From Nostoc sp. CENA543 (GTDB lineage: Bacteria; Cyanobacteriota; Cyanobacteriia; Cyanobacteriales; Nostocaceae): 64,000 nt of DNA. A program made the position numbers and the translations under genes. The DNA is taken from the NCBI RefSeq assembly GCF_002896875.1, contig NZ_CP023278.1:3348001-3412000 (forward strand). The letters run 5' to 3'. Below, in pieces: positions 1 to 64,000 of the stretch; the stretch's first letter is position 1; each line of letters begins with the position of its first letter. The notes below the pieces were generated by a model. It had not been told where the DNA came from, did no database searches, and saw only the letters and a program-made list of their open reading frames with translations.

Positions 1-192
1 AATCTGACCTTCATTGATGCGGCTGATAACTTCACCTTGGTCTACAACCCAAGTAGAATCACCTGCTGTCAGATTGGGTATTTGATAAACACCCGTAGCT
101 AATGCAGAGGTGGCAAATAATGAAGTAGCTAAAATTACCGTCAGTATCGGTAAGATGAGCCTGATAAAAACTTGGTTGAGGAGCTGCTGCAT
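1..192 (-). CDS. TPM-domain protein, N-terminal part (Psb32-like), cut by window edge
   Basis: Reading leftward from an ATG at 192, this frame stays open to the window edge, so only about 64 residues are visible. It begins with a basic start and a hydrophobic stretch (LPILTVILATSLFATSALA) ending in a plausible AxA-type signal cleavage site. It continues with TGVYQIPNL and WVVDQGEVISRIN, which resembles the opening of TPM domains, where a V-D-x-x-x-x-x-S pattern follows the signal peptide. In cyanobacteria the TPM family includes Psb32, a lumenal protein linked to photosystem II repair. That assignment is inferred from the N-terminus only; another secreted TPM protein is equally possible. The gene is divergent from the next one, with about 190 bp between them. 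Confidence 0.55.
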   Translation of the reverse strand, partial: MQQLLNQVFIRLILPILTVILATSLFATSALATGVYQIPNLTAGDSTWVVDQGEVISRINEGQI

Positions 193-383
193 TTGATAAT
201 CCTATAATACCGATTAGCATCAAAAATACTATACAACTAATGTCAAAATCACTTATTCCATAGGTTGATCATTAAAGACAAGAGCGATCGCTCTTCATCA
301 CCTAAGATGCTATTTCTGATATCTTAACTAAGATACTTGCTACTTTTTTATAGTGAATTTTATTGTGTTGACCGCACAAAAGT

Positions 384-1298
384 ATGGAAAAGAAACGTTT
401 TCCTGGTTTGAAAACCGAGTTTTATGAGCATCCGTTTGACCACAAGGCTTTAATGTCTTTGGAGCGAACCCCTGTATTACCTCTATTGTTGAATAAAGTT
501 AATGAGTACGGGATTGATAGATTGCTGCGGATGCAAATCACTGGAAGTGAATTCAAAGTTACGCCGCGCAATTTTCCCAGTCTCTATAATGCTTTTACGG
601 AAACCTGCAATATCCTCGATATTACTCCCACCCCAGAACTTTTTCTGTTTCGGGGTACAGGATACATCAAAGCCTACGCTGTTGGGGTAGAAAAGCCTGT
701 AGTGGGAATTAATCTGGAGGGGATGGAATGGCTTTCCCATGATGAATTGTTGTTTGTGTTCGGACACGAAGTTGCACGCATCAAAGGTAAATACTTGGCA
801 TACCAGCAAATGGCACATATTATGCCAGTGGTGAAAAATTTAATTAGTAGCACCACCTTCGGTATAGGTGGATTAGCGGCTAACGGCATAGAAATTGCTT
901 TATATAACTGGATAATTATGGCTAAATTTACCGCCGATCGCGCTGGTTTATTGGCGTGTCAAAATCAAGATGTGGCGATTACTGCTTTGATGAAATTGGG
1001 TGGTTTACCTCAAGAGTATTTAAATGAAGAAACCATTAATGATTTCGTCACCCAAGCGCGTAGTTTTGAATTTACTAATCTCGATAGTTTAGATAAATTC
1101 GCTAAGACTTTTAGCTTCATGGAACATCTTCTACCTTGGACAGTGATGAGAGCCTCGGAACTGTTGAAATGGGTAGACTCAGGCGAATATGACAACTTGT
1201 TGCAAGGAAAAGAACCCGTTCATCAGCAACCTACAACTTCTGAAGATAATGAAGACTGGAATTTCCTCAACGCCTGGGACGCAACTGAACAAAGTTAG
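384..1298 (+). CDS. M48-family peptidase homologue with lost zinc site (pseudoenzyme)
   Basis: This 304-residue protein has the fold markers of the M48 (Ste24/HtpX-like) metallopeptidases: a helix ending LLFVFGHEVARIKGK at about 122-136, then a hydrophobic segment (about 148-178), then FTADRAGLL (182-190). Active M48 enzymes carry HExxH plus a downstream Glu in an ExxAD motif as zinc ligands. Here His128 and Glu129 are present, but the second His is Arg132, and the position of the third ligand is Lys181. Two of three ligands are therefore missing, so zinc-dependent proteolysis is unlikely; a scaffold or regulatory role is an inference. The reading frame is otherwise intact. surE follows 33 bp downstream on the same strand and may be co-transcribed. 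Confidence 0.85.
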   Translation: MEKKRFPGLKTEFYEHPFDHKALMSLERTPVLPLLLNKVNEYGIDRLLRMQITGSEFKVTPRNFPSLYNAFTETCNILDITPTPELFLFRGTGYIKAYAVGVEKPVVGINLEGMEWLSHDELLFVFGHEVARIKGKYLAYQQMAHIMPVVKNLISSTTFGIGGLAANGIEIALYNWIIMAKFTADRAGLLACQNQDVAITALMKLGGLPQEYLNEETINDFVTQARSFEFTNLDSLDKFAKTFSFMEHLLPWTVMRASELLKWVDSGEYDNLLQGKEPVHQQPTTSEDNEDWNFLNAWDATEQS

Positions 1299-1331
1299 GA
1301 TCTATTTTTCTAATTACGAATTACAAATTAT

Positions 1332-2012
1332 ATGACCATAATCTTAACTAACGATGATGGTATTGATGCTCCAGGGATTAAGGCTTTGGTGCAAGCTGTA
1401 AATGGTCAAAAGTTTATTGTTGCTGCACCCAGGGATCATCAATCTGGTTGTGGTCATCAAGTCACCACCACTAGTCCCATTAAATTACAACAGCGTGGGG
1501 AATTTGAATATGCGATCGCTGGTACTCCTGCTGATTGTGTCAGAATTGCGGTAACGCATTTATGCCAAGATACTAAATTTGTCTTGTCTGGAATTAATGC
1601 TGGCGGTAACTTAGGCGTTGATGCCTATATTTCTGGTACTGTGGCGGCGGTGCGAGAGGCTGCTATGCACGGTATCCCTGGAATTGCGATATCTCACTAT
1701 CGTAAAGCCAAGCAAAATTTCGATTGGGAATTTGCAGCTAAGTTAACCGTGGAAATTTTAACTGATTTACTGCACCGCCCCCTAGAACCTTGGTGTTTTT
1801 GGAATGTGAATTTACCCCATCTCCAACCAGGAGAACCCGAACCAGAGATAGTATTTTGCCAACCATGTAATAAACCCTTACCTGTCAACTATCGCATTGA
1901 CGGTGATGATTTTTATTATGTCGGTGAATACGGCAAACGCGATCGCACCCCTGGTAGTGATGTTGATGTTTGTTTTTCTGGAAACATTGCAGTTACTCAA
2001 TTAAGGGTATAG
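1332..2012 (+). CDS. surE: 5'/3'-nucleotidase SurE
   Basis: SurE is a metal-dependent survival-associated phosphatase that dephosphorylates nucleoside 5'- and 3'-monophosphates. The protein is 226 residues, a little shorter than the usual 250-265. It shows the family signatures: TNDDGIDAPG near the N-terminus (the paired Asp bind metal), DHQSGCGHQVT with the conserved Ser, AGTPADCVRI, and SGINAGGNLG with the metal-binding Asn. The end is compact, without the C-terminal extension seen in some members. The upstream M48-like gene ends 33 bp before the ATG. A heptad repeat array starts 16 bp after the stop codon. Confidence 0.93.
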   Translation: MTIILTNDDGIDAPGIKALVQAVNGQKFIVAAPRDHQSGCGHQVTTTSPIKLQQRGEFEYAIAGTPADCVRIAVTHLCQDTKFVLSGINAGGNLGVDAYISGTVAAVREAAMHGIPGIAISHYRKAKQNFDWEFAAKLTVEILTDLLHRPLEPWCFWNVNLPHLQPGEPEPEIVFCQPCNKPLPVNYRIDGDDFYYVGEYGKRDRTPGSDVDVCFSGNIAVTQLRV

Positions 2013-2028
2013 GGAATGGGGACGAATC

Positions 2029-2074
2029 AATTCAAAATTCAAAATTCAAAATTCAAAATTCAAAATTCAAAATT
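2029..2074. repeat. Heptanucleotide tandem array (AAAATTC unit)
   Basis: About six copies of AAAATTC follow directly after surE. This is the short tandemly repeated (STRR) type known from heterocystous cyanobacteria. The following bases (to about 2210) are GGGGATTGGGGACTGGGG-type and CACTCAGCACTC-type degenerate heptads. Confidence 0.9.
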
Positions 2075-2206
2075 AAGAAGAGTTGGGGATTGGGGACTGG
2101 GGAGACAAGGTAGACAAGGTGGAATAGATTTCCTCACTCAGCACTCAAAACTCAGCACCGGCTAAACGCCGCGCTACCGCTAACAGCACTAAAAACTCAC
2201 CACTCA

Positions 2207-2542
2207 TCACTCTTCTTCATCTAAGCCCTGAATTAATGTAGTTAATTTGTCTAAAGTTTGTGTTAGTTGAGTTAACTTTTGTAATGAGTCATCTTGAGAT
2301 TCTGCAAGGCTTTGGACGGCATCACATAAAGCAAATATTTGATATCCTTGCTGTTGCAATTGTTTACCTTGTGCTTCCACTTGGCAACTAAGATTTTCTA
2401 ATCTGTCTGCTAGACGTTCAATGGTTTCTGTCGTAGAAAGTACAGCTTCTCCAATTTGCTCAACTATAGACTCTAGACGACTAACTTTTATTTCTACTCC
2501 AGATGAAATCATAACTTGCATACCCCGACTGTGAGAGAGCAT
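2207..2542 (-). CDS. Small coiled-coil protein, unknown function
   Basis: The frame gives up to 111 residues. From about residue 17 onward it is almost wholly heptad-patterned (repeated L/I/V with Q, E and K), for example SRLESIVEQIGEAV and LADRLENLSCQVEAQGKQL, predicting a long coiled coil. It ends with acidic DEEE. Two further Met codons at residues 8 and 11 (starts at 2521 and 2512) are possible true starts, since the first ten residues do not fit the coiled-coil pattern. No enzyme motif or membrane segment is visible. I do not recognise the family; small coiled-coil proteins of this kind are common in filamentous cyanobacteria. The stop lies inside a region of degenerate heptad repeats. 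Confidence 0.55.
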   Translation of the reverse strand: MLSHSRGMQVMISSGVEIKVSRLESIVEQIGEAVLSTTETIERLADRLENLSCQVEAQGKQLQQQGYQIFALCDAVQSLAESQDDSLQKLTQLTQTLDKLTTLIQGLDEEE

Positions 2543-3124
2543 TGTAATAGTTGAATGACAATATTAATTTGGTAGTTTAATTGATGAAATACAGCTTTCG
2601 ATAAATTGCTGTTTTCATACTATTTCTGCTTTGTTTTTTACTACTTCTAGCAAATGAGAGAAGTATTTCTATCAATAAACTGATAGTCCCGTCTATTGGA
2701 TAGGTATATGGTGGCCTTGTGATATCTAGGAGGGCGCGTCATCTGATGTTTCGCCTTCCGAATTTTAGATTTTAAATTTTGGATTATGGAATTGAATCTA
2801 AAATCTAAAATTAGTTGACTTAATCATTTTCTTTATACCAGTATTATTTTTTACAACAATGTTTACTGGCGTAAGTATTAGATTTTACAATAAAGCAATC
2901 TATTGGTAGCACCTTTCAGATGGGATAAATTATTTTCCACATATTAATCTGTATCAACCGTTGTCTACGAGATAGATTTATCTCTCTTTATATTAAGTTA
3001 ATAAAAATTCATCAATGTTAGAATATTGATAAATATTCAGTAAATATACTGTAAAGTCCTCAAATTCTAAATTGATTTCAGTTTATGTACTGATGTCATA
3101 ACAGTAATATTACTGTCATCTCAG
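2543..3124. other. A+T-rich intergenic region with an inverted dispersed repeat
   Basis: No convincing gene was found. An inverted AT-rich element lies at about 2757-2814 (ATTTTAGATTTTAAATTTTGG facing CTAAAATCTAAAATT); a related arrangement occurs at 38837-38980. The rest is unassigned. Confidence 0.5.
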
Positions 3125-3293
3125 AGAGTGATGAGTGCTGAGTGCTGAGTAATGAGTAATGAGTAATGAGTAATGAGTAATGAGTAATGAGTAATGAGTA
3201 ATGAGTAATGAGTGCTGAGTAATGAGTCATGAGCGGTGGGTGGTGAGTGGCGACTAATGACTAATGACTAATGACTATTGACTATTGACCCAT
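3125..3293. repeat. Heptad repeat array (GAGTAAT then ACTAATG/ACTATTG)
   Basis: The array has a long run of TGAGTAA/GAGTGCT heptads, then a switch to complementary-type GACTAAT and GACTATT heptads. The two halves could form an imperfect hairpin. It lies upstream of the site-2 protease gene. Confidence 0.9.
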
Positions 3294-3419
3294 TGCCTTG
3301 TTAACCACACCTGAACATACGGACACTACTACCGTTAGGAATATTAAAATCACTTAATATTTCGTTACAATGATCACAACGAGAGGTAAAAGACACAACT
3401 CTCGCTGCTGAAATCAAAG

Positions 3420-4550
3420 GTGAACGGCATGAACGGCACAATTCGCGTTGGGAATCTCTTCGGTATCCCTTTTTATATCCATCCGTCATGGTTTCTAGTT
3501 CTGGGTTTGGTAACTTGGAGTTATAGCGGTGGACTGATGGCACAATTTCCCCAGTTATCTGGAGGATTGGCGTTAATACTAGGATTGACGACGGCGTTAT
3601 TGTTGTTTGCTTCTGTCGTCGCCCACGAATTGGGACATAGCTTTGTCGCCATCCGCCAAGGTATTAATGTCAACTCAATTACATTGTTTATCTTTGGTGG
3701 TTTGGCGAGTCTAGAAGAAGAATCAAAAACACCAGGAGAAGCCTTTTGGGTGGCGATCGCTGGGCCGTTGGTCAGTCTGTTGCTATGTGGTATTGTTACG
3801 GTAATTGGTGTTACTAGTGCGGTATCTGGCCCCTTAGCTGCGATTCTGGGTGTTTTGGCTTCTGTAAACCTTGCCCTGGCTTTGTTTAACCTGATTCCTG
3901 GCTTACCTTTAGATGGTGGTAATATCCTTAAAGCGATTGTTTGGAAAATCACAGGTAAACCCTACAGAGGTATTACCTTTGCTAGTCGAGTCGGACAAAT
4001 TTTTGGTTGGGTAGCGATCGCTTCTGGTTTAATTCCTCTATTCTTATTTGGTAGTTTCGCTAACTTCTGGAATCTATTAGTTGGGTTCTTCCTGGTGCGA
4101 AATGCTGGTAACGCCGCACAATTTGCCAGAGTGCAAGAGAAACTCACAGGATTGACAGCAGCAGATGCAGTCACAGTTGATAGTCCGATTGTTGCTGCTG
4201 ATTTGAGTTTAAGAGAGTTTGCAGACCAACAAATTGTGTTAGGTAACAACTGGCGACGGTTTTTAGTCACCAACAATGAAGGACAATTAGTAGGTGCGAT
4301 CGCACTAGATGACTTACGCCGTATCAACACAGCATTGTGGTCAGAAACTCAAGTTAAAGATGTCATGCGACCAACTCCATCTACTACCATCCCATCCCAT
4401 CAACCATTACTAGAAGTAGTGCAATTACTCGAACAGCAACAAATATCAGCACTTCCCGTAATTCGTGATAACGGTGTGCTAGTGGGGATTTTAGAAAAAG
4501 CTGCCATCATCAACCTACTGCAAAGCAGCACCGAACCTAGTCTTGCATAG
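3420..4550 (+). CDS. Site-2 protease family protein (M50) with CBS domain pair
   Basis: This is an intramembrane zinc metalloprotease of the M50 family, predicted to cleave membrane-anchored substrates such as anti-sigma factors. The 376-residue protein has a conserved N-terminus (GNLFGIPFYIHPSWF), hydrophobic segments, the zinc motif HELGH (about residues 69-73) and the second motif NLIPGLPLDGG (about 157-167) that supplies the third zinc ligand. After the membrane core come two CBS repeats (about 245-375), ending in VLVGILEKAAIINLL; CBS pairs usually bind adenine nucleotides and regulate the protein. The first possible start is GTG at 3420 with an ATG three codons later (3429), and either could be used. 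A good terminator lies 33 bp after the stop. The substrate cannot be told from the sequence. Confidence 0.92.
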   Translation: MNGMNGTIRVGNLFGIPFYIHPSWFLVLGLVTWSYSGGLMAQFPQLSGGLALILGLTTALLLFASVVAHELGHSFVAIRQGINVNSITLFIFGGLASLEEESKTPGEAFWVAIAGPLVSLLLCGIVTVIGVTSAVSGPLAAILGVLASVNLALALFNLIPGLPLDGGNILKAIVWKITGKPYRGITFASRVGQIFGWVAIASGLIPLFLFGSFANFWNLLVGFFLVRNAGNAAQFARVQEKLTGLTAADAVTVDSPIVAADLSLREFADQQIVLGNNWRRFLVTNNEGQLVGAIALDDLRRINTALWSETQVKDVMRPTPSTTIPSHQPLLEVVQLLEQQQISALPVIRDNGVLVGILEKAAIINLLQSSTEPSLA

Positions 4551-4582
4551 TTTTCTCATCGAAAAACGCTCCTTCTCTGACT

Positions 4583-4610
4583 TCCCTCAGAATTACTGGG
4601 GGATTTTTTT
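4583..4610 (+). terminator. Rho-independent terminator after the site-2 protease gene
   Basis: The stem TCCCTCAG / CTGGGGGA with loop AATTA is followed by seven T residues. Confidence 0.8.
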
Positions 4611-4663
4611 ACAGTTAAGAAGTGTCAAAATGTTAAATGTAAACTTTCATCACAAACACACTT

Positions 4664-4951
4664 ATGCCGAAAGCTACTTGGAATGGGGCTGTACTAGCTG
4701 AAAGCGACCAAACTATCGTCGTGGAAGGAAATCATTATTTCCCCCCAGATGCAATTAACAAAGAATATTTTCAAGACAGTGACACTCATACGACTTGTCC
4801 GTGGAAAGGAGTTGCTAGTTACTACAGTATCGCCGTTGATGGACAAGTCAACAAAGATGCTGCTTGGTACTATCCCAGCACTAAGGAAAAAGCGAAGAAT
4901 ATTGAAGGTTATGTTGCTTTTTGGCGAGGTGTAAAGGTCGAAAATAATTAG
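4664..4951 (+). CDS. DUF427 domain protein
   Basis: The 95-residue protein covers a single DUF427 domain, a small beta-rich fold. Typical sequence marks are MPKATWNGAVLAES, the VVEGNHYFPP segment, TTCPWKGVASYYS and the near C-terminal YPSTKEKAKNIEGYVAFW. The family is widespread in bacteria and fungi, and its biochemical role is unknown. The gene stands alone between the terminator of the site-2 protease and a degenerate copy of the AGGACT palindrome. The ATG is the only reasonable start. Confidence 0.9.
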   Translation: MPKATWNGAVLAESDQTIVVEGNHYFPPDAINKEYFQDSDTHTTCPWKGVASYYSIAVDGQVNKDAAWYYPSTKEKAKNIEGYVAFWRGVKVENN

Positions 4952-4962
4952 AACTACTTTAG

Positions 4963-5019
4963 GTTGGTAGTAAGCACTTTATTGCTGGAAAAATTAGGAC
5001 TAAAGTCCTTACTACGAAC
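4963..5019. repeat. AGGACT palindromic repeat, degenerate copy
   Basis: This is the least symmetrical of five copies in the window. The right arm (AGGACTAAAGTCCTTACTACGAAC is split here for length: AGGACTAAAGTCC, then TTACTACGAAC) is intact, while the left arm has drifted (GTAGTAAGCACTTTATTGCT). Confidence 0.75.
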
Positions 5020-5097
5020 TTGTTTTTGCAAAACTTCAAGGAAACACCCTAAAATCTGAGATTTGATTTTCCCCTACACCCCCACACCCCTACACCC

Positions 5098-5817
5098 TTA
5101 CACCCCTTCCTCTGAGTTAACTGCTAAAAATGCCACCTTAGCGGCTGCTTGTTCGGCGGCTTTAATGGAGCGTCCTTTGCCTTCACCGAGTTTTTTATCA
5201 TACAACCACACCTCCGCCATGAACCGTTCTTGAGTGCGGTTAGCTTGATTGATTTCCACAACTCGATATTCTGGTAAAACTTTGAATTGGGCTTGTGTCC
5301 ACTCTTGGAGGGCGGCTTTGTAATTTAATCTGGCGGGATCGAGGCGAATTTCTGCGGCTAGTTGGCGAAAGTGAAAGTCTAACCAAGGGCGAATCAAGTC
5401 TAAATTATTGGTACTGAGGTAAAGCGCACCTAAAACAGCCTCAAAAGCGTCCGCCAGTCGTGATTCTTGACCAATTTTATCACTAGTGGCACTACCGGCG
5501 ACGAGTAAATGTAACTCTAAACCGTATTCTCTGGCTAATTGGGCGAGGATGCGATCGCTCACCAACACAGAACGAATCGCCGCAAAATCTCCCACTTGTC
5601 CATCGGGATAAGTTTCCCACAAAACCACAGCCGCCGCCAATCGCACCACCGCATCACCAACAAATTCTAGTTGTTCATAATTAGCGGAATCGGAAACAGT
5701 AGGATGAGTCAACGCTAAATCCAATAATTCCCACTTAATCGGTGCAGTGGTGGACAAACCCAACTTTCTTACTAAACTCTCAAGCTGTCGCTGACGACGC
5801 GGATAAACAACATTCAT
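5098..5817 (-). CDS. rnc: Ribonuclease III
   Basis: RNase III cleaves double-stranded RNA, including rRNA precursors. The 239-residue protein has the catalytic domain first: ALTHPTVSDSANYEQLEFVGDAVV carries the signature region (usual form NERLEFLGDAVL), with Glu and Asp ligands present, and RLADAFEAVLGALYL supplies the second acidic pair. The double-stranded RNA-binding domain follows from about residue 160: NYKAALQEWTQAQ, then GEGKGRSIKAAEQAAAKVA. The family marks and length are normal. The ATG at 5817 lies next to a TTAGTCA heptad array. Cyanobacteria often carry more than one RNase III-type gene, so this may not be the only one. Confidence 0.93.
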   Translation of the reverse strand: MNVVYPRRQRQLESLVRKLGLSTTAPIKWELLDLALTHPTVSDSANYEQLEFVGDAVVRLAAAVVLWETYPDGQVGDFAAIRSVLVSDRILAQLAREYGLELHLLVAGSATSDKIGQESRLADAFEAVLGALYLSTNNLDLIRPWLDFHFRQLAAEIRLDPARLNYKAALQEWTQAQFKVLPEYRVVEINQANRTQERFMAEVWLYDKKLGEGKGRSIKAAEQAAAKVAFLAVNSEEGV

Positions 5818-5868
5818 TAGTTATTAGTCATTAGTCATTAGTTATTAGTTATTAGTCATTAGTCATTG
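5818..5868. repeat. Heptad array (TTAGTCA/TTAGTTA)
   Basis: Seven tandem heptads immediately upstream of the rnc start codon. Confidence 0.85.
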
Positions 5869-5992
5869 ATTGAGATGGCAAATTTCTTAGTTTTGATTCA
5901 TGGCGTTGCATATTTTAGACATGGGTAAAATTCCTACCCTGCCAAAATTATCTCCTGAGTCATAAGTAAACAGTTGATAGTCGTTGCTATAG

Positions 5993-6031
5993 ACTATGGA
6001 CTATTGACTAATGACCATTGACTAATGACTA
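5993..6031. repeat. Short heptad array next to the rnpB 3' end
   Basis: ACTATTG/ACTAATG units end four bases from the predicted RNase P RNA 3' terminus. Confidence 0.8.
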
Positions 6032-6034
6032 AAA

Positions 6035-6483
6035 GAGGAGAGAGTTGGTAGTAAGCCGGGTTCTGTTTTCTGTGTAGATTGCTCTACAAGAAGGCGGTTA
6101 TCTATCTGGGACGTTTGTTACCAAACGCCTCTAGCGGCTCTTTTTAAGCGGAACTGGTAAAAGACCAACCATAATTCCTACGGCCTTGCTCCCAACCGGG
6201 GTTTACCGAGCCAACGCCTCTCGACGTTGCTGGTGCGCTCTTACCGCACCTTTGCACCCTTACCAAATCTAGGGATTGGGGATCAGGGATTAGGGATTGG
6301 GCAATTTCTCACCCAGTCCCCAATCCCCAGTCCCCAGTCCCTAATTCTGGCGGTATCTTTCTGTGGCACTATCCTCACGATCGCTCGCACTGGACGTTAT
6401 CCAGCAAGTCTGGTCTTTGGGGAGTCCGGACTTTCCTCAAACCAGTATTCACTGATCTGCAACCGCCTACGCCTACTCTCTCC
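6035..6483 (-). ncRNA. rnpB: RNase P RNA (bacterial type A), with repeat-containing hairpin
   Basis: This is the catalytic RNA of ribonuclease P, which matures the 5' ends of tRNAs. On the minus strand the RNA begins near 6483 and shows the universal blocks: GGAAAGTCCGGACTCC (complement of 6421-6436), the CACAGAAA/TACCGCC segment, AAAGGTGCGGTAAGAGCGCACC, CTCGGTAAACCCCGGTTGGG, and near the 3' end ACAGAACCCGGCTTAC (complement of 6051-6066). The terminal stem pairs GGAGAGAG with CTCTCTCC. The variable P12 position (6271-6346) is filled by inverted GGGATTGGGGA/TCCCCAATCCC heptads that would fold into a long hairpin, a feature known from Nostoc and Anabaena RNase P RNAs. An open reading frame on the plus strand here is not a gene. 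Confidence 0.96.
6271..6346. repeat. Inverted heptad repeats in the rnpB P12 region
   Basis: AGGGATTGGGGATCAGGG faces CCCCAATCCCCAGTCCCCAG with GCAATTTCTCACC between them. The repeat sits in the RNA where helix length is free to vary. Confidence 0.9.
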
Positions 6484-6527
6484 CTAGTTACAGTGTAATC
6501 GCCAATGATCGCATCTGTGCTGTTTGA

Positions 6528-7229
6528 TTATTTCTTTTTGTTCCAAGGTAAGGCGTAAGTCCAAGGTAATTTTCTCACGGTGAAGGGACAATCAATAATG
6601 CAGATGGGGGGATATTCTGCACCGGGAGCTAAACCTGCTCTGATTTCCGATAACCGCAGGACAAGTTGTAGCGAAAATCCTAATTCTTTGCCTCTATTCA
6701 TGAAATCGCCATACATTTTCTTTTGTGGTGGCCCGCCTTTTTGTAAACCACTAATATTCATAAGCGGTTTTTTTACTGTATAAACCCCTGTTTCTTTATC
6801 CCGTTCAAATAAGTCCTCGGCGGTGATATTTTCTGTCAATGTTTTCTTGGGAACTATCAGACTAGGACTTTGAGATATAGCCAAGTCACGGGTTAAATCT
6901 GGTGATTTTCTAATGACTCGGCATGATTTATTATTGAGGATTAAAGAGCTATTATCCCAGTCTACATAGATGGCTAAATCATCAGATTTATTCTCAATTG
7001 TCATTGAGAGTTCTTTGAGTTCATCTATCGGCTCTGATGCTTTAAATTTAAAGTTGACACTAATTTTTCCGTCTAGACCTTGCTCTTTCAGCTTGTCGTC
7101 TACCTCACCTTTTTTAAATTCATATTTAATCCGATCATCAACGGATTCAACCATTAAATTAAAGACGTAAGCAACTCCAAGAATATAAAGAGTTAATACT
7201 ACTAAATTTTGGTCACTATTTGTAGTCAT
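6528..7229 (-). CDS. Membrane-anchored protein of unknown function
   Basis: The 233-residue protein starts with a short polar segment and one hydrophobic helix (about residues 9-26, VVLTLYILGVAYVFNLM), followed by a mixed alpha/beta soluble part. This looks like a single-pass anchored protein. Notable stretches are KFKASEPIDELKELSMTIEN, the predicted strands LAIYVDWDNSSLILNNKSC, and a basic end, PWNKKK. No catalytic motif was recognised. The pattern of a beta-sandwich stating 'stiff' values such as VDWDNSS is suggestive of a structural or binding domain, but this is inference. The neighbours (rnpB and corA) give no functional hint. Confidence 0.6.
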   Translation of the reverse strand: MTTNSDQNLVVLTLYILGVAYVFNLMVESVDDRIKYEFKKGEVDDKLKEQGLDGKISVNFKFKASEPIDELKELSMTIENKSDDLAIYVDWDNSSLILNNKSCRVIRKSPDLTRDLAISQSPSLIVPKKTLTENITAEDLFERDKETGVYTVKKPLMNISGLQKGGPPQKKMYGDFMNRGKELGFSLQLVLRLSEIRAGLAPGAEYPPICIIDCPFTVRKLPWTYALPWNKKK

Positions 7230-7255
7230 ATTTTAAAAAATTATAAGACTTGTGT

Positions 7256-7316
7256 GTACACCAATCCCCAATACCCAATACCCAATCCCCAGTCCCCAAT
7301 CCCCAATCCCCAACCC
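7256..7316. repeat. Heptad array (CCCCAAT/CCCCAGT)
   Basis: About eight CCCCAAT-type units lie between corA and the unknown membrane-anchored gene. Confidence 0.88.
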
Positions 7317-8462
7317 TCATTCCCGCTTAATGCTGGTGGAATTTTCTAACCAACCCCGTTGCCAGAATAAAAATAATAAACCAAAACCGATGAATCCCAT
7401 GACGGCTAGACAAAGTGGATAACCCCAATACCAATTCAGTTCGGGCATATTATATGGCGATTTATCGGTATTGAAGTTCATACCGTAAATACCTGCAATA
7501 AAAGTTAGGGGAATAAAGATAGAGGAAACTACTGTGAGTAGCTTCATCACTTCATTCATTTTGTTACCGACGGCTGAGAGATACACATCCATCAAGCCAG
7601 ATGCTAGCTCTCGGTAAGTTTCTACCATATCCATGACTTGGACTGCATGGTCGTAGCAATCCCTTAAATAAATTTGTACATCTTCACTAATTAAGTCACT
7701 GCGATCGCGTATTAAAGCATTAATCGCGTCCCGTTGTGGCCAGATAGCACGGCGTAATTGCAATAATTCTCGCCGCAGTTGGTAAATTTTTTGTAGGGTT
7801 TTGCGGGTAGGTTTAGCGATTACTTCTTCTTCTAAATCTTCTAATTGTTCACCGTAACGCTCTAAAACCGGAAAAAAGCCGTCAACAATAGAGTCTAGTA
7901 AAGCATAAGCTAAATAATCTGTGCCTTGCTTGCGAATAATTCCTTTTCCTCTTTCAATTCTGACTCTCACACCCTCAAAACAATCATGTTCTGGTTCTTC
8001 TTGAACTGTGAGCAGATAATATTTACCTAAAATTAAACTGACTTGTTCGCTATAAAAACCATAGTCTTTTTCTTTAGGGACTACCATCCGCGCTATAAAT
8101 AGTAGTTGGTCATCATAATCTTCGACTTTCGGACGCTCCGAGACATTGACCACATCTTCTAAAACCAGAGATGATAATTCAAAGATTTTTCCCATTCTTT
8201 CTAAAATGTCCTGATTACCTAAACCCTGGACATCTACCCAAGAAACAGATTCTTGGTCAAGATAGGGAATACATTCTTCTGGGGTTGCTACTTGTTGACG
8301 AATAAAACTAGTTTGGTTGTAGTCTATTAAATAAATAGTTGGTGGTGGAGCATCTGCATCAATGATGATTGTTCCTGGTAGAGTTCCTGGGTAGTGATAA
8401 AATTCATCCCTACGGGATCTCATGGACTCTTGGCGGCGCAGTTTTTTGAGCATTCTAACCAT
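7317..8462 (-). CDS. corA: Magnesium/cobalt transporter CorA
   Basis: CorA is a pentameric Mg2+ (and Co2+/Ni2+) channel of the inner membrane. The 381-residue protein has a long cytoplasmic N-terminal alpha/beta domain, an extended stalk helix (LREQL-like segments such as QLEDLEEEVIAKPTRKTLQKIYQ are too long to quote whole), and two C-terminal membrane helices: LLTVVSSIFIPLTFIAGIYG and the segment after NWYWGYPLCLAVMGF. The family signature YGMNFN, which forms the channel entrance, follows the first helix. The C-terminus is short and basic. An alternative start at the fourth codon (MLKK) is possible. The gene is monocistronic, with a heptad array just downstream. Confidence 0.94.
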   Translation of the reverse strand: MVRMLKKLRRQESMRSRRDEFYHYPGTLPGTIIIDADAPPPTIYLIDYNQTSFIRQQVATPEECIPYLDQESVSWVDVQGLGNQDILERMGKIFELSSLVLEDVVNVSERPKVEDYDDQLLFIARMVVPKEKDYGFYSEQVSLILGKYYLLTVQEEPEHDCFEGVRVRIERGKGIIRKQGTDYLAYALLDSIVDGFFPVLERYGEQLEDLEEEVIAKPTRKTLQKIYQLRRELLQLRRAIWPQRDAINALIRDRSDLISEDVQIYLRDCYDHAVQVMDMVETYRELASGLMDVYLSAVGNKMNEVMKLLTVVSSIFIPLTFIAGIYGMNFNTDKSPYNMPELNWYWGYPLCLAVMGFIGFGLLFLFWQRGWLENSTSIKRE

Positions 8463-8564
8463 GCACTGTCACCCGTTTGCATTTACAGGCTGTTTGAACA
8501 ATCTTCATTGTCGACAGGAAAACGAAATTTAACAAGTGCAAGTAAAAAAAAATACTAAAATCTG

Positions 8565-9119
8565 TTAGCTATGTTTAGGATATAACCAAGACCGAAATAG
8601 ACGGGTAACTCTAGGCATGACTACATAGGTTAATAGCAAAACCATAGTCACAGTAATAATAAAGGAAATAATGAGTGGTGGTAGACCTCGCAGCAGAGGT
8701 GTAATAAATATATTCAGTAAATTAATCAAAATAAATACGGAACCCCAAGTCAGCAAAGCTGTTTTGTAGCGTGGCGGTGTTTTGAGTGGTTGACCAGGAA
8801 GAGAAAACCAAGCTTCTAAACCGCTAATATGTTGTACATGGGGTTCAGATTCTACTAAGGATTGACCTTGAGCTAGCCAATATTCGCGATCGCGTGATGT
8901 TATCCAAGCTTTCATATTCTCATAGCCGTCAAACCGGAAGATAATCACATATTCAGGTCGGATACCAGGAAGGGGACGAATGATATTTGTACCCATATGA
9001 CCAGGATAGGTTCTGGCGACACTAGTAATATCTTTCAGCCAAGCCTCGTAAGCAGTTTCACATCCTGCTTTGACCACTTGTGTAATGACTACGGTGATAA
9101 TTTGATCATCTTGTTCCAT
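8565..9119 (-). CDS. Antibiotic-biosynthesis-monooxygenase-fold protein with two membrane helices
   Basis: The start at 9119 (MEQDDQIITVVI) is preferred, because the frame upstream (to 9164) adds a hydrophobic lead that does not belong to the domain. About residues 8-95 form an ABM ferredoxin-like domain: ITVVITQVVKAGCETAYEAW, then GHMGTNIIRP, YVIIFRFDGYENMKAW and the Trp-rich end. This is followed by PPRYKTALLTWGSVFILINLL and a second hydrophobic helix (IISFIITVTMVLLLTYVVMP), so the C-terminal half is anchored in the membrane. Proteins of this architecture are widespread and of unknown substrate. The ABM name comes from the fold and does not show antibiotic synthesis. No operon partner is visible. 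Confidence 0.82.
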   Translation of the reverse strand: MEQDDQIITVVITQVVKAGCETAYEAWLKDITSVARTYPGHMGTNIIRPLPGIRPEYVIIFRFDGYENMKAWITSRDREYWLAQGQSLVESEPHVQHISGLEAWFSLPGQPLKTPPRYKTALLTWGSVFILINLLNIFITPLLRGLPPLIISFIITVTMVLLLTYVVMPRVTRLFRSWLYPKHS

Positions 9120-9326
9120 TGCTACGGCTACCCATGAGAATAGGACAAATATATAAGCTTCCAACTAGCGAGGCTATGCACTAGCAAAATATAGAAGAAA
9201 CACATTTTTCTTCCCCTACACCCTTGTGTTTCTTGAGATTTAAGGACACACAGCTAGCTTGCGTCCTCAAGGATAATTAAACTAACTATTGTTTAAGTAA
9301 ACGTGCGTTCGACAAGTGTTTTTTAA

Positions 9327-9500
9327 CCTCTCCCCCAACCCCTCTGTCTTGAAAAGTTCTGAGCGGAGGTTTCCTCCGCTCAGACTTTTCGCTCCGACAC
9401 GGAGAGGGGAGTAAAAAAGGAACTAACCAATAATGGAAAATTAAACTTTTAAAGCCTCTCTCCGCGTCGGGGAGAGGTTTGGAGAGGGGTTCTGCTGAAT
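9327..9500. repeat. Compound inverted repeat (CTCTCCCC / GGAGAGG and CTGAGCGGAGG palindrome)
   Basis: A 12-bp perfect palindrome (9358-9369 with 9373-9384, loop TTT) is nested inside flanking CCTCTCC/GGAGAGG arms, and a second CTCTCCGCGTCGGGGAGAG hairpin follows at about 9456-9475. It lies in the gap between two minus-strand genes and may limit read-through. An 82-codon frame across it is judged non-coding. Confidence 0.75.
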
Positions 9501-9514
9501 TTACCAAACTCACT

Positions 9515-10432
9515 TTAAGTAAAGTGGTATCCAACTTTCCCCACTTCTAGACGGACGACATTAGCCGGAAAAACTCCCGAAGGTAGAGGTAAAAACATCC
9601 CCCCATTGGTGACAACATAAATTGCGGTATTATCACTTGCGCTTTGACCAAAGGCCACAGATGTGCTGCCAATTACACCTTGCTCGGCTTGAGCAATAAT
9701 AGTTGTCAATCCATCAGTACCAATCCGCACCACACTGTTATAAATGTGGGTGGCTCCGTAAAGGTTGCCTTCTAAGTCAAAAGCAAAGTCATCAATATTA
9801 GTCTTCTCTACAAATATTTCCGGCTCACTTGGATGGTCATCCATACCAAGGGGAATCCGTAATAACAACATTTGCTCTGTATTAGAAACATATATTGTTC
9901 GGCAAAAACGTTTGATACCATTAGCAGCCGGGATGGGATTTTCGGAATTACTACGAGCCAGCAACGGATGTTCTAACCAAATTGACGCACTGGGTTGAAC
10001 AATATCAATGAGCCAAATTGCACCCCGATAGGAATCTGCTGTCAAATATTTATTGTCTGAGAGAGGGGTAATGCCGTTGAGAAATATGGCATCTGGTAAG
10101 GTCAACAAGGTTTTGACTGTACCATCTTGGGTAACTAAAAATACCGCAGGTACAGAATCAGCATTCCAGCCTGTAGCAATCAAATCTCCATCGCTAGTGA
10201 AAGCCAGACCACTGACTTTACCTGCAACAGTAGCGTGAATTTCCTGATTACCATCTGGGGTGACGCGAACAATCTGGCCAATTTCGTGATTAGTGACAAA
10301 GATTGTACCATCGGCAGCGATCGCCAGATTTTCTAAAAAAGTATAGGCAGGGAAAGAGGTGATGACTCGGTAAGGAACTAAATCAATCGGCGTATCCTCG
10401 TAAATAGGCGGTAAACCTACAGCATTTTCCAT
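9515..10432 (-). CDS. SMP-30/gluconolactonase-like beta-propeller protein
   Basis: The 305-residue protein is built of repeated four-stranded blades with turns such as [53 protein letters not shown] and [16 protein letters not shown]. This matches the SMP-30/gluconolactonase/LRE-like propellers, which hydrolyse lactones or related esters using a divalent metal. The repeated acidic and Asn residues at blade tops ([21 protein letters not shown]) fit metal ligands. There is no signal peptide, so it is probably cytoplasmic. It starts 6 bp after the stop of the upstream SDR gene, so the two genes form an operon and may act on the same metabolite. The substrate is unknown. Confidence 0.8.
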
Positions 10433-10438
10433 ATTGAC

Positions 10439-11185
10439 CTACCACTGTAATGTAAATGGGCCACCGAACTTCCGCATCTCTGCAAAAAACTGTCCTTGAA
10501 ATCCGCCATCGGGAAGCGTCGCTAAATAAACAGCTGTTTCTGCTCCCTCTTCTGCTGTAAATGGTGCGTTTTCTCCCCCCATATCCGTTTTCATCCAACC
10601 AGGAGAATAGGCATTTACCAGAATATTAGTCCCTTGCAGTTCTTTAGCTAAAATCGCTGTGATACCATTCACACCCATCTTAGAAAGCCGATAAGATGGT
10701 GCTAGAGGGTAATAATCATGGGTAATGGTGGCTAAAGAAGCCATTTCTGTGGAAACATTGACGATGCGGCCATAATTGTTGACCTGCATTAAGGGAATTA
10801 ATGCTTGACAAATTCTCACTACCGCTAAAACGTTAGTTTCAAAGGTGGCTTGCATCGTTGCTAGTTGTACAGTCAGCAAACTAGACTCCTCTGGTTGAGT
10901 GGTGGGATTGACACCTGCATTGTTGACTAGAATATCTACACTACCATAGGTTTCACGCAGCCATATAGTAAAATCTTGCACACTTTTGTCATCAGTAACA
11001 TTGAGTACGTGATAGTCTACATCCAGCCCTTCACTAGCTAATTTTTGCTTGGCGGTTGCACCATCTGTTTCATTACGACTCGTCAAAATTACACGGATAC
11101 CCTTTTGGGCTAACTTCCGAGCAATAGCATATCCTAAACCGCGATTACTGCCTGTTACCACTGCAATTCTCGTTGGAGTCGTCAT
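10439..11185 (-). CDS. Short-chain dehydrogenase/reductase (SDR), classical type
   Basis: This NAD(P)-dependent oxidoreductase has 248 residues. The Rossmann cofactor motif TGSNRGLGYAIA is at about residues 11-22 and NNAG at about 87-90. The catalytic serine lies in VNVSTEMASL, and the Tyr-x-x-x-Lys pair in SYRLSKMGVN. The end (GPFTLQW) is close to the family end. The SMP-30-like gene follows at once, and a LysR-type regulator is divergent with 85 bp between the starts. This is the standard layout in which LysR controls the neighbouring operon. The substrate cannot be read from the sequence. Confidence 0.9.
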   Translation of the reverse strand: MTTPTRIAVVTGSNRGLGYAIARKLAQKGIRVILTSRNETDGATAKQKLASEGLDVDYHVLNVTDDKSVQDFTIWLRETYGSVDILVNNAGVNPTTQPEESSLLTVQLATMQATFETNVLAVVRICQALIPLMQVNNYGRIVNVSTEMASLATITHDYYPLAPSYRLSKMGVNGITAILAKELQGTNILVNAYSPGWMKTDMGGENAPFTAEEGAETAVYLATLPDGGFQGQFFAEMRKFGGPFTLQW

Positions 11186-11270
11186 TTTTGTGACCTAAGA
11201 AATACTTTTAGAATTACTCTACTGAGATGTTATAAATTAAGCAAATTGATTTTAAAGATATATTGAATTA

Positions 11271-12188
11271 ATGGGATTAATAGATTTATCCTCCATAGAC
11301 CTCAACTTGCTGGTCGCCTTTGAGGTACTGTTGGAGGAACGCAGTGTGACGGTAGCAGCACAACGCCTGTATCTAGGACAACCAGCGATGAGTGCGGCAC
11401 TAGGAAGATTACGTCTACTTTTTCAAGATGAGTTATTTATCCGTATCGGAAGGGAGATGCAGCCAACAGCCAAAGCTTTGGAAATTGCACCAGGGATTTC
11501 AGCTGCTCTCCATCAAATCCGCCAAACACTAGAATCTAGTCGCAGTTTTGACCCCAAAACTTCTGAACATACGTTTGCTATTGGTAGTTCAGATTACACC
11601 AGCTATGTAGTTGTCCCCAAGCTGTTGGAAGTGTGTCGTCAAGTCGCGCCAAATGTTAATTTTCGACTCATTGGTTTTGAAAAAGATTCTGTAGGAGATC
11701 TGTTAGAGCAGCGAGAAATAGATGTTGCACTGGGTTTGTTTCAAAATCCCCCCAGACAGTCGATACAAATGCCATTATTTCAAGAACATTTTGTTGGTAT
11801 TTGTCGCCTTGGACACCCTGTAATTAGCCAAGGAAGTATCACACCGGAAATTTTCGCTAGTGTTCCTCAAGCTCTTTTTACCCTCCGACGAGACGACATT
11901 GGTGAAATCGACAAGGTGCTAGCAAAATATGATCTTCAGCGTCGTGTGATGTTAACTACACCGCATTTGCTCATATTACCTGCGGTGATTTCATCCAGCG
12001 ACTTGGTAACTGTCATTCCATCGCGACTGGTAACGCCATTTGCTTACCAAAATACGTTAGAAATTTTTGGACTTCCTGTACAAACAGAACCTTGGATGAT
12101 TTCTATGTTGTGGAGTAAACTGACGAATCAGGATCAGGCGAGTATTTGGTTAAGACAAATAATTTGTAGTATTTGTCAGGAAATTTAA
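11271..12188 (+). CDS. LysR-family transcriptional regulator
   Basis: The 305-residue protein has an N-terminal winged helix-turn-helix (about residues 8-66: LNLLVAFEVLLEERSVTVAAQRL, QPAMSAALGRLR, LFIRIGREMQPT) and a periplasmic-binding-protein-like effector domain after it. The helix-turn-helix shows the usual A-x-x-L-x-x-x-Q-P-A-x-S core. It is divergent from the SDR/SMP-30 operon, which it likely regulates in response to a small molecule. The gap of 85 bp is A+T-rich, and no single T-N11-A site could be picked with confidence. The stop codon is 1 bp from the end of the convergent SDR gene downstream. Confidence 0.92.
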   Translation: MGLIDLSSIDLNLLVAFEVLLEERSVTVAAQRLYLGQPAMSAALGRLRLLFQDELFIRIGREMQPTAKALEIAPGISAALHQIRQTLESSRSFDPKTSEHTFAIGSSDYTSYVVVPKLLEVCRQVAPNVNFRLIGFEKDSVGDLLEQREIDVALGLFQNPPRQSIQMPLFQEHFVGICRLGHPVISQGSITPEIFASVPQALFTLRRDDIGEIDKVLAKYDLQRRVMLTTPHLLILPAVISSSDLVTVIPSRLVTPFAYQNTLEIFGLPVQTEPWMISMLWSKLTNQDQASIWLRQIICSICQEI

Positions 12189-12189
12189 G

Positions 12190-12903
12190 TTAAATAGCCG
12201 CAGAATAGGCTTCATCTACTTTCAAGGTTGTACCTGTGATAAATTTGGCATTCTCGGAAATCAGAAAAGCCACTATCTCAGCAAACTCTCTGTAGGTAGC
12301 AGGACGACCAAACATTAAATCTGTCGGGACATTCCAACCTTCTAACTCTGACATTGAATCGGCGACAAAAAAAGGTGCGACGGCAATCATGCGGATTTTA
12401 TCGGTTCTGTAACGCTTGGCATATAGTTTTGTGAAACCTTCCATTGCGGCGCGGAGTGTGCCACTAAAGGGTGTCCCTAAGTTGGGTTCTTGAGAATCAC
12501 AAGCAGAAATGTTGATAATGACACCACCACCGGAACGTTGCATAGGTTGTGTTACTAGTTTGGCGATACGAACTACACTCAAAAACAGCATTTCAAAGTT
12601 TTCTAACCACATTTCATCAGAAATAGATAATAAATCACGGTGGGGTGGGTCGCCAAAACTATTAACTACGGCATCTATTCGACCAAATGTCGTTAAAGTT
12701 GTCTCTACTAATTGCTCTAAGTCTGGCAAATTGGTCATTGAGCCTTGAATGGCAATACCACCTAAGTCTTTGGCTAAATCTAAAACTCCAGGCGATCGCG
12801 CCATTAATGCCACATTGTAACCCTGTGCGGCTAATTCTTTCGCACAACCCGCACCAATCCCTCGGCTCGCAGCTGTAATTATCGCCACCTTTGCTGAACT
12901 CAT
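12190..12903 (-). CDS. SDR-family oxidoreductase
   Basis: The start at 12903 (MSSAKVAIITAAS) is chosen because the longer frame to 13032 overlaps the divergent regulator gene and encodes no family sequence. The 237-residue protein has ITAASRGIGAGCAKEL (cofactor loop), the NSFGDP segment in place of the usual NNAG (Asn-Ser-Phe-Gly), and IINISACDSQ. The YAKRYRTDKIRM segment carries a Tyr that does not sit in a canonical YxxxK, so the active site is atypical. Annotation as an SDR is firm, but activity is less so. It is divergent from a SufR-like regulator across a palindrome at 12906-12946, which probably controls both genes. Confidence 0.82.
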   Translation of the reverse strand: MSSAKVAIITAASRGIGAGCAKELAAQGYNVALMARSPGVLDLAKDLGGIAIQGSMTNLPDLEQLVETTLTTFGRIDAVVNSFGDPPHRDLLSISDEMWLENFEMLFLSVVRIAKLVTQPMQRSGGGVIINISACDSQEPNLGTPFSGTLRAAMEGFTKLYAKRYRTDKIRMIAVAPFFVADSMSELEGWNVPTDLMFGRPATYREFAEIVAFLISENAKFITGTTLKVDEAYSAAI

Positions 12904-12905
12904 AT

Positions 12906-12946
12906 GGTTACTTTCTAAAGAAAAAGCTTTAGAAAGTATGATAACC
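12906..12946. promoter_or_regulatory. Divergent operator palindrome between SDR and SufR-like genes
   Basis: ACTTTCTAAAG (12910-12920) and CTTTAGAAAGT (12927-12937) are perfect 11-bp inverted arms around AAAAAG. An outer GGTTA/TAACC pair adds further symmetry. A third CTTTAG half-site lies at 12975-12980 beside the regulator start. Confidence 0.75.
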
Positions 12947-12983
12947 CTCTGCATTTGACTTTGTAAAGAATTTTCTTTAGTTT

Positions 12984-13652
12984 GTGAGTATGACAAAAAA
13001 CTCACCCAAAAAATCATCCACAGTCCGCACACGCCGCGCTATTGTCAACTTACTCAAACAACGAGGTGCAATGGACTCTCAAGAGTTAGCAGCTTGTTTG
13101 GAGATTTCTGCAATGGCTGTGCGTCAGCATTTGTACGCGCTACAAGATGAGCATTTAGTTACCTATGAGGAAGAACCCCGTGAGATGGGGCGACCTGCTA
13201 AACTATGGCAACTAACCCCAGATGCTAACCGCCTATTTCCTGATGGTTATGCAGAGTTAACGTTGGGTTTAATTCAGGCGGTAACAGAAGCTTTTGGTGA
13301 GGTGGGATTAGATAAGCTACTGGAAGTCAGGACAAAACAGCAACTTGCAACCTATCAAGCACAAATATCTAGTCAAGATCCCTTAGCAGTCAGATTGGCA
13401 ACTTTAGTAAAATTGCGATCGCATGAAGGATACATGGCGGAGAGTCAAACCCTAGACGATGGGACATTTTTATTAATTGAAAATCACTGTCCCATTTGCG
13501 CTGCGGCTAACGCCTGTATAGGATTATGTGAGCAAGAGTTAACGATTTTTCAATCTGTTCTGGGAGAAGATGTCACAGTAGAAAGAGAAGAGCATATCAT
13601 AGCAGGTGCAAGAAGGTGTGTATATCGGGTTGCGAGTCAAGAATGTATTTAA
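12984..13652 (+). CDS. SufR-like winged-helix regulator with Cys cluster motif
   Basis: This DNA-binding protein of 222 residues (GTG start at 12984, or 220 residues from the ATG at 12990) has an N-terminal helix-turn-helix (MDSQELAACLEISAMAVRQH, about residues 30-49) and a wing ending GRPAKLWQLT. The C-terminal region holds Cys169, Cys172, Cys178, Cys182 and Cys212. The Cys169-x12-Cys182 spacing followed by a Cys about 30 residues later resembles the iron-sulfur ligands of SufR, the repressor of suf genes. Here it does not sit beside suf genes but beside an SDR gene, so it is a paralogue with its own target. An Fe-S or other redox/metal sensor function is inferred. Confidence 0.8.
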   Translation: MSMTKNSPKKSSTVRTRRAIVNLLKQRGAMDSQELAACLEISAMAVRQHLYALQDEHLVTYEEEPREMGRPAKLWQLTPDANRLFPDGYAELTLGLIQAVTEAFGEVGLDKLLEVRTKQQLATYQAQISSQDPLAVRLATLVKLRSHEGYMAESQTLDDGTFLLIENHCPICAAANACIGLCEQELTIFQSVLGEDVTVEREEHIIAGARRCVYRVASQECI

Positions 13653-13701
13653 ATCATTGTCAAATTGCTAATTTCACTATTTTTATAACAGTTGTGGCGA
13701 T

Positions 13702-14688
13702 ATGAAAAAAACCTTTTTTGTGAGTGGAATGATGTTTCTAGCTTTCGGATGGGGATTTTCACCATCTTTAACATCCGTAAAGGCTGAAACTTTCTCGGAA
13801 TTAAAGCAAGTCATCAAGAACGAAACAAACACTATCTCTGCTGCTAAAAAAACACAGTTAGAACTGCTCAACTCAGGAACGGGAACAAAGCAGAAATTAC
13901 GTTTTCAACCTCCACTCAATTTGCAAGAAACTGCAATTGTGAGGATGAAAATGAACATGAATATCTCGATAGGAGGCCAAGCTTCACCCAGTTTCAAACA
14001 ACCAGAAATTGTGACTACGCTACAGACAAAAGTCACCCAAATAGACCCCAATGGAGATATTCACTACGAGTTTTATTACTCTGATGTCGATTTGGTGGGA
14101 GATACCGATATTCCGCCAGCAGCACTTAACAATCTCAAGTCACAATTACAAAAGTTAGTTGGTTTCAAAGGTTCAGCTATCGTAGATCCTCAAGGAAAAA
14201 CCAAAAAATTGAATTTTGTTTTACCAGAGGGAGTGGATGCAAATCTCAAGCTTTTAATGCAGCAAATGTCGAATTCTCTTGAGCAACTTTCGTTGCAAAT
14301 TCCTCAGCAAGCAGTGGGTGTAGGATCTCATTGGCGAGTTACCTCGAATATAAATGCAGGGGGGATGAATTTCCAACAAATCACGACGTATAAGTTAATC
14401 AATCTGGAAAAAGGAATTGCTAATTTTAATATTGCTGTAGAACAAATAGCACCACCATCTCAAAATCTGACCACACCAGGATTACCCGCAGGGGTGACGT
14501 TAAATCTCAAATCTTATCAAGGTAAAGGTCAGGGAGAAATGACAGTAGCACTCAACAAACTAATGCCAGTTACCTCAAGGATGTCGTTACTTACTGATAT
14601 GCAGATAAGTCAAAAACAAGTAGGTCGTGTAGCAGAAACGGCAATCAATCAAAAAATATCTATAGACATGAATCTTGAGTCAAAGTGA
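13702..14688 (+). CDS. Secreted/periplasmic protein of unknown function
   Basis: The 328-residue protein opens with a clear signal peptide (MKKTFFVSGMMFLAFGWGFS, cleavage near VKAETF at about residue 29). The mature part is beta-rich with long soluble strands, for example ETAIVRMKMNMNISIGG, VTQIDPNGDIHYEFYYSDVD and VGSHWRVTSNINAG. It resembles uncharacterised secreted proteins of cyanobacteria and planctomycetes that carry DUF6263-type repeats, but this match is from memory and weak. No cysteine pair, catalytic triad or lipobox is seen. It is likely exported to the periplasm. Confidence 0.65.
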   Translation: MKKTFFVSGMMFLAFGWGFSPSLTSVKAETFSELKQVIKNETNTISAAKKTQLELLNSGTGTKQKLRFQPPLNLQETAIVRMKMNMNISIGGQASPSFKQPEIVTTLQTKVTQIDPNGDIHYEFYYSDVDLVGDTDIPPAALNNLKSQLQKLVGFKGSAIVDPQGKTKKLNFVLPEGVDANLKLLMQQMSNSLEQLSLQIPQQAVGVGSHWRVTSNINAGGMNFQQITTYKLINLEKGIANFNIAVEQIAPPSQNLTTPGLPAGVTLNLKSYQGKGQGEMTVALNKLMPVTSRMSLLTDMQISQKQVGRVAETAINQKISIDMNLESK

Positions 14689-14716
14689 TTACCCAAGATT
14701 TGTTGATAGTTAAAAA

Positions 14717-16657
14717 TTAAATTCGGTGAGGATTTACATAACGCATTTCAAAACGGCTTTGTTCCCAAAGTGGTAATAAAGCCTCTTTAGCAACATTTAA
14801 CTGGGATTGATAGAAACTAATTTTGCCGTGTTCTATAATCCAGATAAAAGTTCTAGTCATTAAATCTGCTGTAAAGCTCGATTCATATTGATAGTTATTA
14901 ATTCTACCGACTTGAGCATCTAGATAATAGAGAATATCTTTAAAGTTCCATTGGTTAAAATTACTCTTCATTTTATCTCTAGTATTACCAGCTTCCATTA
15001 AAGTTAAATTACGCAGTAAATAATCCATTCCTTCTATTGATGAGTCAGTATTCCTGAATAAATTGGTTAGTGTGTGGTAATAGTCTTTTAAAAATACAGT
15101 AGGAATATTTCCTACGTAACTATTTAACCAAAATTGTATATCTCTTAGATAAGGTAATAGCTCTCTAATTTCATGCACTTCTAAAATAGGGGTGCGTTGA
15201 CTAATATAATCAGCAATATTTTTCTTTAATTCCAATGCTGATAAATTATTTTTTCGTGCATAGTAATCAATAACTTTAGGAATAAATTTATCTAATAACC
15301 ATTGCTTTGTATATGTAGCAGTCCAAGTTCCTCGCGGGCCAATATCTTGTTTCCAAGCATTGATTTCACTAGTTGCTAAAGACTGGAGATGAATATCATT
15401 AATTTCATAAATTATATTAATTATGCCACTCGGTAACAAAGATAAATGATTTACAGGTTTAGGTAAAATGAAGGCATGATCACGGATTCCTCGACTCACG
15501 CGAATAGAAATTGCTTCTTGCTGAAATAGATGCCATTCTGTTTTACCTTGGATATAATTAAACTCATTGGCAAAGTCGTGCATTAACTGCCATAATTTAG
15601 CATCTACAGAAAATAGATGTACACCACGACTACCTAAAAATTCAATAAATTCAAAGTCCCAGGTTTCTAAGAGGTTTTCGCATTCGATGATGGATTGTTT
15701 GTATTCTTGGCAAACTACATCAATACATAAACATAAATCTGCTGTTTCTAAATCAGATAAGATAATTGTCGTTTGACCTAAAGTTACTTCAAAAGCATTT
15801 TCATCGATTTGTTTGATAAATTTCCGACAACCCCATTCAGGACGAGTATTCAGTCCGGTCATTAATTGACCTAAAATATCTCGGTGGTTGAGTTTAATTT
15901 GGCAACCTCTGAGGATGACACCGCTAAATTTAATGAGACATTCACCATCTTTAAAGGCTTTGGGTAAATCGCATTCTATAACAACTTTGGGTTTAACAAC
16001 AATCAGGCGATCGCCTTCTTGAAAAACAGCAGGTATAAAATCAGTTTGCGCTATAACTTCTTGTAAATTATTGCGTCTTAAAGTTTTTTCAATTAAGTTA
16101 TATTGGCTATATCTTAAAGTGTTAATTTGATTTTTATCAAGGCTGCTAATATAGGAATAATTATATTCTTGGTAAAACTCTGAAGCTGCACTATTAACTT
16201 TTAAAGAATAAATATTTTTATCAATAACACACTCTTCTCGATGATATTGTAGATATTTAAAAACTTTTATTTGATGACCATTCGTAATAATAAAAAACAA
16301 AGGCTTTAAATAAATGCTATAAAACTTTGCTTGGGCGATCGCCTCCGTAAAATTGTTAGAATTAGGCGACAAAGCAATCACAATCAATAACGATGTGTCA
16401 GCATTTTGTTGCATGACATCATCGGTGGAAAAGTATATTTGCAGATTTTCTAATTGATTACTGCGCTTGATATTTTGGTCATAATTTAAACTTGACTTTC
16501 TAGCACATAATTTATCTAAATAACCAAGATGCTGAAACATCGGTGTAATAAACTCAGTTTCTACATCCTCTTGGTTGCGTAAAATCCGGTAATCAAAAGA
16601 TTGTATCCATGTTATAAATCTCTTTTCCGCATCAGCAGGTAACATTTGATCATCCAA
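14717..16657 (-). CDS. Large protein with a degenerate HsdR-N-like nuclease domain
   Basis: The 646-residue protein has an N-terminal region (about residues 28-136) built like the nuclease domain of type I restriction HsdR subunits: NQEDVETEFITPMFQHLGYLD, then NADTSLLIVIALS, then IAQAKFYSIYLKPLFFIITN and GHQIKVFKYL. The acidic Asp (Asp87) is present, but the ExK pair normally found in the next strand (VIEAK-type) reads VIALS, so the nuclease site looks lost. The rest contains no helicase P-loop. The middle has DUF-like beta segments (FKDGECLIKFSGVILRGCQI), and the C-terminal 200 residues are helical. The gene is more A+T-rich than its neighbours. The function is unknown; a sensing or defence role is speculation. 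Confidence 0.55.
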   Translation of the reverse strand: MDDQMLPADAEKRFITWIQSFDYRILRNQEDVETEFITPMFQHLGYLDKLCARKSSLNYDQNIKRSNQLENLQIYFSTDDVMQQNADTSLLIVIALSPNSNNFTEAIAQAKFYSIYLKPLFFIITNGHQIKVFKYLQYHREECVIDKNIYSLKVNSAASEFYQEYNYSYISSLDKNQINTLRYSQYNLIEKTLRRNNLQEVIAQTDFIPAVFQEGDRLIVVKPKVVIECDLPKAFKDGECLIKFSGVILRGCQIKLNHRDILGQLMTGLNTRPEWGCRKFIKQIDENAFEVTLGQTTIILSDLETADLCLCIDVVCQEYKQSIIECENLLETWDFEFIEFLGSRGVHLFSVDAKLWQLMHDFANEFNYIQGKTEWHLFQQEAISIRVSRGIRDHAFILPKPVNHLSLLPSGIINIIYEINDIHLQSLATSEINAWKQDIGPRGTWTATYTKQWLLDKFIPKVIDYYARKNNLSALELKKNIADYISQRTPILEVHEIRELLPYLRDIQFWLNSYVGNIPTVFLKDYYHTLTNLFRNTDSSIEGMDYLLRNLTLMEAGNTRDKMKSNFNQWNFKDILYYLDAQVGRINNYQYESSFTADLMTRTFIWIIEHGKISFYQSQLNVAKEALLPLWEQSRFEMRYVNPHRI

Positions 16658-16768
16658 GGAAATCAGGCTCTAATAAAATTAACTATACAGACTCACTTTA
16701 CTATGTCGCTTTGAGTTAACTTTCCTCAGCAAAAAAATAAAAATAATTTCCACTCAGAATTATTCAAT

Positions 16769-16791
16769 AAAAAAGCACAGTTTCACTGTGC
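16769..16791 (-). terminator. Terminator for purQ
   Basis: GCACAGT / ACTGTGC with a TTC loop (written on the plus strand) has six A residues on its left, giving a U-tract on the minus-strand transcript leaving purQ. Confidence 0.78.
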
Positions 16792-16836
16792 CTTTATCAT
16801 AATTAAACAAAATATCATGCGTATTAGAGTCAAGAA

Positions 16837-17520
16837 TTACGTCAAAGCGGCTACCTTTTCTAGTAAACCTTGAAACAATCTCAACCCATCATCACCACCC
16901 AGCATAGGGTCAGATGCCCTTTCTGGGTGTGGCATCATCCCAACAACATTACCCTGACGGTTGCTAATGCCAGCAATATTATTTAGCGAACCGTTGGGGT
17001 TTTCGCCTGCATAACGTAAAACTACCTGTCCGTTCCCTTCAATCTCCGCTAAAGTTCTTTGATCAGCGTAAAATCGTCCTTCACCGTGGGCAATGGGTAA
17101 AGTAATCATTTCCCCTCTAGTGTAAGACTGCATCCAAGGGCTACTTTGATTTTCCACTGTCAAAGGGACGCGATCGCAAATAAAATGCAAATCTCGATTT
17201 CTGGTAAGTATTCCTGGTAAAAGTCCAGCTTCAGTCAACACCTGAAAACCATTACAAATTCCCAAGACTAACTTACCCTTTTGGGCATGGGCGACTACTT
17301 GCTGCATTACAGGTGAAAATCGAGCGATAGCACCACAGCGTAAATAATCCCCGTAGCTAAACCCTCCAGGGATCACAATAGCATCCAAATCATCAATATC
17401 CGTATCTTGATGCCAAACCATGCGCGTTGGCTGTCCTAGCAAGTCTCTAGTGACATAAGCAACATCGCGATCGCAATTAGAACCAGGAAAAACTACAACA
17501 CCAAATTTCATATTAGTCAT
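16837..17520 (-). CDS. purQ: Phosphoribosylformylglycinamidine synthase subunit PurQ
   Basis: PurQ is the glutaminase subunit of FGAM synthetase (step 4 of purine synthesis). It passes ammonia to PurL, with PurS as the small partner. The 227-residue protein shows the class I glutamine amidotransferase triad in context: GICNGFQVL (nucleophile Cys), MMPHPERAS (His and Glu), and the N-terminal FPGSNCDRD and PGGFSYGDYLR loops. Length and motifs are normal. It follows purS after 115 bp of heptad repeats rather than overlapping it. purL is not in this window. Confidence 0.96.
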   Translation of the reverse strand: MTNMKFGVVVFPGSNCDRDVAYVTRDLLGQPTRMVWHQDTDIDDLDAIVIPGGFSYGDYLRCGAIARFSPVMQQVVAHAQKGKLVLGICNGFQVLTEAGLLPGILTRNRDLHFICDRVPLTVENQSSPWMQSYTRGEMITLPIAHGEGRFYADQRTLAEIEGNGQVVLRYAGENPNGSLNNIAGISNRQGNVVGMMPHPERASDPMLGGDDGLRLFQGLLEKVAALT

Positions 17521-17635
17521 TAGTCATTAGTCATTAGTCATTAGGGAACAAGGAACAGTTTTTCTCATCTCCCTTGTCTCCCTTGTCTCCCTTGTCTCTC
17601 TTGTCCCCAATCCCCAGTCCCCAATCCCCAATTCC
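17521..17635. repeat. Heptad repeats separating purS and purQ
   Basis: TTAGTCA units (17521-17544) are followed by CCCTTGTCT-type and CCCCAATCCCCAGT units. Confidence 0.85.
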
Positions 17636-17914
17636 CTAAAAAACTCCCGTTTGCGTTTCTACTTCAATGAGTTCAAAACGATAATTTTCAATGACAGGAT
17701 TTGCTAACATTTGATCACAGATGCGATCCATGTCTTGACGCGCCTTGCTTTCCTCGGTGGAAGTAATTGTTAATTCAATATACTTCCCAATCCTGACGTT
17801 TTCTACGTGATCGTATCCCATTTGCTGGAGACCAGATTGGACAGCTACGCCAGCCGGATCTAAGACTGAAGGACGAAGAGTGACAAAAATTTTGGCTAGA
17901 TACTTGGTTTGCAC
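17636..17914 (-). CDS. purS: Phosphoribosylformylglycinamidine synthase subunit PurS
   Basis: PurS is the small subunit that bridges PurQ and PurL in the FGAM synthetase complex. The 92-residue protein has the typical YLAKIFVTLRPSVLDPAGVAV start, the LQQMGYDHVENVRIGKYIEL core, and CDQMLANPVIENYRFEL at the end. The length is that of the family. purQ lies downstream on the same strand, so both belong to one transcription unit despite the repeat-filled gap. The region upstream of purS holds the remains of an insertion element. Confidence 0.95.
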   Translation of the reverse strand: MQTKYLAKIFVTLRPSVLDPAGVAVQSGLQQMGYDHVENVRIGKYIELTITSTEESKARQDMDRICDQMLANPVIENYRFELIEVETQTGVF

Positions 17915-17975
17915 GGGCTTTTGCTGAATGCTGCGATCGCTATACTATAACTTTCTGTTCCAACTAGGTAAGAAT

Positions 17976-18240
17976 AAGATTTTGACACTCCCCTGCCTAA
18001 AGCAAGTTTCGCTTTTGCTCACTTACTTAAAAAGGCAGTGGATTCTTGGTTCAACGAGTCCACTTAACTTAGACTCCTTGCGGTATCTAAGCCAGAGGTG
18101 GTTCTCTCCCCAAGCTTTAACTTTTGGTCTGCCCGACCATAGTTGCATAGTCTGCAATATTTGTTTGAATTTTAATGCTGTTCGTCTAGTACCTGCGAAT
18201 CTTTTACCTACTTCCAGGTGATACTAGAACTACGAAGTAG
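17976..18240 (-). mobile_element. Probable remnant of an IS200/IS605-type element, right end
   Basis: Read on the minus strand, the end CTTTAGGCAGGGGAGTGTCA is nearly the same as the right end of the tnpB element at about 29898-29918 (CTTTAGCCAGGGGAGTGTCA). Upstream of it a frame without an intact start runs TALKFKQILQTMQLWSGRPK and onward (about 50 residues), then stops. The protein part is not clearly TnpB, so only the end sequence supports the call. It lies between purS and zur. Confidence 0.4.
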
Positions 18241-18448
18241 AACCCCCTAGATTCAGTTGTCAAGGTGCAGCGTCTACGTGTTAAGTAGCAATAGGGTTTT
18301 TTAAGTGGTTATTTACCCTTCCACATCTCACATTCTACCAAAAGCTGTCCTACAACGACGGGATTTTCAACCCAATTTTTCGATAAAGCCGTTAAAGTTG
18401 ATTTATTAATTGACCAGTCAACAAGCTTCCTAATATTCCAAAAAGTCT
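18241..18448. other. Leader region upstream of zur
   Basis: No gene was found. The GATTTATTAATTGACCAGTC region near 18400 is A+T-rich and may hold the promoter. No clear Zur box could be assigned by eye. Confidence 0.35.
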
Positions 18449-18841
18449 ATGAGAGCCATACGCACCCGCAGCCAAGAAAAAATTTTAACCCTACTGCAAA
18501 GCATGAAACAAGGGATTTCCGCCCAAGATATTTATGTGGAACTACGCAATCGTAATCAGAGTATGGGTTTGGCTACAGTTTATCGCTCTCTAGAAGCCTT
18601 AAAACTTGAAGGACTGGTGCAAGTACGGACTTTAGCTAATGGGGAAGCTTTGTATAGTTTAGTACAACAAGACAAACACCACTTAACTTGCTTGCAATGT
18701 GGTGCGTCGATTCCTATCCATCAATGCCCTGTACATGATTTAGAAGATCAGCTACAAGTAACCCATAAGTTTAAAATTTTCTACCACACTCTAGAGTTTT
18801 TCGGGTTATGTACTAAATGTCAGATGAATCATGGTCAATAG
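18449..18841 (+). CDS. zur: Fur-family zinc regulator Zur (FurB)
   Basis: The 130-residue protein closely resembles FurB/Zur of Anabaena, a zinc-dependent repressor of zinc uptake genes that also links to oxidative stress. The N-terminal winged helix includes QGISAQDIYVELRNRNQSMG and LATVYRSLEALKLEGLVQVR. The metal-binding and dimerisation half contains HHLTCLQCG and a second CTKCQ at the C-terminus; this CxxC/CxxC pair is the structural zinc site. The regulatory zinc site His and Cys residues (HQCPVHD) are present. The length is typical. A terminator follows after about 45 bp. Assignment to Zur rather than Fur or PerR rests on the conserved cysteines and recalled similarity. Confidence 0.88.
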   Translation: MRAIRTRSQEKILTLLQSMKQGISAQDIYVELRNRNQSMGLATVYRSLEALKLEGLVQVRTLANGEALYSLVQQDKHHLTCLQCGASIPIHQCPVHDLEDQLQVTHKFKIFYHTLEFFGLCTKCQMNHGQ

Positions 18842-18884
18842 TTAATAGTGAAATCAGTAAAAAGTCAATTCCGAATTTAATTTT

Positions 18885-18909
18885 AAAGGCGCGATAAATC
18901 GTGCCTTTT
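18885..18909 (+). terminator. Terminator after zur
   Basis: AAAGGCGCGAT / ATCGTGCCTTT forms an 11-bp stem (one G-T pair) with loop AA, followed by TATATAG. The A-run on the left could also serve the other strand. Confidence 0.72.
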
Positions 18910-19087
18910 ATATAGTAATCCTTAATCATTCGTGAGAAACTAGATCCTCGACATCTCCAAAAATTCGGGATCTTAAAACCTCAAATTCTCGTCAGATAGA
19001 ACTGCTATAGTTAATTTGAGAAATGATTGATGAAATTGATTGATAACTAAAATAATTCACAGCCATACTCAAAAGTCTTCTCTCTTC

Positions 19088-19125
19088 CTAGTCCCCAGTC
19101 CCTAGTCCCCAATCCCCAGTCCCCA
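19088..19125. repeat. Heptad tract (AGTCCCC/AATCCCC)
   Basis: Five or six CCCCAGT-type units. Confidence 0.75.
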
Positions 19126-19245
19126 CCGAAACAATTGCATACTTAAAACCATAAGCGGTAAACTAAAGCCAATTTAGTAAAAAGTCAATAAGTAATTATT
19201 TTCGTTACATTGGGATCACAACCAAAGCGTGAGGATTGATACGAG

Positions 19246-20829
19246 ATGCGTGTTCTACTGGTATATCCAATATTTCCCAAGACCTTTTGGTCATATGAGA
19301 AAATCCTAGCTTTAGTCGATCGCAAAGTGCTATTACCACCACTAGGTTTAGTCACAGTAGCGGCGATCTTACCTCAAGAATGGGAATTTAAGCTGGTGGA
19401 TCGCAACATTCGCCCAGCTACCGAGGAAGAATGGGCTTGGGCGGATATCGTGATTTTCTCCGCGATGATTGTTCAAAAACAAGACTTATTAGAGCAAATT
19501 CAAGAAGCCAAACAGCGCGGTAAGTTGGTAGCGGTGGGAGGCCCTTATCCCACATCTACACCCCATGAAGTGCAGAATGTGGGTGCAGACTTCCTCATCT
19601 TAGATGAAGGGGAAATCACCTTACCCATGTTTGTAGAAGCAATTCAACGGGGCGAAACCAGGGGAACATTCCGCACCGCCGAGAAACCCGACGTAACCAC
19701 CACACCCATACCCCGCTTTGACTTACTAGAATTTGATGCTTATGACATGATGTCTGTGCAGTTTTCTCGCGGTTGTCCCTTCCAGTGTGAATTCTGCGAC
19801 ATTATTGTGCTGTATGGACGCAAACCCCGCACCAAAACCCCATCCCAACTATTAGCCGAGTTAGATTACCTCTATGAACTAGGTTGGCGGCGTGGCGTGT
19901 TTATGGTAGACGATAACTTTATCGGTAACAAACGCAACGTTAAATTGTTGCTGAAAGAGTTGAAAGTCTGGATGCAAGAACATCAATACCCATTCAAATT
20001 TGATACTGAGGCTTCCGTAGATTTAGCACAAGACCAAGAACTACTAGATTTAATGGTAGAGTCTGGTTTCTCCGCCGTCTTCTTAGGAATTGAAACCCCA
20101 GATGAAGATAGCTTGCAACTCACCAAGAAATTCCAAAACACTCGGAATTCCTTAACTGACGCAGTGCAAACTATTATTAAAGCCGGATTGCGTCCGATGG
20201 CTGGGTTTATTATTGGGTTTGACGGCGAAAAAGCTGGTGCAGGCGATCGCATCGTCAGATTTGCCGAACAAGCCGGGATTCCCTCTACTACCTTCGCCAT
20301 GTTACAAGCACTACCCAACACAGCATTGTGGCATCGCCTGAAAAAAGAAGGCCGATTACGGGAAAATCAAGAAAGTAACATCAACCAAACCACGTTGATG
20401 AACTTTATTCCCACCCGTCCCTTAGAGGATATTGCCAGAGAATATATTGAAGCGTTTTGTGCTTTATATGACCCAGTAAAATATTTAGACCGCACCTATC
20501 GTTGTTTTATGATGTTAGGCGCGCCCCGTTACAAAACCCCATTCAAAATGCCAGAGTGGGTAGTAGTCAAAGCCTTACTCATCGTCATTTGGCGACAAGG
20601 CATTAAACGAGAAACTCGCTGGAAATTCTGGCATCATTTATTTAGCATCCTCAAAAATAACCCAGGAGTTGCCGAACACTACATTTCTGCTTGCGCCCAC
20701 AACGAACATTTTCTAGAATATCGTCAAATCGTGCGCGACCAAATCGAAAAACAACTATCAGAGTATTTAGCCCAAGGTGCAGAAAAACCCTATGTACCCG
20801 TAGAAGAGAAAGCAGAAGCTATGGTTTAA
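19246..20829 (+). CDS. B12-binding-type radical SAM protein (DUF4070 family, HpnP-like)
   Basis: The 527-residue protein has an N-terminal cobalamin-binding-like Rossmann domain (about 1-140; MRVLLVYPIFPKTFW, IVIFSAMIVQKQD, GGPYPTSTPHEV) and a radical SAM core with the cluster motif CPFQCEFCDI (about residues 176-185). The DUF4070 region follows. This architecture includes HpnP, the C-2 methylase of bacteriohopanetetrol that makes 2-methylhopanoids, and several related cyanobacterial proteins of unknown substrate. Typical His in the B12-binding loop (DxHxxG) is not evident, as in many members. The specific HpnP function is only a possibility, because Nostocales carry several paralogues. The gene is monocistronic. 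Confidence 0.85.
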   Translation: MRVLLVYPIFPKTFWSYEKILALVDRKVLLPPLGLVTVAAILPQEWEFKLVDRNIRPATEEEWAWADIVIFSAMIVQKQDLLEQIQEAKQRGKLVAVGGPYPTSTPHEVQNVGADFLILDEGEITLPMFVEAIQRGETRGTFRTAEKPDVTTTPIPRFDLLEFDAYDMMSVQFSRGCPFQCEFCDIIVLYGRKPRTKTPSQLLAELDYLYELGWRRGVFMVDDNFIGNKRNVKLLLKELKVWMQEHQYPFKFDTEASVDLAQDQELLDLMVESGFSAVFLGIETPDEDSLQLTKKFQNTRNSLTDAVQTIIKAGLRPMAGFIIGFDGEKAGAGDRIVRFAEQAGIPSTTFAMLQALPNTALWHRLKKEGRLRENQESNINQTTLMNFIPTRPLEDIAREYIEAFCALYDPVKYLDRTYRCFMMLGAPRYKTPFKMPEWVVVKALLIVIWRQGIKRETRWKFWHHLFSILKNNPGVAEHYISACAHNEHFLEYRQIVRDQIEKQLSEYLAQGAEKPYVPVEEKAEAMV

Positions 20830-20830
20830 A

Positions 20831-20957
20831 TTGGGAATGGGGCATTGGGAATAGGGCATTGGGAATGGGGCATAGGGCATTGGAGTAAAATTTGCCTTCC
20901 TTGTCTCCCTTCCAGTTCCCAATCCCCAGTCCCCAGTCCCCATTCCCCATTCCCCAT
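20831..20957. repeat. Heptad tracts (GGGCATT/GGGAATG, then CCCCAGT)
   Basis: Purine-rich units on the left face CCCCATTCCCC units on the right, so the tract can pair as a hairpin. It ends 5 bp before the next start codon. Confidence 0.85.
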
Positions 20958-20961
20958 ACCG

Positions 20962-21321
20962 ATGCAGATTACCCAAAGTCTCCACACAGCCATTCTTGTA
21001 ACCGACTTAGAACAGGCGGAAAATTTTTACGGACAGGTTCTAGGTTTATCGAAAATCAACCGTACTCTAAAATATCCTGGTGCGTGGTATCAAGTGGGTG
21101 ACTATCAAATCCACCTGATAGTTGCGCCGGATGTACCCACGGAAAAGCCCAACGAAAAATGGGGACGTAACCCCCATGTTGCGTTCTCTGTTGCAGACTT
21201 GGAAGCAGCCAAACAAGAATTACTCAATCAAAATTATCCCATCCAAGCCAGTGCCTCCGGTCGCGCTGCTATCTTTGTTAAAGATCCCGATGGGAATGTC
21301 ATTGAAATTAGCCAAGGGTGA
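20962..21321 (+). CDS. VOC-family (glyoxalase/dioxygenase fold) protein
   Basis: The start at 20962 (MQITQSLHTAILVTDLEQAE) is chosen because the upstream codons are heptad repeat. The 119-residue protein is one VOC module, with paired beta-alpha-beta-beta-beta units: HTAILVTDLEQAENFYGQVL and HVAFSVADLEAAKQEL, and the terminal FVKDPDGNVIEIS. The metal ligands of the fold (His near the start, His in HVAF and Glu in EIS) are present. The substrate is unknown. The next gene on the same strand is the degenerate recombinase, after a repeat-filled gap. Confidence 0.88.
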   Translation: MQITQSLHTAILVTDLEQAENFYGQVLGLSKINRTLKYPGAWYQVGDYQIHLIVAPDVPTEKPNEKWGRNPHVAFSVADLEAAKQELLNQNYPIQASASGRAAIFVKDPDGNVIEISQG

Positions 21322-21324
21322 GGG

Positions 21325-21426
21325 GACTGAAGAAACAAGAGGCAAGGGGGCAGGGGGCAGGGAGAAATGGGGAAATTTTTCTCCCCCTTGCCCCCTGCAC
21401 CCTGCACCAATTCCTCTTCTATGCCC
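21325..21426. repeat. Purine-rich/pyrimidine-rich repeat pair
   Basis: GGCAAGGGGGCAGGGGGCAGGG faces CCCCCTTGCCCCCTGCACCCTG across GAGAAATGGGG, giving a potential hairpin upstream of the recombinase-like gene (arms quoted in part). Confidence 0.75.
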
Positions 21427-21427
21427 A

Positions 21428-22723
21428 ATGCCCAAAACCATCGCCTACATTTACACTGATCCTTTATTAGAAACTACTCCGGTGTCAATTGATTGGGGGC
21501 GGGAGGTGGATGTGGTGTATGGGGATTTGGGGGGGCGATCGCAGTTGCAACAATTACTCAAGGACTGCGAAACTACATCTGGGGATTGTTTGCTGGTGCG
21601 TCGCTTGGAAGAGTTGGGGGATAATGTTCAGGAAGTGAGCGATCGCCTCAATCATCTCACATCTTGTGGTGTGACTGTTATCGCTATAGAACAAGCTTAT
21701 AACTCGGAAAATTCTCATTTACGGGCAGATTTACTTAAGTTACTCTATGAAATTCAACGTCAGCAACGCAGCCGACGCATCCGTCAAGGACACGCGCGCA
21801 ACCGTCTAGAAGCTGCCCCACCTCCTGGTAAACCTCCCTACGGTTATCGTCGAGGTAAGGGAAAATATACTCTAGACCGCAGTACATCACCAGTAGTTAA
21901 GGATTTCTTTGACCATTTTTTACTCTACGGTTCTCTTCGGGGCGCGGTGCGTCACCTGGGAAAAAAGTATGGTAAAAAAATTTCTGTGACTACGGGTAAG
22001 CGGTGGTTGACTAATCCGGTTTATCGGGGCGATACTGCCTACCAAAATGGGGAAATTATCTCGGATACCCACGTTTCTATCATTTCCAGAGAAGAAGCCG
22101 CCCAAATTGACCGAATTTTACGCCGTAATAGCCGTTTATCACCTCGTGCTGCGAGTGCGCCCCGTTCTTTGGCTGGGTTAGTTGTCTGTCAACAGTGTCA
22201 ATCATCGATGACAATAACCCGTGTCACCCAACGCCATCAAGATAAAGAATATCTCTATTTACGCCCGATTAATTGTCCCCAGCGTCCCAAATGTCGGGCT
22301 ATTGCTTACCAAGAGATTTTAGAACGTACCATTGAAAAAGTTTGCTGTGATTTAGTTCCAGCCGTAGCGGGGTTGAATTCGCCACAATTGGATGTAATTA
22401 AAAGTAGTTTAAAAGAAGCGATCGCTCGTCAGCAATCCATCCTCGAACAGTTACCCAATTTAGTAGAAACTGGTGTCTTAGATGCAGAAACAGGTAAATT
22501 AAGGGCTTATAAACTCCGCACCGAAATATCTCAACTCCAAGCCCAGTTAGCTACTCTCCCACCAGTTAATTTATTATCCGTTGCTCAAGCGGTGTCAATT
22601 CCGCAATTTTGGTTAGATTTATCAGAAGCAGAACGCCGATTTTACTTCCGTGAATTTATCAAACAAATTGAAATTGTGCGTCAAGACTCTGATTGGGAAT
22701 TACAAGTTATTTTCATTTTTTAA
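21428..22723 (+). CDS. Serine-recombinase homologue with degenerate catalytic domain
   Basis: The start at 21428 (MPKTIAYIYTDPLLE) is used; the longer frame overlaps the VOC gene. The 431-residue protein has the layout of large serine recombinases: a short resolvase-like N-terminal domain, a Recombinase domain (about 140-240, PPYGYRRGKGKY onward, VYRGDTAYQNG), a zinc ribbon (CQQCQSSM and NCPQRPKC) and a coiled coil (about 330-380). In active members a Ser follows the first strand (YxRVS) and an Arg-rich DRLxR motif follows later. Here these positions read YIYTDP and RRLEELGDN, so catalytic Ser and Arg appear lost. A DNA-binding, non-recombining role is inferred. XisF of the fdxN element belongs to the same superfamily. 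Confidence 0.8.
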   Translation: MPKTIAYIYTDPLLETTPVSIDWGREVDVVYGDLGGRSQLQQLLKDCETTSGDCLLVRRLEELGDNVQEVSDRLNHLTSCGVTVIAIEQAYNSENSHLRADLLKLLYEIQRQQRSRRIRQGHARNRLEAAPPPGKPPYGYRRGKGKYTLDRSTSPVVKDFFDHFLLYGSLRGAVRHLGKKYGKKISVTTGKRWLTNPVYRGDTAYQNGEIISDTHVSIISREEAAQIDRILRRNSRLSPRAASAPRSLAGLVVCQQCQSSMTITRVTQRHQDKEYLYLRPINCPQRPKCRAIAYQEILERTIEKVCCDLVPAVAGLNSPQLDVIKSSLKEAIARQQSILEQLPNLVETGVLDAETGKLRAYKLRTEISQLQAQLATLPPVNLLSVAQAVSIPQFWLDLSEAERRFYFREFIKQIEIVRQDSDWELQVIFIF

Positions 22724-22739
22724 GATGATTTTCTCTGAT

Positions 22740-23105
22740 TTAACGCATCGCAATTAATAAACAGATAAATAGCAAAACCAGTAATATTAATATAGCCTGA
22801 TAACGTTGTATCCAATTACTAATAGTCGTCTGCAAACTAATAGGTTTATTCTGTTGTTCTAACAGGGCTTGTCTTTCAGCAATATTTTCATACAAAGTAC
22901 AGTCTTGAGCATAGGGACGTTGTGGAAAGTTACAGGTATCATCATCATGATAAGTACAACTATCACACAGATATTCATTTTTCTTAGCACGGTGTAAAGT
23001 CACCCCAGGATGACCATAGGCTTTGAGTGTAGTACGACAATAGGGACAAGTTATAGCCTGACTATCAACAAGTTGCTGACATTTGGGACAAGATATAGTA
23101 GCCAC
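22740..23105 (-). CDS. Zinc-ribbon protein with C-terminal membrane helix
   Basis: The 121-residue protein has CPKCQQLV and CPYCRTTL in its first 25 residues, forming a zinc ribbon. A second Cys-rich part follows (CDSCTYHDDDTCNFPQRP and DCTLY), so up to four metal-binding pairs could be present. It then has a Gln/Glu-rich linker and a single hydrophobic helix at the end (about residues 103-119, ILILLVLLFICLLIAM), giving a tail-anchored membrane protein. The role is unknown. It ends 17 bp from the convergent recombinase-like gene. Confidence 0.7.
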   Translation of the reverse strand: MATISCPKCQQLVDSQAITCPYCRTTLKAYGHPGVTLHRAKKNEYLCDSCTYHDDDTCNFPQRPYAQDCTLYENIAERQALLEQQNKPISLQTTISNWIQRYQAILILLVLLFICLLIAMR

Positions 23106-23149
23106 GATTTAAGCTCATATCAATAAACATTCCGATTTTAACTGAGTCG

Positions 23150-23330
23150 GGCATGGGGCATTGGGCATGGGGCATTGGGCATTGGGAATGGGGCATGGGG
23201 AATGGGGAATTGGAGTAAAATATCTTCCTTATCCCCCTTGTCTCTCCTAAACCCCTAAACCCCTAAACCCCTAAACCCCTAAACCCCTAAACCCCTACAC
23301 CCCTACACCCCCACACCCCTATTCTTCACC
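23150..23330. repeat. Heptad arrays (GGGCATT type, then CCCCTAAA and CCCCTACA)
   Basis: The left part is GGGCATTGGGCATGG units. The right part is seven or more CCCTAAA heptads (about 23248-23296) followed by CCCTACA and CCCCACA units. This is a clear example of unit change within one array. Confidence 0.9.
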
Positions 23331-23369
23331 CCCTATTTTGGGAACAATTAACTTACTGGGTGCGAGGAT

Positions 23370-24500
23370 ATGGAAGTGTCGGAAGAACGCGCGTATTGGT
23401 TAGCGTGGGCGCAAATGTCTGGAATTGGGCCAGTATTAATGCAGCGACTACAGCAGCATTTTGGCACATTGGCTACAGCTTGGCACGCTACTAAAGCTCA
23501 ATTGGCAGAAGTGGAAGGGTTTGGTACTCAAACTTTAACAAAAGTTGTGGAACAGCGATCGCGTCTCCATCCTCAACAACTATTAATTCAGCACCAACAA
23601 GAAAATCCTCATTTTTGGACACCCTCTGACGCTGAATATCCCCAATTACTACGAGAAACCCCCAGCCCACCGGCAATTTTGTACTATCGGGGTGTGGTGG
23701 AATTATCGGAAAATCTCGGACAAACACCCCTAGTAGGAATTGTAGGAACCAGAAAACCTTCAGATTATGGCATTCGCTGGACTCGTCAAATTAGCACAGC
23801 CTTGGCGAAAAACGGTTTTACAGTTGTGTCTGGAATGGCGGAAGGAATTGACACAGAAAGTCACAGTGCAGCTATCAAAGCAGGTGGAAGAACCATAGCT
23901 GTGGTTGGAACTGGTGTTGATGTCGTCTATCCTCACACAAACCGCGATTTATACAAACAGATTTTAACTGCTGGCTTAGTTGTCAGTGAATACCCTGCCA
24001 AAACTCCACCAGATCGCACTCATTTTCCCCGGCGTAATCGCATTATTGCAGGTTTAAGTCGCGCCATTTTAGTTATAGAAGCACCCTTAAAATCCGGTGC
24101 GCTAATTACAGCCACCTACGCCAATGATTTTGGTAGAGATGTCTATGCGCTTCCCGGAAGAGTAGATGATTACCCATCTCAAGGTTGTTTAAAATTAATC
24201 AGTCAGGGTGCTTCGTTAATTCTCAAAGAGTTAGATGAATTACTCAAAATGTTGGGCGCAATCCCCAAAATTGACCCTCTAGAAACCACCCCAGCACCAG
24301 CACAATTAAATCTGCCAATTCTCACACCAGAACTACAAACTGTTATGAATGCTTTTGCGTTAGATAGTATTTCTTTTGATTCACTTGTGCATAAAACAGG
24401 AATGAATACCAGCGCAGTTTCTAGTGCTTTATTGCAGTTAGAATTAATGGGTTTAATTTCACAATTACCAGGAATGAGGTATCAAGTCAATAGTCAATAG
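23370..24500 (+). CDS. dprA: DNA-processing protein DprA
   Basis: DprA loads RecA on single-stranded DNA during natural transformation. The 376-residue protein has an N-terminal SAM-like region, the Rossmann domain (LVGIVGTRKPSDYG, SGMAEGIDTESH, TIAVVGTGVDVVYPH, RNRIIAGLSRAILVIEAP, SGALITATYANDFGRDVYALPG) and a C-terminal winged helix (about 310-375: FDSLVHKTGMNTSAVSSALL). All expected family motifs are visible. The first codon ATG at 23370 follows a heptad region and a short spacer. It suggests competence genes are present, as in other Nostocales. Confidence 0.93.
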   Translation: MEVSEERAYWLAWAQMSGIGPVLMQRLQQHFGTLATAWHATKAQLAEVEGFGTQTLTKVVEQRSRLHPQQLLIQHQQENPHFWTPSDAEYPQLLRETPSPPAILYYRGVVELSENLGQTPLVGIVGTRKPSDYGIRWTRQISTALAKNGFTVVSGMAEGIDTESHSAAIKAGGRTIAVVGTGVDVVYPHTNRDLYKQILTAGLVVSEYPAKTPPDRTHFPRRNRIIAGLSRAILVIEAPLKSGALITATYANDFGRDVYALPGRVDDYPSQGCLKLISQGASLILKELDELLKMLGAIPKIDPLETTPAPAQLNLPILTPELQTVMNAFALDSISFDSLVHKTGMNTSAVSSALLQLELMGLISQLPGMRYQVNSQ

Positions 24501-24527
24501 TCAATAGTCAGCACTCATTACTCATTA
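24487..24527. repeat. Heptad array (CAATAGT/CTCATTA) over the dprA 3' end
   Basis: The last codons of dprA (residues VNSQ) are read from the repeat. Confidence 0.8.
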
Positions 24528-24551
24528 AGTAGAACGGTGTAGATAATTCAA

Positions 24552-24606
24552 GGTTTGTAATGAGGACTTTAGTCCTCTAATAAGGACTGAAGTCCTTACT
24601 ACGAAC
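24552..24606. repeat. AGGACT palindromic repeat, copy 2
   Basis: TGAGGACTTTAGTCCT / AGGACTGAAGTCCTTACT separated by CTAATA. It lies between dprA and the convergent hemW. Confidence 0.85.
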
Positions 24607-24677
24607 TAGATTCCAATTTTTTTACATGACTTCACATAGTTTGGTTTTTTCAAGTCGTTCTACTTACTCATTACTCA

Positions 24678-25880
24678 TTACTCAATTTCCTCTACTGCTA
24701 GGTTTTCTAACTGCTTAAATAAATCTGCTAGTACAACATTAGAAAATAAAAATCCTTGGGGATCAGATAAACGCAGTCTTTCTTTAGATATTTCTACTAA
24801 ACCTTGTTCAATATGGGGTTTAAGACATTGGTGAATCACTTCTATGGGCTGTTGACCAAATTTTTGGGTGATTGTCTTTAAACTCACTCCTTCAGCTAAA
24901 CGTAAACCTAACATTAAAGTTTCTAATAATATTTCTTGGGGTGGTGTAACTTCACAATCAATTGCACATCCTGTTTCTACCCATTGATAATATTCTTTAG
25001 TAGTCCGAGGACGAGTGAAGCGTTTCCCTTCTATATAACTCGCCGCACCCATCCCAAAGCCATAATAGGGTCGATTTTCCCAATACACCCGATTATGTTG
25101 ACATTGATGTCCTCTTTGTGCATAGTTGGAGATTTCATAATGTTCATAACCCGCAGATGTTAAGATTTGCTGCGCTAGCTGATACATTTTGACGGTAGTT
25201 TCATCTGTGGGTAGGGGTTTATCTCCTGGTTGATAGTAACGACCAAAGGGCGTTCCAGGTTCAATGGTGAGATCATATATTGATATATGAGTCGGTGCGA
25301 TTCCTACTGCTTTGGTGAGAGAATCTTGCCATTGGTCTAAAGACTGATGCGGCAAGCCGGAAATCAAGTCTATGCTAAATTCGGGAATCTGAACTTGGTA
25401 AATTAATTCTACAGCCGCAAAAATATCTTCTACCGAGTGCGATCGCCCAGCGACTTTGAGTAATTCTGCTTGCAATGCTTGTACACCCAAACTTACCCGA
25501 TTTACACCCACATCACGGTAGCCTGTAATATGCGCTAAATCAAATGTTCCTGGGTCTACCTCCATCGAAATTTCCGCATTAGCAGCAATACCAAACTGCT
25601 TTTCTAATATCTTTAAGATTTGTGCTAACTGTTCTGTAGACAGCAGCGAAGGAGTCCCACCACCAAAGAAAATGGTTGTTAGTGGTTGACTCAACACTGG
25701 TGCTGTAGCGATTTCTTGACACAGTATGTCAACGTATCGAGAGATACCACTAGAATTTTCTCCCCGCAAGCGATCGCCTACCACAAACACCGGAAAATCA
25801 CAATAAAAGCACCGCCGCCTGCAAAACGGAATATGTATATAAGCAGAACTCACAATGCAAGATTCACTGATTTGTGGCAT
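24678..25880 (-). CDS. hemW: Radical SAM heme chaperone HemW
   Basis: HemW binds heme and inserts it into respiratory proteins; it was formerly annotated as a coproporphyrinogen III oxidase. The 400-residue protein has the radical SAM cluster CRRRCFYCDF, FFGGGTPSLL, the HemW hallmark HNRVYWENRPYYGFGMGAAS, and the C-terminal wHTH-like domain. The absence of the additional N-terminal residues and the CxxxCxxC followed by Phe fit HemW rather than HemN. The gene starts at 25880, preceded by a 250-bp A+T-rich gap. The tail (LAVEEIE) overlaps a short ACTCATT heptad tract. Confidence 0.92.
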   Translation of the reverse strand: MPQISESCIVSSAYIHIPFCRRRCFYCDFPVFVVGDRLRGENSSGISRYVDILCQEIATAPVLSQPLTTIFFGGGTPSLLSTEQLAQILKILEKQFGIAANAEISMEVDPGTFDLAHITGYRDVGVNRVSLGVQALQAELLKVAGRSHSVEDIFAAVELIYQVQIPEFSIDLISGLPHQSLDQWQDSLTKAVGIAPTHISIYDLTIEPGTPFGRYYQPGDKPLPTDETTVKMYQLAQQILTSAGYEHYEISNYAQRGHQCQHNRVYWENRPYYGFGMGAASYIEGKRFTRPRTTKEYYQWVETGCAIDCEVTPPQEILLETLMLGLRLAEGVSLKTITQKFGQQPIEVIHQCLKPHIEQGLVEISKERLRLSDPQGFLFSNVVLADLFKQLENLAVEEIE

Positions 25881-26127
25881 TTTTGTGCAGAAAAATTAAC
25901 TTAACTTCCAGAAAATTAGAAATAATGAAAATAAGTAGTTTCTTTACAACTTTTTATTTTTTTTTGACAAAACTATGAAAAATATTAAGAGAAAGGTCTT
26001 TAGTTATAATATTTGCAGACATTCCCTGCATTACATCCTAATCTAATTAAATACTGCTTACTCTCAATGAGTAAATCACTTTATTTGACTTGATTGGGTA
26101 AAACAGTCGCAGGAATACATCATAACC

Positions 26128-27204
26128 ATGCTTGATGCCATTATCATTCTCTCATTCATCTTGGCAGCAGCAGGCATCGGGTTCTACAGCACTGATCTAC
26201 TCCCCAACGGGACTTTAGATCGCGTTACGAATCTCGAAGCCTTACGCCTTACTGTTGCAGTGTTCGCCGCTATCATTGGCGGTGCTATCGGGTTGAGTTT
26301 TCAAACGACCTACCGTCGTCTCGAAGCCCAAGTCCGAGAAATGCCTCTGGAAGTAATTCTAACGCGTGCCATTGGTTTAGTGATTGGGTTATTGTTAGCA
26401 AACTTAATGCTAGCCCCATTATTTTTATTACCGATTCCGGCAGACTTTAGTTTTATTAAACCACTGGTGGCAGTGGTTGGTAGTATTATCCTCTCCGTCA
26501 CCGGCATGAATTTAGCCGATACTCACGGACGGGGTTTATTACGATTTATTAATCCTAACACCGTGGAAACAATGGTAGTGGAAGGGACACTCAAACCCGC
26601 CAGCACCAAAGTTTTAGACACGAGTTGTATTATCGATGGTCGGATTGAAACACTACTAGAAACCGGATTTCTAGAAGGACAAATCATCGTTCCTCAGTTT
26701 GTCTTACAGGAGTTGCAGCAAGTTGCTGACGCGAGTAAAGACCAAAAACGGGTGCGGGGAAGACGCGGACTAGAAATTTTAAACCGTATTAAGGAAGCAT
26801 ATCCAGATCGAATTATTATCAATCAATCTGATTATGACGATATTCCTACGGTAGATGCCAAATTAGTGCGTTTCGCCCAAGAAATCAACGGTACACTCCT
26901 CACCAACGACTACAACTTATCAAAAGTAGCCAGTGTGCAGAAAGTACCTGTATTGAACGTTAACGACCTCGTGAACGCAGTTCGCCCTACATATTTACCA
27001 GGGGATAACCTTGATTTGAAAATTCTCAAAGAAGGAAAAGAACCCAGCCAAGGAATTGGTTACTTAGACGACGGCACAATGGTTGTTGTTGAGGAAGGTA
27101 GAAATTATGTAGGTGGTGAAGTGCGGGTAGTAGTTACCAGCGCACTACAAACCACAGCCGGACGGATGATTTTTGCCAAACCCCAAGCGTCAGCAATAGC
27201 GTGA
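26128..27204 (+). CDS. PIN/TRAM domain integral membrane protein (YacL type)
   Basis: The 358-residue protein has several N-terminal membrane helices (about residues 1-135: LDAIIILSFILAAAGIGFY, VFAAIIGGAIGLSF, AIGLVIGLLLANLMLAPLF), a PIN nuclease domain (about 165-290) with acidic residues VLDTSCIIDGRI, and a TRAM domain at the end (GYLDDGTMVVVEEGRNYVGG). This matches the conserved PIN-TRAM membrane proteins found in Gram-positives and cyanobacteria. The PIN acidic residues (LDTS, VDAK, LTNDYN) look intact, so a membrane-tethered RNase is possible. A 66-residue zinc-ribbon gene follows and overlaps the stop codon if its GTG start is used. Confidence 0.88.
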   Translation: MLDAIIILSFILAAAGIGFYSTDLLPNGTLDRVTNLEALRLTVAVFAAIIGGAIGLSFQTTYRRLEAQVREMPLEVILTRAIGLVIGLLLANLMLAPLFLLPIPADFSFIKPLVAVVGSIILSVTGMNLADTHGRGLLRFINPNTVETMVVEGTLKPASTKVLDTSCIIDGRIETLLETGFLEGQIIVPQFVLQELQQVADASKDQKRVRGRRGLEILNRIKEAYPDRIIINQSDYDDIPTVDAKLVRFAQEINGTLLTNDYNLSKVASVQKVPVLNVNDLVNAVRPTYLPGDNLDLKILKEGKEPSQGIGYLDDGTMVVVEEGRNYVGGEVRVVVTSALQTTAGRMIFAKPQASAIA

Positions 27205-27209
27205 GGGCA

Positions 27210-27401
27210 ATGTCTGGTAGAAATAGAGTTAAATTATGCAATCGGTGTAGGAATACTCAACCTGCACCGATTTTGTATAGAGTGAAATTTGAATTAGGTG
27301 GAGATTGGGTTTTCGTCTGTCCTCAGTGTTGGACGGATGTCAGCGAAAATAACCCATTTTATGTTTACGGTGGAACTTGGAAAGCGAAGAAGCAGAAGTA
27401 A
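27210..27401 (+). CDS. Small zinc-ribbon protein
   Basis: The ATG at 27210 (MSGRNRVKLCNRCRNTQPAP) gives 63 residues; a GTG at 27201 in the same frame would overlap the PIN/TRAM stop codon. The sequence contains CNRC and CPQCW, a likely zinc-binding pair spaced 24 residues apart, and a conserved-looking GGDWVFVCPQCW. This is a small cyanobacterial protein of unknown function that probably forms an operon with the PIN/TRAM gene. An RNA- or ribosome-related role is only a guess. Confidence 0.7.
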   Translation: MSGRNRVKLCNRCRNTQPAPILYRVKFELGGDWVFVCPQCWTDVSENNPFYVYGGTWKAKKQK

Positions 27402-27402
27402 T

Positions 27403-27452
27403 GAGCAATGAGTAACGACTATTGACCATTGACTATTGACTATTGACTATTG
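27403..27452. repeat. Heptad array (GACTATT/TGAGTAA)
   Basis: It lies between two convergent genes and the stop of the minus-strand gene is inside the tract. Confidence 0.85.
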
Positions 27453-28060
27453 CTCAATATGCCAACCAAAATTTCTATTAACTCTGGTAATTCTTCAGGG
27501 ACTCGATATAACTTCAAATCTTCAGTTATATGTTTTTCTTGACGATGATATGTAGTAAACCGCCAATCTTCACCAGTGGTTACTGCTCCATAAAGAAGAG
27601 ATTTATCTGAGTTAATCCATTGGTCAAGGGCTATTAATTCTACTGCTAATTGTGTAAATCCCCTGCTTAAATCTGCTTGTTTTGCTTCAATCACTAACAA
27701 ACCGTTACCTTTATCAATGTAGTAATCTAAGTTCCCTTTTAGTTGATCACTAACATTAATTGCATACTCAATATTCAACTGTGTTTGAGCTATTTCACAC
27801 ACTTCTAGTAGAATAGGGGCAATTATTGCTTGCTTGCGTGCATCTTCGCTGAGTAACTTGACTCGTCGCAGATTACGTTCAATTATTTGCTGCAATTGGT
27901 GAGTTTTATTATCTACAGCTTCTGAAGAAGGTAATTGCAAGCGTTCACGCTCATAAGTACAACCCAGTTCCGCCAGTATATCTTCTGGAGAAAATGGTAA
28001 GTCAAAATATTTACTAAAAGTATAGCTTTGTCCTGGTTGAATGATGCGTGGGCGACTCAT
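27440..28060 (-). CDS. HsdR-N/PD-(D/E)xK-type nuclease-like protein
   Basis: The start at 28060 (MSRPRIIQPGQSY) is preferred over the longer frame to 28234, whose extra 58 residues look random. The 206-residue protein carries a classic PD-(D/E)xK motif: Asp112 in NLDYYI, then GLLVIEAKQADL with Glu125 and Lys127, and a later Gln (FTQLAVEL). This matches stand-alone HSDR_N-type proteins that are common in filamentous cyanobacteria, often near mobile elements. The motif residues are intact, so nuclease activity is plausible. The role (restriction, defence or repair) is not known. The IS605-type element begins about 200 bp upstream. Confidence 0.68.
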   Translation of the reverse strand: MSRPRIIQPGQSYTFSKYFDLPFSPEDILAELGCTYERERLQLPSSEAVDNKTHQLQQIIERNLRRVKLLSEDARKQAIIAPILLEVCEIAQTQLNIEYAINVSDQLKGNLDYYIDKGNGLLVIEAKQADLSRGFTQLAVELIALDQWINSDKSLLYGAVTTGEDWRFTTYHRQEKHITEDLKLYRVPEELPELIEILVGILSNSQ

Positions 28061-28288
28061 AATTTTTAATTCAGATACCATCTGAGTTTCAAGTTGGCTT
28101 CTGTTGCTTAATTTTGGAGAATTGGCATAACACACCGATAAAGATGTTGCGTTACGGCTAGTTCTCACCCTCTTAAGTTCCCAAATTCTTGCATAGCCGT
28201 AACACAACGGCAATAAAGCGGGAGGAACATCCACGCCGCTTTTTGTCTCCCCTACTTAAGATTTATTTTATAAAGGGTAGGTTGAAAA

Positions 28289-28337
28289 CCCCGGAGTAAC
28301 AGCAACGTAGTTGCGTATTACGTGCTTCAGACCGGGG
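28289..28337. other. Multi-stem structured element at the left part of the IS605-type unit
   Basis: CCCCGG / CCGGGG (28289-28294, 28332-28337) encloses GTAAC / GTATTAC and an inner GCAAC-GTA-GTTGC hairpin (28302-28314). It is probably a transposon end structure or RNA terminator. Confidence 0.6.
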
Positions 28338-28358
28338 ATGAAAACAACTTAAAAGGCT

Positions 28359-28514
28359 TTAGCCTTCAGTGACGTTTGGTTTTTTAGGTTCTGGCAAAGA
28401 ATCTATCCACTCATCAACAAGACTACTGATAGTTTTATCTAACTGAGCAGCTAATAACGTTAGTTTATGATACCTGCGGTCAGTTAGCCTCACGTTTAAT
28501 CTTTTCGTCTGCAT
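28359..28514 (-). CDS. 51-residue ribbon-helix-helix-like protein divergent from tnpB
   Basis: An ATG at 28514 opens MQTKRLNVRLTDRRYHKLTL and so on to a TAA at 28359, giving 51 residues. The frame has the CopG/ribbon-helix-helix pattern: a short strand (KRLNVRL), a turn, then two helices with A-A-Q-L-D-K-T-I-S-S-L-V-x-E-W-I, ending PEPKKPNV. It is divergent from tnpB, with the two starts 71 bp apart. Such small RHH genes next to IS605-type tnpB are known in cyanobacteria and may control the transposon gene. The proline-rich end and the position support coding. Confidence 0.65.
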   Translation of the reverse strand: MQTKRLNVRLTDRRYHKLTLLAAQLDKTISSLVDEWIDSLPEPKKPNVTEG

Positions 28515-28585
28515 TTGTCCCCCATTGGCTACCTGTTCATGATATCATAACTAAAGACGAAGCAATTAAAGGGGGTGATTAAGTA

Positions 28586-29902
28586 GTGCTGGTGTTAGAG
28601 TACAAAATCAAAGGTACAAAGTCGCAGTATCAATCTATAGACGAAGCTATTAGAACTACGCAGTTCATTAGAAATAAAGCTATTCGTTACTGGATGGATG
28701 CACCAAAAGAAGCGCTCATGAATAAAGTCGCTCTTAATAACTACTCAACAGCACTACGCAAAGAGTTTAAATTTGTAGAAGAACTTAACTCAATGGCTTG
28801 TCAATCTGCAACCGAAAGAGCATGGTCAGCTATTGATAGATTTTACGGTAATTGCAAATCTAAAGTTCAAGGCAAGAAAGGATATCCGCGTTTTCAGAGA
28901 GACAATCGTTCTGTTGAATATAAGACTTCTGGATGGTCACTACATCCCACTAAACGACGTATTACCTTCACTGATAAAAAAGGCATAGGTGAAGTTAAGT
29001 TACTCGGTAAGTGGGATATTCACACTTACCCAGTTAAGTCAATTAAGCGGGTTCGGTTAGTCAGAAAAGCAGATGGGTACTATTGTCAGTTTGCAATTAA
29101 AACTGAACCATTGAGTGAATCCAGAATTGCTGATGGTGAGATTGGTTTAGATGTTGGTTTGGAATATTTCTACTCTGATTCCGATGGATATCATGAACCC
29201 AATCCCAGGTTCTTAAGGAAAGCAGAAACATCAATTAAACACGCTCAACGTCAGATTTACAAAAAGGAGAAAGGTAAAAACAAACGACGAAAAGCTAGGC
29301 AGAAATATGCTCGGAAGCACTTAAAAGTAAGTAGACAACGGAGTGAACACGCTAAGAGAATAGCTCGTAACGTATGCAAGGTTAACGCCTTAGTCGTCTA
29401 CGAAGATTTAAGGGTGAAGAACATGGTGAAAAATCACTGTCTTGCTAAATCAATTAATGATGTTAGCTGGGGCTTGTTCCGTCGTTGGTTAGAATATTTT
29501 GCAATCAAGTTTCAGACAAAACTTGTTGCTGTCAATCCTAGAATGATACCATTTCACGAAAAATCTGATACAGATGTAAACCCTAAAATCCTTGCTACAT
29601 CTAAGTTTTTTAATTGCGAATTGCGAATTGCGAATTGCGAATTGTGAATTGGTATGACATCTCAAAAATGTAGTGATTGTGGTGCAATAGTCAAAAAATC
29701 TCTTTCAACTCGTACCCATAAATGTAGTTGTGGATGTGAGCTACAAAGAGATGTGAATGCTGCAAAAAATATTCTGAATCGCGGCATCGCTAGGGATGGG
29801 CAGTCCCAAAGTAACGCTACTGGACTAGCAACCTCTACTCTACTTGGGGAAACCCTGGTTGAGCAAGTAGCTAGGGTGAAGGTAGAATCCCCTCGGCTTT
29901 AG
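28586..29902 (+). pseudogene. tnpB: tnpB of IS200/IS605-type element, split by a MITE-like insertion
   Basis: Two open stretches in the same frame (353 residues to a TGA at 29645, then 82 from 29654) together form one TnpB. TnpB is a guide-RNA-directed DNA nuclease. The RuvC residues are all present: Asp189 in GLDVG, Glu273 in VYEDLRVKNM, and Asp in LQRDVNAAKNI of the second part, which also has the zinc finger CSDCG and CSCGC. Removing the 111 bases 29547-29657 gives VNPR-M-TSQKCSDCG, the usual TnpB sequence, and a 401-residue protein. Therefore a 108-bp element with TGA duplication broke it. The 5' start is GTG at 28586, preceded by AAAGGGGG. Read as is, the first protein lacks the C-terminal catalytic Asp. 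Confidence 0.88.
29547..29654. mobile_element. 108-bp MITE-like insertion inside tnpB
   Basis: The ends TACCATTTC and GAATTGGTA are imperfect inverted repeats (8 of 9). The flanking triplet TGA is present at 29544-29546 and 29655-29657. The 3' part is a run of AATTGCG heptads (29612-29645) that produces the in-frame TGA stop. The insertion (element plus one TGA, 111 bp) keeps the frame. Confidence 0.8.
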
Positions 29903-29919
29903 CCAGGGGAGTGTCAAAA

Positions 29920-29949
29920 ACATCCTTTAGACTTTTGAATTGGTATGAC
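29920..29949. repeat. Probable right-end fragment of the same MITE family
   Basis: CTTTAGACTTTTGAATTGGTAT resembles the right end at 29631-29655 (ends in AATTGGTATGAC both times) and abuts the right end of the IS605-type element (quoted in part). Confidence 0.4.
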
Positions 29950-30055
29950 CCCTGCATAAAACAGCATAGCCAAACCTATTGGACATTAACAGCTTGAAAA
30001 ATCACACAAAACAAGCTGGTTAAAAACTTTGTCAACCAATGAGGTTTTCAAATTT

Positions 30056-30472
30056 ATGAATATCAAAACTATGCTGTCGGCTCGGTTTTTGTTAATGCTG
30101 AGTCTTACGGTTCCTACTATGATGTTGTCTACAATAGCTGGAGCCAAAGCCCAACAAGCTGAACCAGGCCAAGTGCAAGTCCGACAAAAACAGCCTTTTA
30201 TTCAAGATACTTTCCGCCGCGATACTTTATTAGATTTGCATAAATCGCCCGTGTTTAGTAACGATGGTGGTACAGGTAAGGAAGCATCCGATAAAGGTAA
30301 AGATGCCTCTGATAAAGGTTCTGATAACAAAGAAGCCTGTGATAATCCCTGTGGTAGTCATTTAAATTCTAGAGACCCAGTGATTTTACCAGCAGATAGA
30401 TTACTTCTGCCTGCTCAATTACAGAATATTCGTTCTAAGTCCTTACTTAAAGGCAGCAACCCGATTTTCTGA
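30056..30472 (+). CDS. Secreted protein with Lys/Asp/Ser-rich repeats
   Basis: The ATG at 30056 is preferred over a TTG at 30029, because it opens a proper signal peptide (MNIKTMLSARFLLMLSLTVP, cleavage near AGAKAQQ at about residue 32). The 138-residue product then has PGQVQVRQKQPFIQDTFRR, and a low-complexity part (KEASDKGKDASDKGSDNKEA) followed by CDNPCGSH and a C-terminal region, LPADRLLLPAQLQNI. The Lys, Asp and Ser residues in the repeats are the type used for side-chain ring formation in graspetides. It is followed after about 116 bp of heptad repeats by the ATP-grasp pair. A role as the substrate of those enzymes is speculative; a Sec signal peptide on a peptide precursor would be unusual. 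Confidence 0.6.
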   Translation: MNIKTMLSARFLLMLSLTVPTMMLSTIAGAKAQQAEPGQVQVRQKQPFIQDTFRRDTLLDLHKSPVFSNDGGTGKEASDKGKDASDKGSDNKEACDNPCGSHLNSRDPVILPADRLLLPAQLQNIRSKSLLKGSNPIF

Positions 30473-30476
30473 ATTA

Positions 30477-30570
30477 GGGGTGTAGGGGTGTAAGGGTGTA
30501 GGGGTGTAAGGGAAAATTCTACCCAGTTACCAATGCCCCATACCCAATGCCCCATACCCCATGCCCATCT
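30477..30570. repeat. Heptad arrays (GGTGTAG/GGTGTAA, then CCATACCCAATGCCC)
   Basis: Two unit types between the secreted protein gene and the ATP-grasp genes. Confidence 0.85.
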
Positions 30571-30588
30571 CATGAATAATTCAAGACT

Positions 30589-31377
30589 ATGGATTTAATC
30601 ATTGTAGGCGATCGCAGCGATCGCTTTTCTACGGAAGTTCTCGATTTAGTGCAGCAAGCTGGTTACACTGCTGATATTTTCGATGTCTGTGATGCGGCGC
30701 GGTTGTTTTCTATCGGTATGGAAGATGGGCAGGTTTTTGTTACTCCTGATATCCCAATTTTACTGAGAATTCAACCACCTTCTACTATTAGAAGCAGTTT
30801 CGATGATTCATTTATTTATGGTGAATGTCTCTCCACTTTATGGGCTGCTGCCACACTCAATAAATCACCTGTAATTAATCGTCCCACACCCCATAGTATT
30901 TGGGGCAAAACTTCTTATTCTTCTGTATTAACGGCTGTACGTGCAGGCTATCCAGAAAACGATATTGAAATATTTTCTTCGCAAATTTTACCGCCGCACA
31001 CACCCCAAGTTAACAAACAATGGTACGTTCAAGATTTAGTTACCTATAACACCACAGCTTACCCCAATATTCCCCAAGGAGCAGGGCCTTATCGGGGACG
31101 CTGGGCAGATATTGACCCTGGTTATGAAATTGTAGTGGTTTTGGAAGATCAAGCTTGGCGTTCTACTAACGTTCCCCTAGAACATTTAGCACTTGAACAA
31201 CAAAGTATTAACTTAATTAGAAATTTAGATTTAACGTTTGCTGCTATTACTTGGAGCATTTCCGAAAATTTAGAAACTGCAACTATTGCGCGTATTGATT
31301 CTTTCCCCTTAATGGAACAAATTCAATTTGTTTGGCCTGTTTTTGCTCCTGCACTTTTAGAGGTTTTATTCCCATGA
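30589..31377 (+). CDS. Degenerate ATP-grasp-like protein
   Basis: The 262-residue protein can be aligned by eye with the ATP-grasp core of its downstream neighbour: VINRPTPHSIWGKTSY matches the linker entering the fold, and LIRNLDLTFAAITWSISENL matches AAFGLQFAGWDFKVTED. The Mg-binding ExN motif (LEANP in the neighbour) here reads ARIDS, and the ATP-binding Lys and Arg positions are not conserved. It therefore looks like an inactive ATP-grasp homologue that may pair with the active protein. Its TGA overlaps the next ATG (ATGA at 31374-31377), which implies translational coupling. A pseudoenzyme partner in one complex is inferred. Confidence 0.65.
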   Translation: MDLIIVGDRSDRFSTEVLDLVQQAGYTADIFDVCDAARLFSIGMEDGQVFVTPDIPILLRIQPPSTIRSSFDDSFIYGECLSTLWAAATLNKSPVINRPTPHSIWGKTSYSSVLTAVRAGYPENDIEIFSSQILPPHTPQVNKQWYVQDLVTYNTTAYPNIPQGAGPYRGRWADIDPGYEIVVVLEDQAWRSTNVPLEHLALEQQSINLIRNLDLTFAAITWSISENLETATIARIDSFPLMEQIQFVWPVFAPALLEVLFP

Positions 31378-33005
31378 TTTACGCCATTGGTATTGACTCA
31401 GACCGCACTTTTCGCCATTTCATCCGTCAAACTCATCAGCGTGGAATTGAGGTACGAGCCATTAATCTCCGCGAAGTGATTCTTTCTGGAGACTGGCGGT
31501 TAACGCTTCCTGATGATGGTATGAGTTGGGTGAGTGTAGGGGATAAGAAATTGCCTCTAGACCCCAATGGTGCTTATTACTGCCGAATTATCGACCTTTC
31601 TAGTGTGCAGTCAGACATGGCGATGGCGATGCGTTGGCGGAGTTTATTAGCTGCGCTTTGTGTGTGGCTAGAACATATCCCTGGTGTTGTGATTAACCGT
31701 CCTGGTGGCCGTACTGATAATTCTTCTAAACCATTACATGAATATTCTTTGCAGTCTTGGGGTTTTAATGTTCCTCCTAGTTTGACTAGTTCTGATCCCG
31801 AACTGTTAGCGGCTTTTGCGAGTTTTGGTAAAACTATTGTAAAACCTGCGTCGGGTATTCGTGCTGATAGTCGCCTAGTGACACCAGAAGAGTTTTTTGA
31901 TTTTCATCCATCCCAAGGGCCAGTACATCTGCAAAGATATGTTGCTGGTGCAGATGTCCGCGCTCATGTCGTTGGGGATCAGGTTCACGCGGAAATTATT
32001 AATTGTCCCCAGATAGATTATCGCCGTTCTTATCAAGAAGCTCAATATTCTCCTTGGGAATTACCAGATGCTTTAAATAAACAAATTATTCAAGCTACGG
32101 CTGCTTTTGGTTTACAGTTTGCTGGTTGGGATTTTAAGGTGACAGAAGATGAGCAATACTGGTGTTTAGAAGCTAATCCCATGCCGGGTTACGATGGTTA
32201 TGATATTAGAGCCGATGGCAAAATTACTGAATCACTTTTAGCATTACTAACTCAACAAAATACTGTTAAGCAATTTCCAAATGACACTCTGATTACAGAT
32301 GAAATATTGGCAGAAATTCAATGCAGTGAAATTTATGAGACTATTCAAAGCTTAAAAGCACATTGGATTACTAGAGGACAAGAACCCGCTAGCTTTTTCA
32401 CATTGGGAACAGCATCCTATTTAGATTTTCTCAACCTACCTGACTTTGCAGGTGATTATTACAATAGAGCCAAACAATATAATCTACTGTTACAAAAACA
32501 TTTTAGTTGGCTTTATGAATTAGTTAAACAATCTCTAGAGACACAACTACAAGCACCAGTTAATTATCATCCTGATTTTGCTCTCCCAGGATTTCATATT
32601 TGGGAAACACCCGCAATTTTTACCAAATCAACAGCATCCGTACATTTTGATTTACAATATCAAAATCTTCATTGGCAAGATAAAGAAAATATAGATTTTC
32701 AACGCACTATTTCTTTTACTCTGCCCATCAAACTACCGCATTTAGGTGGGGGTTTGAATGTTTGGGATTTAACTTATGACGAATATATTAATGGTCGTGA
32801 CCCTAATTATTTAGGTGATGTGGAAGTGATGAAACGTTTTAGAAATAAAACTGTTCATCCTTACAATATAGGTAAGATTGTAATACATGGTGGACATTCA
32901 CTGCATCAAATTGCTGCGATCGCTCAAGTTGATCCTGGTGATGAGCGCATTACTCTACAAGGTCATGGCATATATGACAATGGACAATGGCTACTCTATT
33001 GGTAA
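31374..33005 (+). CDS. ATP-grasp ligase fused to a Fe(II)/2-oxoglutarate-oxygenase-like domain
   Basis: The 543-residue protein starts at 31374. The first 300 residues are an ATP-grasp enzyme: VVINRPGGR, TIVKPASGIRADS (Lys157 for ATP), VHLQRYVAGADVRAHVVG (Arg196), GWDFKV (Asp253) and CLEANPMPG (Glu266, Asn268, Mg ligands). RimK/MvdD-type enzymes use this fold to make amide or ester bonds on peptide side chains. From about residue 390 a second domain has the 2OG-Fe(II) oxygenase pattern: SVHFDLQY (His424, Asp426), a beta-rich core with LPHLGGGLNVWD, then HGGHSLHQ (His508 as the third iron ligand) and DERITLQGHG (Arg525 for 2-oxoglutarate). The fusion of ligase and hydroxylase in one chain is unusual. 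The substrate is unknown. Confidence 0.78.
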   Translation: MIYAIGIDSDRTFRHFIRQTHQRGIEVRAINLREVILSGDWRLTLPDDGMSWVSVGDKKLPLDPNGAYYCRIIDLSSVQSDMAMAMRWRSLLAALCVWLEHIPGVVINRPGGRTDNSSKPLHEYSLQSWGFNVPPSLTSSDPELLAAFASFGKTIVKPASGIRADSRLVTPEEFFDFHPSQGPVHLQRYVAGADVRAHVVGDQVHAEIINCPQIDYRRSYQEAQYSPWELPDALNKQIIQATAAFGLQFAGWDFKVTEDEQYWCLEANPMPGYDGYDIRADGKITESLLALLTQQNTVKQFPNDTLITDEILAEIQCSEIYETIQSLKAHWITRGQEPASFFTLGTASYLDFLNLPDFAGDYYNRAKQYNLLLQKHFSWLYELVKQSLETQLQAPVNYHPDFALPGFHIWETPAIFTKSTASVHFDLQYQNLHWQDKENIDFQRTISFTLPIKLPHLGGGLNVWDLTYDEYINGRDPNYLGDVEVMKRFRNKTVHPYNIGKIVIHGGHSLHQIAAIAQVDPGDERITLQGHGIYDNGQWLLYW

Positions 33006-33158
33006 TCAATTAGGAACTTCCAATTTAGGGGACTTCCAATTAAAAAAATAACCAATCGCTTGCAGGCAGGGGGGCAGGGAGCAGGGGGAGTAAAGAAAAA
33101 TCTCATTAAATGAATTGGGTAATTTATTCCCTGGAATTCCCTGACTAATTAGTATCAC

Positions 33159-33189
33159 AGCTTTTGTTTGGAGAAACTACCCAAAAGCT
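33159..33189. promoter_or_regulatory. Inverted repeat upstream of the ABC exporter gene
   Basis: AGCTTTTG and CAAAAGCT (8-bp perfect arms, 15-bp spacer) lie 25 bp before the start. Either an operator or a hairpin. Confidence 0.4.
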
Positions 33190-33213
33190 GGTAGCGTCTA
33201 ACAAAGAACAATA

Positions 33214-34959
33214 TTGTTTGGACGTGACAGCTTGAAAACTCGCTCTAATTACTGGCAACTGCTACCTTATATTAGACCACAGTGGCAGAATATTATTAAG
33301 GGATTAGTCGGCATTGTAGGATATGTGCTGGCAACTTTGACGTTAATTAATTTTGCAGGCAAGTTAGCCGATCCTTTTGGTCAAGGTAATGTGATAGCGA
33401 TCGCTCAATTAGCAGCCATACTAGGTTTAGTGTTCTTAGTTAGGGGTGTTTTTCAATCTGTACAAGACATTTATATGTCAAAAGCCGCCTTAAGAGTGGC
33501 TTTTCATCTCCGCAAGCAGACATACGCCCATTTACAAACATTAGATTTAAGTTACTTTGAAACTGCCAAAGCTGGTGATTTATCTTACCGCCTCACCGAA
33601 GATATTGACCGCATCGGGGAAGTTGTTAATAAACTGTTTCACGATTTTTTACCCTGTGTGTTGCAGTTGATTGCCATTCCTATCTATATGATTTACTTGA
33701 ATTGGCAACTCACCTTAGCTACAGTCATCATTGCACCATTGATGGGGATTTTAATTGGTTGGTTTGGGGAACGCTTACGTAAATATTCCCTGAAAAGCCA
33801 AAATCGTGTCTCTGATTTATCTGCGATTCTCACGGAGGTTTTTAGTGGAATTCGCCTAGTAAGGGCGTTTGCGGCGGAGAAATATGAAATTACTAGATTT
33901 AGTCGGGAAGCAGAACGCAGTTTTCAAGCTAAATACTCAGCCGAACGCTTAAAGGCTGTGCAGATACCGATTATCGGGTTTTTAGAAGCCTTGAGTGCCT
34001 TATCCTTAATTTTGGTGGGAACGTGGCAAATTCAACAACGGAATTTAACAGTAGCAGAGTTTTTTAGTTACCTAGCCGCAGCCGGTTTATTAATTGATCC
34101 CATCGGTCATGTTACCAACAACTACAACGAATTTAAGCAAGGTGAAGCTTCTGTAGACCGAATTTTTGAATTGATGGCGATACAGCCAACGGTGACAGAA
34201 AAACCCAAGGCAATAAATTTACCACCAGTCCAAGGGAAGGTGGAATACCGCCATATTACTTTCGCCTATAAACCAGGAGAACCCGTTTTAAGAGATATTA
34301 GTTTATTCGCGATGCCAGGGGAAGCGATCGCCCTTGTGGGTGCGTCTGGTGCAGGTAAAACCACCTTCGTTAATCTCCTACCGCGTTTTTATGACCCCAC
34401 AACAGGCGAAATTCTGATTGATGGTACAGACATTCGAGATGTTTCCTTAGAGAGTTTACGCCGACAAATTGGCATAGTTCCCCAAGAAACCATCATGTTT
34501 TCGGGGACTGTAACCCAAAATATCGCCTTTGGGCAAGATATTTATGATTTAGATGCGGTAAAAGCCGCAGCGAAAATTGCTAACGCCCATCAATTTATTA
34601 CCCAACTACCAGAAGGTTATGAAACCTGGGTAGGTGAGAGGGGTGTTAATTTATCTGGTGGACAAAGACAAAGAATTGCCATAGCTCGTGCTGTATTATT
34701 GAACCCAAAGATTTTGATTTTAGATGAAGCGACATCTGCTTTAGATTCGGAGTCTGAAGCCTTAGTACAAGAAGCCTTAGAAAGACTCATGCAGCAGCGT
34801 ACAGTATTTATTATTGCTCACCGTTTAAGTACAGTGAGAAAATGCGATCGCATCCTAGTTTTAGAACGTGGGCAAATCGTAGAATCAGGCACACACGAAG
34901 AACTATTAGCCCTTGAGCGTCGCTATGCTAAGTTTTATACACAGCAGTTTAGTCAGTAG
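33214..34959 (+). CDS. ABC exporter, fused membrane and ATPase domains (MsbA/McbF type)
   Basis: This half-transporter has six membrane helices (about residues 20-310) and an ATPase domain with GASGAGKTTF (Walker A), LSGGQRQRIAIARAV (signature), ILILDEATSALDSE (Walker B) and the switch His (AHRL). It works as a dimer to export lipids, peptides or other amphiphiles. The frame starts with TTG at 33214 (MFGRDSLKTR), and a second TTG at 33232 in frame (LKTRSNYW) is also possible; there is no ATG for some distance. The domain has no C39 peptidase. It follows the ATP-grasp fusion by 208 bp and may export its product, or may be independent. Confidence 0.9.
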   Translation: MFGRDSLKTRSNYWQLLPYIRPQWQNIIKGLVGIVGYVLATLTLINFAGKLADPFGQGNVIAIAQLAAILGLVFLVRGVFQSVQDIYMSKAALRVAFHLRKQTYAHLQTLDLSYFETAKAGDLSYRLTEDIDRIGEVVNKLFHDFLPCVLQLIAIPIYMIYLNWQLTLATVIIAPLMGILIGWFGERLRKYSLKSQNRVSDLSAILTEVFSGIRLVRAFAAEKYEITRFSREAERSFQAKYSAERLKAVQIPIIGFLEALSALSLILVGTWQIQQRNLTVAEFFSYLAAAGLLIDPIGHVTNNYNEFKQGEASVDRIFELMAIQPTVTEKPKAINLPPVQGKVEYRHITFAYKPGEPVLRDISLFAMPGEAIALVGASGAGKTTFVNLLPRFYDPTTGEILIDGTDIRDVSLESLRRQIGIVPQETIMFSGTVTQNIAFGQDIYDLDAVKAAAKIANAHQFITQLPEGYETWVGERGVNLSGGQRQRIAIARAVLLNPKILILDEATSALDSESEALVQEALERLMQQRTVFIIAHRLSTVRKCDRILVLERGQIVESGTHEELLALERRYAKFYTQQFSQ

Positions 34960-35118
34960 GGACTGGGGACTGGGGATTGGGGACTGGGAAGATGGGGAAG
35001 TGTGGGGAGTGTGGGGAGAGAGGGGGGAAAGATTTCTTCCCTATCCTCCCACACCTCCCACCCCTCCCACACTTCCTGCTTGCCCAATGCCCCATGCCCA
35101 ATTCCCAATTCCCAATTC
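34958..35118. repeat. Heptad tracts (GGGACTG/GGGGAGTG, then CCCACAC/CCCAATTCC)
   Basis: Purine-rich then pyrimidine-rich, hairpin-capable; between convergent genes. Confidence 0.85.
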
Positions 35119-35119
35119 C

Positions 35120-35659
35120 CTAAACAATCTTATTGACAATTGTCCACACTTCCCCATCTGAACGAACGTGAGGAACGGAGATGGTTTTAAAGCCGGTGAT
35201 GAAGGGTTTGTAATAGATTTGCCAATATAGGGGACTGAGTTGATCGGCACAGGCTTTTAACTGGCGGATTTCTGTGGCTAGTTCTCCGGCTATTTGATTG
35301 ATTCTTTCAGCATGGGCTTTGGCGATTTCTTTGGCTTCTTCTAACTGTTGCTTTTGGCTAATCTGTTGTAATTTCCTGGGTAGATGGGTGAGTTCAGTTT
35401 GTTTTTGTTGTAGTTGGGTGTTTAAAGCGGCGATCGCATCATCTATTCCCTTGAGTTCTGCAAATAATTGGGCATTTTCCCTAGCTTGGCGACGATAAGC
35501 TTCCACAATTGCCCAAGGTGAGTCATTTTCAGGCACAATGACATTATTACTCTGAGTGAGTGCAGTACGTTCTTGCTCAAGCACCTGAATTTGAGACTTG
35601 AGTGCTGTAATCTCCGACTGCATTTGCTCCAAAGACAAGCCAGGATTAAGTTTTTTCAT
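35120..35659 (-). CDS. Coiled-coil protein of unknown function
   Basis: The 179-residue protein is mostly helical. The N-terminal stretch (about 10-40: LEQMQSEITALKSQIQVLEQ) and the middle (about 70-135) are heptad-patterned with Leu, Gln and Glu, giving two coiled-coil parts. The last 35 residues (LSPLYWQIYYKPFITGFKTI) are aromatic and may form a small globular end. No motif was recognised. Such genes occur near thrB in Nostocales, but no role is known. Confidence 0.55.
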   Translation of the reverse strand: MKKLNPGLSLEQMQSEITALKSQIQVLEQERTALTQSNNVIVPENDSPWAIVEAYRRQARENAQLFAELKGIDDAIAALNTQLQQKQTELTHLPRKLQQISQKQQLEEAKEIAKAHAERINQIAGELATEIRQLKACADQLSPLYWQIYYKPFITGFKTISVPHVRSDGEVWTIVNKIV

Positions 35660-35709
35660 TTTGAATTTTGTAGGCGTAAGCCTTCTCGTAGAGTATTTGA
35701 ATTTTGAAT

Positions 35710-36618
35710 TTAAATCGCGCCTTGGGTGTCGAGGGAAAGCGATCGCACTACGGCTTTAATTCCTTCTGCTTTCCAGGCTGAAGCCATTGCAGTTTCTACA
35801 GCTTGGGCATTGTTGACATTTGTTAAAGCTAACAGTGTCGGCCCTGCACCACTAATTACCATACCGTAAGCACCAGATGCGATCGCTGCCGCATTCACAG
35901 CAGCGTAGCCAGGAATTAAAGCTTGGCGATAAGGCTGATGTAATTTATCTTGTAAGGCTGCTGTTAACCATTCTCCCTTACCAGTTGCCAAGGCGCGTAA
36001 TAATAAGCCTAAATGAGCCGTATTAAAAATTGCATCTGCACGACTAAATTCCGTTGGTAAAACTCGCCGTGCTTCTGAGGTTGACAATTCAAAATCAGGA
36101 ATTGCTACCACAGGCACAATACTATTATCCCAAGGGACATCACAAATTGCCCAACCGGTACCAGAAGTAGCGGCTAGACGACATCCCCCCAACAAAGCTG
36201 GAACTACATTATCAGGATGTCCTTCCATTGCGATCGCTAATTCCATCACCTGCGACTCAGATAAAGGCGCACCAGCTAATTGATTAGCTGCAACCAAACC
36301 ACCCACAATCGCCGTCGCAGAACTCCCCAAACCTCTAGCTAAGGGTACACCCAATTCAATCTCAATTTTTACAGGTGGTGGTGTCTGCTCTATATGTTGA
36401 TATAACTTGACAAATGCTTGATAGATTAAATTACTTTCATCAGTTTGTACCCGTTCAGCTTCCTCACCTGTGACATGAATAATTAACTCACCTTCATCTA
36501 GGCGGGTAAATTGAAACTTATTATATATAGTCAAAGCTGCGCCGATGCAATCAAAACCAGGCCCCAAGTTAGCAGTTGTCCCTGGGACTCTCACCGTGAC
36601 AGAAGAAACAACAGACAT
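35710..36618 (-). CDS. thrB: Homoserine kinase
   Basis: This enzyme phosphorylates homoserine with ATP on the way to threonine. The 302-residue GHMP-family protein shows [18 protein letters not shown] (motif 1), [17 protein letters not shown] (ATP-binding motif 2) and the C-terminal [16 protein letters not shown] motif 3. All family motifs and length are normal. It lies between a coiled-coil gene and the Fec-type transporter, with no visible operon partner from threonine synthesis. The region between it and the upstream gene is filled with heptad repeats. Confidence 0.95.
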
Positions 36619-36671
36619 CTAAAACCTACTCATCTAACCCAATCAATCAGCATCCCATGTAATGGTGCAAA

Positions 36672-36830
36672 AATAAAGGCTTCATTGGGAATTGGGAATT
36701 GGGCATGGGGCATGGGGCATTGGGCATTGGGAATTGGGCATTGGGCATTGAAGTAAAATCTACCTTGTCTACCTTGTCTCCTAGTCCCCAGTCCCTAGTC
36801 CCCAGTCCCCAGTCCCCAATCTCCCCCTCC
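36672..36830. repeat. Heptad tracts (GGGAATT/GGGCATT, then CCCCAGT)
   Basis: Long mixed array between thrB and the ABC ATPase gene. Confidence 0.88.
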
Positions 36831-37616
36831 CTAACGAACTGGTGCTAAAGGACAAATTTGTAGCCCCACAGGGGTATTTAATACTGCGACTTCTACACCT
36901 AAGACTTCAGCTAAATTTTCTGGAGTGAGGACATTTTCTGGTTCTCCTAATGCAAAAATATTACCTTGGTAAAGTAGGGCAATACGAGAACTATATCTAG
37001 CAGCCAAATTGATTTCGTGCAGGACAGTTAAAATAGTTATTCCTGATATTTGGTTCAAATTTTTTAATAACTCTAATAATTCCAATTGATAACGAATATC
37101 TAAATAAGTGGTAGGTTCATCTAATAATAATATTTGGGGATTTTGTGCTAAAGCTAGGGCTAGAAATGCCCTTTGCCTTTCTCCTCCAGAAAGTTGTTCT
37201 ACTAGACGTTCTTGATAGTCTACCATCTGAGTTAAACGCAAAGCTTCTGAGACTTTTGCTCTATCTTCTGTATTTAAATCCCATTGCCACCAAGGCTGAT
37301 GAGGTGTACGTCCTAAAGATACTAATTGTTTGACTGTTAAACCTGGAGGAATTGCTTGTTGTTGAGGTAATAAAGCTAATTTTTGAGCGACAACTGCGGC
37401 GGGTTGAGTATGAATTGCCTTACCATCTAATAAAACAATTCCTGTTTGTGGAGTTAATAAGCGACTCATGAGTTTAAGTAGGGTAGATTTCCCAGAACCA
37501 TTAGCACCTACTAAACTCAACCATTCACCTTTTTCAATTGCCAAAGATACATTTTTAACTACAGTTTTAGCTGTATAGCCACCAGTTAAGTTTTGAGTTT
37601 CTAAAGGCATAGTCAA
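36831..37616 (-). CDS. ABC transporter ATPase, FecE type (iron chelate/B12 family)
   Basis: The 261-residue protein has GANGSGKSTLLKL (Walker A), QLSGGERQRAFLALALAQNP (signature) and ILLLDEPTTYLDIRYQ (Walker B), and a MPLETQNLTGGYTAK start. The YLDI sequence after Walker B and the PQQQAIPPGLTV loop place it with FecE/BtuD/FhuC-type ATPases. It lies downstream of the matching permease with 143 bp between them, which holds heptad repeats. The substrate (siderophore, heme or B12) is not readable. No binding protein gene is in the window. Confidence 0.88.
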   Translation of the reverse strand: MTMPLETQNLTGGYTAKTVVKNVSLAIEKGEWLSLVGANGSGKSTLLKLMSRLLTPQTGIVLLDGKAIHTQPAAVVAQKLALLPQQQAIPPGLTVKQLVSLGRTPHQPWWQWDLNTEDRAKVSEALRLTQMVDYQERLVEQLSGGERQRAFLALALAQNPQILLLDEPTTYLDIRYQLELLELLKNLNQISGITILTVLHEINLAARYSSRIALLYQGNIFALGEPENVLTPENLAEVLGVEVAVLNTPVGLQICPLAPVR

Positions 37617-37758
37617 TAGTCATTAGTCATTAGTCAATAGTCATTAGTCACTACTCAGCACTCATTACTTGTTACTCATTACTCATTACTCATTACTCAT
37701 TACTCATTACTTCTACCTTGTCTCCCTTGTCTTTCTTCCAATGCCCCATGCCCCATGC
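37617..37758. repeat. Heptad array (TTAGTCA/ACTCATT) between the two transporter genes
   Basis: Consists of TAGTCAT, ACTCATT and CCTTGTC-type units, between two cotranscribed genes. Confidence 0.88.
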
Positions 37759-37759
37759 C

Positions 37760-38770
37760 CTAGATGCCATTTTGACGACGATATAGCAACCAAATAAATA
37801 CGGGTGAACCTAATAAAGCTGTGACTGAACCTACGGGAAGTTCTACTGCACCCAGGCGGGATAGTAAATCTGCGATAGTCATGACTAATGCGCCGCCTAA
37901 TGCGCTTAGTGGTAATAGGGCGCGGTAATCTGTGCCTACTAGTAACCGGATACCATGCGGGACGATTAAACCAACAAAACCAATTAAGCCACCAATACTG
38001 ACTGCACCTGCTGCTAGTAGTGTAGCAACTCCACCGATGAAAACGCGCGATCGCGTCAGTGAAACTCCCAAGCTAACGGCTAATTCATCCCCCAAGCTTA
38101 ATAAATTCAGCGATCGCGCTAACAAACATCCCAATATTAATGCCACACTAATATAAGCCCCGGCTGTAGTTACTTCTGACCATCCCCGACCATTTAAACT
38201 GCCAATTAACCAGTTTAAAGCAGCCTGTATCCTGCCATCTTCTGTTAATAGCAGTAGTACAGACTGAATTGCCCCAAACATGGAACTAACTGCTACACCG
38301 CCTAAAATCAACCTTTCAACGGAAACACCATCCCCAGTTCTCGATAAAAAATATACAAGCACTGTGGTGAAAACTCCCCCAACCCAGGCTGCTAAAGGAA
38401 TCCAAGCTACGAATACGCCTAGACTAAACATGGCGATCGCAACTAAACCCGCACCCGCAGAAATACCGAGTAAAAACGGGTCAGCGAGTCCATTACGTAA
38501 CATTCCCTGAAGTAATGAACCAGCCATTCCTAAAGCTGCGCCTACTAAAATTGCGGCTACAGTTCTCGGTAAACGCAAATCCCAAAGAATGGTCTGATAA
38601 AGTTGGTCTCCTCGTCGCCAAATAGCTTGCCACAATTGTTCAGGAGTCATGGCGACAGCACCAAAAGATAGGGAAAAGCCTATTGCCAAAATTAGCACCG
38701 CCACTAAAAACACAGTTGCTAACAATACCCGTGCTTCGTTTTTAGAAGCAGTATTAACACTCTTTCCCAT
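37760..38770 (-). CDS. FecCD-family permease (iron chelate/B12 uptake)
   Basis: The 336-residue protein is all hydrophobic helices (about 9-10): the N-terminal NEARVLLATVFLVAVLILAI, the family motif LPRTVAAILVGAALGMAGSLLQGMLRN with DPFLLGISAGAG, and FVGLIVPHGIRLLVGTDYR, ending VGSVTALLGSPVFIWLLYR. These are diagnostic for BtuC/FecCD permeases. Length is normal. Together with the ATPase downstream it would form the membrane complex, needing a periplasmic binding protein from elsewhere. The upstream region (38771-39044) has an AT-rich inverted repeat; no Fur box was identified by eye. Confidence 0.92.
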   Translation of the reverse strand: MGKSVNTASKNEARVLLATVFLVAVLILAIGFSLSFGAVAMTPEQLWQAIWRRGDQLYQTILWDLRLPRTVAAILVGAALGMAGSLLQGMLRNGLADPFLLGISAGAGLVAIAMFSLGVFVAWIPLAAWVGGVFTTVLVYFLSRTGDGVSVERLILGGVAVSSMFGAIQSVLLLLTEDGRIQAALNWLIGSLNGRGWSEVTTAGAYISVALILGCLLARSLNLLSLGDELAVSLGVSLTRSRVFIGGVATLLAAGAVSIGGLIGFVGLIVPHGIRLLVGTDYRALLPLSALGGALVMTIADLLSRLGAVELPVGSVTALLGSPVFIWLLYRRQNGI

Positions 38771-38836
38771 AGGATGTTTTGTATTTTGAATTTTGTCGGC
38801 TTGTCTGAGAGTAGAGTATTTTGAGCTAACCCTCCG

Positions 38837-38980
38837 AATTTTAGATTTTAAACCTGGGATTTTGGATTTTTTGGGGTAAAAGCCTCACCCAAGCCTGGGT
38901 GGAAAAATCTACAATATTCGCTGCACTGCTTCCACTACACTAACGTCAATCCAAAATCTAAAATCCAAAATCCAAAATTG
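38837..38980. repeat. AT-rich dispersed inverted repeat
   Basis: ATTTTAGATTTTAAACCTG faces TCTAAAATCCAAAATCC, around a small CACCCA/TGGGTG hairpin (38887-38902). A relative lies at 2757-2814. Confidence 0.65.
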
Positions 38981-39044
38981 CTTGACTCTACCCCTACGGC
39001 AGAGTGTGTACTGTAGAGAGTTGAACGTATTCTAGTAATAAACC

Positions 39045-39461
39045 ATGAAATTAGGGGCTGTTAATCACATCGCTTTAACAGTATCGGATATGAACCGTTC
39101 CGAGGTTTTTTACAATGCACTGTTAGGATTTTTAGGTTATCAACAAGAAGAAAAAACAGATCAGTTAATACTTTGGGCTAGTAACAACGGCGTGATCACA
39201 ATTTCTCCCGCCAACCCTGAATCACCAAATAAAAATCATGACCGCTATTCTGTAGGATTACATCATCTGGCTTTTAGTGCAGATAATCGGGAACAAGTTA
39301 ATTCACTACATCAATTCTTGGTAGAACGTGGAGTAAAAATCCTCGACCCTCCTGCTGAGTATAGTTATTTACCAGGATACTATGCTGTTTACTTCTTAGA
39401 TCCAGACGGGATCAAGCTGGAGTTAACACACACTCCAAATTGGCCACCTGAGTCCTCATGA
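39045..39461 (+). CDS. VOC-family (glyoxalase-like) protein
   Basis: The 138-residue protein has NHIALTVSDMNRSEVFYNAL, then LHHLAFSADNREQVNSLH and FLDPDGIKLELTH, which are the two metal-binding units of a VOC module. The ligand residues (His, His, Glu) are present. It is followed 5 bp downstream by a MerR-type regulator with a GyrI-like ligand domain, so the two are probably one operon involved in detoxification or drug response. The substrate is unknown. Confidence 0.9.
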   Translation: MKLGAVNHIALTVSDMNRSEVFYNALLGFLGYQQEEKTDQLILWASNNGVITISPANPESPNKNHDRYSVGLHHLAFSADNREQVNSLHQFLVERGVKILDPPAEYSYLPGYYAVYFLDPDGIKLELTHTPNWPPESS

Positions 39462-39465
39462 ACAA

Positions 39466-40278
39466 ATGCTGAAAATAGGCGACTTTTCAAAATTAAGCCA
39501 AGTGAGTATCAAAGCATTACGTCTCTACGACCAAATGGGACTGCTGAAACCACTACAAGTAGACGACTTTACAGGCTATCGCTACTACTCGGCTCAACAA
39601 TTACCCCGATTGAATCGCATTTTAGCATTCAAAGATTTGGGTTTTTCCCTAGAGCAAATTGCCCAGTTACTCAATGAGAATTTACCACCGTCCCAAATGC
39701 GTGGAATGCTGCGACTCAAGCAGGCAGAAATTCAGCAGTTAGTGGAAGCAGAACAAGCAAGACTCACACGAGTAGAAGCAAGACTCAAGCAAATTGAACA
39801 GGAGAATAGTATGCCTGACTATGAGGTTGTAATTAAAAAAGCTGAACCGATGCAAGTTGTATCTATCCGCGAAATTATGCCAAATTACGCCGATATTAGT
39901 AGATTATACGATGAATTGCAGGAATATCTGCAACAACAGCAAGCCCACCCAGGTAATTATTATGCGGGGATTTGGCATGACCCAGGTTATAAAGATGCTG
40001 ATGTGGATGGAGAAGCGGTGATTTCTGTTGCTGGATTAGTCAAAGGTAACGAGAGAATCAAGGTGTATGAGTTACCAGGACTAGAAGCGATCGCCTGTTT
40101 AATTCATCATGGTAGTTATGCCACCATTAGTCAAGCCTACGCTACTTTGGTGTCTTGGATTGAAACCAATGGCTACAAGATTACTGGGGCGAACCGTGAA
40201 GTATATATTGTTGGTGGTGGTGAACAGAATGATGATTCTTATGTAACGGAAGTGCAATTTCCGGTGATTCAAGCCTGA
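39466..40278 (+). CDS. MerR-family regulator with GyrI-like effector domain
   Basis: The 270-residue protein starts with a MerR helix-turn-helix (LKIGDFSKLSQVSIKALRLY, about residues 2-21) and the dimer coiled coil (VEAEQARLTRVEARLKQI). The second half (about 118-268) is a GyrI-like effector-binding domain: YEVVIKKAEPMQVVSIREI, IKVYELPGLEAIACLIHHG and REVYIVGGGEQ, the layout of BmrR/Rob-type multidrug sensors. It overlaps nothing and starts 4 bp after the glyoxalase-like gene. Its target is unknown; autoregulation of the operon is likely. Confidence 0.9.
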   Translation: MLKIGDFSKLSQVSIKALRLYDQMGLLKPLQVDDFTGYRYYSAQQLPRLNRILAFKDLGFSLEQIAQLLNENLPPSQMRGMLRLKQAEIQQLVEAEQARLTRVEARLKQIEQENSMPDYEVVIKKAEPMQVVSIREIMPNYADISRLYDELQEYLQQQQAHPGNYYAGIWHDPGYKDADVDGEAVISVAGLVKGNERIKVYELPGLEAIACLIHHGSYATISQAYATLVSWIETNGYKITGANREVYIVGGGEQNDDSYVTEVQFPVIQA

Positions 40279-40308
40279 TATTCTACAAATAATAGTTAGA
40301 GTTTTATT

Positions 40309-40331
40309 CCCCTTCCCTTGTAGGGAAGGGG
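40309..40331. terminator. Hairpin between convergent genes
   Basis: CCCCTTCCCT-TGT-AGGGAAGGGG is a perfect 10-bp stem between the MerR-type gene and pbpC. No U-run follows on either strand, so termination is inferred from position. Confidence 0.55.
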
Positions 40332-40378
40332 TTAGGGGTTAGGTCTGTATTCTATTCAACTGCAAACGGCTATAGTTT

Positions 40379-42757
40379 TTATTGTGGGCGATCGCTGTTT
40401 ATTTGCGAATTCACCACGGAAAATCCCCGACGGGAAGGGCGAATTTTAGCTGCATCGACTTGAAAGCTAACTTTATCGTGCTTTTCACCGCTTATCGCTT
40501 CCAATGTCCATTTTCCTGGACGTAGATACCAAAATAGAGAATTAGTTTGACTATCTAATTTCTCTCCATTCAGCCACCACTCCACCGCAGATGTAGATTG
40601 ATTTCCGGCTAATTTAAATTCTAATTTTTGCTGTCCTTCCCCACCAGGATAGAGTAAGAACAAAGCCCCATCGTGGGGAGATAAAATCCTTAAGTTGTTA
40701 GCAACTAAACTCGATGATGGCTGTTGTGCCAGCCATTCATTGTATTCTGACGGTAAATTAAAATCCTGCTGAGTTGTGTAGGCAATTTTATCTTGGGGAT
40801 AAAAATACTCTTGCACCACAGAATTACAGTCTGGTGTCGGTTTTAACCCAGTGACAGCACATATCGGTAGTTTTGTTAAGCCTGCGGGAGAGGGGAAAAC
40901 GGCTGGTTCTTGGCGTTCGTGCAGGTGTAACATGATGCGATTCCACAAGGGTGCTGCGCCTGTAACGCCTGATACTTGACGCATTGGTTCACCGTTGAAA
41001 TTACCTACCCAAGTGGCGACGGTGTAGTCTGTGGTAAAGCCAACTGTCCAAGTGTCGCGGAAGTTGGAGGAAGTACCAGTCTTGACAGCTGCGGGAAAGG
41101 GCAAGTTTAATACTGAGTTTACACCAAAAGACGTAGCACGGGCATAATGATCACTGAGCATATCGGTGATGAGTTGCCATGTGGTGGGATTTGGGGAATG
41201 GGGACTGGGGACTGGGGAATTGGGAATGGTGGTGATTAGGGGGGAGATGTTTCCTTGTTGGGCGATGGTGTGGTAGGCTTGGGCGAGTTCCCAGAGGGAG
41301 ACTTCACCACTACCAAGGGTTAAACCTAAACCGTAATATTCTGGGGTTTGTTGGAGGTGGGTAAAGCCGAGTTGGTGTAGACGTTCTAAAAAAGTGGGTA
41401 CACCGATTTTTTCTAAAACGCGCACGGCTGGAATATTCAAAGAATTGGCTAAGGCTATCCTGACTCGCACCGGGCCGAGAAATTTTTGGCTGTAATCTGT
41501 GGGACTATATAATTTTGCGCCGGGGATGGCGTAACTAGTCGGGACATCTGCCAAGATGGTGTTTGGGCGAATTGCACCTTTTTCTAAAGCCAATTCATAA
41601 ACAAAGGGTTTGAGGGTAGAACCAGGTTGGCGTAAAGCTTGTACACCATCATTGCGTCCGAGTTTAGCTTCGTTAAAGTAATCAGGTGAACCAACGTAAG
41701 CTAAAACCTCTCCGGTGTGGTTGTCAATAACTAAAGCTGCTGCATCATGCACATTGTTAGCTTTGAGTGTGGAAATTACTTGTTGCGCTTGCGCTTCCAC
41801 AAATTGCTGTAATGGTTTATCGATAGTGGTACGGATAAGAGTTTGATCCCCCCTAACCCCCCTGACAAAAGGAGGAACTGAACCACCTTTTTCAACAAGA
41901 GTTGGGGAACTATTTAACTGACTAGCTAACCAAAATAAAAAATGCGGTGCGGCGAGAATTCCTCTTTTGCGTGACTGAAAAACTACCTTTTCATTCAGAG
42001 TTTTTGCAGCTAGTTCTTGAGTAATATATCCATCCTGTACCATACGGTTCAGAACATATTTTTGTCGCTGCTGGAGTCGATGCCAATGCTGCAACGGGTC
42101 AAAATAAGTGGGATTATTAGGAATAGCAGCCAAAAGACTAGCTTGAGCAATATTTAAATCACTAGCGGGGATAGAAAAATAAGTCCTAGCGGCGGCTTCT
42201 ACACCATAGATATTACCTCCCATTGGCAGACGATTAATATAAGCAGCGAGGATTTCATCTTTATTCATTCCTGCTGCTAACCGCCAAGCCAACCAAACCT
42301 CATGCAATTTCCCTGATAAATTACGGGGGGATGGTTTTAACATCCGCGCCAACTGCATAGTAATTGTAGAAGCACCGGAGACAATTTTTTTAGTTTGGAT
42401 AGCTTCTTTTGTAGCACGAGCGATCGCTTTTACATCCAATGCGCCATGATCATAGAAACTACCATCTTCCGCCGCTAAAATCGCCTGAATGAACTGGGGT
42501 GAAACTTGCTTGAGGGGTACAACTGCGGTATGTTCTTGGTCACGGGTGAGGATTGTTCCTAATGGTAGCCCATTGCGATCGCTAAATTCCCAAGCCAACT
42601 GATTTTGAGCAATATCCCCAGCCCGAATTGGTGCAAAATAAGGCAACAATCGCACAAATAAACACACCAAAATCACAGCCAAAATAGTTTTAATAACCTT
42701 ACTACTTCTTAGCCGTTGTATAGTCTTCCGCCACCAAACTTTTGCCCTATTCATCAC
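40379..42757 (-). CDS. pbpC: Penicillin-binding protein 1C
   Basis: The 792-residue protein is a bifunctional peptidoglycan synthase with one N-terminal membrane helix (about 19-37). The transglycosylase domain has AAEDGSFYDHGALDV and GASTITMQLARM; the transpeptidase has QPGSTLKPFVY, ANSLNIPAVR and VKTGTSSNFRD; the C-terminal biPBP_C domain follows. It pairs with the divergent alpha-2-macroglobulin gene, the classic pbpC/yfhM pairing. Two short sequences inside the gene are made of intergenic-type repeats: 41844-41896 (about residues 288-305) and 41189-41228 (about residues 510-523). Both are in frame. Activity of the protein therefore depends on these being in loops. Confidence 0.93.
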   Translation of the reverse strand: MMNRAKVWWRKTIQRLRSSKVIKTILAVILVCLFVRLLPYFAPIRAGDIAQNQLAWEFSDRNGLPLGTILTRDQEHTAVVPLKQVSPQFIQAILAAEDGSFYDHGALDVKAIARATKEAIQTKKIVSGASTITMQLARMLKPSPRNLSGKLHEVWLAWRLAAGMNKDEILAAYINRLPMGGNIYGVEAAARTYFSIPASDLNIAQASLLAAIPNNPTYFDPLQHWHRLQQRQKYVLNRMVQDGYITQELAAKTLNEKVVFQSRKRGILAAPHFLFWLASQLNSSPTLVEKGGSVPPFVRGVRGDQTLIRTTIDKPLQQFVEAQAQQVISTLKANNVHDAAALVIDNHTGEVLAYVGSPDYFNEAKLGRNDGVQALRQPGSTLKPFVYELALEKGAIRPNTILADVPTSYAIPGAKLYSPTDYSQKFLGPVRVRIALANSLNIPAVRVLEKIGVPTFLERLHQLGFTHLQQTPEYYGLGLTLGSGEVSLWELAQAYHTIAQQGNISPLITTIPNSPVPSPHSPNPTTWQLITDMLSDHYARATSFGVNSVLNLPFPAAVKTGTSSNFRDTWTVGFTTDYTVATWVGNFNGEPMRQVSGVTGAAPLWNRIMLHLHERQEPAVFPSPAGLTKLPICAVTGLKPTPDCNSVVQEYFYPQDKIAYTTQQDFNLPSEYNEWLAQQPSSSLVANNLRILSPHDGALFLLYPGGEGQQKLEFKLAGNQSTSAVEWWLNGEKLDSQTNSLFWYLRPGKWTLEAISGEKHDKVSFQVDAAKIRPSRRGFSVVNSQINSDRPQ

Positions 42758-43025
42758 GCAATTAGCTGCAATTTCATATCAACTCAAATAAATACACATC
42801 CCCTTCTCAAATTAACGCTTCCTCACCCATCAATTTACAAAAATTCATCAAAACAAAATAATTAAAAATTGTGTTCATTTCAGGAAACAACCATCAGAAA
42901 TTGGTTATCCATATAATGTACCAACTCTCAACCTCTACCTCTCTGCGCCTCTGCACCTACCCTGCGGGTTCTGCGAAGCAGTATGCGCGAAACAAATTCC
43001 CATTTTAAATAACTATAAATCCAGC

Positions 43026-46000
43026 ATGATTATCAAAACCCTCATGCGATTCCTGTTCATCTTTGTACTCACAATAGGAATCACATCGTGTAACTTTATT
43101 GGCGTATCATCAAAACCCCAACTTCCCACCGTCAAACCACTCACCCCACCCAACTTACCAGACTGGATTGAACAAATCAGCCCTATTGGTAACGCCCAAC
43201 CCCTCAATCAAATTCGCATCCGCTTCAAAGAACCATTAATTCCCATAGAACAACTAGACAGCCCCCAACAACAAAATTTATTACAAAAATTTGCACTTTG
43301 GCCGCCCTTACCCGGACAATTCCGCTTTTTAACACCGCGTATGGTAGGCTTCCAACCAGAACAAGCCTTACCTCAAGCCGCAAGATTACAAGTTACCCTG
43401 AAAGCCGGTTTAGCAGACTTAAAAAATCATCACCTAGACAAAGATTTAGCCTGGACATTTAACACCAACCCCATAGAAATAACTAATTTACCAGGCGTAA
43501 ATCCCGTAGAGCAATCAGAAATTCAACCTGTTGATTTACAACCAAAATTACAATTTACCGCCAACACAGAATTAAACTTAGCTTCCGTCCAAGAACATCT
43601 CCAATTAATTCCCGAAGGTAAAAGCAAAGGCATCAATTTCAAATTAGCTTTAGCTAAAGAAGAAAAACCACAAACAGGCGAAGAACCCACAGAAAAATTT
43701 GATCCTTCCACACGCAATTGGGTTTACGATTTATTTCCTCAAAAGAATCTAGATAAAGCCACTAGTTACCGCCTAGTATTTTCTCCTGGTATATTACCAG
43801 CTAATGGTAACTTACCCACAGAAAAAGAATTTGTCAGTAAATTAGCCACCTATTCACCTTTAGCATTTAAACAAATTAACTATTACGGGCAACCAGATGC
43901 TAATGGTACATATGGTAGATTTATTAAAGGCACACCACAATTAGAATTTAATAATATATTAGTTCCCGATTCAGTCAAGGAAAATATTAAAATTGATCCC
44001 GTACCGCGTGATATTTCCAGACTGTTGCAAATAGGTGAAGAAGATAGATTTGTTACCCTAAATCCCTATGGTTTAAATCCCGCGACTAATTACACCATTA
44101 CTATTGGAAAGGATTTAAAAGATAAATTCGGGCAATCTTTAGGTAAGCCTGTCACTCTCAAATATAATACCGGTGATTTAGCTGGTGATATTTGGACTCC
44201 CTCCGATTTACATATTTTTCCATCAGGACAGAACTTACAACTAAATATTAATACAGTTAATTTACCAGAATCGCAATACAAAGCTGCTTATCGCGTAGTT
44301 CAACCGACAGAATTAGTTTACGCCAGAAATGCCTATCCCCAAGGTAATGAAAACGATTTATTACCCCAAACCAGTAAATGGCAGACTTTTAAAATTTCAG
44401 CCCAAAAAAATCAGCAACTTAATATTAATGTACCACTGAGAGAAAAACTTGGTGCAGCAACAGGAATGTTAGCCTATGGTGTGCAAGCACGTACTAATAA
44501 ATATCAAGAAAACGGTAAAGAACTGTGGCGAGAAGCTACGACTTACGGCTTAGTGCAGTTAACTAATTTAGGTGTATTTAGTCAATGGTTTCCTGATGCG
44601 GCTTTAATTCGCGTTAATCATCTCAGTGACGGTTCGCCTGTTAAAGCTGCACCTATTGAAATTTACCAATTAAAATTAGGTGCAAAATATCGTGATCCCG
44701 TTCAACCTTGCGCGACAGGAAAAACAGATAATGATGGTAATTTAAGACTACAACTCCCTAATTTACAGTCATGTTATGTCAGCAATAAAGACTCGTCTGT
44801 AAAATCACCAGAATTATTAGTAATTGCCCGTGAAAATCAAGATTGGGCATTTGCGAAGACTGAAGAATATAGCGGTTCATATGGATATGGTATTGATGCA
44901 GGTTGGGACGATAATAAACCTGTGTCACGGGGCGTAATATTTTCAGATAGACAGTTATATCAGCCAGGAGAAAAGGCTGCTTTTACAGGCTTTGCTGATT
45001 TTTTAATCAATGGCAGTATCCAGCAAGATAAAAATGCTGTATATCAACTGAGTTTCCTGAATCCTGATGGACAGAAAACAGATTTAGGGACAAAAACCAC
45101 TAACGAATTTGGGACGTTTTCTCTAGAGTTACCGATTAGTAAAACCCAAAAACTAGGTTACTACACCATTCAAGCCAAAGGGAAAGATGGGCGAGAAATT
45201 TCTGGTGAGTTTCGCGTAGCTGAATTTAAACCACCGAATTTTAAAGTTGAACTCAATTTAAATAAAGAATTTGCCTTAGTCGGTGAGGAAGTCGAAGCAA
45301 AAGCCGCGAGTAATTATTTATTTGGCGCGCCTGTGGAGGGAGGCGAAGCTAAATATTTTGTGACGCGTCGTCAGGAGAGTTTTACACCCAAGGGATGGGA
45401 AGAATTTAGTTTTGGTAGACAATGGTTTTGGCCGGAAGAAAGTCCATCTTTACCTAGTGATGTGTTGCAAACTAACACTAAATTAGACCCTCAAGGTAAA
45501 ATTGGGCAAACAGTGATGGTGGCGAAAGATTTACCTTATCCCATGACTTATAATATAGATGTGCAAGTGGCAGATGTTTCTAATTTATCTGTAGCTAGTT
45601 CTAAATCTTTTACCGCTTTACCTAGTAATCGTCTCATCGGGTTAAAAAGTGATTTCATCGCCAATGCTGGGAAAAGCTTTCCTGTGGAAGTAATTGTCAC
45701 TGAACCTACAGGAAAACCCATGACTAATCAACGGGTGCGTGTAGAATTACAACAGATGAAGTATAGCAGTGTGACGCAGGTAGTAGAAGGTAGTGACACA
45801 GCTAAAAATCAAGTGGAATATCAGACAGTCGCACAAGCTGAAATTACCTCATCTGAAAATTATCAAACTGTCAATTTAACCCCGACTGTCTCAGGTTCAT
45901 ATCGCATTCGCGCCAATTTTAGCGATAGTAAAGATGAGGTGACAGCCACAGATAGTCAAATTTGGGTGACAGGAGATAATCAAGTTTATTGGGGTTCTGA

Positions 46001-48755
46001 TGATGAAAACCGTCTAGAGGTGAAACTAGATAAAAAAGAATACAAACCTGGTGAAATTGCTACGGCTTTAATTCAATCTCCCTATCAAGATGCAGAGTTA
46101 TATTTTGCCGTAATTAAAGATAAGCCCCTGTATCAACAACTAACTAAAACCAAGGGAGGCGCGCCACAAATTCAATTTCAAGTCACGCCGGAAATGTTAC
46201 CGAATGCAGCAGTGGAAGCTGTGTTAGTCAGACAAGGCGCACCTATAAATCAAGTAGAACCAGGAAGTTTAGATAAATTAGTTAAAATTGGGTTTACTCC
46301 TTTTAAAGTCAACTTGCAAGATAAATATTTAAACGTGCAAGTGACACCATTGCAAGCATCCCTAGAACCTGGCGCAGAGTCAACAGTACAACTCGAACTC
46401 AAAGATCACCAGAATAACCCCACCCAAGGACAATTAACTGTCATGGTGGTAAATGAAGCAGTGTTGCAACTATCTGGTTATCGTCCGCCAAATTTGGTAG
46501 ATACAGTCTATGCAGAACAGCTAATATCTACCCGTTTCAGTGATAATCGTCCTGATGTGGTGATACAACCCCAAGACATAGCACAACCCAAAGGCTGGGG
46601 TTATAGCGGCGGTTTATCCACAGGTATCGCCAATACCCGCACCCGCACAGATTTTCAGCCTCTAGCTTACTATAATGCCTCTGTTCTCACCGATGCTAAC
46701 GGTAAGGCGCAAATCACCTTTAAATTACCGGATGACTTAACAACATGGCGGGTGATGGTTGTCGCGACTGATGGAAATCTCCGCTTTGGGAATGGGGATG
46801 CGACTTTTATCACCACCAAGCCACTGCTAACTAATGCCATCTTGCCACAATTTGTCCGTCCAGGCGATCGCATCCTAGGTGGTTTATCCGTCACCAATAA
46901 CACCGGCACTTCAGGAAACTTAACAATTGACGGTGAACTTCAGGGTAATGTCAAGTTTGCAGAGAAAAACCCCAAATCTACCAACTTACAAACTAAAACT
47001 GAGTCTGCAACTCAAGCTTATCGCTTCCCAATGGTGGCGGAAAACGTCGGTGTAGCGCAAGTCCGCTTTACCACCCAGTTAAATAATACAGCCGCCGATG
47101 CCTTTGCTGTGCCGTTAGAAGTCAAGCCGTTAGAAGTGACAGAACAAGTCGTGGAAACTGGTGTGACTGATAAACAAGTTAACATCCCTCTCAATATTGA
47201 TAAAAATGTCTATCCCAATGCTGGTGGTTTAGATATTCAATTAGCCAGTACATTAATTCCCGAAATCAAAGCACCAGCCAAACAAGTATTAGCTGATAAT
47301 GATTTACCCTTCGCTGAACCGGCGGCGAGTCAGTTAATGATTGCGGCTAATTTACAAACGTTATCTCAGAAATATAGTCAAACTTTTGCAGAATTTAACC
47401 CCCAACAACAGGCGAATCAAGCTATTACGCAATTAGCCAAACTGCAAATCGCCGACGGTGGTTTTGCAGCCTTCCCAGGACAAGAAAAATCAGACCCTTG
47501 GGTGTCTGCTTACGCTGCGGAATCTTTAAGCCAAGCGCAAAAAGTATTTCCCAATGCAGTAAATGCAGCAATGTTATCTCGCTTAAAGAATTACTTGCAA
47601 AAAGTCTTAGCAAATCCTGGACAATATGACTTTTGTAAGGAACAATTATGTAAAACTCAACTGCAACTCCATGCTTTAATTGCTCTAGACGCACTTGGAG
47701 AAAAACGCAATAGTTTCTTGAGTGATATTTATCAACAGCGTAATAACTTTGATATAGTTACTCAAATCAAACTAGCAAGGTATTTATCGCAATTCCCCGA
47801 ATGGCAAGATGAATCACAAAAAATGTTCAACCAGTTGCAAGAAAATATCTCTGAAACTGGACGCACAGCCGTGATTAGCTTACCTAATCAATGGGGATGG
47901 ATGAGTTCAAACACCACAGCACAAGCACAGGCTTTAAGATTATTTATCGCCAAACAAAGTAAACCAGAAGTCATCGATAAATTATTCCAAAGTCTGTTAG
48001 CACAACGTCGCAACGGCACATGGCAAACTGACTATAATAATGCTCAAGCTTTAACAGCATTAGTAGAATATAGTCAACTCCAACCCACACCACCCAACTT
48101 TTTAGCCACAGTTAAATTAGCAGGTAAAAAACTCGGAGAAAACCGCTTTAATGGTTATCAAAATCCCAGCTTACAGCTAAATGTAGCAATGGATAAATTA
48201 CCCCGTGGTCGTCATGATTTAACACTGCAAAAATCTGGTAATGGAAAGTTACATTATTTGGTAAATTACAGTTACCTATTACCAGGAAATCAGCCAGGAA
48301 GATTTAATGGTCTAAGGGTGACAAAAGCGATTAGCAAAGTGGGAGAAAGGCAGCCTTTGCAAAAGACAGGGATTTACGCTTTTGATAAACCATTAAATAT
48401 AGAAAGTGGACAGGTATTTGATATTGGTTTAGAAATTATTGCTGATCATCCTGTAGATCATGTAGTGATTAAAGACCCATTACCAGCAGGATTAGAAGCC
48501 GTAGACCAGAGTTTTCAAACTGCAACGGCCGCTTTACAAGCACAGGCTGATAGTTGGCAACTTGGCTATAGAAATATCTACCGCGATCGCATTATCGCCT
48601 ACGCTAACCACCTCGAACCAGGTGTATATAGTCTGCACTACTTAGTCCGTTCGGTAACTCCTGGTACATTTCTCTGGCCTGGTGCGGAAGCGCATTTACA
48701 ATATGCGCCGGAGGAATTTGGACGTTCAGCTAGTTCTACTGTGGAAATTCAGTAA
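43026..48755 (+). CDS. Bacterial alpha-2-macroglobulin-family lipoprotein
   Basis: The 1909-residue protein has a lipoprotein signal (FIFVLTIGITSCNFIG, Cys near residue 22). It contains many MG-type beta domains (for example YQPGEKAAFTGFADF, and LLTNAILPQFVRPGDRILGG) and the complement-like helical domain. At the place of the thioester motif (usual YPYGCxEQ) it reads DLPFAEPAASQL, near residue 1430, so the reactive Cys-Gln is missing. It is thus a thioester-less, probably structural or trapping protein of the periplasm. The pbpC gene is divergent, and in many bacteria the pair acts together in cell-wall repair. The length is typical of the family. Confidence 0.9.
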   Translation: MIIKTLMRFLFIFVLTIGITSCNFIGVSSKPQLPTVKPLTPPNLPDWIEQISPIGNAQPLNQIRIRFKEPLIPIEQLDSPQQQNLLQKFALWPPLPGQFRFLTPRMVGFQPEQALPQAARLQVTLKAGLADLKNHHLDKDLAWTFNTNPIEITNLPGVNPVEQSEIQPVDLQPKLQFTANTELNLASVQEHLQLIPEGKSKGINFKLALAKEEKPQTGEEPTEKFDPSTRNWVYDLFPQKNLDKATSYRLVFSPGILPANGNLPTEKEFVSKLATYSPLAFKQINYYGQPDANGTYGRFIKGTPQLEFNNILVPDSVKENIKIDPVPRDISRLLQIGEEDRFVTLNPYGLNPATNYTITIGKDLKDKFGQSLGKPVTLKYNTGDLAGDIWTPSDLHIFPSGQNLQLNINTVNLPESQYKAAYRVVQPTELVYARNAYPQGNENDLLPQTSKWQTFKISAQKNQQLNINVPLREKLGAATGMLAYGVQARTNKYQENGKELWREATTYGLVQLTNLGVFSQWFPDAALIRVNHLSDGSPVKAAPIEIYQLKLGAKYRDPVQPCATGKTDNDGNLRLQLPNLQSCYVSNKDSSVKSPELLVIARENQDWAFAKTEEYSGSYGYGIDAGWDDNKPVSRGVIFSDRQLYQPGEKAAFTGFADFLINGSIQQDKNAVYQLSFLNPDGQKTDLGTKTTNEFGTFSLELPISKTQKLGYYTIQAKGKDGREISGEFRVAEFKPPNFKVELNLNKEFALVGEEVEAKAASNYLFGAPVEGGEAKYFVTRRQESFTPKGWEEFSFGRQWFWPEESPSLPSDVLQTNTKLDPQGKIGQTVMVAKDLPYPMTYNIDVQVADVSNLSVASSKSFTALPSNRLIGLKSDFIANAGKSFPVEVIVTEPTGKPMTNQRVRVELQQMKYSSVTQVVEGSDTAKNQVEYQTVAQAEITSSENYQTVNLTPTVSGSYRIRANFSDSKDEVTATDSQIWVTGDNQVYWGSDDENRLEVKLDKKEYKPGEIATALIQSPYQDAELYFAVIKDKPLYQQLTKTKGGAPQIQFQVTPEMLPNAAVEAVLVRQGAPINQVEPGSLDKLVKIGFTPFKVNLQDKYLNVQVTPLQASLEPGAESTVQLELKDHQNNPTQGQLTVMVVNEAVLQLSGYRPPNLVDTVYAEQLISTRFSDNRPDVVIQPQDIAQPKGWGYSGGLSTGIANTRTRTDFQPLAYYNASVLTDANGKAQITFKLPDDLTTWRVMVVATDGNLRFGNGDATFITTKPLLTNAILPQFVRPGDRILGGLSVTNNTGTSGNLTIDGELQGNVKFAEKNPKSTNLQTKTESATQAYRFPMVAENVGVAQVRFTTQLNNTAADAFAVPLEVKPLEVTEQVVETGVTDKQVNIPLNIDKNVYPNAGGLDIQLASTLIPEIKAPAKQVLADNDLPFAEPAASQLMIAANLQTLSQKYSQTFAEFNPQQQANQAITQLAKLQIADGGFAAFPGQEKSDPWVSAYAAESLSQAQKVFPNAVNAAMLSRLKNYLQKVLANPGQYDFCKEQLCKTQLQLHALIALDALGEKRNSFLSDIYQQRNNFDIVTQIKLARYLSQFPEWQDESQKMFNQLQENISETGRTAVISLPNQWGWMSSNTTAQAQALRLFIAKQSKPEVIDKLFQSLLAQRRNGTWQTDYNNAQALTALVEYSQLQPTPPNFLATVKLAGKKLGENRFNGYQNPSLQLNVAMDKLPRGRHDLTLQKSGNGKLHYLVNYSYLLPGNQPGRFNGLRVTKAISKVGERQPLQKTGIYAFDKPLNIESGQVFDIGLEIIADHPVDHVVIKDPLPAGLEAVDQSFQTATAALQAQADSWQLGYRNIYRDRIIAYANHLEPGVYSLHYLVRSVTPGTFLWPGAEAHLQYAPEEFGRSASSTVEIQ

Positions 48756-48760
48756 CTTCA

Positions 48761-48814
48761 GTTCGTAGTGAGGACTTTAGTCCTCTAATAAGGACTGAAG
48801 TCCTTACTACGAAC
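48761..48814. repeat. AGGACT palindromic repeat, best copy
   Basis: Left arm GTTCGTAGTGAGGACTTTAG and right arm CTGAAGTCCTTACTACGAAC match at 22 of 24 positions including the inner TCCT/AGGA. It lies between convergent genes. Confidence 0.9.
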
Positions 48815-48816
48815 CT

Positions 48817-49887
48817 TTAATCATTGAGATTCCAGATTTTAATGATTGTATCTCTACTGCTAGAAGCTAGAGTTTTACCATCTGCACTCCAAGCTACACT
48901 CAAGACGACATCCTGATGTCTGTTCAAGGTTTTCAGCAATTTACCTGTGTTTACATCCCAGATTTTGATAGTCTTGTCTGCACTGCTGGAAGCAAGAGTT
49001 TTACTATCTGCATTCCAAGCTAAACTACCAACTGCGTCGCTATGTCCATTGAGTGTTTTGATTAATTTACCTGTAGTTGTATTCCAGAGTTTGATAGTTC
49101 GGTCTGTACATCCAGAAGCGAGAGTTTTACCGTCTGGACTCCATGCTAAACCATAAACAGTTCCTTGATGTTCATTCAAGGTGGTGATTAATTTCCCTGT
49201 AGTTCCATCCCAAAGTTTGATAGTACTGTCTCCACTCCCAGAAGCCAGAGTTTTGCTGTCTGGACTCCAAGCGACACTATAAACTTCTGATGTATGTCCC
49301 GTAAGGTTTTTGATTACTTTACCCGTGTTTGTATCCCAGAGTGTGATAGTTTTGTTCCAACTCCCAGCCGCAATTTTTTTCCCGTCTGGACTCCATGTTA
49401 CACTCCAAAAACCGTCACTACCTTTGAGGGTTTTGAGTGCTTTTCCCGTGGTGACATTCCAGATGATTACTTCGTTTCCATTGACGACAGCGAGAGTTTT
49501 ACCATCACTCTTCCAAACTAAACCATTTACCTGATAGGGATGATTCAGGGTTTTGATTAAGTTACCCGTCTTGATATCCCAGAGTTTGACAGTTTTATCG
49601 TAACTAGCAGAAGCCAGGGTTTTACCATCTGCACTCACCGCTACCGTCACAACTGCTTCGCTGTGTCCTGTCAAGGTTCTCGGTTCTGGTGGTCTTGCGT
49701 CTGCTATTGTCATAATTTGATGATTTGTTGTTAATCTTTCACCTGGGAAGACAAAATCACCAGGCGGTTTTGGTTGCGCTATTCCTTGCGCTTGATAATT
49801 TGTGGTCATAGTTAATACAGCTAACCCGACTATCGCAACCATAGTTCTACGGTGGTTAGCAGCATGAAAGTATTTTTGTAAATTCAC
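48817..49887 (-). CDS. Secreted WD40-repeat protein
   Basis: The 356-residue protein has an N-terminal hydrophobic signal or anchor (about 16-30, VAIVGLAVLTMTTNYQAQG), then seven WD40 blades. Each has a GH or H start and a final IKLWD/IKIWD, e.g. LASASYDKTVKLWD, LASGSGDSTIKLWD and LASSSADKTIKIWD. The blades are nearly identical, showing recent duplication. It is likely a protein-interaction platform outside the cytoplasm. Filamentous cyanobacteria have many such proteins with no assigned partner. It ends close to the palindromic repeat. Confidence 0.88.
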   Translation of the reverse strand: MNLQKYFHAANHRRTMVAIVGLAVLTMTTNYQAQGIAQPKPPGDFVFPGERLTTNHQIMTIADARPPEPRTLTGHSEAVVTVAVSADGKTLASASYDKTVKLWDIKTGNLIKTLNHPYQVNGLVWKSDGKTLAVVNGNEVIIWNVTTGKALKTLKGSDGFWSVTWSPDGKKIAAGSWNKTITLWDTNTGKVIKNLTGHTSEVYSVAWSPDSKTLASGSGDSTIKLWDGTTGKLITTLNEHQGTVYGLAWSPDGKTLASGCTDRTIKLWNTTTGKLIKTLNGHSDAVGSLAWNADSKTLASSSADKTIKIWDVNTGKLLKTLNRHQDVVLSVAWSADGKTLASSSRDTIIKIWNLND

Positions 49888-50056
49888 AGCTATTCTGTCT
49901 AAATAAAATCTTTCCTACGTACTTCTACAGTTCCACAGAAATATGTAAAAGCCGAAACCAAATGTGCCATTTTTTGAAGCGTCTTGAAAATTAGTGTATC
50001 AGTACAGGCTGTACCTCAAGTTTTATAGTTAAAAGTGAAGATTTTGGGATGTCACA

Positions 50057-50422
50057 GTGGCGCGAAAACGATTCATTATTGAGATGGGAATGGGTGTAGA
50101 TCAACACGGACAAGAACCGACAGTCGCCGCAGCAAGAGCTGTTCGCAACGCGATCGCGCATAATGCTTTACCAGGAGTATGGGAAGTTGCGGGTTTAAGT
50201 GACCCAAATGAGATGATTGTGGAAGTGCAAGTTGCAGTCCCCTATCCTGAACAAGTCAGAGAAGCCGAAGTCTTAGCTGTGTTACCCTTCGGACGCAAAA
50301 GCCTGACTGTAGAATCAGGCGGTATGGTAGTGCAAGGACGCGCTATTGAGTCTTTGAACGATAAAAATGACGAAATGTTAGTGGCGATCGCAGCCGTCAC
50401 CGTTTTCGTAGAAACTGATTAA
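50057..50422 (+). CDS. Lin0512-family protein
   Basis: The 121-residue protein, with GTG start at 50057, matches the conserved Lin0512 family: KRFIIEMGMGVDQHGQEP, AARAVRNAIAHNALPG, VEVQVAVPYPEQV and VAIAAVTVFVE. The MGVDQHGQ motif is the strongest mark. The function of the family is unknown; a small enzyme-like fold is suggested by the conserved Asp/His. It is followed by an NTF2-like gene 42 bp downstream. Confidence 0.88.
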   Translation: MARKRFIIEMGMGVDQHGQEPTVAAARAVRNAIAHNALPGVWEVAGLSDPNEMIVEVQVAVPYPEQVREAEVLAVLPFGRKSLTVESGGMVVQGRAIESLNDKNDEMLVAIAAVTVFVETD

Positions 50423-50464
50423 AAGTTATCAGTGCTGTTAGCTAAATCACCACTAAACAAAATC

Positions 50465-50851
50465 ATGTCCAATGAAGTTATAGAAAAAGTTGTGGCTGCT
50501 TACTTTAGTAACATAGCAGCCATGAACCCAGAAGGTTGGGTAGATAATTTTGCTGACGATGCGGTAAGTTATGATCCAGTTGGCGAACCACCAACAAAAG
50601 TTCATGAAGGATTCCGCGAATTTATCGGACAGTTGCAAGCTGTATTTGCTCAACTAGAACCGACAATTGAACATATATTCATCGCTAGCAACGAAGCCGC
50701 AGTCAAATGGACAATGAACGGAGTTAGCAAAAGTGGTAAATCAGTGAAATTTGCAGGAATTACTATTTTTGCAGTAAATCCTGAAGGGAAAATCCAAACC
50801 ACCCGCGCTTACTGGAATCCTGTACAGATGATCGCACAATTACGCTCTTAA
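50465..50851 (+). CDS. NTF2-like (SnoaL) protein
   Basis: The ATG at 50465 (MSNEVIEKVVAAYFSNIAA) gives 128 residues. The pattern is that of NTF2-fold/SnoaL polyketide-cyclase-like proteins: helix, VDNFADDAVSYDPVGEPP, then VKWTMNGVSKSGK and ITIFAVNPEGKIQTTRAYWNP. The acidic residue and Tyr/Trp in the pocket fit ligand binding. Such proteins may be enzymes or binding proteins; no substrate is evident. A terminator follows immediately. Confidence 0.85.
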   Translation: MSNEVIEKVVAAYFSNIAAMNPEGWVDNFADDAVSYDPVGEPPTKVHEGFREFIGQLQAVFAQLEPTIEHIFIASNEAAVKWTMNGVSKSGKSVKFAGITIFAVNPEGKIQTTRAYWNPVQMIAQLRS

Positions 50852-50857
50852 TAACCT

Positions 50858-50889
50858 ATACAGACGCAGTACATCGCGTCTGTATTTTT
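50858..50889 (+). terminator. Terminator after the NTF2-like gene
   Basis: ATACAGACGC / GCGTCTGTAT is a 10-bp perfect stem with loop AGTACATC, followed by TTTT. It also ends next to the stop of the convergent small gene. Confidence 0.85.
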
Positions 50890-51008
50890 CACTCAAACTT
50901 GCTATTTTCTAAATCCTGTTCTTCTTCATAGAACCAAGCTTCTGCTAACAAAGAGAAGCCAAAAAGCCAAACTAATAAAATAACTGTTACCCAAAACATC
51001 ACCATCAT
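50889..51008 (-). CDS. 39-residue single-pass membrane protein
   Basis: An ATG at 51008 with GAGGTGAT about 6 bases upstream, a strong ribosome binding site, opens a 39-residue frame to TGA at 50889. The product starts with a hydrophobic helix (MMVMFWVTVILLVWLFGFSL) and ends with a charged tail (FYEEEQDLENSKFE). The good binding site, the helix plus charged tail pattern and the convergent terminator support a real small protein. I do not recognise it; photosystem, NDH and cytochrome complexes in cyanobacteria carry subunits of this type. Confidence 0.65.
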   Translation of the reverse strand: MMVMFWVTVILLVWLFGFSLLAEAWFYEEEQDLENSKFE

Positions 51009-51289
51009 ATTTATCACCTCAACCCTTGATTCTCAGCAATTAAATTCGGCACTGAGCAATAATTTAGGATAGCTACGGCGAAATCATTAACTTATTGAAA
51101 GTATGACATTAACTACACAAGTATACTTTCCTATTTAATAAAAATATACTTCCAAAATTCGATTTATACTTATGTTACTGATGATTTAGTAATTTTGCAC
51201 ATTATCAACTGCGCTAAAATAGGAATATTGAGGACAAAATCTCTGGTAGTAAATTCACCCACCATCAACCTTTAACTATTCCAGCGAAT

Positions 51290-51628
51290 ATGTCTCACGA
51301 ACATGAAGAATTACTTCATCTTCAACAGTCAGCAATTCTCAGACCAACCCACTTTGCTGACTTAATCAGAACAGCACAATTAGTTTTTGATCCAGCTTCT
51401 GGCGTATCAGGAAGATATATAGCAGTTGATTGGCAAGATTTTGGTATTCCCGATGATGTTGCCGAGAATTTAAAACTATTGGGTCAAAAATATCGCTATG
51501 CTTCTCCTAGTATTCCTGCTGAAATTATCTGGGAACAGTTGACACAATCAACTAGAATTTGGTTTCTCCAAAATAAAGATGAACTATGGAAGTTTGAGGA
51601 ATTTTTTCCCGCCTTAGATGAAGACTAA
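51290..51628 (+). CDS. Cyanobacterial protein of unknown function
   Basis: The 112-residue protein (MSHEHEELLHLQQSAILRPT onward) has a mixed alpha/beta pattern with conserved-looking RYIAVDWQDFGIPDDVAENL, IPAEIIWEQL and WFLQNKDELWKFEEFFPAL. It is acidic, without a signal, membrane segment or metal motif. I do not recognise the family. Two possible hairpins lie downstream, the larger at 51667-51715. Confidence 0.6.
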   Translation: MSHEHEELLHLQQSAILRPTHFADLIRTAQLVFDPASGVSGRYIAVDWQDFGIPDDVAENLKLLGQKYRYASPSIPAEIIWEQLTQSTRIWFLQNKDELWKFEEFFPALDED

Positions 51629-51666
51629 ATATTTTGTCGAGAGGTTTATATTTTTACACCTCTTAT

Positions 51667-51715
51667 CCATGTGTAGATGACATTATCTCTGAATTTTAAT
51701 GTCATCTATACATGG
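51667..51715. other. Strong near-perfect hairpin
   Basis: Arms CCATGTGTAGATGACATT and AATGTCATCTATACATGG match at 17 of 18 positions around a 13-base A+T-rich loop. No T-run follows the arm. It lies between an unknown gene and the AbrB-type permease gene. A processed RNA, a transposon footprint or a regulatory site are all possible. Confidence 0.75.
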
Positions 51716-51769
51716 CTAATTAAGTAGTCATTATGAACTGCATACACAAGAAAACATGAAAAAGTCTTT

Positions 51770-51811
51770 CCCTTACACCCCTATACCCTTACACCCCTAC
51801 ACCCCTTTTTC
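51770..51811. repeat. Heptad array (CCCTTACA/CCCCTATA)
   Basis: Five or six CCCTTAC-type units. Confidence 0.85.
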
Positions 51812-52032
51812 AAGTCAGTGAAATACTATAAATCCTGCATTTTGTCTTGGCTATCTATAGTAAATATAATATTAAGTTATTTAATAATTTATAAACTATT
51901 CTGAATTAATGTTATCTTGTAATTCTAGATATAACTATCAGGTATTAGTTAATACGCATTTACACTGACAACTAAATACAACTTGCCAGTAACACCGATA
52001 AATTGCAGTGCATATTTCAATGAATTTAATCA
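51812..52032. other. A+T-rich region upstream of the AbrB-type permease gene
   Basis: No gene or clear signal was recognised here. Confidence 0.35.
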
Positions 52033-53202
52033 ATGAATCAAAGTGTAAATCTTGTTTCTATTTTCCAGAAACCCATTAATAAACAAATTGCAGTAGCAAA
52101 ACAACTAATCATCCTCACGCTAGAAATACTCCTGTCATTTCCCCTAGCTTTAGTCTTAACAAAGTTACATTTCGGTGGTATTTCTTGGATATTTGGGGGT
52201 ATTTTTGCCGGAACAGCAATCTTGCAAATTTGTCGCATATTTTACCAGTATTCCCCTCGTCCTAACCGTATGGCTAGAAGAGTCGGTATGGCCTTAGTAG
52301 GACTAACAGTTGGTGCGGCTAACGCCAATACTGACTTAACCGAGATAGCTACAGGAATTCCCATATTTATTTTTTTGACTTTATTTTTACTACTATGCGG
52401 TGGTTGTATTGGCTATATTTACTCCCGCCTGAGTCAGACTAATCTTCTGACAGCAATGCTAGCCACAGTCCCAGGGGGTGTAGGTGTGATGTCAGCGATC
52501 GCCGCCGACTATAATAAAAATGTCACCCTAGTAGCATTAGTACAAGCGATTCGCGTCACCTCAGTAGTATTACTAATTCCTTGCATTGCTAGAACCGCAG
52601 TCGGGAATTACTGGAATTTATCAAACCTATCAATTAGTAATTCCTGGTGGAATTTTGACCCATCACAAATAGGATTATTGGCAATAGCTTTAGCCATCAC
52701 CGCACTCATAGTTTATTTTGTGACTAAATGCAAACTCCCGGCGGGAGATTTTTTTGGTGCATTACTATTGGGACTGACATTTAATACAGTGCTAAATTTA
52801 TTGCCATTGGTGAGTGATATTAACTTTGATCCACCAAGACTAGTCAACATTATCGGTCAACTGCTTTTAGGAATTACCATCGGTGAATATTGGGGAGAGA
52901 AACCCACCCTGGGCAAAAAAACTCTAGGTTACGCCTTAATGTCTGTCTTTATGACCTTAATTGCCGGCGCGATCGCCACTATAATAGCAATGCAAATAAC
53001 CTCATGGGACTGGTTGACTTGTCTATTAGTCACCGCACCAGGAGGAGCAGCAGAAATGATCCTAGTTTCCCTAGCATTAGACCATAATGTAGAAATTGTC
53101 ACCACTGGTCATTTAGTGCGACTCATCGCCATTAACAGTTCCTTACCCCTGTGGTTATTTTTATTTCGTCGATTTGAGGGGTGTAAGGGTGTAGGGGTGT
53201 AG
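52033..53202 (+). CDS. AbrB-family membrane protein (putative permease)
   Basis: The 389-residue protein is built of about ten hydrophobic helices with a repeated pattern in its two halves: GGISWIFGGIFAGTAIL with VGMALVGLTVGAANA in the first, and PAGDFFGALLLGLTF with LVNIIGQLLLGITIG in the second. The segments TVPGGVGVMSAIAADYN and TAPGGAAEMILVSLALDHN match the paired PGG loops of the AbrB/DUF family (formerly 'ammonia monooxygenase'). The transported compound is unknown. The last residues (GCKGVGV) are encoded by a GGTGTAA/GGTGTAG repeat, whose TAG provides the stop. Confidence 0.85.
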   Translation: MNQSVNLVSIFQKPINKQIAVAKQLIILTLEILLSFPLALVLTKLHFGGISWIFGGIFAGTAILQICRIFYQYSPRPNRMARRVGMALVGLTVGAANANTDLTEIATGIPIFIFLTLFLLLCGGCIGYIYSRLSQTNLLTAMLATVPGGVGVMSAIAADYNKNVTLVALVQAIRVTSVVLLIPCIARTAVGNYWNLSNLSISNSWWNFDPSQIGLLAIALAITALIVYFVTKCKLPAGDFFGALLLGLTFNTVLNLLPLVSDINFDPPRLVNIIGQLLLGITIGEYWGEKPTLGKKTLGYALMSVFMTLIAGAIATIIAMQITSWDWLTCLLVTAPGGAAEMILVSLALDHNVEIVTTGHLVRLIAINSSLPLWLFLFRRFEGCKGVGV

Positions 53203-53457
53203 GGGAGACAAGGGAGAAGTAATGAGTGCTGAGTAATGAGTAATGAGTAATGAGTAATGAGTAATGAGTAATGAGTAATGAGTAATGACTAATGACTAAT
53301 GACTATTGACTAATGACTAATGACTAATGACTATTGACTATTGACTATTGACTATTGACTATTGACTATTGACTATTGACTATTGACTATTGACTAATGA
53401 CTAATGACTAATGACTATTGACTAATGACTATTGACTATTGACTAATAACTAAGGAA
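53175..53457. repeat. Long heptad array (GGTGTAG, GAGTAAT, ACTAATG, ACTATTG)
   Basis: About 280 bp of uninterrupted heptads with at least four unit types in blocks. It starts within the permease gene's end and runs to 7 bases before the DUF1838 gene. This is the longest array in the window. Confidence 0.95.
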
Positions 53458-53463
53458 CTATTT

Positions 53464-54279
53464 ATGGTTGCCCAAACTCAAGAATTAGATGCTCAATATT
53501 GGGTGAAAACTCGCTCTTCTCTTGACGCTAGCCAATCAACTTTTCTCACCTGGACAGGGAAAATTTACGCTTTTACTCCTGGGGAAAAAAGAAAACTGCT
53601 ATTTAAAATTTTAGGTTTGAGTGTAAGTCGCTGCATTCTCACAGAACCAGGAATTTGGGATTTTACTTCTAGAGAACTCACTTATTATCTAAATCCAGAA
53701 ACAGACGAAATTCTCCGCCAATGGGAAAATCCCTGGACAGGAGAAACAGTCACAGTCATTCATGTGGCGAATAATCCTGTGCAGGGTTGTTTTAAAGGTA
53801 AATTTCCTGCACAAGTAGAGGGAGAAACCACAACTTTTGTGTTTGATATCTTCCCCACATATCCTAACCCGTTAGCAGCAGATCCAGAATTATCTAAATA
53901 CAGTCCCTATCCCACTTACCAAGCAGCAGAATTATTTAAACTCACAGTCCCAACCGCAGATTTATTTAACACAGAATTACAATCAGTTTCGCAATTGAGG
54001 CTTAGTTGGGATAGAATTGGTCAATGGTTGCCTTGGATGAATATGGGCGATCGCCCTGGTCATCTCATCTACAGTGCATTTGGCAGTAAAGTTAGTGGTT
54101 TAACAGAATTACCCCAACTTCTCCAAGATGAAATTAATCATCGCGTACCTTTATATAAACAAGCTCCCAAAGCTTATAACGAAGGGGAAGATATGACATC
54201 TTGGTTATACTTCCAACAAAATTTCCCCGCCTATCTAGCAGGTGAAACCTTCCCTCTACCAGTCGGTGAGGAATCGTAA
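53464..54279 (+). CDS. DUF1838-family protein
   Basis: The 271-residue protein resembles the DUF1838 family: FLTWTGKIYAFTPGEKRKLL, LFKILGLSVSRCILTEPG, FTSRELTYYLNPETDEIL and SWDRIGQWLPWMNMGDRPG with HLIYSAFGSKV. The sequence is rich in Trp and Pro with the RxGxxxxWM segment, a mark of the family. No membrane segment or signal is present. The function of the family is unknown. The ATG follows immediately after the heptad array, with AAGGAAC in front as a weak binding site. Confidence 0.85.
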   Translation: MVAQTQELDAQYWVKTRSSLDASQSTFLTWTGKIYAFTPGEKRKLLFKILGLSVSRCILTEPGIWDFTSRELTYYLNPETDEILRQWENPWTGETVTVIHVANNPVQGCFKGKFPAQVEGETTTFVFDIFPTYPNPLAADPELSKYSPYPTYQAAELFKLTVPTADLFNTELQSVSQLRLSWDRIGQWLPWMNMGDRPGHLIYSAFGSKVSGLTELPQLLQDEINHRVPLYKQAPKAYNEGEDMTSWLYFQQNFPAYLAGETFPLPVGEES

Positions 54280-54283
54280 AAAA

Positions 54284-54321
54284 AGGGTATGGGGGTGTAG
54301 GGGTGTAAGGGTGTAGGGGAA
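54284..54321. repeat. Heptad tract (GGTGTAG/GGTGTAA)
   Basis: Five units following the DUF1838 stop. Confidence 0.8.
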
Positions 54322-54513
54322 ATGCAGATCATTATTTTTCTTTTTAGCTCCAATTTTGAAAATTTTGGCAGTTGGGAGTTGCGATCGCGCCCCACCTTTC
54401 GCTAGGATCTGTAAGCTTTGGGATTATAGTATAGGTTGGGATACAGCTACGCTCACGTAGATTATCCAGCTGCAACCCAAGTTAATGAGATTTTACAGGA
54501 AAAACAGAAAACA

Positions 54514-54972
54514 ATGGCGAAGCGCATACAATTAGTTTTAACTAAGGATGTCAGCAAGTTAGGAAAATCTGGCGATTTAGTGGAAGTAGCTCCTGGCTAT
54601 GCTCGTAATTATTTGATTCCTCAGAATTTGGCAGCCAACGTCACCCCTGGTCTTCTCAAGCAAGTAGAACGCCGTCGGGAAATCGAAAGACAACGCCAAT
54701 TAGAACTCAAGCAACAAGCACAAGAGCAAAAAGCCGCATTAGAAAAAGTTAGTAGCTTGAAAATCGCCAAGCAAGTTGGTGAAAACGAAGCAATTTTCGG
54801 TACTGTTACCACCCAAGACGTTGCTGATGCCATCCAAGCAGCAACAGGTCAAGAAGTAGACCGTCGTGGTATTACCATTCCTGATATTGGCAAGTTAGGC
54901 ACTTACAAAGCAGATATCAAACTACATTCTGAAGTGACAGCACAAATCGATATTCAAGTTGTGGCTAGTTAA
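54514..54972 (+). CDS. rplI: 50S ribosomal protein L9
   Basis: The start at 54514 ([18 protein letters not shown]) is used; the 26 residues further upstream do not belong to L9. The 152-residue protein binds the 23S rRNA at the base of the L1 stalk. It has the N-terminal domain with [13 protein letters not shown], the long connecting helix ([19 protein letters not shown]), and the C-terminal domain ending IDIQVVAS. Length is normal. dnaB follows at 55129 on the same strand, the usual bacterial order. Confidence 0.97.
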
Positions 54973-54976
54973 ACTA

Positions 54977-55125
54977 GGTATTGGTGACTGGGTACTGGGG
55001 ACTAGGAAACAGAAGTCAAAGAGACAGGAAACAACTGCACAAAAGAAAGAGGGAAATCTTTCTCCCCCTTGCCCCCTGCACCCTGCTCCCCTGCCTCTTA
55101 TATCCCCAGTACCCAATCCCCCAAA
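54977..55125. repeat. Mixed heptad tracts (GGTACTG, CCCCTTG, CCCTGC)
   Basis: Lies between rplI and dnaB; the purine and pyrimidine parts can pair. Confidence 0.75.
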
Positions 55126-55128
55126 ATT

Positions 55129-56484
55129 ATGCCTGAAGAACTAAGTTTTGAATCGCGTGGTAGCAACAGCCTACCACCCCAAAACATCGAAGCGGAAGAA
55201 GCGATTTTGGGGGGTATTTTACTAGATCCAGAAGCAATTAGTCGAGTTAGCGATCGCCTACTTCCCGAAGCCTTTTATATTAAGGCTCATAAAGATATCT
55301 ATCAAGCCGCTATAAGGCTACACGCCCAAGGTAAACCCACAGACTTACTCTCAGTTACCAGTTGGCTAGCTGACAACGATTTGCTGACGCGCATAGGTGG
55401 GAGAAATAAATTAGCCACCTTGGTAGATCGTACAGTCTCCGCCGTGAATATTGATGCCTTAGCAGGGTTGGTCATGGAAAAATACCTGCGACGGCAATTA
55501 ATTAAAGCTGGTAATGAAATTGTCCAACTTGGTTACGAGACTGAAACTGAGTTACCCATTGTTTTAGACCAAGCAGAACAAAAAGTTTTCGGTGTTACTC
55601 AAGAACGTCCCCAGTCAGGATTAATTCACATTGCCGAAACCCTCATTAATAATTTTCAAGAAATCGAGGAGCGAAATCAAGGAATTGCTCTACCAGGAAT
55701 TCCCTGTGGCTTCTATGATTTAGATGCCATGACAAGCGGTTTCCAGCGTTCTGACTTAATTATCGTCGCTGGTAGACCATCAATGGGTAAAACCGCATTC
55801 TGTCTCAACCTAGCTAACAATATCGCCGCTTCTATGCGTTTACCTGTGGCCGTGTTTAGCTTAGAAATGTCTAAAGAACAATTAGTACAACGTCTATTAG
55901 CTAGCGAAGCACAAATTGAAAGCGGTTATTTGCGGAGTGGACGCTTAAGTCAAACCCAATGGGAACCCTTAAGCCGCGCCATCAGTATGCTATCGGAAAT
56001 GCCCATATTTATCGACGATACACCGAATATTACTGTTACCCAAATGCGGAGTCAAGCCAGACGACTACAAGCAGAACAAGGGGTAGAACTAGGCTTAGTC
56101 GTGATAGATTACCTGCAATTGATGGAAGGTGGCGGTGATAACCGTGTGCAGGAGTTATCAAAAATTACCCGTTCTCTCAAAGGTTTAGCAAGGGAATTAT
56201 CTGTACCTGTGATTGCTTTATCTCAGCTAAGTCGAGGTGTAGAAGCGCGTACCAATAAGCGTCCTATGTTGTCAGATTTAAGAGAATCTGGTTCTATTGA
56301 ACAAGATGCAGATTTAGTCATCATGCTATATCGAGATGACTACTATAACTCAGATAGTCCCGATCGCGGTATTGCAGAAGTCATAGTTGCCAAACACCGC
56401 AACGGCCCCACTGGAACTGTAAAACTATTATTTGACCCGCAATTCACCAAATTTAAAAACTTGGCTAGATCGGGTAATTATTAA
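55129..56484 (+). CDS. dnaB: Replicative DNA helicase DnaB
   Basis: The ATG at 55129 (MPEELSFESRGSNSLPPQNI) is chosen because the longer frame reads through repeat DNA. The 451-residue protein is the hexameric replication-fork helicase. It has an N-terminal helical domain (EAEEAILGGILLDPEAISRV), the RecA-like core with GRPSMGKTAF (Walker A), AVFSLEMS, LVVIDYLQLM (Walker B), LSQLSRGVEARTNKRPMLSDLR and ESGSIEQDADLVIMLYRDD. There is no intein. The gene follows rplI; xisI ends 15 bp beyond its stop on the other strand. Confidence 0.96.
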   Translation: MPEELSFESRGSNSLPPQNIEAEEAILGGILLDPEAISRVSDRLLPEAFYIKAHKDIYQAAIRLHAQGKPTDLLSVTSWLADNDLLTRIGGRNKLATLVDRTVSAVNIDALAGLVMEKYLRRQLIKAGNEIVQLGYETETELPIVLDQAEQKVFGVTQERPQSGLIHIAETLINNFQEIEERNQGIALPGIPCGFYDLDAMTSGFQRSDLIIVAGRPSMGKTAFCLNLANNIAASMRLPVAVFSLEMSKEQLVQRLLASEAQIESGYLRSGRLSQTQWEPLSRAISMLSEMPIFIDDTPNITVTQMRSQARRLQAEQGVELGLVVIDYLQLMEGGGDNRVQELSKITRSLKGLARELSVPVIALSQLSRGVEARTNKRPMLSDLRESGSIEQDADLVIMLYRDDYYNSDSPDRGIAEVIVAKHRNGPTGTVKLLFDPQFTKFKNLARSGNY

Positions 56485-56499
56485 ACCTATAGTTACAAA

Positions 56500-56835
56500 C
56501 TAACCTACAGCGTATTCTGTAAACTGCCGCATAAATGGGGACTGAAATCCTAAAACAATATCTTCTTTTGGCACTCCAGCATTCACTAAATCAGCAGCAA
56601 TATCATCTTCTGTACCATTCCATTGTAACCAAATTTTATCACCTTTAATATCAATGTGGATGATACAACTGTGTACCCAATCCGAACCTTCCCAACCTAA
56701 ATAAACAATTTGGTAATGATCACGATCTGTATCGAAAATTGTCTCTACCTCAATATTACCGTAAGCAGGCTTTTGATTACCATAATCTAAAAGCATATTT
56801 TGTATAATCTGACGATATTTAATTATCTTTTCCAT
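56500..56835 (-). CDS. xisI: XisI-family protein
   Basis: The 111-residue protein matches XisI, first described as one of the excision-controlling factors of the fdxN element of Anabaena: KYRQIIQNMLLDYGNQKPAY, YQIVYLGWEGSDWVHSCIIH, IWLQWNGTEDDIAADLVNAG and FQSPFMRQFTEYAVG. Such genes are abundant in Nostocales with their XisH partner, and many copies lie far from any fdxN element. Its start overlaps the end of xisH by 13 bp, so the two are co-translated. Function beyond excision control is unclear. Confidence 0.92.
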   Translation of the reverse strand: MEKIIKYRQIIQNMLLDYGNQKPAYGNIEVETIFDTDRDHYQIVYLGWEGSDWVHSCIIHIDIKGDKIWLQWNGTEDDIAADLVNAGVPKEDIVLGFQSPFMRQFTEYAVG

Positions 56836-57242
56836 TCAACAATCACCTCATTTTCAACGTCATAAACAATAATTTTGACTCGATTTTCCTCTACCATTTC
56901 CTGGGGAAACTCAAGTTGAAAAAATGTTCTGTAAGTCGTCAAAGGTACTGCCAAATATAAAACTCGTTCTGGGTCTCGCCGTCTTAATGCAGCTCTATAA
57001 TTAATAAATTGACCCAAAGCAGTGTGAAATTCTGAGATAGCAGATGACCTCTCTAGAAAACTTTTGACTTCTACAGCAATTTTTTCATCCTTCCTTTCTG
57101 CTGCAATCAGCTTTTCTGCTGCCAAATCAATGGACATTTTTACACCCCCCACATTAAACAAAAGCGGGTCATGGGTTATTTGCCAACCGTCCTTATGTAA
57201 AGCTATTTTCACAACCTCATGAAAGATATCTTTAGCAGACAT
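56823..57242 (-). CDS. xisH: XisH-family protein
   Basis: The 139-residue protein is the first of the XisH/XisI pair. It has MSAKDIFHEVVKIALHKDGW, then GVKMSIDLAAEKLIAAERK (Asp39) and EKIAVEVKSFLE (Glu58, Lys60), which reads as a PD-(D/E)xK nuclease motif with an intact ExK. The rest (FHTALGQFINYRAALRRRDP, LYLAVPL) supports a nuclease-like fold. XisH is described in the fdxN excision system, but the catalytic motif suggests it could act on DNA. The pair is the first operon gene of this transcription unit. Confidence 0.92.
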   Translation of the reverse strand: MSAKDIFHEVVKIALHKDGWQITHDPLLFNVGGVKMSIDLAAEKLIAAERKDEKIAVEVKSFLERSSAISEFHTALGQFINYRAALRRRDPERVLYLAVPLTTYRTFFQLEFPQEMVEENRVKIIVYDVENEVIVEWKR

Positions 57243-57301
57243 AGATACCTAATATAATACTGCCCATATCTTAAAGATATCTTGTGGTTGCATTTTCAAC
57301 A

Positions 57302-59038
57302 CTAACGAATATTGACTTCTTGTAATTCATGTTCTGGCTGCACATTCTGCACCCTAATCACTGGCTGATGATTACGAGCTACAGAAGCGGCGTTGTAAGC
57401 TAAATTTTGACTTTGAGGATTTAGCTTTTGATTGTACTCATTCAGCTTTAGTTGAGCTTGAGCATATACAGGGGTATCTTTAGGAATCTTATGGAGAAAC
57501 TTCACTGCACGGTCAAAGTTACCTGCTAATGCTTGTTTACGCGCTTGATGTAAAAAATAGGCAGCTCTAATTTGACGTTTTTGATTGTATTCGACCAATT
57601 TCTTTTGTACCAAAGAACCCGCCGAACTTTCTTTGGGGATTTGACGCAGATATTCTAATGCTGACGAAAAATCCCTAATTTCAGCTTTGGCATACGCTTG
57701 AGATAATAAATTTTTTGTTTGAGCTTCGATATTTCCTTGAGCTTGTTTTGTTAACTCATGAACTTTAGTTTGCCAGTATAAAATATCAGGCACTTGATTA
57801 GCAGCTGAGAAGACATCTGACCAGTTCCCTTCAGCTAACGCTTGTTCAGCTAAAGAATATATTTGCGCTGCTACTTGCCATTGCTGTTGCCAACTTTCGA
57901 TAGTGGCTTGGGCATCTGGATACACATTACTGTAAGATGGGATTGATCTAGCTAGAGCGATCGCCTGTTTTAAATCTCCACCTTGATATTCTTTAGTTGC
58001 TTTGTATAAAATATCTGTCTCAGATGGAATGGGTGAAGTATTGACTAAAGAATAAGCTCCCACACCCATCAAAATAGAATTGACTGCCAATCCTACTTTA
58101 ATTCCTGTCAGTAACGGTGATGCCAATTCTGAAGTTGGTTCTGCTACGTAATTTTGAATTTCCTCGGTTGTGGTAACTTTTGTGATTGCAGTTTCCCACA
58201 CCATCTGTCTAAGAACACGCAACACATCAGCCGCCGACTGAAAACGTTGCTGATAATCGTAGCGAATCATCTGACTTAAAATAGCCGCTAGATAATCACA
58301 AACCGGTGTATCCGCAGAACGCCAAATAATCTCATTCGTCAGAGGATCTATTTTTAATTGCAGTGGTTCTAATCCAGTCAAAGCCTGAATCGCAATCATC
58401 CCCAAAGCATAAATATCACTATTCGGCTGAGTTTGACCAACAAATTGCTCTGCTGGAATATAACCCAAAGAAGTGGTTGGAGCTTGATAAATTGATAAAT
58501 CGGCATCCATACCCAAATTGATTGATTGGATAGAACCAAAATCAATCAGGACTAACTTCCCATTAGCAGCACGCCTAATAATATTTTCTGGTTTAATATC
58601 GCAGTGAATGACACCTTGGGAGTGAACAAACTCTAAAATTTCTAAAGCATCCTCTAAAAATGTCACAACTTCTTCCTCAGTCCACAAACAACCCCATTGT
58701 TGACTGATGGGGAGTTCCGCCGATAAGGAATGTCCTGCGATATATTCTTGTACTAGATAGAAACGCTCATTTTCTTCAAAACAAGCGATAAATTCGGGAA
58801 TTTGATCGTGATTTCCTAGTTGCTTGAGAGTAGAGGTTTCCGTGAGAAAACGTAATCTAATAGTGTCTAAGTAACTAGGGTGTAGATGGTTAACTTTGAG
58901 TTGTTTAACTACACATTTAGGGGTATGTGGGTACTGAATATCCACCGCTAGGTATGTTTGTCCGAATACGCCTGCACCCAGGCTTTGGATAATTTGGTAG
59001 CGTGCTTGCAGTACTTTACCGATCATGTGGTGGTTCAT
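57302..59038 (-). CDS. Membrane-anchored Ser/Thr protein kinase
   Basis: The 578-residue protein has an N-terminal Hanks-type kinase domain (about 10-280): GAGVFGQTYLA (glycine-rich loop), CVVKQLK (ATP Lys), GVIHCDIKPENIIRR (catalytic loop, HCD in place of HRD), VLIDFGSIQ (DFG) and GYIPAEQF, where APE is replaced by PAE. One membrane helix follows (about 309-331, LLTGIKVGLAVNSILMGVGA), and the outer part holds repeated Lys/Gln-rich helical segments (AQIYSLAEQALAEGNW), resembling TPR. Its target is unknown. Such kinases are numerous in Nostocales. Confidence 0.9.
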   Translation of the reverse strand: MNHHMIGKVLQARYQIIQSLGAGVFGQTYLAVDIQYPHTPKCVVKQLKVNHLHPSYLDTIRLRFLTETSTLKQLGNHDQIPEFIACFEENERFYLVQEYIAGHSLSAELPISQQWGCLWTEEEVVTFLEDALEILEFVHSQGVIHCDIKPENIIRRAANGKLVLIDFGSIQSINLGMDADLSIYQAPTTSLGYIPAEQFVGQTQPNSDIYALGMIAIQALTGLEPLQLKIDPLTNEIIWRSADTPVCDYLAAILSQMIRYDYQQRFQSAADVLRVLRQMVWETAITKVTTTEEIQNYVAEPTSELASPLLTGIKVGLAVNSILMGVGAYSLVNTSPIPSETDILYKATKEYQGGDLKQAIALARSIPSYSNVYPDAQATIESWQQQWQVAAQIYSLAEQALAEGNWSDVFSAANQVPDILYWQTKVHELTKQAQGNIEAQTKNLLSQAYAKAEIRDFSSALEYLRQIPKESSAGSLVQKKLVEYNQKRQIRAAYFLHQARKQALAGNFDRAVKFLHKIPKDTPVYAQAQLKLNEYNQKLNPQSQNLAYNAASVARNHQPVIRVQNVQPEHELQEVNIR

Positions 59039-59306
59039 GAGCTGGTTACTGAGTTAGTCCTTATATAAGTTTTCCTTCCTTCCCTACTGTTTCCGGAATG
59101 ACTTAAAGATAAATCAGTAAGGCATGGATTTAATTATTCGCAGCAGGTTTGTTAAGTATTTTTACTTGAACCATAAGCTACGTTAATACTAAAGTTGCAC
59201 AATCCTACAACTTAGTTCCTGCGTTCAGAAATCAGAAGTAGGATTTTTGTTACTCATACATCAGCCCCAGATAAAATTAAAGCGTAAGCATTTTCAGAAA
59301 TTTGAC

Positions 59307-59718
59307 ATGACATATCCGCCTGCTCCTTGGAGACTTGAAGGTTATGGCATTCAAACCTTACACTGGGTCGATGTCAAACAAGCTGCTGCTTTTGTACCCT
59401 CGGAATTAGAGATTGTTTCGTTTTTACCTGGCAAAACTTTGGCAGGAATCTATGTATCTGCTTATGAAGCAGACTCTTTATTACAATACAACGAGTTGAT
59501 TGTCGTTCCAGCTGTTGTACGATATCAAAAACATATTGGAGCTTGGATTTCTCATATTTATGTCGACAATGAGGATTCCGTGGCTGGGGGTCGAGAAATT
59601 TGGGGATTACCTAAAGAAATGGCTGAGTTTAGCTGGCATCATCATGGTAAAGTTAGCGTCAGGCAAAATCAGCGTGAGTTATGCCACATCAATTATCAAA
59701 AAGGAATGTGGAGCTTAT
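59307..59718 (+). pseudogene. Acetoacetate-decarboxylase-family protein, 5' part, interrupted by IS
   Basis: The ATG at 59307 opens MTYPPAPWRLEGYGIQTLHW, and the frame runs for about 137 residues to the IS junction at 59718. Its sequence (FVPSELEIVSFLPGKTLAGI, SVAGGREIWGLPKEMAEFSW) matches the acetoacetate decarboxylase-like family. In the family a Lys forms the Schiff base; whether the equivalent LPKEM Lys is that residue cannot be told here. The rest of the gene is at 61108-61341. Removing the element and one TTAT gives K-G-M-W-S-L-S-T-W-W-K in frame, and a 213-residue protein. The present gene would yield a chimeric tail. Confidence 0.85.
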
Positions 59719-61107
59719 CCCTGATTTGTCACTTTCGCGGTAGTATAAGAACGTAAAAACTCTAGAACGTAAGCACAGAGAATGGTAGAGCCTCGTTCAC
59801 CCGTGAAAACGATCAAATTCGTGGACGAATATTGCCAGTGGTATAAAAGTCTGTTTTCAGATGTTAGAAGCTTTGAAGCATTTAAATACCTGCATATAGG
59901 TTGCATTTCCGAACTAAAACGGAAAACATTACCAGAAATAGCCAAAATTGTAGGATTAGATAATCAGCAAGGCTTACATCATTTCTTAACTAAATCACCT
60001 TGGGAAATAGAGAAGCTAAGAGCTTTACGTTTAGAACTAATTTTAGAAATCATAAAAGGTAGACCAATCGTTTTAATTATTGACGAAACTGGAGATAGAA
60101 AGAAAGGCTCATCAACAGATTATGTCAAAAGACAATATATAGGAAACTTAGGAAAGGTTGACAATGGAATTGTAGTGGTTACAGCATACGGTGTATTCTG
60201 CGGAATGACCTTTCCTCTGCTGTTTGAAGTATACAAGCCGCGTGAAAGATTAAAACCAGAAGATAAGTATCTAACCAAGCCACAAATAGCCGCTAATTTA
60301 ATCAGAAAGCTCAAGTCACTAGGCTTTAAATTTAATTTAGTATTGGCAGATAGTTTGTATGGAGAAAGCGGAACTAATTTTGTATCAGTGTTAGATGAAA
60401 TGAATCTAAACTATATAGTGGCAATTCGCTCAAACCACGATGTAAAGCTACTTCCACGACAGCATACTCAATATCTAGAGTGGCAGAGATTTAAACGTGT
60501 ATTTTCTGACCTCGACAGTGAAAATCGATATATTAGAGAAATAATTTACGGAAAACGTAGCGAACATAGATATTGGCAGATCACCACAGACGTTGAAAAG
60601 TTGCCAGGAAACTCTACTTGGTATGTCATGACTAAATATCCCGATATTACACCCAGGGAAGTTGGGAATTTCTATGGGTTAAGAACATGGGTTGAATATG
60701 GCTTGAAGCAAAGTAAGAATGAATTAGGTTGGGCAGATTATCGTCTGACTCACTATGCGGATATTGAACGCTGGTGGGAGATTGTTTGTAGTAGCTATTT
60801 AATGGTTAGCCTTCACTCTGAACAAATGCAGTTTTCTGTGCCTGAATCTCCATCAAAATTTGCTGTTCATCCTTGGTGGGATGATGGAAAGGGTTGGAAG
60901 AACATTCTTAACAATCTCCGTTTAATAATTCAACCTTTTACTTTATTTAACCTAATATATCCCTGGTTAACAGTTTTTCCTATTCCCCAATTGTCCTTGG
61001 GTTTTTCTAAACTTCAATCTATTATTTATCACCTCACCAGTTCAATATTTATTTTCCTGACTCACCCTGATTTCTACTTTTCCTCTGCCTAGAGTGACAA
61101 AACAGGG
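59719..61107 (+). mobile_element. IS701-type insertion sequence, 1389 bp, apparently intact
   Basis: The ends are inverted repeats CCCTGATTTGTCACT and CCCTGTTTTGTCACT (14 of 15). The 4-bp target duplication TTAT is at 59715-59718 and 61108-61111. It carries one transposase gene that fills nearly all the element. The repeats and duplication are undamaged, so the insertion looks recent. Confidence 0.92.
59782..61092 (+). CDS. IS701-family transposase (DDE type)
   Basis: The 436-residue protein has the DDE residues in context: IVLIIDETGDRKKGSSTDYV (first Asp), FNLVLADSLYGES (second Asp) and LRTWVEYGLKQSKNELGWAD (Glu). These segments match IS701-type transposases, common in cyanobacteria. The N-terminal (FVDEYCQWYKSLFSDVRSFE) and the KRQYIGNLGKVDNGIVVV block also fit. 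The frame is intact from ATG at 59782 to TAG at 61092, and the stop is 15 bp from the element end. The gene is in the same orientation as the interrupted host gene. Confidence 0.93.
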   Translation: MVEPRSPVKTIKFVDEYCQWYKSLFSDVRSFEAFKYLHIGCISELKRKTLPEIAKIVGLDNQQGLHHFLTKSPWEIEKLRALRLELILEIIKGRPIVLIIDETGDRKKGSSTDYVKRQYIGNLGKVDNGIVVVTAYGVFCGMTFPLLFEVYKPRERLKPEDKYLTKPQIAANLIRKLKSLGFKFNLVLADSLYGESGTNFVSVLDEMNLNYIVAIRSNHDVKLLPRQHTQYLEWQRFKRVFSDLDSENRYIREIIYGKRSEHRYWQITTDVEKLPGNSTWYVMTKYPDITPREVGNFYGLRTWVEYGLKQSKNELGWADYRLTHYADIERWWEIVCSSYLMVSLHSEQMQFSVPESPSKFAVHPWWDDGKGWKNILNNLRLIIQPFTLFNLIYPWLTVFPIPQLSLGFSKLQSIIYHLTSSIFIFLTHPDFYFSSA

Positions 61108-61341
61108 TTATCTACATGGTGGAAACAAGAACTTAGTGGCGAGGTGTTTGGGCGTTTGGGGTCTGAGTTGCTATGTTTTCAAGGTCAGTTGCAGTCTCAA
61201 ATTGGATTATTAGCCGCTAATTTAGAAATTCCTCCAGCAAGTCCCTTTGCGGCTTTGAATTTAGGTCAGCCTTGGTTAACTCTGAATTTGCCAAATTTAG
61301 AATTAGTGGCTGGTTTACCACAATCACTGGGTTATCGCTGA
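61108..61341 (+). pseudogene. Acetoacetate-decarboxylase-family protein, 3' part
   Basis: The remaining codons (STWWKQELSGEVFGRLGSEL, then LEIPPASPFAALNLGQPWL) follow the element and end at TGA 61339-61341. This part has no start of its own at the junction; an ATG at 61120 and another at 61170 are out of context. See the 5' part for the reconstruction. Confidence 0.85.
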
Positions 61342-61375
61342 CCATGATCACAGGAAAAAATCACCTCAATATCCT

Positions 61376-62932
61376 CTAAGCTTCTGTGTCTTCTTCCACA
61401 ACTTCCGCTTTTTGGGTGAGTGGTTTGACGACTTTAGCGATCGCCTCCTGCACGAATGCTTTAATAAATTCATCCCGGCGATTAATTTGGAACTGTCGCT
61501 GTACTACTTCTGTCATCCCACCATCACCCCAGTCTTGATCATGGCGGAAATATTCAATAAAACTTTTCCCGGCAATGCGGGTTAAATATGCGGCTGTCAC
61601 CCCTTGAATAGCTCTGCCAATTACAAATGTTGCTACATTTAATTGCAAAGCTGTAGTGAGTAGTTGAATTGCCCCTTTGACTATACCTAAACTGGCAATT
61701 GTCTTGGCTAAGGATAGGGCTAACTCTCGCCCCCGTTCCATGTTTAATTCACAACCATAGACTCTACCAATCTCGACAACCATTTGGGCGTTGACGGCGG
61801 CTGTTGCTAGTAAATCTACCACGGGTAGAGGGGTAACTGATACCACACCCGCCCCAATCCACTGAAACCTCTCGACGATTTTATCAGCTTGGCGGCGGCG
61901 TTGAGCATCGATGAGTTTGCGCGCCTCTTCTCCTAAGCGCAGAGATTGCAAGAGAATATTATCTGCTACTAAATCCTCACCCTCAGCCCGTAAAATGGCC
62001 GCCATGCGCCGCAGTAAAGGAACAATATCTGGTTCTGGTTGGAAGATTTCCCCAGTTTCTAGTTGAGCAGATTGGGGATTAGCGGCGATCGCCACTACAT
62101 CGTTTGTAGCAATAAATCCCCGCACCCTTTGCCGTAACCGTGCTAGGATGACTTCCTTATCTTCGTCTGTATATAAGTCTGTCTTATTGAGAACCAAAAG
62201 CGATCGCTTACCAATTTCCGCTAAACCTCGAAGTGGTTCATACTCTGACCGTCGTAAATCATTATCCACCACAAATAATAGTAAATCTGCCTCCGTTGCC
62301 AACGCCCTGGCTAATTGTTCTCTTTCTGTCCCTGCTACCCCAGCCTCTAAAATCCCTGGTGTATCAGTAATTAAAATTTTCCTCTCCAGTCCTTTTAACC
62401 GTAAACAGTAGGTTTCCCCGGCTGTAGTCGTCCCCATTGGCGCGTCTACTCTCCCTACCATGCGCCCCATAATCGCATTCACCAAGGAAGTTTTGCCAGC
62501 ACTCCCAGTGCCAAACACCACAACTTGAATCTCACCCCTGGCTAAATTAGCTTCAATCTCCTTGGTACGGCTGAGTAAAGCTTGGCGTGTGACTTCATCT
62601 TGAATTTGCGCCACCTGTTGTCTGACAGCTTGCAAAGTAGAAGAAGCCGCATCTGATTTCGCCGCCGGGATTTGTGCTGGTGTCACCCGTTGACGACGGC
62701 GACGGGAACGTTGTTCACCAGCCTGTAACACCAGTACGTAATAAACAAACGCTGCAACCAAACCACCAACTAAGACAATCAGCAGCAACAGCAGCAAATT
62801 GCCCAAAAATGGCGAATAGGATAATTGCCAATACAAACGAGACAGGGAATCAATCAGCCACAAGGCGAGTCCCAAAATGACAATTAAACCAACAATTAAC
62901 GTGACTAGGCGCGACAGAGGTATGTGTGGCAT
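61376..62932 (-). CDS. Membrane-anchored GTPase with DUF697 domain
   Basis: The 518-residue protein has two N-terminal membrane helices (about 10-28 and 40-68), a coiled linker, an Era-like GTPase domain (G1 GTGSAGKTSLVNAI, G2 MGTTTAGET, G3 ITDTPGILE, G4 VLNKTDL) and a C-terminal DUF697-like hydrophobic region (about 350-480). The motif set is complete. Such GTPases are conserved in cyanobacteria and thought to act at membranes, but no function is established. Start at 62932; a monocistronic gene. Confidence 0.87.
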   Translation of the reverse strand: MPHIPLSRLVTLIVGLIVILGLALWLIDSLSRLYWQLSYSPFLGNLLLLLLIVLVGGLVAAFVYYVLVLQAGEQRSRRRRQRVTPAQIPAAKSDAASSTLQAVRQQVAQIQDEVTRQALLSRTKEIEANLARGEIQVVVFGTGSAGKTSLVNAIMGRMVGRVDAPMGTTTAGETYCLRLKGLERKILITDTPGILEAGVAGTEREQLARALATEADLLLFVVDNDLRRSEYEPLRGLAEIGKRSLLVLNKTDLYTDEDKEVILARLRQRVRGFIATNDVVAIAANPQSAQLETGEIFQPEPDIVPLLRRMAAILRAEGEDLVADNILLQSLRLGEEARKLIDAQRRRQADKIVERFQWIGAGVVSVTPLPVVDLLATAAVNAQMVVEIGRVYGCELNMERGRELALSLAKTIASLGIVKGAIQLLTTALQLNVATFVIGRAIQGVTAAYLTRIAGKSFIEYFRHDQDWGDGGMTEVVQRQFQINRRDEFIKAFVQEAIAKVVKPLTQKAEVVEEDTEA

Positions 62933-62975
62933 TGGTCAAATACTAATTATCCCAATGCTTCTAATCTTAACGTTG

Positions 62976-63022
62976 TCAGGGTGTCAGGGTGTGGGGGTGT
63001 AAGGGTGTAGGGGTGTAAGGGA
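62976..63022. repeat. Heptad array (GTGTCAG, GGTGTAA, GGTGTAG)
   Basis: Six units of the GGTGTAG type, directly followed by the AGGACT palindrome. Confidence 0.85.
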
Positions 63023-63024
63023 AA

Positions 63025-63078
63025 GTTCGTAGTAAGGACTTCAGTCCTTAGATGAGGACTAAAGTCCTCACTACAAAC
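63025..63078. repeat. AGGACT palindromic repeat, copy 4
   Basis: GTTCGTAGTAAGGACTTCAG faces CTAAAGTCCTCACTACAAAC; the stem is about 24 bp with a few mismatches. No gene lies in the surrounding 62933-63307. Confidence 0.88.
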
Positions 63079-63175
63079 TGTTTTCTTAACTGAACTGTAT
63101 TGGAATATTAGCGATCGCTCTTTTATTTCTCATCCTTAAGTCTATAGTTTTACATCTACAATTCCTGCACAATAG

Positions 63176-63280
63176 GGACTGGGCATTGGGCATTGGGAAT
63201 TGGGCATCGGCTAAGAAATTCTACCTTGCTTCCCCTGCCCCCTGCTCCCTGCCCCTTGTCCTCTGCCCCTTCCCCTGCGT
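63176..63280. repeat. Heptad tracts (GGGCATT, CCCCTGC)
   Basis: GGGCATTGGGCATTGGG units, then CCCCTGCCCCCTGC units upstream of the DUF937 gene, hairpin-capable. Confidence 0.8.
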
Positions 63281-63307
63281 ACCAAGATAAAAGGAGAAAT
63301 CAACACT

Positions 63308-63832
63308 ATGGGACTTTTTGATCAAATTCTCGGTGCTGTTAACAACCCAAATCTACAAGGTAATATGGGTCAAATAGAAGGTATTATCAACACTGTACAG
63401 GATTTGAGTACAACGACTGGTACAGATCCAGGCACAATACAATCTGTAATTGGGGTTGTAGGTAATTACGTCCGCGCCGCTTTACAACAAAAGCAAGCCA
63501 GCCAAGGAAATGAATCAGCACAGGCTCTAGTAAATCAGTATGCTGGTAATTCTTTTGACCCACAAGCCGTGAATGCGCTATTTTCCCCCGACACACAACA
63601 ACAAGTTGCAGGTGTAACAGCCCAGCGCACTGGTTTAGATGCCAACACAATTCAACAATTACTACCGATTGTTGTACCTCTAGTATTGAATTTCCTGCAA
63701 TCTGGATCTAATGTCCAAAATGCTCGAACTGCTGGTAATCCCGTCTTAAATAATTTCCTGGATGCAGACGGCGACGGCGACGTTGATATCGCTGATGCTA
63801 TCCAATTAGCTAGTCGGTATGTTCGCAGATAG
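63308..63832 (+). CDS. DUF937-type protein with C-terminal EF-hand/dockerin-like loop
   Basis: The 174-residue protein has a DUF937-type N-terminal part (MGLFDQILGAVNNPNLQGNM, STTTGTDPGTIQSVIGVVG, LDANTIQQLLPIVVPLVLNF) and ends with LDADGDGDVDIADAIQLASR, a perfect 12-residue DxDxDG-type calcium-binding loop plus helix, like one EF-hand/dockerin unit. A good binding site, AAAAGGAGAA, lies 10 bases before the ATG. Calcium dependence of the protein is inferred. Function of the family is unknown. Confidence 0.88.
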   Translation: MGLFDQILGAVNNPNLQGNMGQIEGIINTVQDLSTTTGTDPGTIQSVIGVVGNYVRAALQQKQASQGNESAQALVNQYAGNSFDPQAVNALFSPDTQQQVAGVTAQRTGLDANTIQQLLPIVVPLVLNFLQSGSNVQNARTAGNPVLNNFLDADGDGDVDIADAIQLASRYVRR

Positions 63833-63944
63833 CTACATTTTTAATTGATGTCAGTAGGGGCGGGTTCTGTGAGATATTCACACTTTCAGTAGAACCGATT
63901 GAAAAATCGAACTATGTTAAGCAATCTAAAAATACGAGGATTCA

Positions 63945-63998
63945 GTTTGTAGTAAGGACTTTAGTCCTTTTTTGACAACTAAAGTTCTCACTACAAAC
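63945..63998. repeat. AGGACT palindromic repeat, copy 5
   Basis: GTTTGTAGTAAGGACTTTAG faces CTAAAGTTCTCACTACAAAC around TCCTTTTTTGACAA. Confidence 0.85.
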
Positions 63999-64000
63999 CT

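Follow-up and report, generated by a model that had tools for sequence, protein, structure and literature searches.

Microviridins carry a core motif of the form TxKYPSDxx, and their ligases MdnB and MdnC form a pair of two live enzymes. A Phhx(1,2)h motif is known from graspetide leaders, and truncated, inactive ATP-grasp proteins have been placed in branch 8, for which no precursor was predicted (PMC8939145). In a data set of 43 graspetide groups, groups 34 and 35 often come with long repeating precursors, and group 15, the corallotides of Corallococcus exercitus, is called restricted to Corallococcus (PMC13097080). As described there, CorB forms lactams between Lys and Asp within KxxxD motifs, binds CorC and depends on it for full activity, and CorC adds a hydroxyl group to the delta carbon of the cross-linked Lys (PMC13097080).

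The locus analysed here lies in a 64,000-nucleotide stretch of the Nostoc sp. CENA543 genome (the window). All four open reading frames named in an earlier note on this DNA are present on the plus strand, at the following positions:

30056..30472, plus strand: secreted protein and very likely precursor, 138 aa, ATG at 30056, with signal-peptide-like N-terminus, leader motif, KxxxD core and C-terminal follower
30056..30154, plus strand: signal-peptide-like stretch of the precursor, residues 1-33, of Sec type by eye
30194..30223, plus strand: leader motif PFIQDTFRRD, residues 47-56, with the family pattern [PTA][FY][IL]-x4-R-x-D
30263..30346, plus strand: core, residues 70-97, with KEASD at 75-79, KDASD at 82-86 and KEACD at 92-96
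30428..30469, plus strand: C-terminal follower, ending in SLLKGSNPIF, somewhat similar by eye to relatives' ends such as LLRRRGVVI and LMKSGPII
30589..31377, plus strand: P1, putative pseudo-ATP-grasp partner, 262 aa, with a predicted graspetide-ligase fold and metal-binding residues replaced
31374..33005, plus strand: P2, fusion protein of 543 aa, whose ATG at 31374 overlaps the P1 stop codon as ATGA
31374..32267, plus strand: N-terminal half of P2, live ATP-grasp ligase of graspetide type, with D253, K255, E266 and N268 invariant in 20 aligned rows
32274..33005, plus strand: C-terminal half of P2, 2OG-Fe(II) oxygenase with a WelO5-like predicted fold and the site H424-x-D426...H511...R525
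33214..34959, plus strand: ABC protein, MsbA-like exporter by Pfam and NCBIfam matches

We sampled 386 genomes of the window's phylum; six of them, including the window's own, have the full-length fusion, and each of the six has the genes in the order secreted protein - P1 - P2, with surrounding genes that vary outside the genus. The gene-order comparison that the earlier note had proposed thus holds for these three genes, but the exporter does not stay with them (see below). The secreted protein also co-occurs with the fusion, as that note had asked: when the 386 genomes were searched with a precursor alignment, the matches fell in these six and in no others, although the informative part of this search is the lack of a match in the other 380, because 6 of the 12 rows of the alignment come from those six genomes, which match by construction. 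Four of the six belong to one genus and the other two to other genera (47-65% identity across the three proteins), so that they do not represent six independent events. Purifying selection acts on P1, on both halves of P2 and on the precursor (dN/dS 0.05-0.18, 16 comparisons). Precursor, P1 and P2 are a conserved unit whose joint retention is beyond chance. We found no second copy in the window's own genome; of its other ATP-grasp genes (at least four), three were placed on a tree and fall outside the ligase clade.

Scanning named genomes by two peptide patterns, a scan that is not exhaustive, returned 21 loci: 12 in cyanobacteria (Trichormus, Nostoc, Calothrix, Dulcicalothrix, Dendronalium, Amazonocrinis and Cyanosarcina), eight in actinobacteria (four Streptomyces, Streptosporangium, a Streptosporangiaceae bacterium, Intrasporangium and an Ilumatobacteraceae MAG) and one in a Rhizobium MAG. 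P1 is found in 21/21, in one as a fragment. An oxygenase lies within the same locus in 18/21, the others being L059 (oxygenase on another contig, with the precursor beside it), L051 (oxygenase half lost) and L052 (no oxygenase, enzyme genes truncated). The precursor adjoins the enzymes in 18/21 loci as well; in L059 and in Amazonocrinis (L043; 88% identical) it is found elsewhere in the assembly, on a different contig, and none was found in the genome of L052. Ligase and oxygenase are joined in a single protein in the window and in L041-L050 and are separate, overlapping or nearly abutting frames in L053-L058, whereas L060 and L061 have the order oxygenase - precursor - P1 - ligase, with the oxygenase upstream of the precursor. 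In the phyla other than cyanobacteria, where matching gene sets come from unrelated soil bacteria, each of the two enzymes has its own gene. Fusion of two domains in one lineage and adjacency elsewhere is a classic pattern, and it suggests that ligase and oxygenase act jointly. Of 396 genomes sampled in the Streptomyces phylum, one matched the oxygenase profile (the centre genome itself), and of 398 sampled in the Rhizobium phylum two did (the centre genome and G957, in which no precursor was seen), so the three-gene system is rare. We conclude that this three-gene pathway is real, rare and phylogenetically scattered, and that it is a variant of the graspetide kind.

Carriage on plasmids was considered and rejected: P1 had no match on 72,556 plasmid records, and P2 matched 23, none over more than 80% of the query; the 12 of these 23 that were listed cover 30-50%, in the ATP-grasp part only. 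Nor did two peptide patterns find ligase relatives in viral contigs.

The 543-residue protein had been described as an ATP-grasp plus 2OG-Fe(II) oxygenase fusion coupled to P1 by an ATGA overlap, and comparing its halves with profiles and folds bears this out, the N-terminal half matching ATP-grasp proteins and the C-terminal half the 2OG oxygenase fold. In Pfam, the best match of the ligase half is RimK, a weak one, as is that to the curated graspetide model TIGR04187, which matches 20/20 ligase rows (best E 1.7e-28) but gives the window's ligase 79 of the required 350 bits. RimK/LysX models match it in NCBIfam too, and RimK/LysX are also among its PDB sequence matches. PsnB, the plesiocin ligase, is nonetheless the best match of this half by sequence and by predicted fold, at about 25% identity; PsnB, MdnC, AMdnB and PruB (best chains) stand above RimK and ArgX in these comparisons, and the best 50 Foldseek matches of P2 are solely ATP-grasp-fold rows, matches of the oxygenase half coming up in further fold comparisons. 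Plesiocin and microviridin ligases (PsnB and MdnC/MdnB/AMdnB) are its closest relatives in sequence and share its fold, the core here being one of K-D/E repeats. The 20 ligase rows (near copies and the truncated L052 left out) group in one supported branch (100/99) of a tree with 26 further ATP-grasp rows, of which 25 are distinct, some branches being long. As is typical of graspetides, a RiPP-maturase-type ATP-grasp ligase lies beside a precursor in 18/21 loci.

P1 was rightly called an ATP-grasp homologue without the metal motif: it has T, R and D in the positions aligned to D253, E266 and N268 of the live enzyme. Across 23 P1 rows (L049, L052 and L061 left out), the D253 column is never D, the E266 column is never E and the N268 column is N in five rows. 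None of these rows has a Pfam match at E 0.01, the window's P1 giving only DUF498 at E 0.12, and NCBIfam yielded nothing significant for P1; its profile aligns with that of the live ATP-grasp ligase at a probability of 73.6%, and its predicted fold matches PsnB, with a high rmsd of 5-8 A. These comparisons suggest that P1 is an inactive relative of ATP-grasp ligases that has lost its metal-binding residues. By analogy, it may be the counterpart of the corallotide partner proteins and perhaps supply the other half of a ligase dimer. The MdnB/MdnC pair of microviridins is live in both members, whereas here one ATP-grasp protein appears dead; membership in the microviridins was rejected, the core motif being absent by eye from all 24 precursors and E absent from the E266 column of P1.

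The predicted fold of the C-terminal half of P2 matches WelO5, with the H-x-D...H...R site intact. The WelO5 family PF22814 matches 16/21 oxygenase rows (near copies, L039, L073 and L074 left out of the alignment), and the window's protein reaches 21.4 of 27 bits, which is under the Pfam cut-off; PF13640, the family of CorC, matches none of the 21 rows at E 0.1. In WelO5-type halogenases a Gly replaces the metal-binding Asp (G166; PDB title 5iqu), whereas the Asp is kept in 21/21 rows here, and we therefore rejected membership in these halogenases. The substrate of the P2 oxygenase, too, presumably differs in being a peptide.

The secreted protein had been noted for its KEASDKG-type repeats, and it indeed combines a hydrophobic N-terminal stretch with KEASDKGKDASDKG repeats. 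The earlier note had likened the locus to graspetide loci but seen no microviridin-type precursor in it, and had not named the secreted protein as a substrate; the microviridin core is indeed missing, but the secreted protein is itself very likely the ribosomal precursor. It has no significant match in Pfam or NCBIfam. We compared 24 precursors, comprising the window's and all those from the neighbourhood and genome searches, near copies included and the Amazonocrinis copy (L089) not counted. The leader pattern occurs at identical spacing in 24/24, across three phyla; it was written after seeing the sequences, and for a version that allows looser spacing, likewise fitted afterwards, shuffled sequences give an expectation of 0.04 in 24. 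It resembles the Phhx(1,2)h motif of known graspetide leaders, and this conserved leader is followed in each case by a core of acceptor and donor residues, as in graspetides. The first residue of the motif is number 4 or 12 in actinobacteria, 18 in Rhizobium and 45-49 in cyanobacteria. Hydropathy over 15 residues reaches 1.8-2.6 within the first 45 aa in 15/15 cyanobacterial precursors and at most 1.03 in the nine others, and the cyanobacterial hydrophobic stretch, with AxA-like ends by eye, lies ahead of the leader motif. In build, the cyanobacterial protein therefore resembles a precursor of the actinobacterial type to which a signal peptide has been added at the front.

The core is of (KDASDKG)-like type in most cyanobacteria and [K-D/E-x]n-like elsewhere, and in every one of the 24 precursors three or more Lys residues are followed by D/E at +4; KxxxD/E counts are 3-4 in the 15 cyanobacterial precursors and 12-37 in the nine others, with 37 in a Streptomyces relative. 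D/E at +1 and +4 from Lys are the sole offsets reaching at least 0.5 in all 24 cores, and +1 is equally frequent. Shuffling its own letters, the window's core has three K+4 pairs observed versus 1.2 expected (p about 0.08); p is 0.03-0.09 over the 15 cyanobacterial cores, which is weak, and 0.0005 or below for the nine long cores. The case for a +4 linkage therefore comes from the long-core relatives and the Corallococcus precedent. Between five close strains (ten non-independent pairs summed), all 82 differences in the core are synonymous, compared with 45 synonymous and seven non-synonymous ones in the leader and 134 and 110 in the follower.

We consider it probable that the locus encodes a graspetide-like RiPP pathway, in which Lys-Asp/Glu (i,i+4) lactams would be formed and then hydroxylated, and the secreted protein exported by Sec. 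This reading is based on gene linkage, co-occurrence, the leader motif, the invariant core, the retention of catalytic residues in P2 against their loss in P1, and predicted folds, from which we infer bond type, site, step order, leader binding, a heteromeric complex and Sec export. The ATP-grasp half of P2, together with the inactive P1, would bind the leader motif and link each Lys side chain to the Asp/Glu at +4 (KxxxD/E) as a side-chain lactam, giving three in the window's protein and up to 37 in the Streptomyces relative. The 2OG-Fe(II) half, tethered by the fusion, would hydroxylate the cross-linked segment, most likely on lysine. Modification would occur in the cytoplasm, where ATP is, and the modified protein would leave via Sec with its own signal peptide, so that a dedicated ABC exporter would not be needed; since neither P1 nor P2 has a signal peptide by eye and ATP is required by the ligase, modification presumably precedes export. 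Full conversion of the window's protein predicts a mass change of 3 x -2.02 Da. A role of the product as an extracellular structural or surface protein is a guess.

Macrolactone linkages are the usual graspetide chemistry (PMC13097080), and the ATP-grasp half might instead make Ser-Asp/Glu esters or mixed ester/amide rings, with the oxygenase acting on Asp; Ser is indeed well kept in cyanobacterial cores, S78 in 12/12 aligned rows (12 of the 15 precursors, the near copies L048-L050 left out) and S85 nearly so. Over all 24 precursors, however, it is Lys and Asp/Glu that are regular in the core and not Ser (repeats such as KDGKDFKDYKD), and we regard ester formation as unlikely. Another reading takes the K/D/E-rich protein as a carrier. 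In LysW/ArgX-style systems, amino acids are attached to Asp/Glu side chains of a carrier protein, and a RimK-like ATP-grasp enzyme could similarly add free amino acids here, the oxygenase then modifying the carried group. The RimK and LysX matches of the ligase half would fit, as would the ArgX-LysW structures among its fold matches; but PsnB, MdnC, AMdnB and PruB outrank RimK and ArgX, and a carrier leaves the strict Lys-Asp/Glu pairing of the core unexplained, which makes this reading improbable.

The earlier note had the secreted protein, the ATP-grasp pair and the MsbA-like exporter act together as one locus. The exporter gene is there, 208 bp away from the fusion and reading in the same direction, but among the 21 named loci a close copy lies near only one, L042 (Nostoc sp. 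CMAA1605; 98.6%; fetched flanks, E 1e-100), 2.4 kb downstream behind a 665-aa gene, and the five fetched stretches of the relatives L034-L038 contain none. The precursor, moreover, carries its own signal-like N-terminus. As a conserved unit the exporter model is refuted, joint action in the window is very improbable, and the interpretation given in the earlier note is supported in part.

The preferred reading, lactam formation with hydroxylation, brings the locus closest to corallotides, as far as these are described in PMC13097080: KxxxD repeats in a large precursor, a TIGR04187-type ligase and a 2OG-Fe(II) oxygenase are common to both. The ligase and oxygenase, which form a complex in corallotide biosynthesis, are here fused or encoded by overlapping or near-abutting genes; the corallotide oxygenase belongs to PF13640, whereas the one here matches WelO5; and the corallotide partner CorD is beta-lactamase-like, whereas the constant partner here, P1, has a predicted ATP-grasp fold. 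The leader motif common to three phyla and the signal-like N-terminus in cyanobacteria are further differences, CorA and CorC being compared by description. Some actinobacterial members may already be predicted among the groups of PMC13097080 (e.g. 34/35). Our search of open-licence titles and abstracts on graspetides with oxygenase, fusion, repeats, WelO5 or inactive ATP-grasp found no description of the gene set among the papers listed, and it appears to be a branch of the modified-peptide family undescribed so far.

To our knowledge, a pseudo-ligase partner and a Sec-secreted product would both be firsts among graspetide families. We tentatively propose, at somewhat less than even chance, that these proteins are ribosomal Lys-Asp/Glu polymers of three phyla whose lysines are tied to the acidic residue at +4 and hydroxylated by a dead/live ATP-grasp pair and an oxygenase, ladder-like and reminiscent of collagen, and Sec-exported in Nostocales-type cyanobacteria. 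What was a loose gene list becomes a defined pathway of three parts in which the substrate is named and the predicted cross-links can be counted. If true, oxygenated Lys-Asp graspetide chemistry, which PMC13097080 assigns to Corallococcus only, extends to Cyanobacteria, Actinomycetota and Pseudomonadota. Should this chemistry hold, the natural ligase-oxygenase fusion is a possible tool for stapled, hydroxylated peptides, and the role of the apparently dead ATP-grasp protein, which is under strong selection, is directly testable. An uninformative scan for regulatory signals counted 11 promoter-like sites versus 8.9 expected and one terminator-like site versus 2.7 expected.

Upstream of the precursor gene, which encodes the proposed graspetide-like substrate, a luciferase-like monooxygenase gene was found at four of the five Streptomyces/Streptosporangium loci, where it may represent a further tailoring enzyme:

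L053, 7618-8556: luciferase-like monooxygenase (PF00296 match tested)
L054, 7695-8630: luciferase-like monooxygenase (by similarity)
L055, 7650-8570: luciferase-like monooxygenase (by similarity)
L057, 7326-8471: luciferase-like monooxygenase (by similarity)

L054 also has the oxygenase a second time, as a free-standing gene on the opposite strand (6750-7475, -); this copy retains the H-x-D...H...R motif and is devoid of His at the positions aligned to H505 and H508. Oxygenases related to the C-terminal half of the ligase-oxygenase fusion P2 also occur as a tandem pair in G957, a genome of the Rhizobium phylum (L073, 8723-10166), and neither a ligase nor a K-rich precursor was seen near this pair within the 20 kb fetched. 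Upstream of the oxygenase and precursor genes of an Ilumatobacteraceae MAG lies a YcaO gene (PF02624; L074, 130-1116).

When the model of the entire P2 fusion was compared with BFVD, the top viral match was an uncharacterised Pithovirus LCPAC102 protein of 274 residues, at 27% identity and an E-value of 4e-19.

Another ATP-grasp gene pair, in which one member looks degenerate and the other is live, is present in the cyanobacterium G237 (L090, 2231-5539), preceded by a 495-residue protein with KEWKEIKEWKEVKE in its end; together they are possibly a sister system.

Upstream of the window's precursor lies a transposase-like gene, of TnpB type by eye (28586-29902, +), for which no corresponding ORF is listed at the equivalent place in the cyanobacterial relatives L034-L036. 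This gene is split into two frames, and a short AATTGCG tandem repeat is located close to it.
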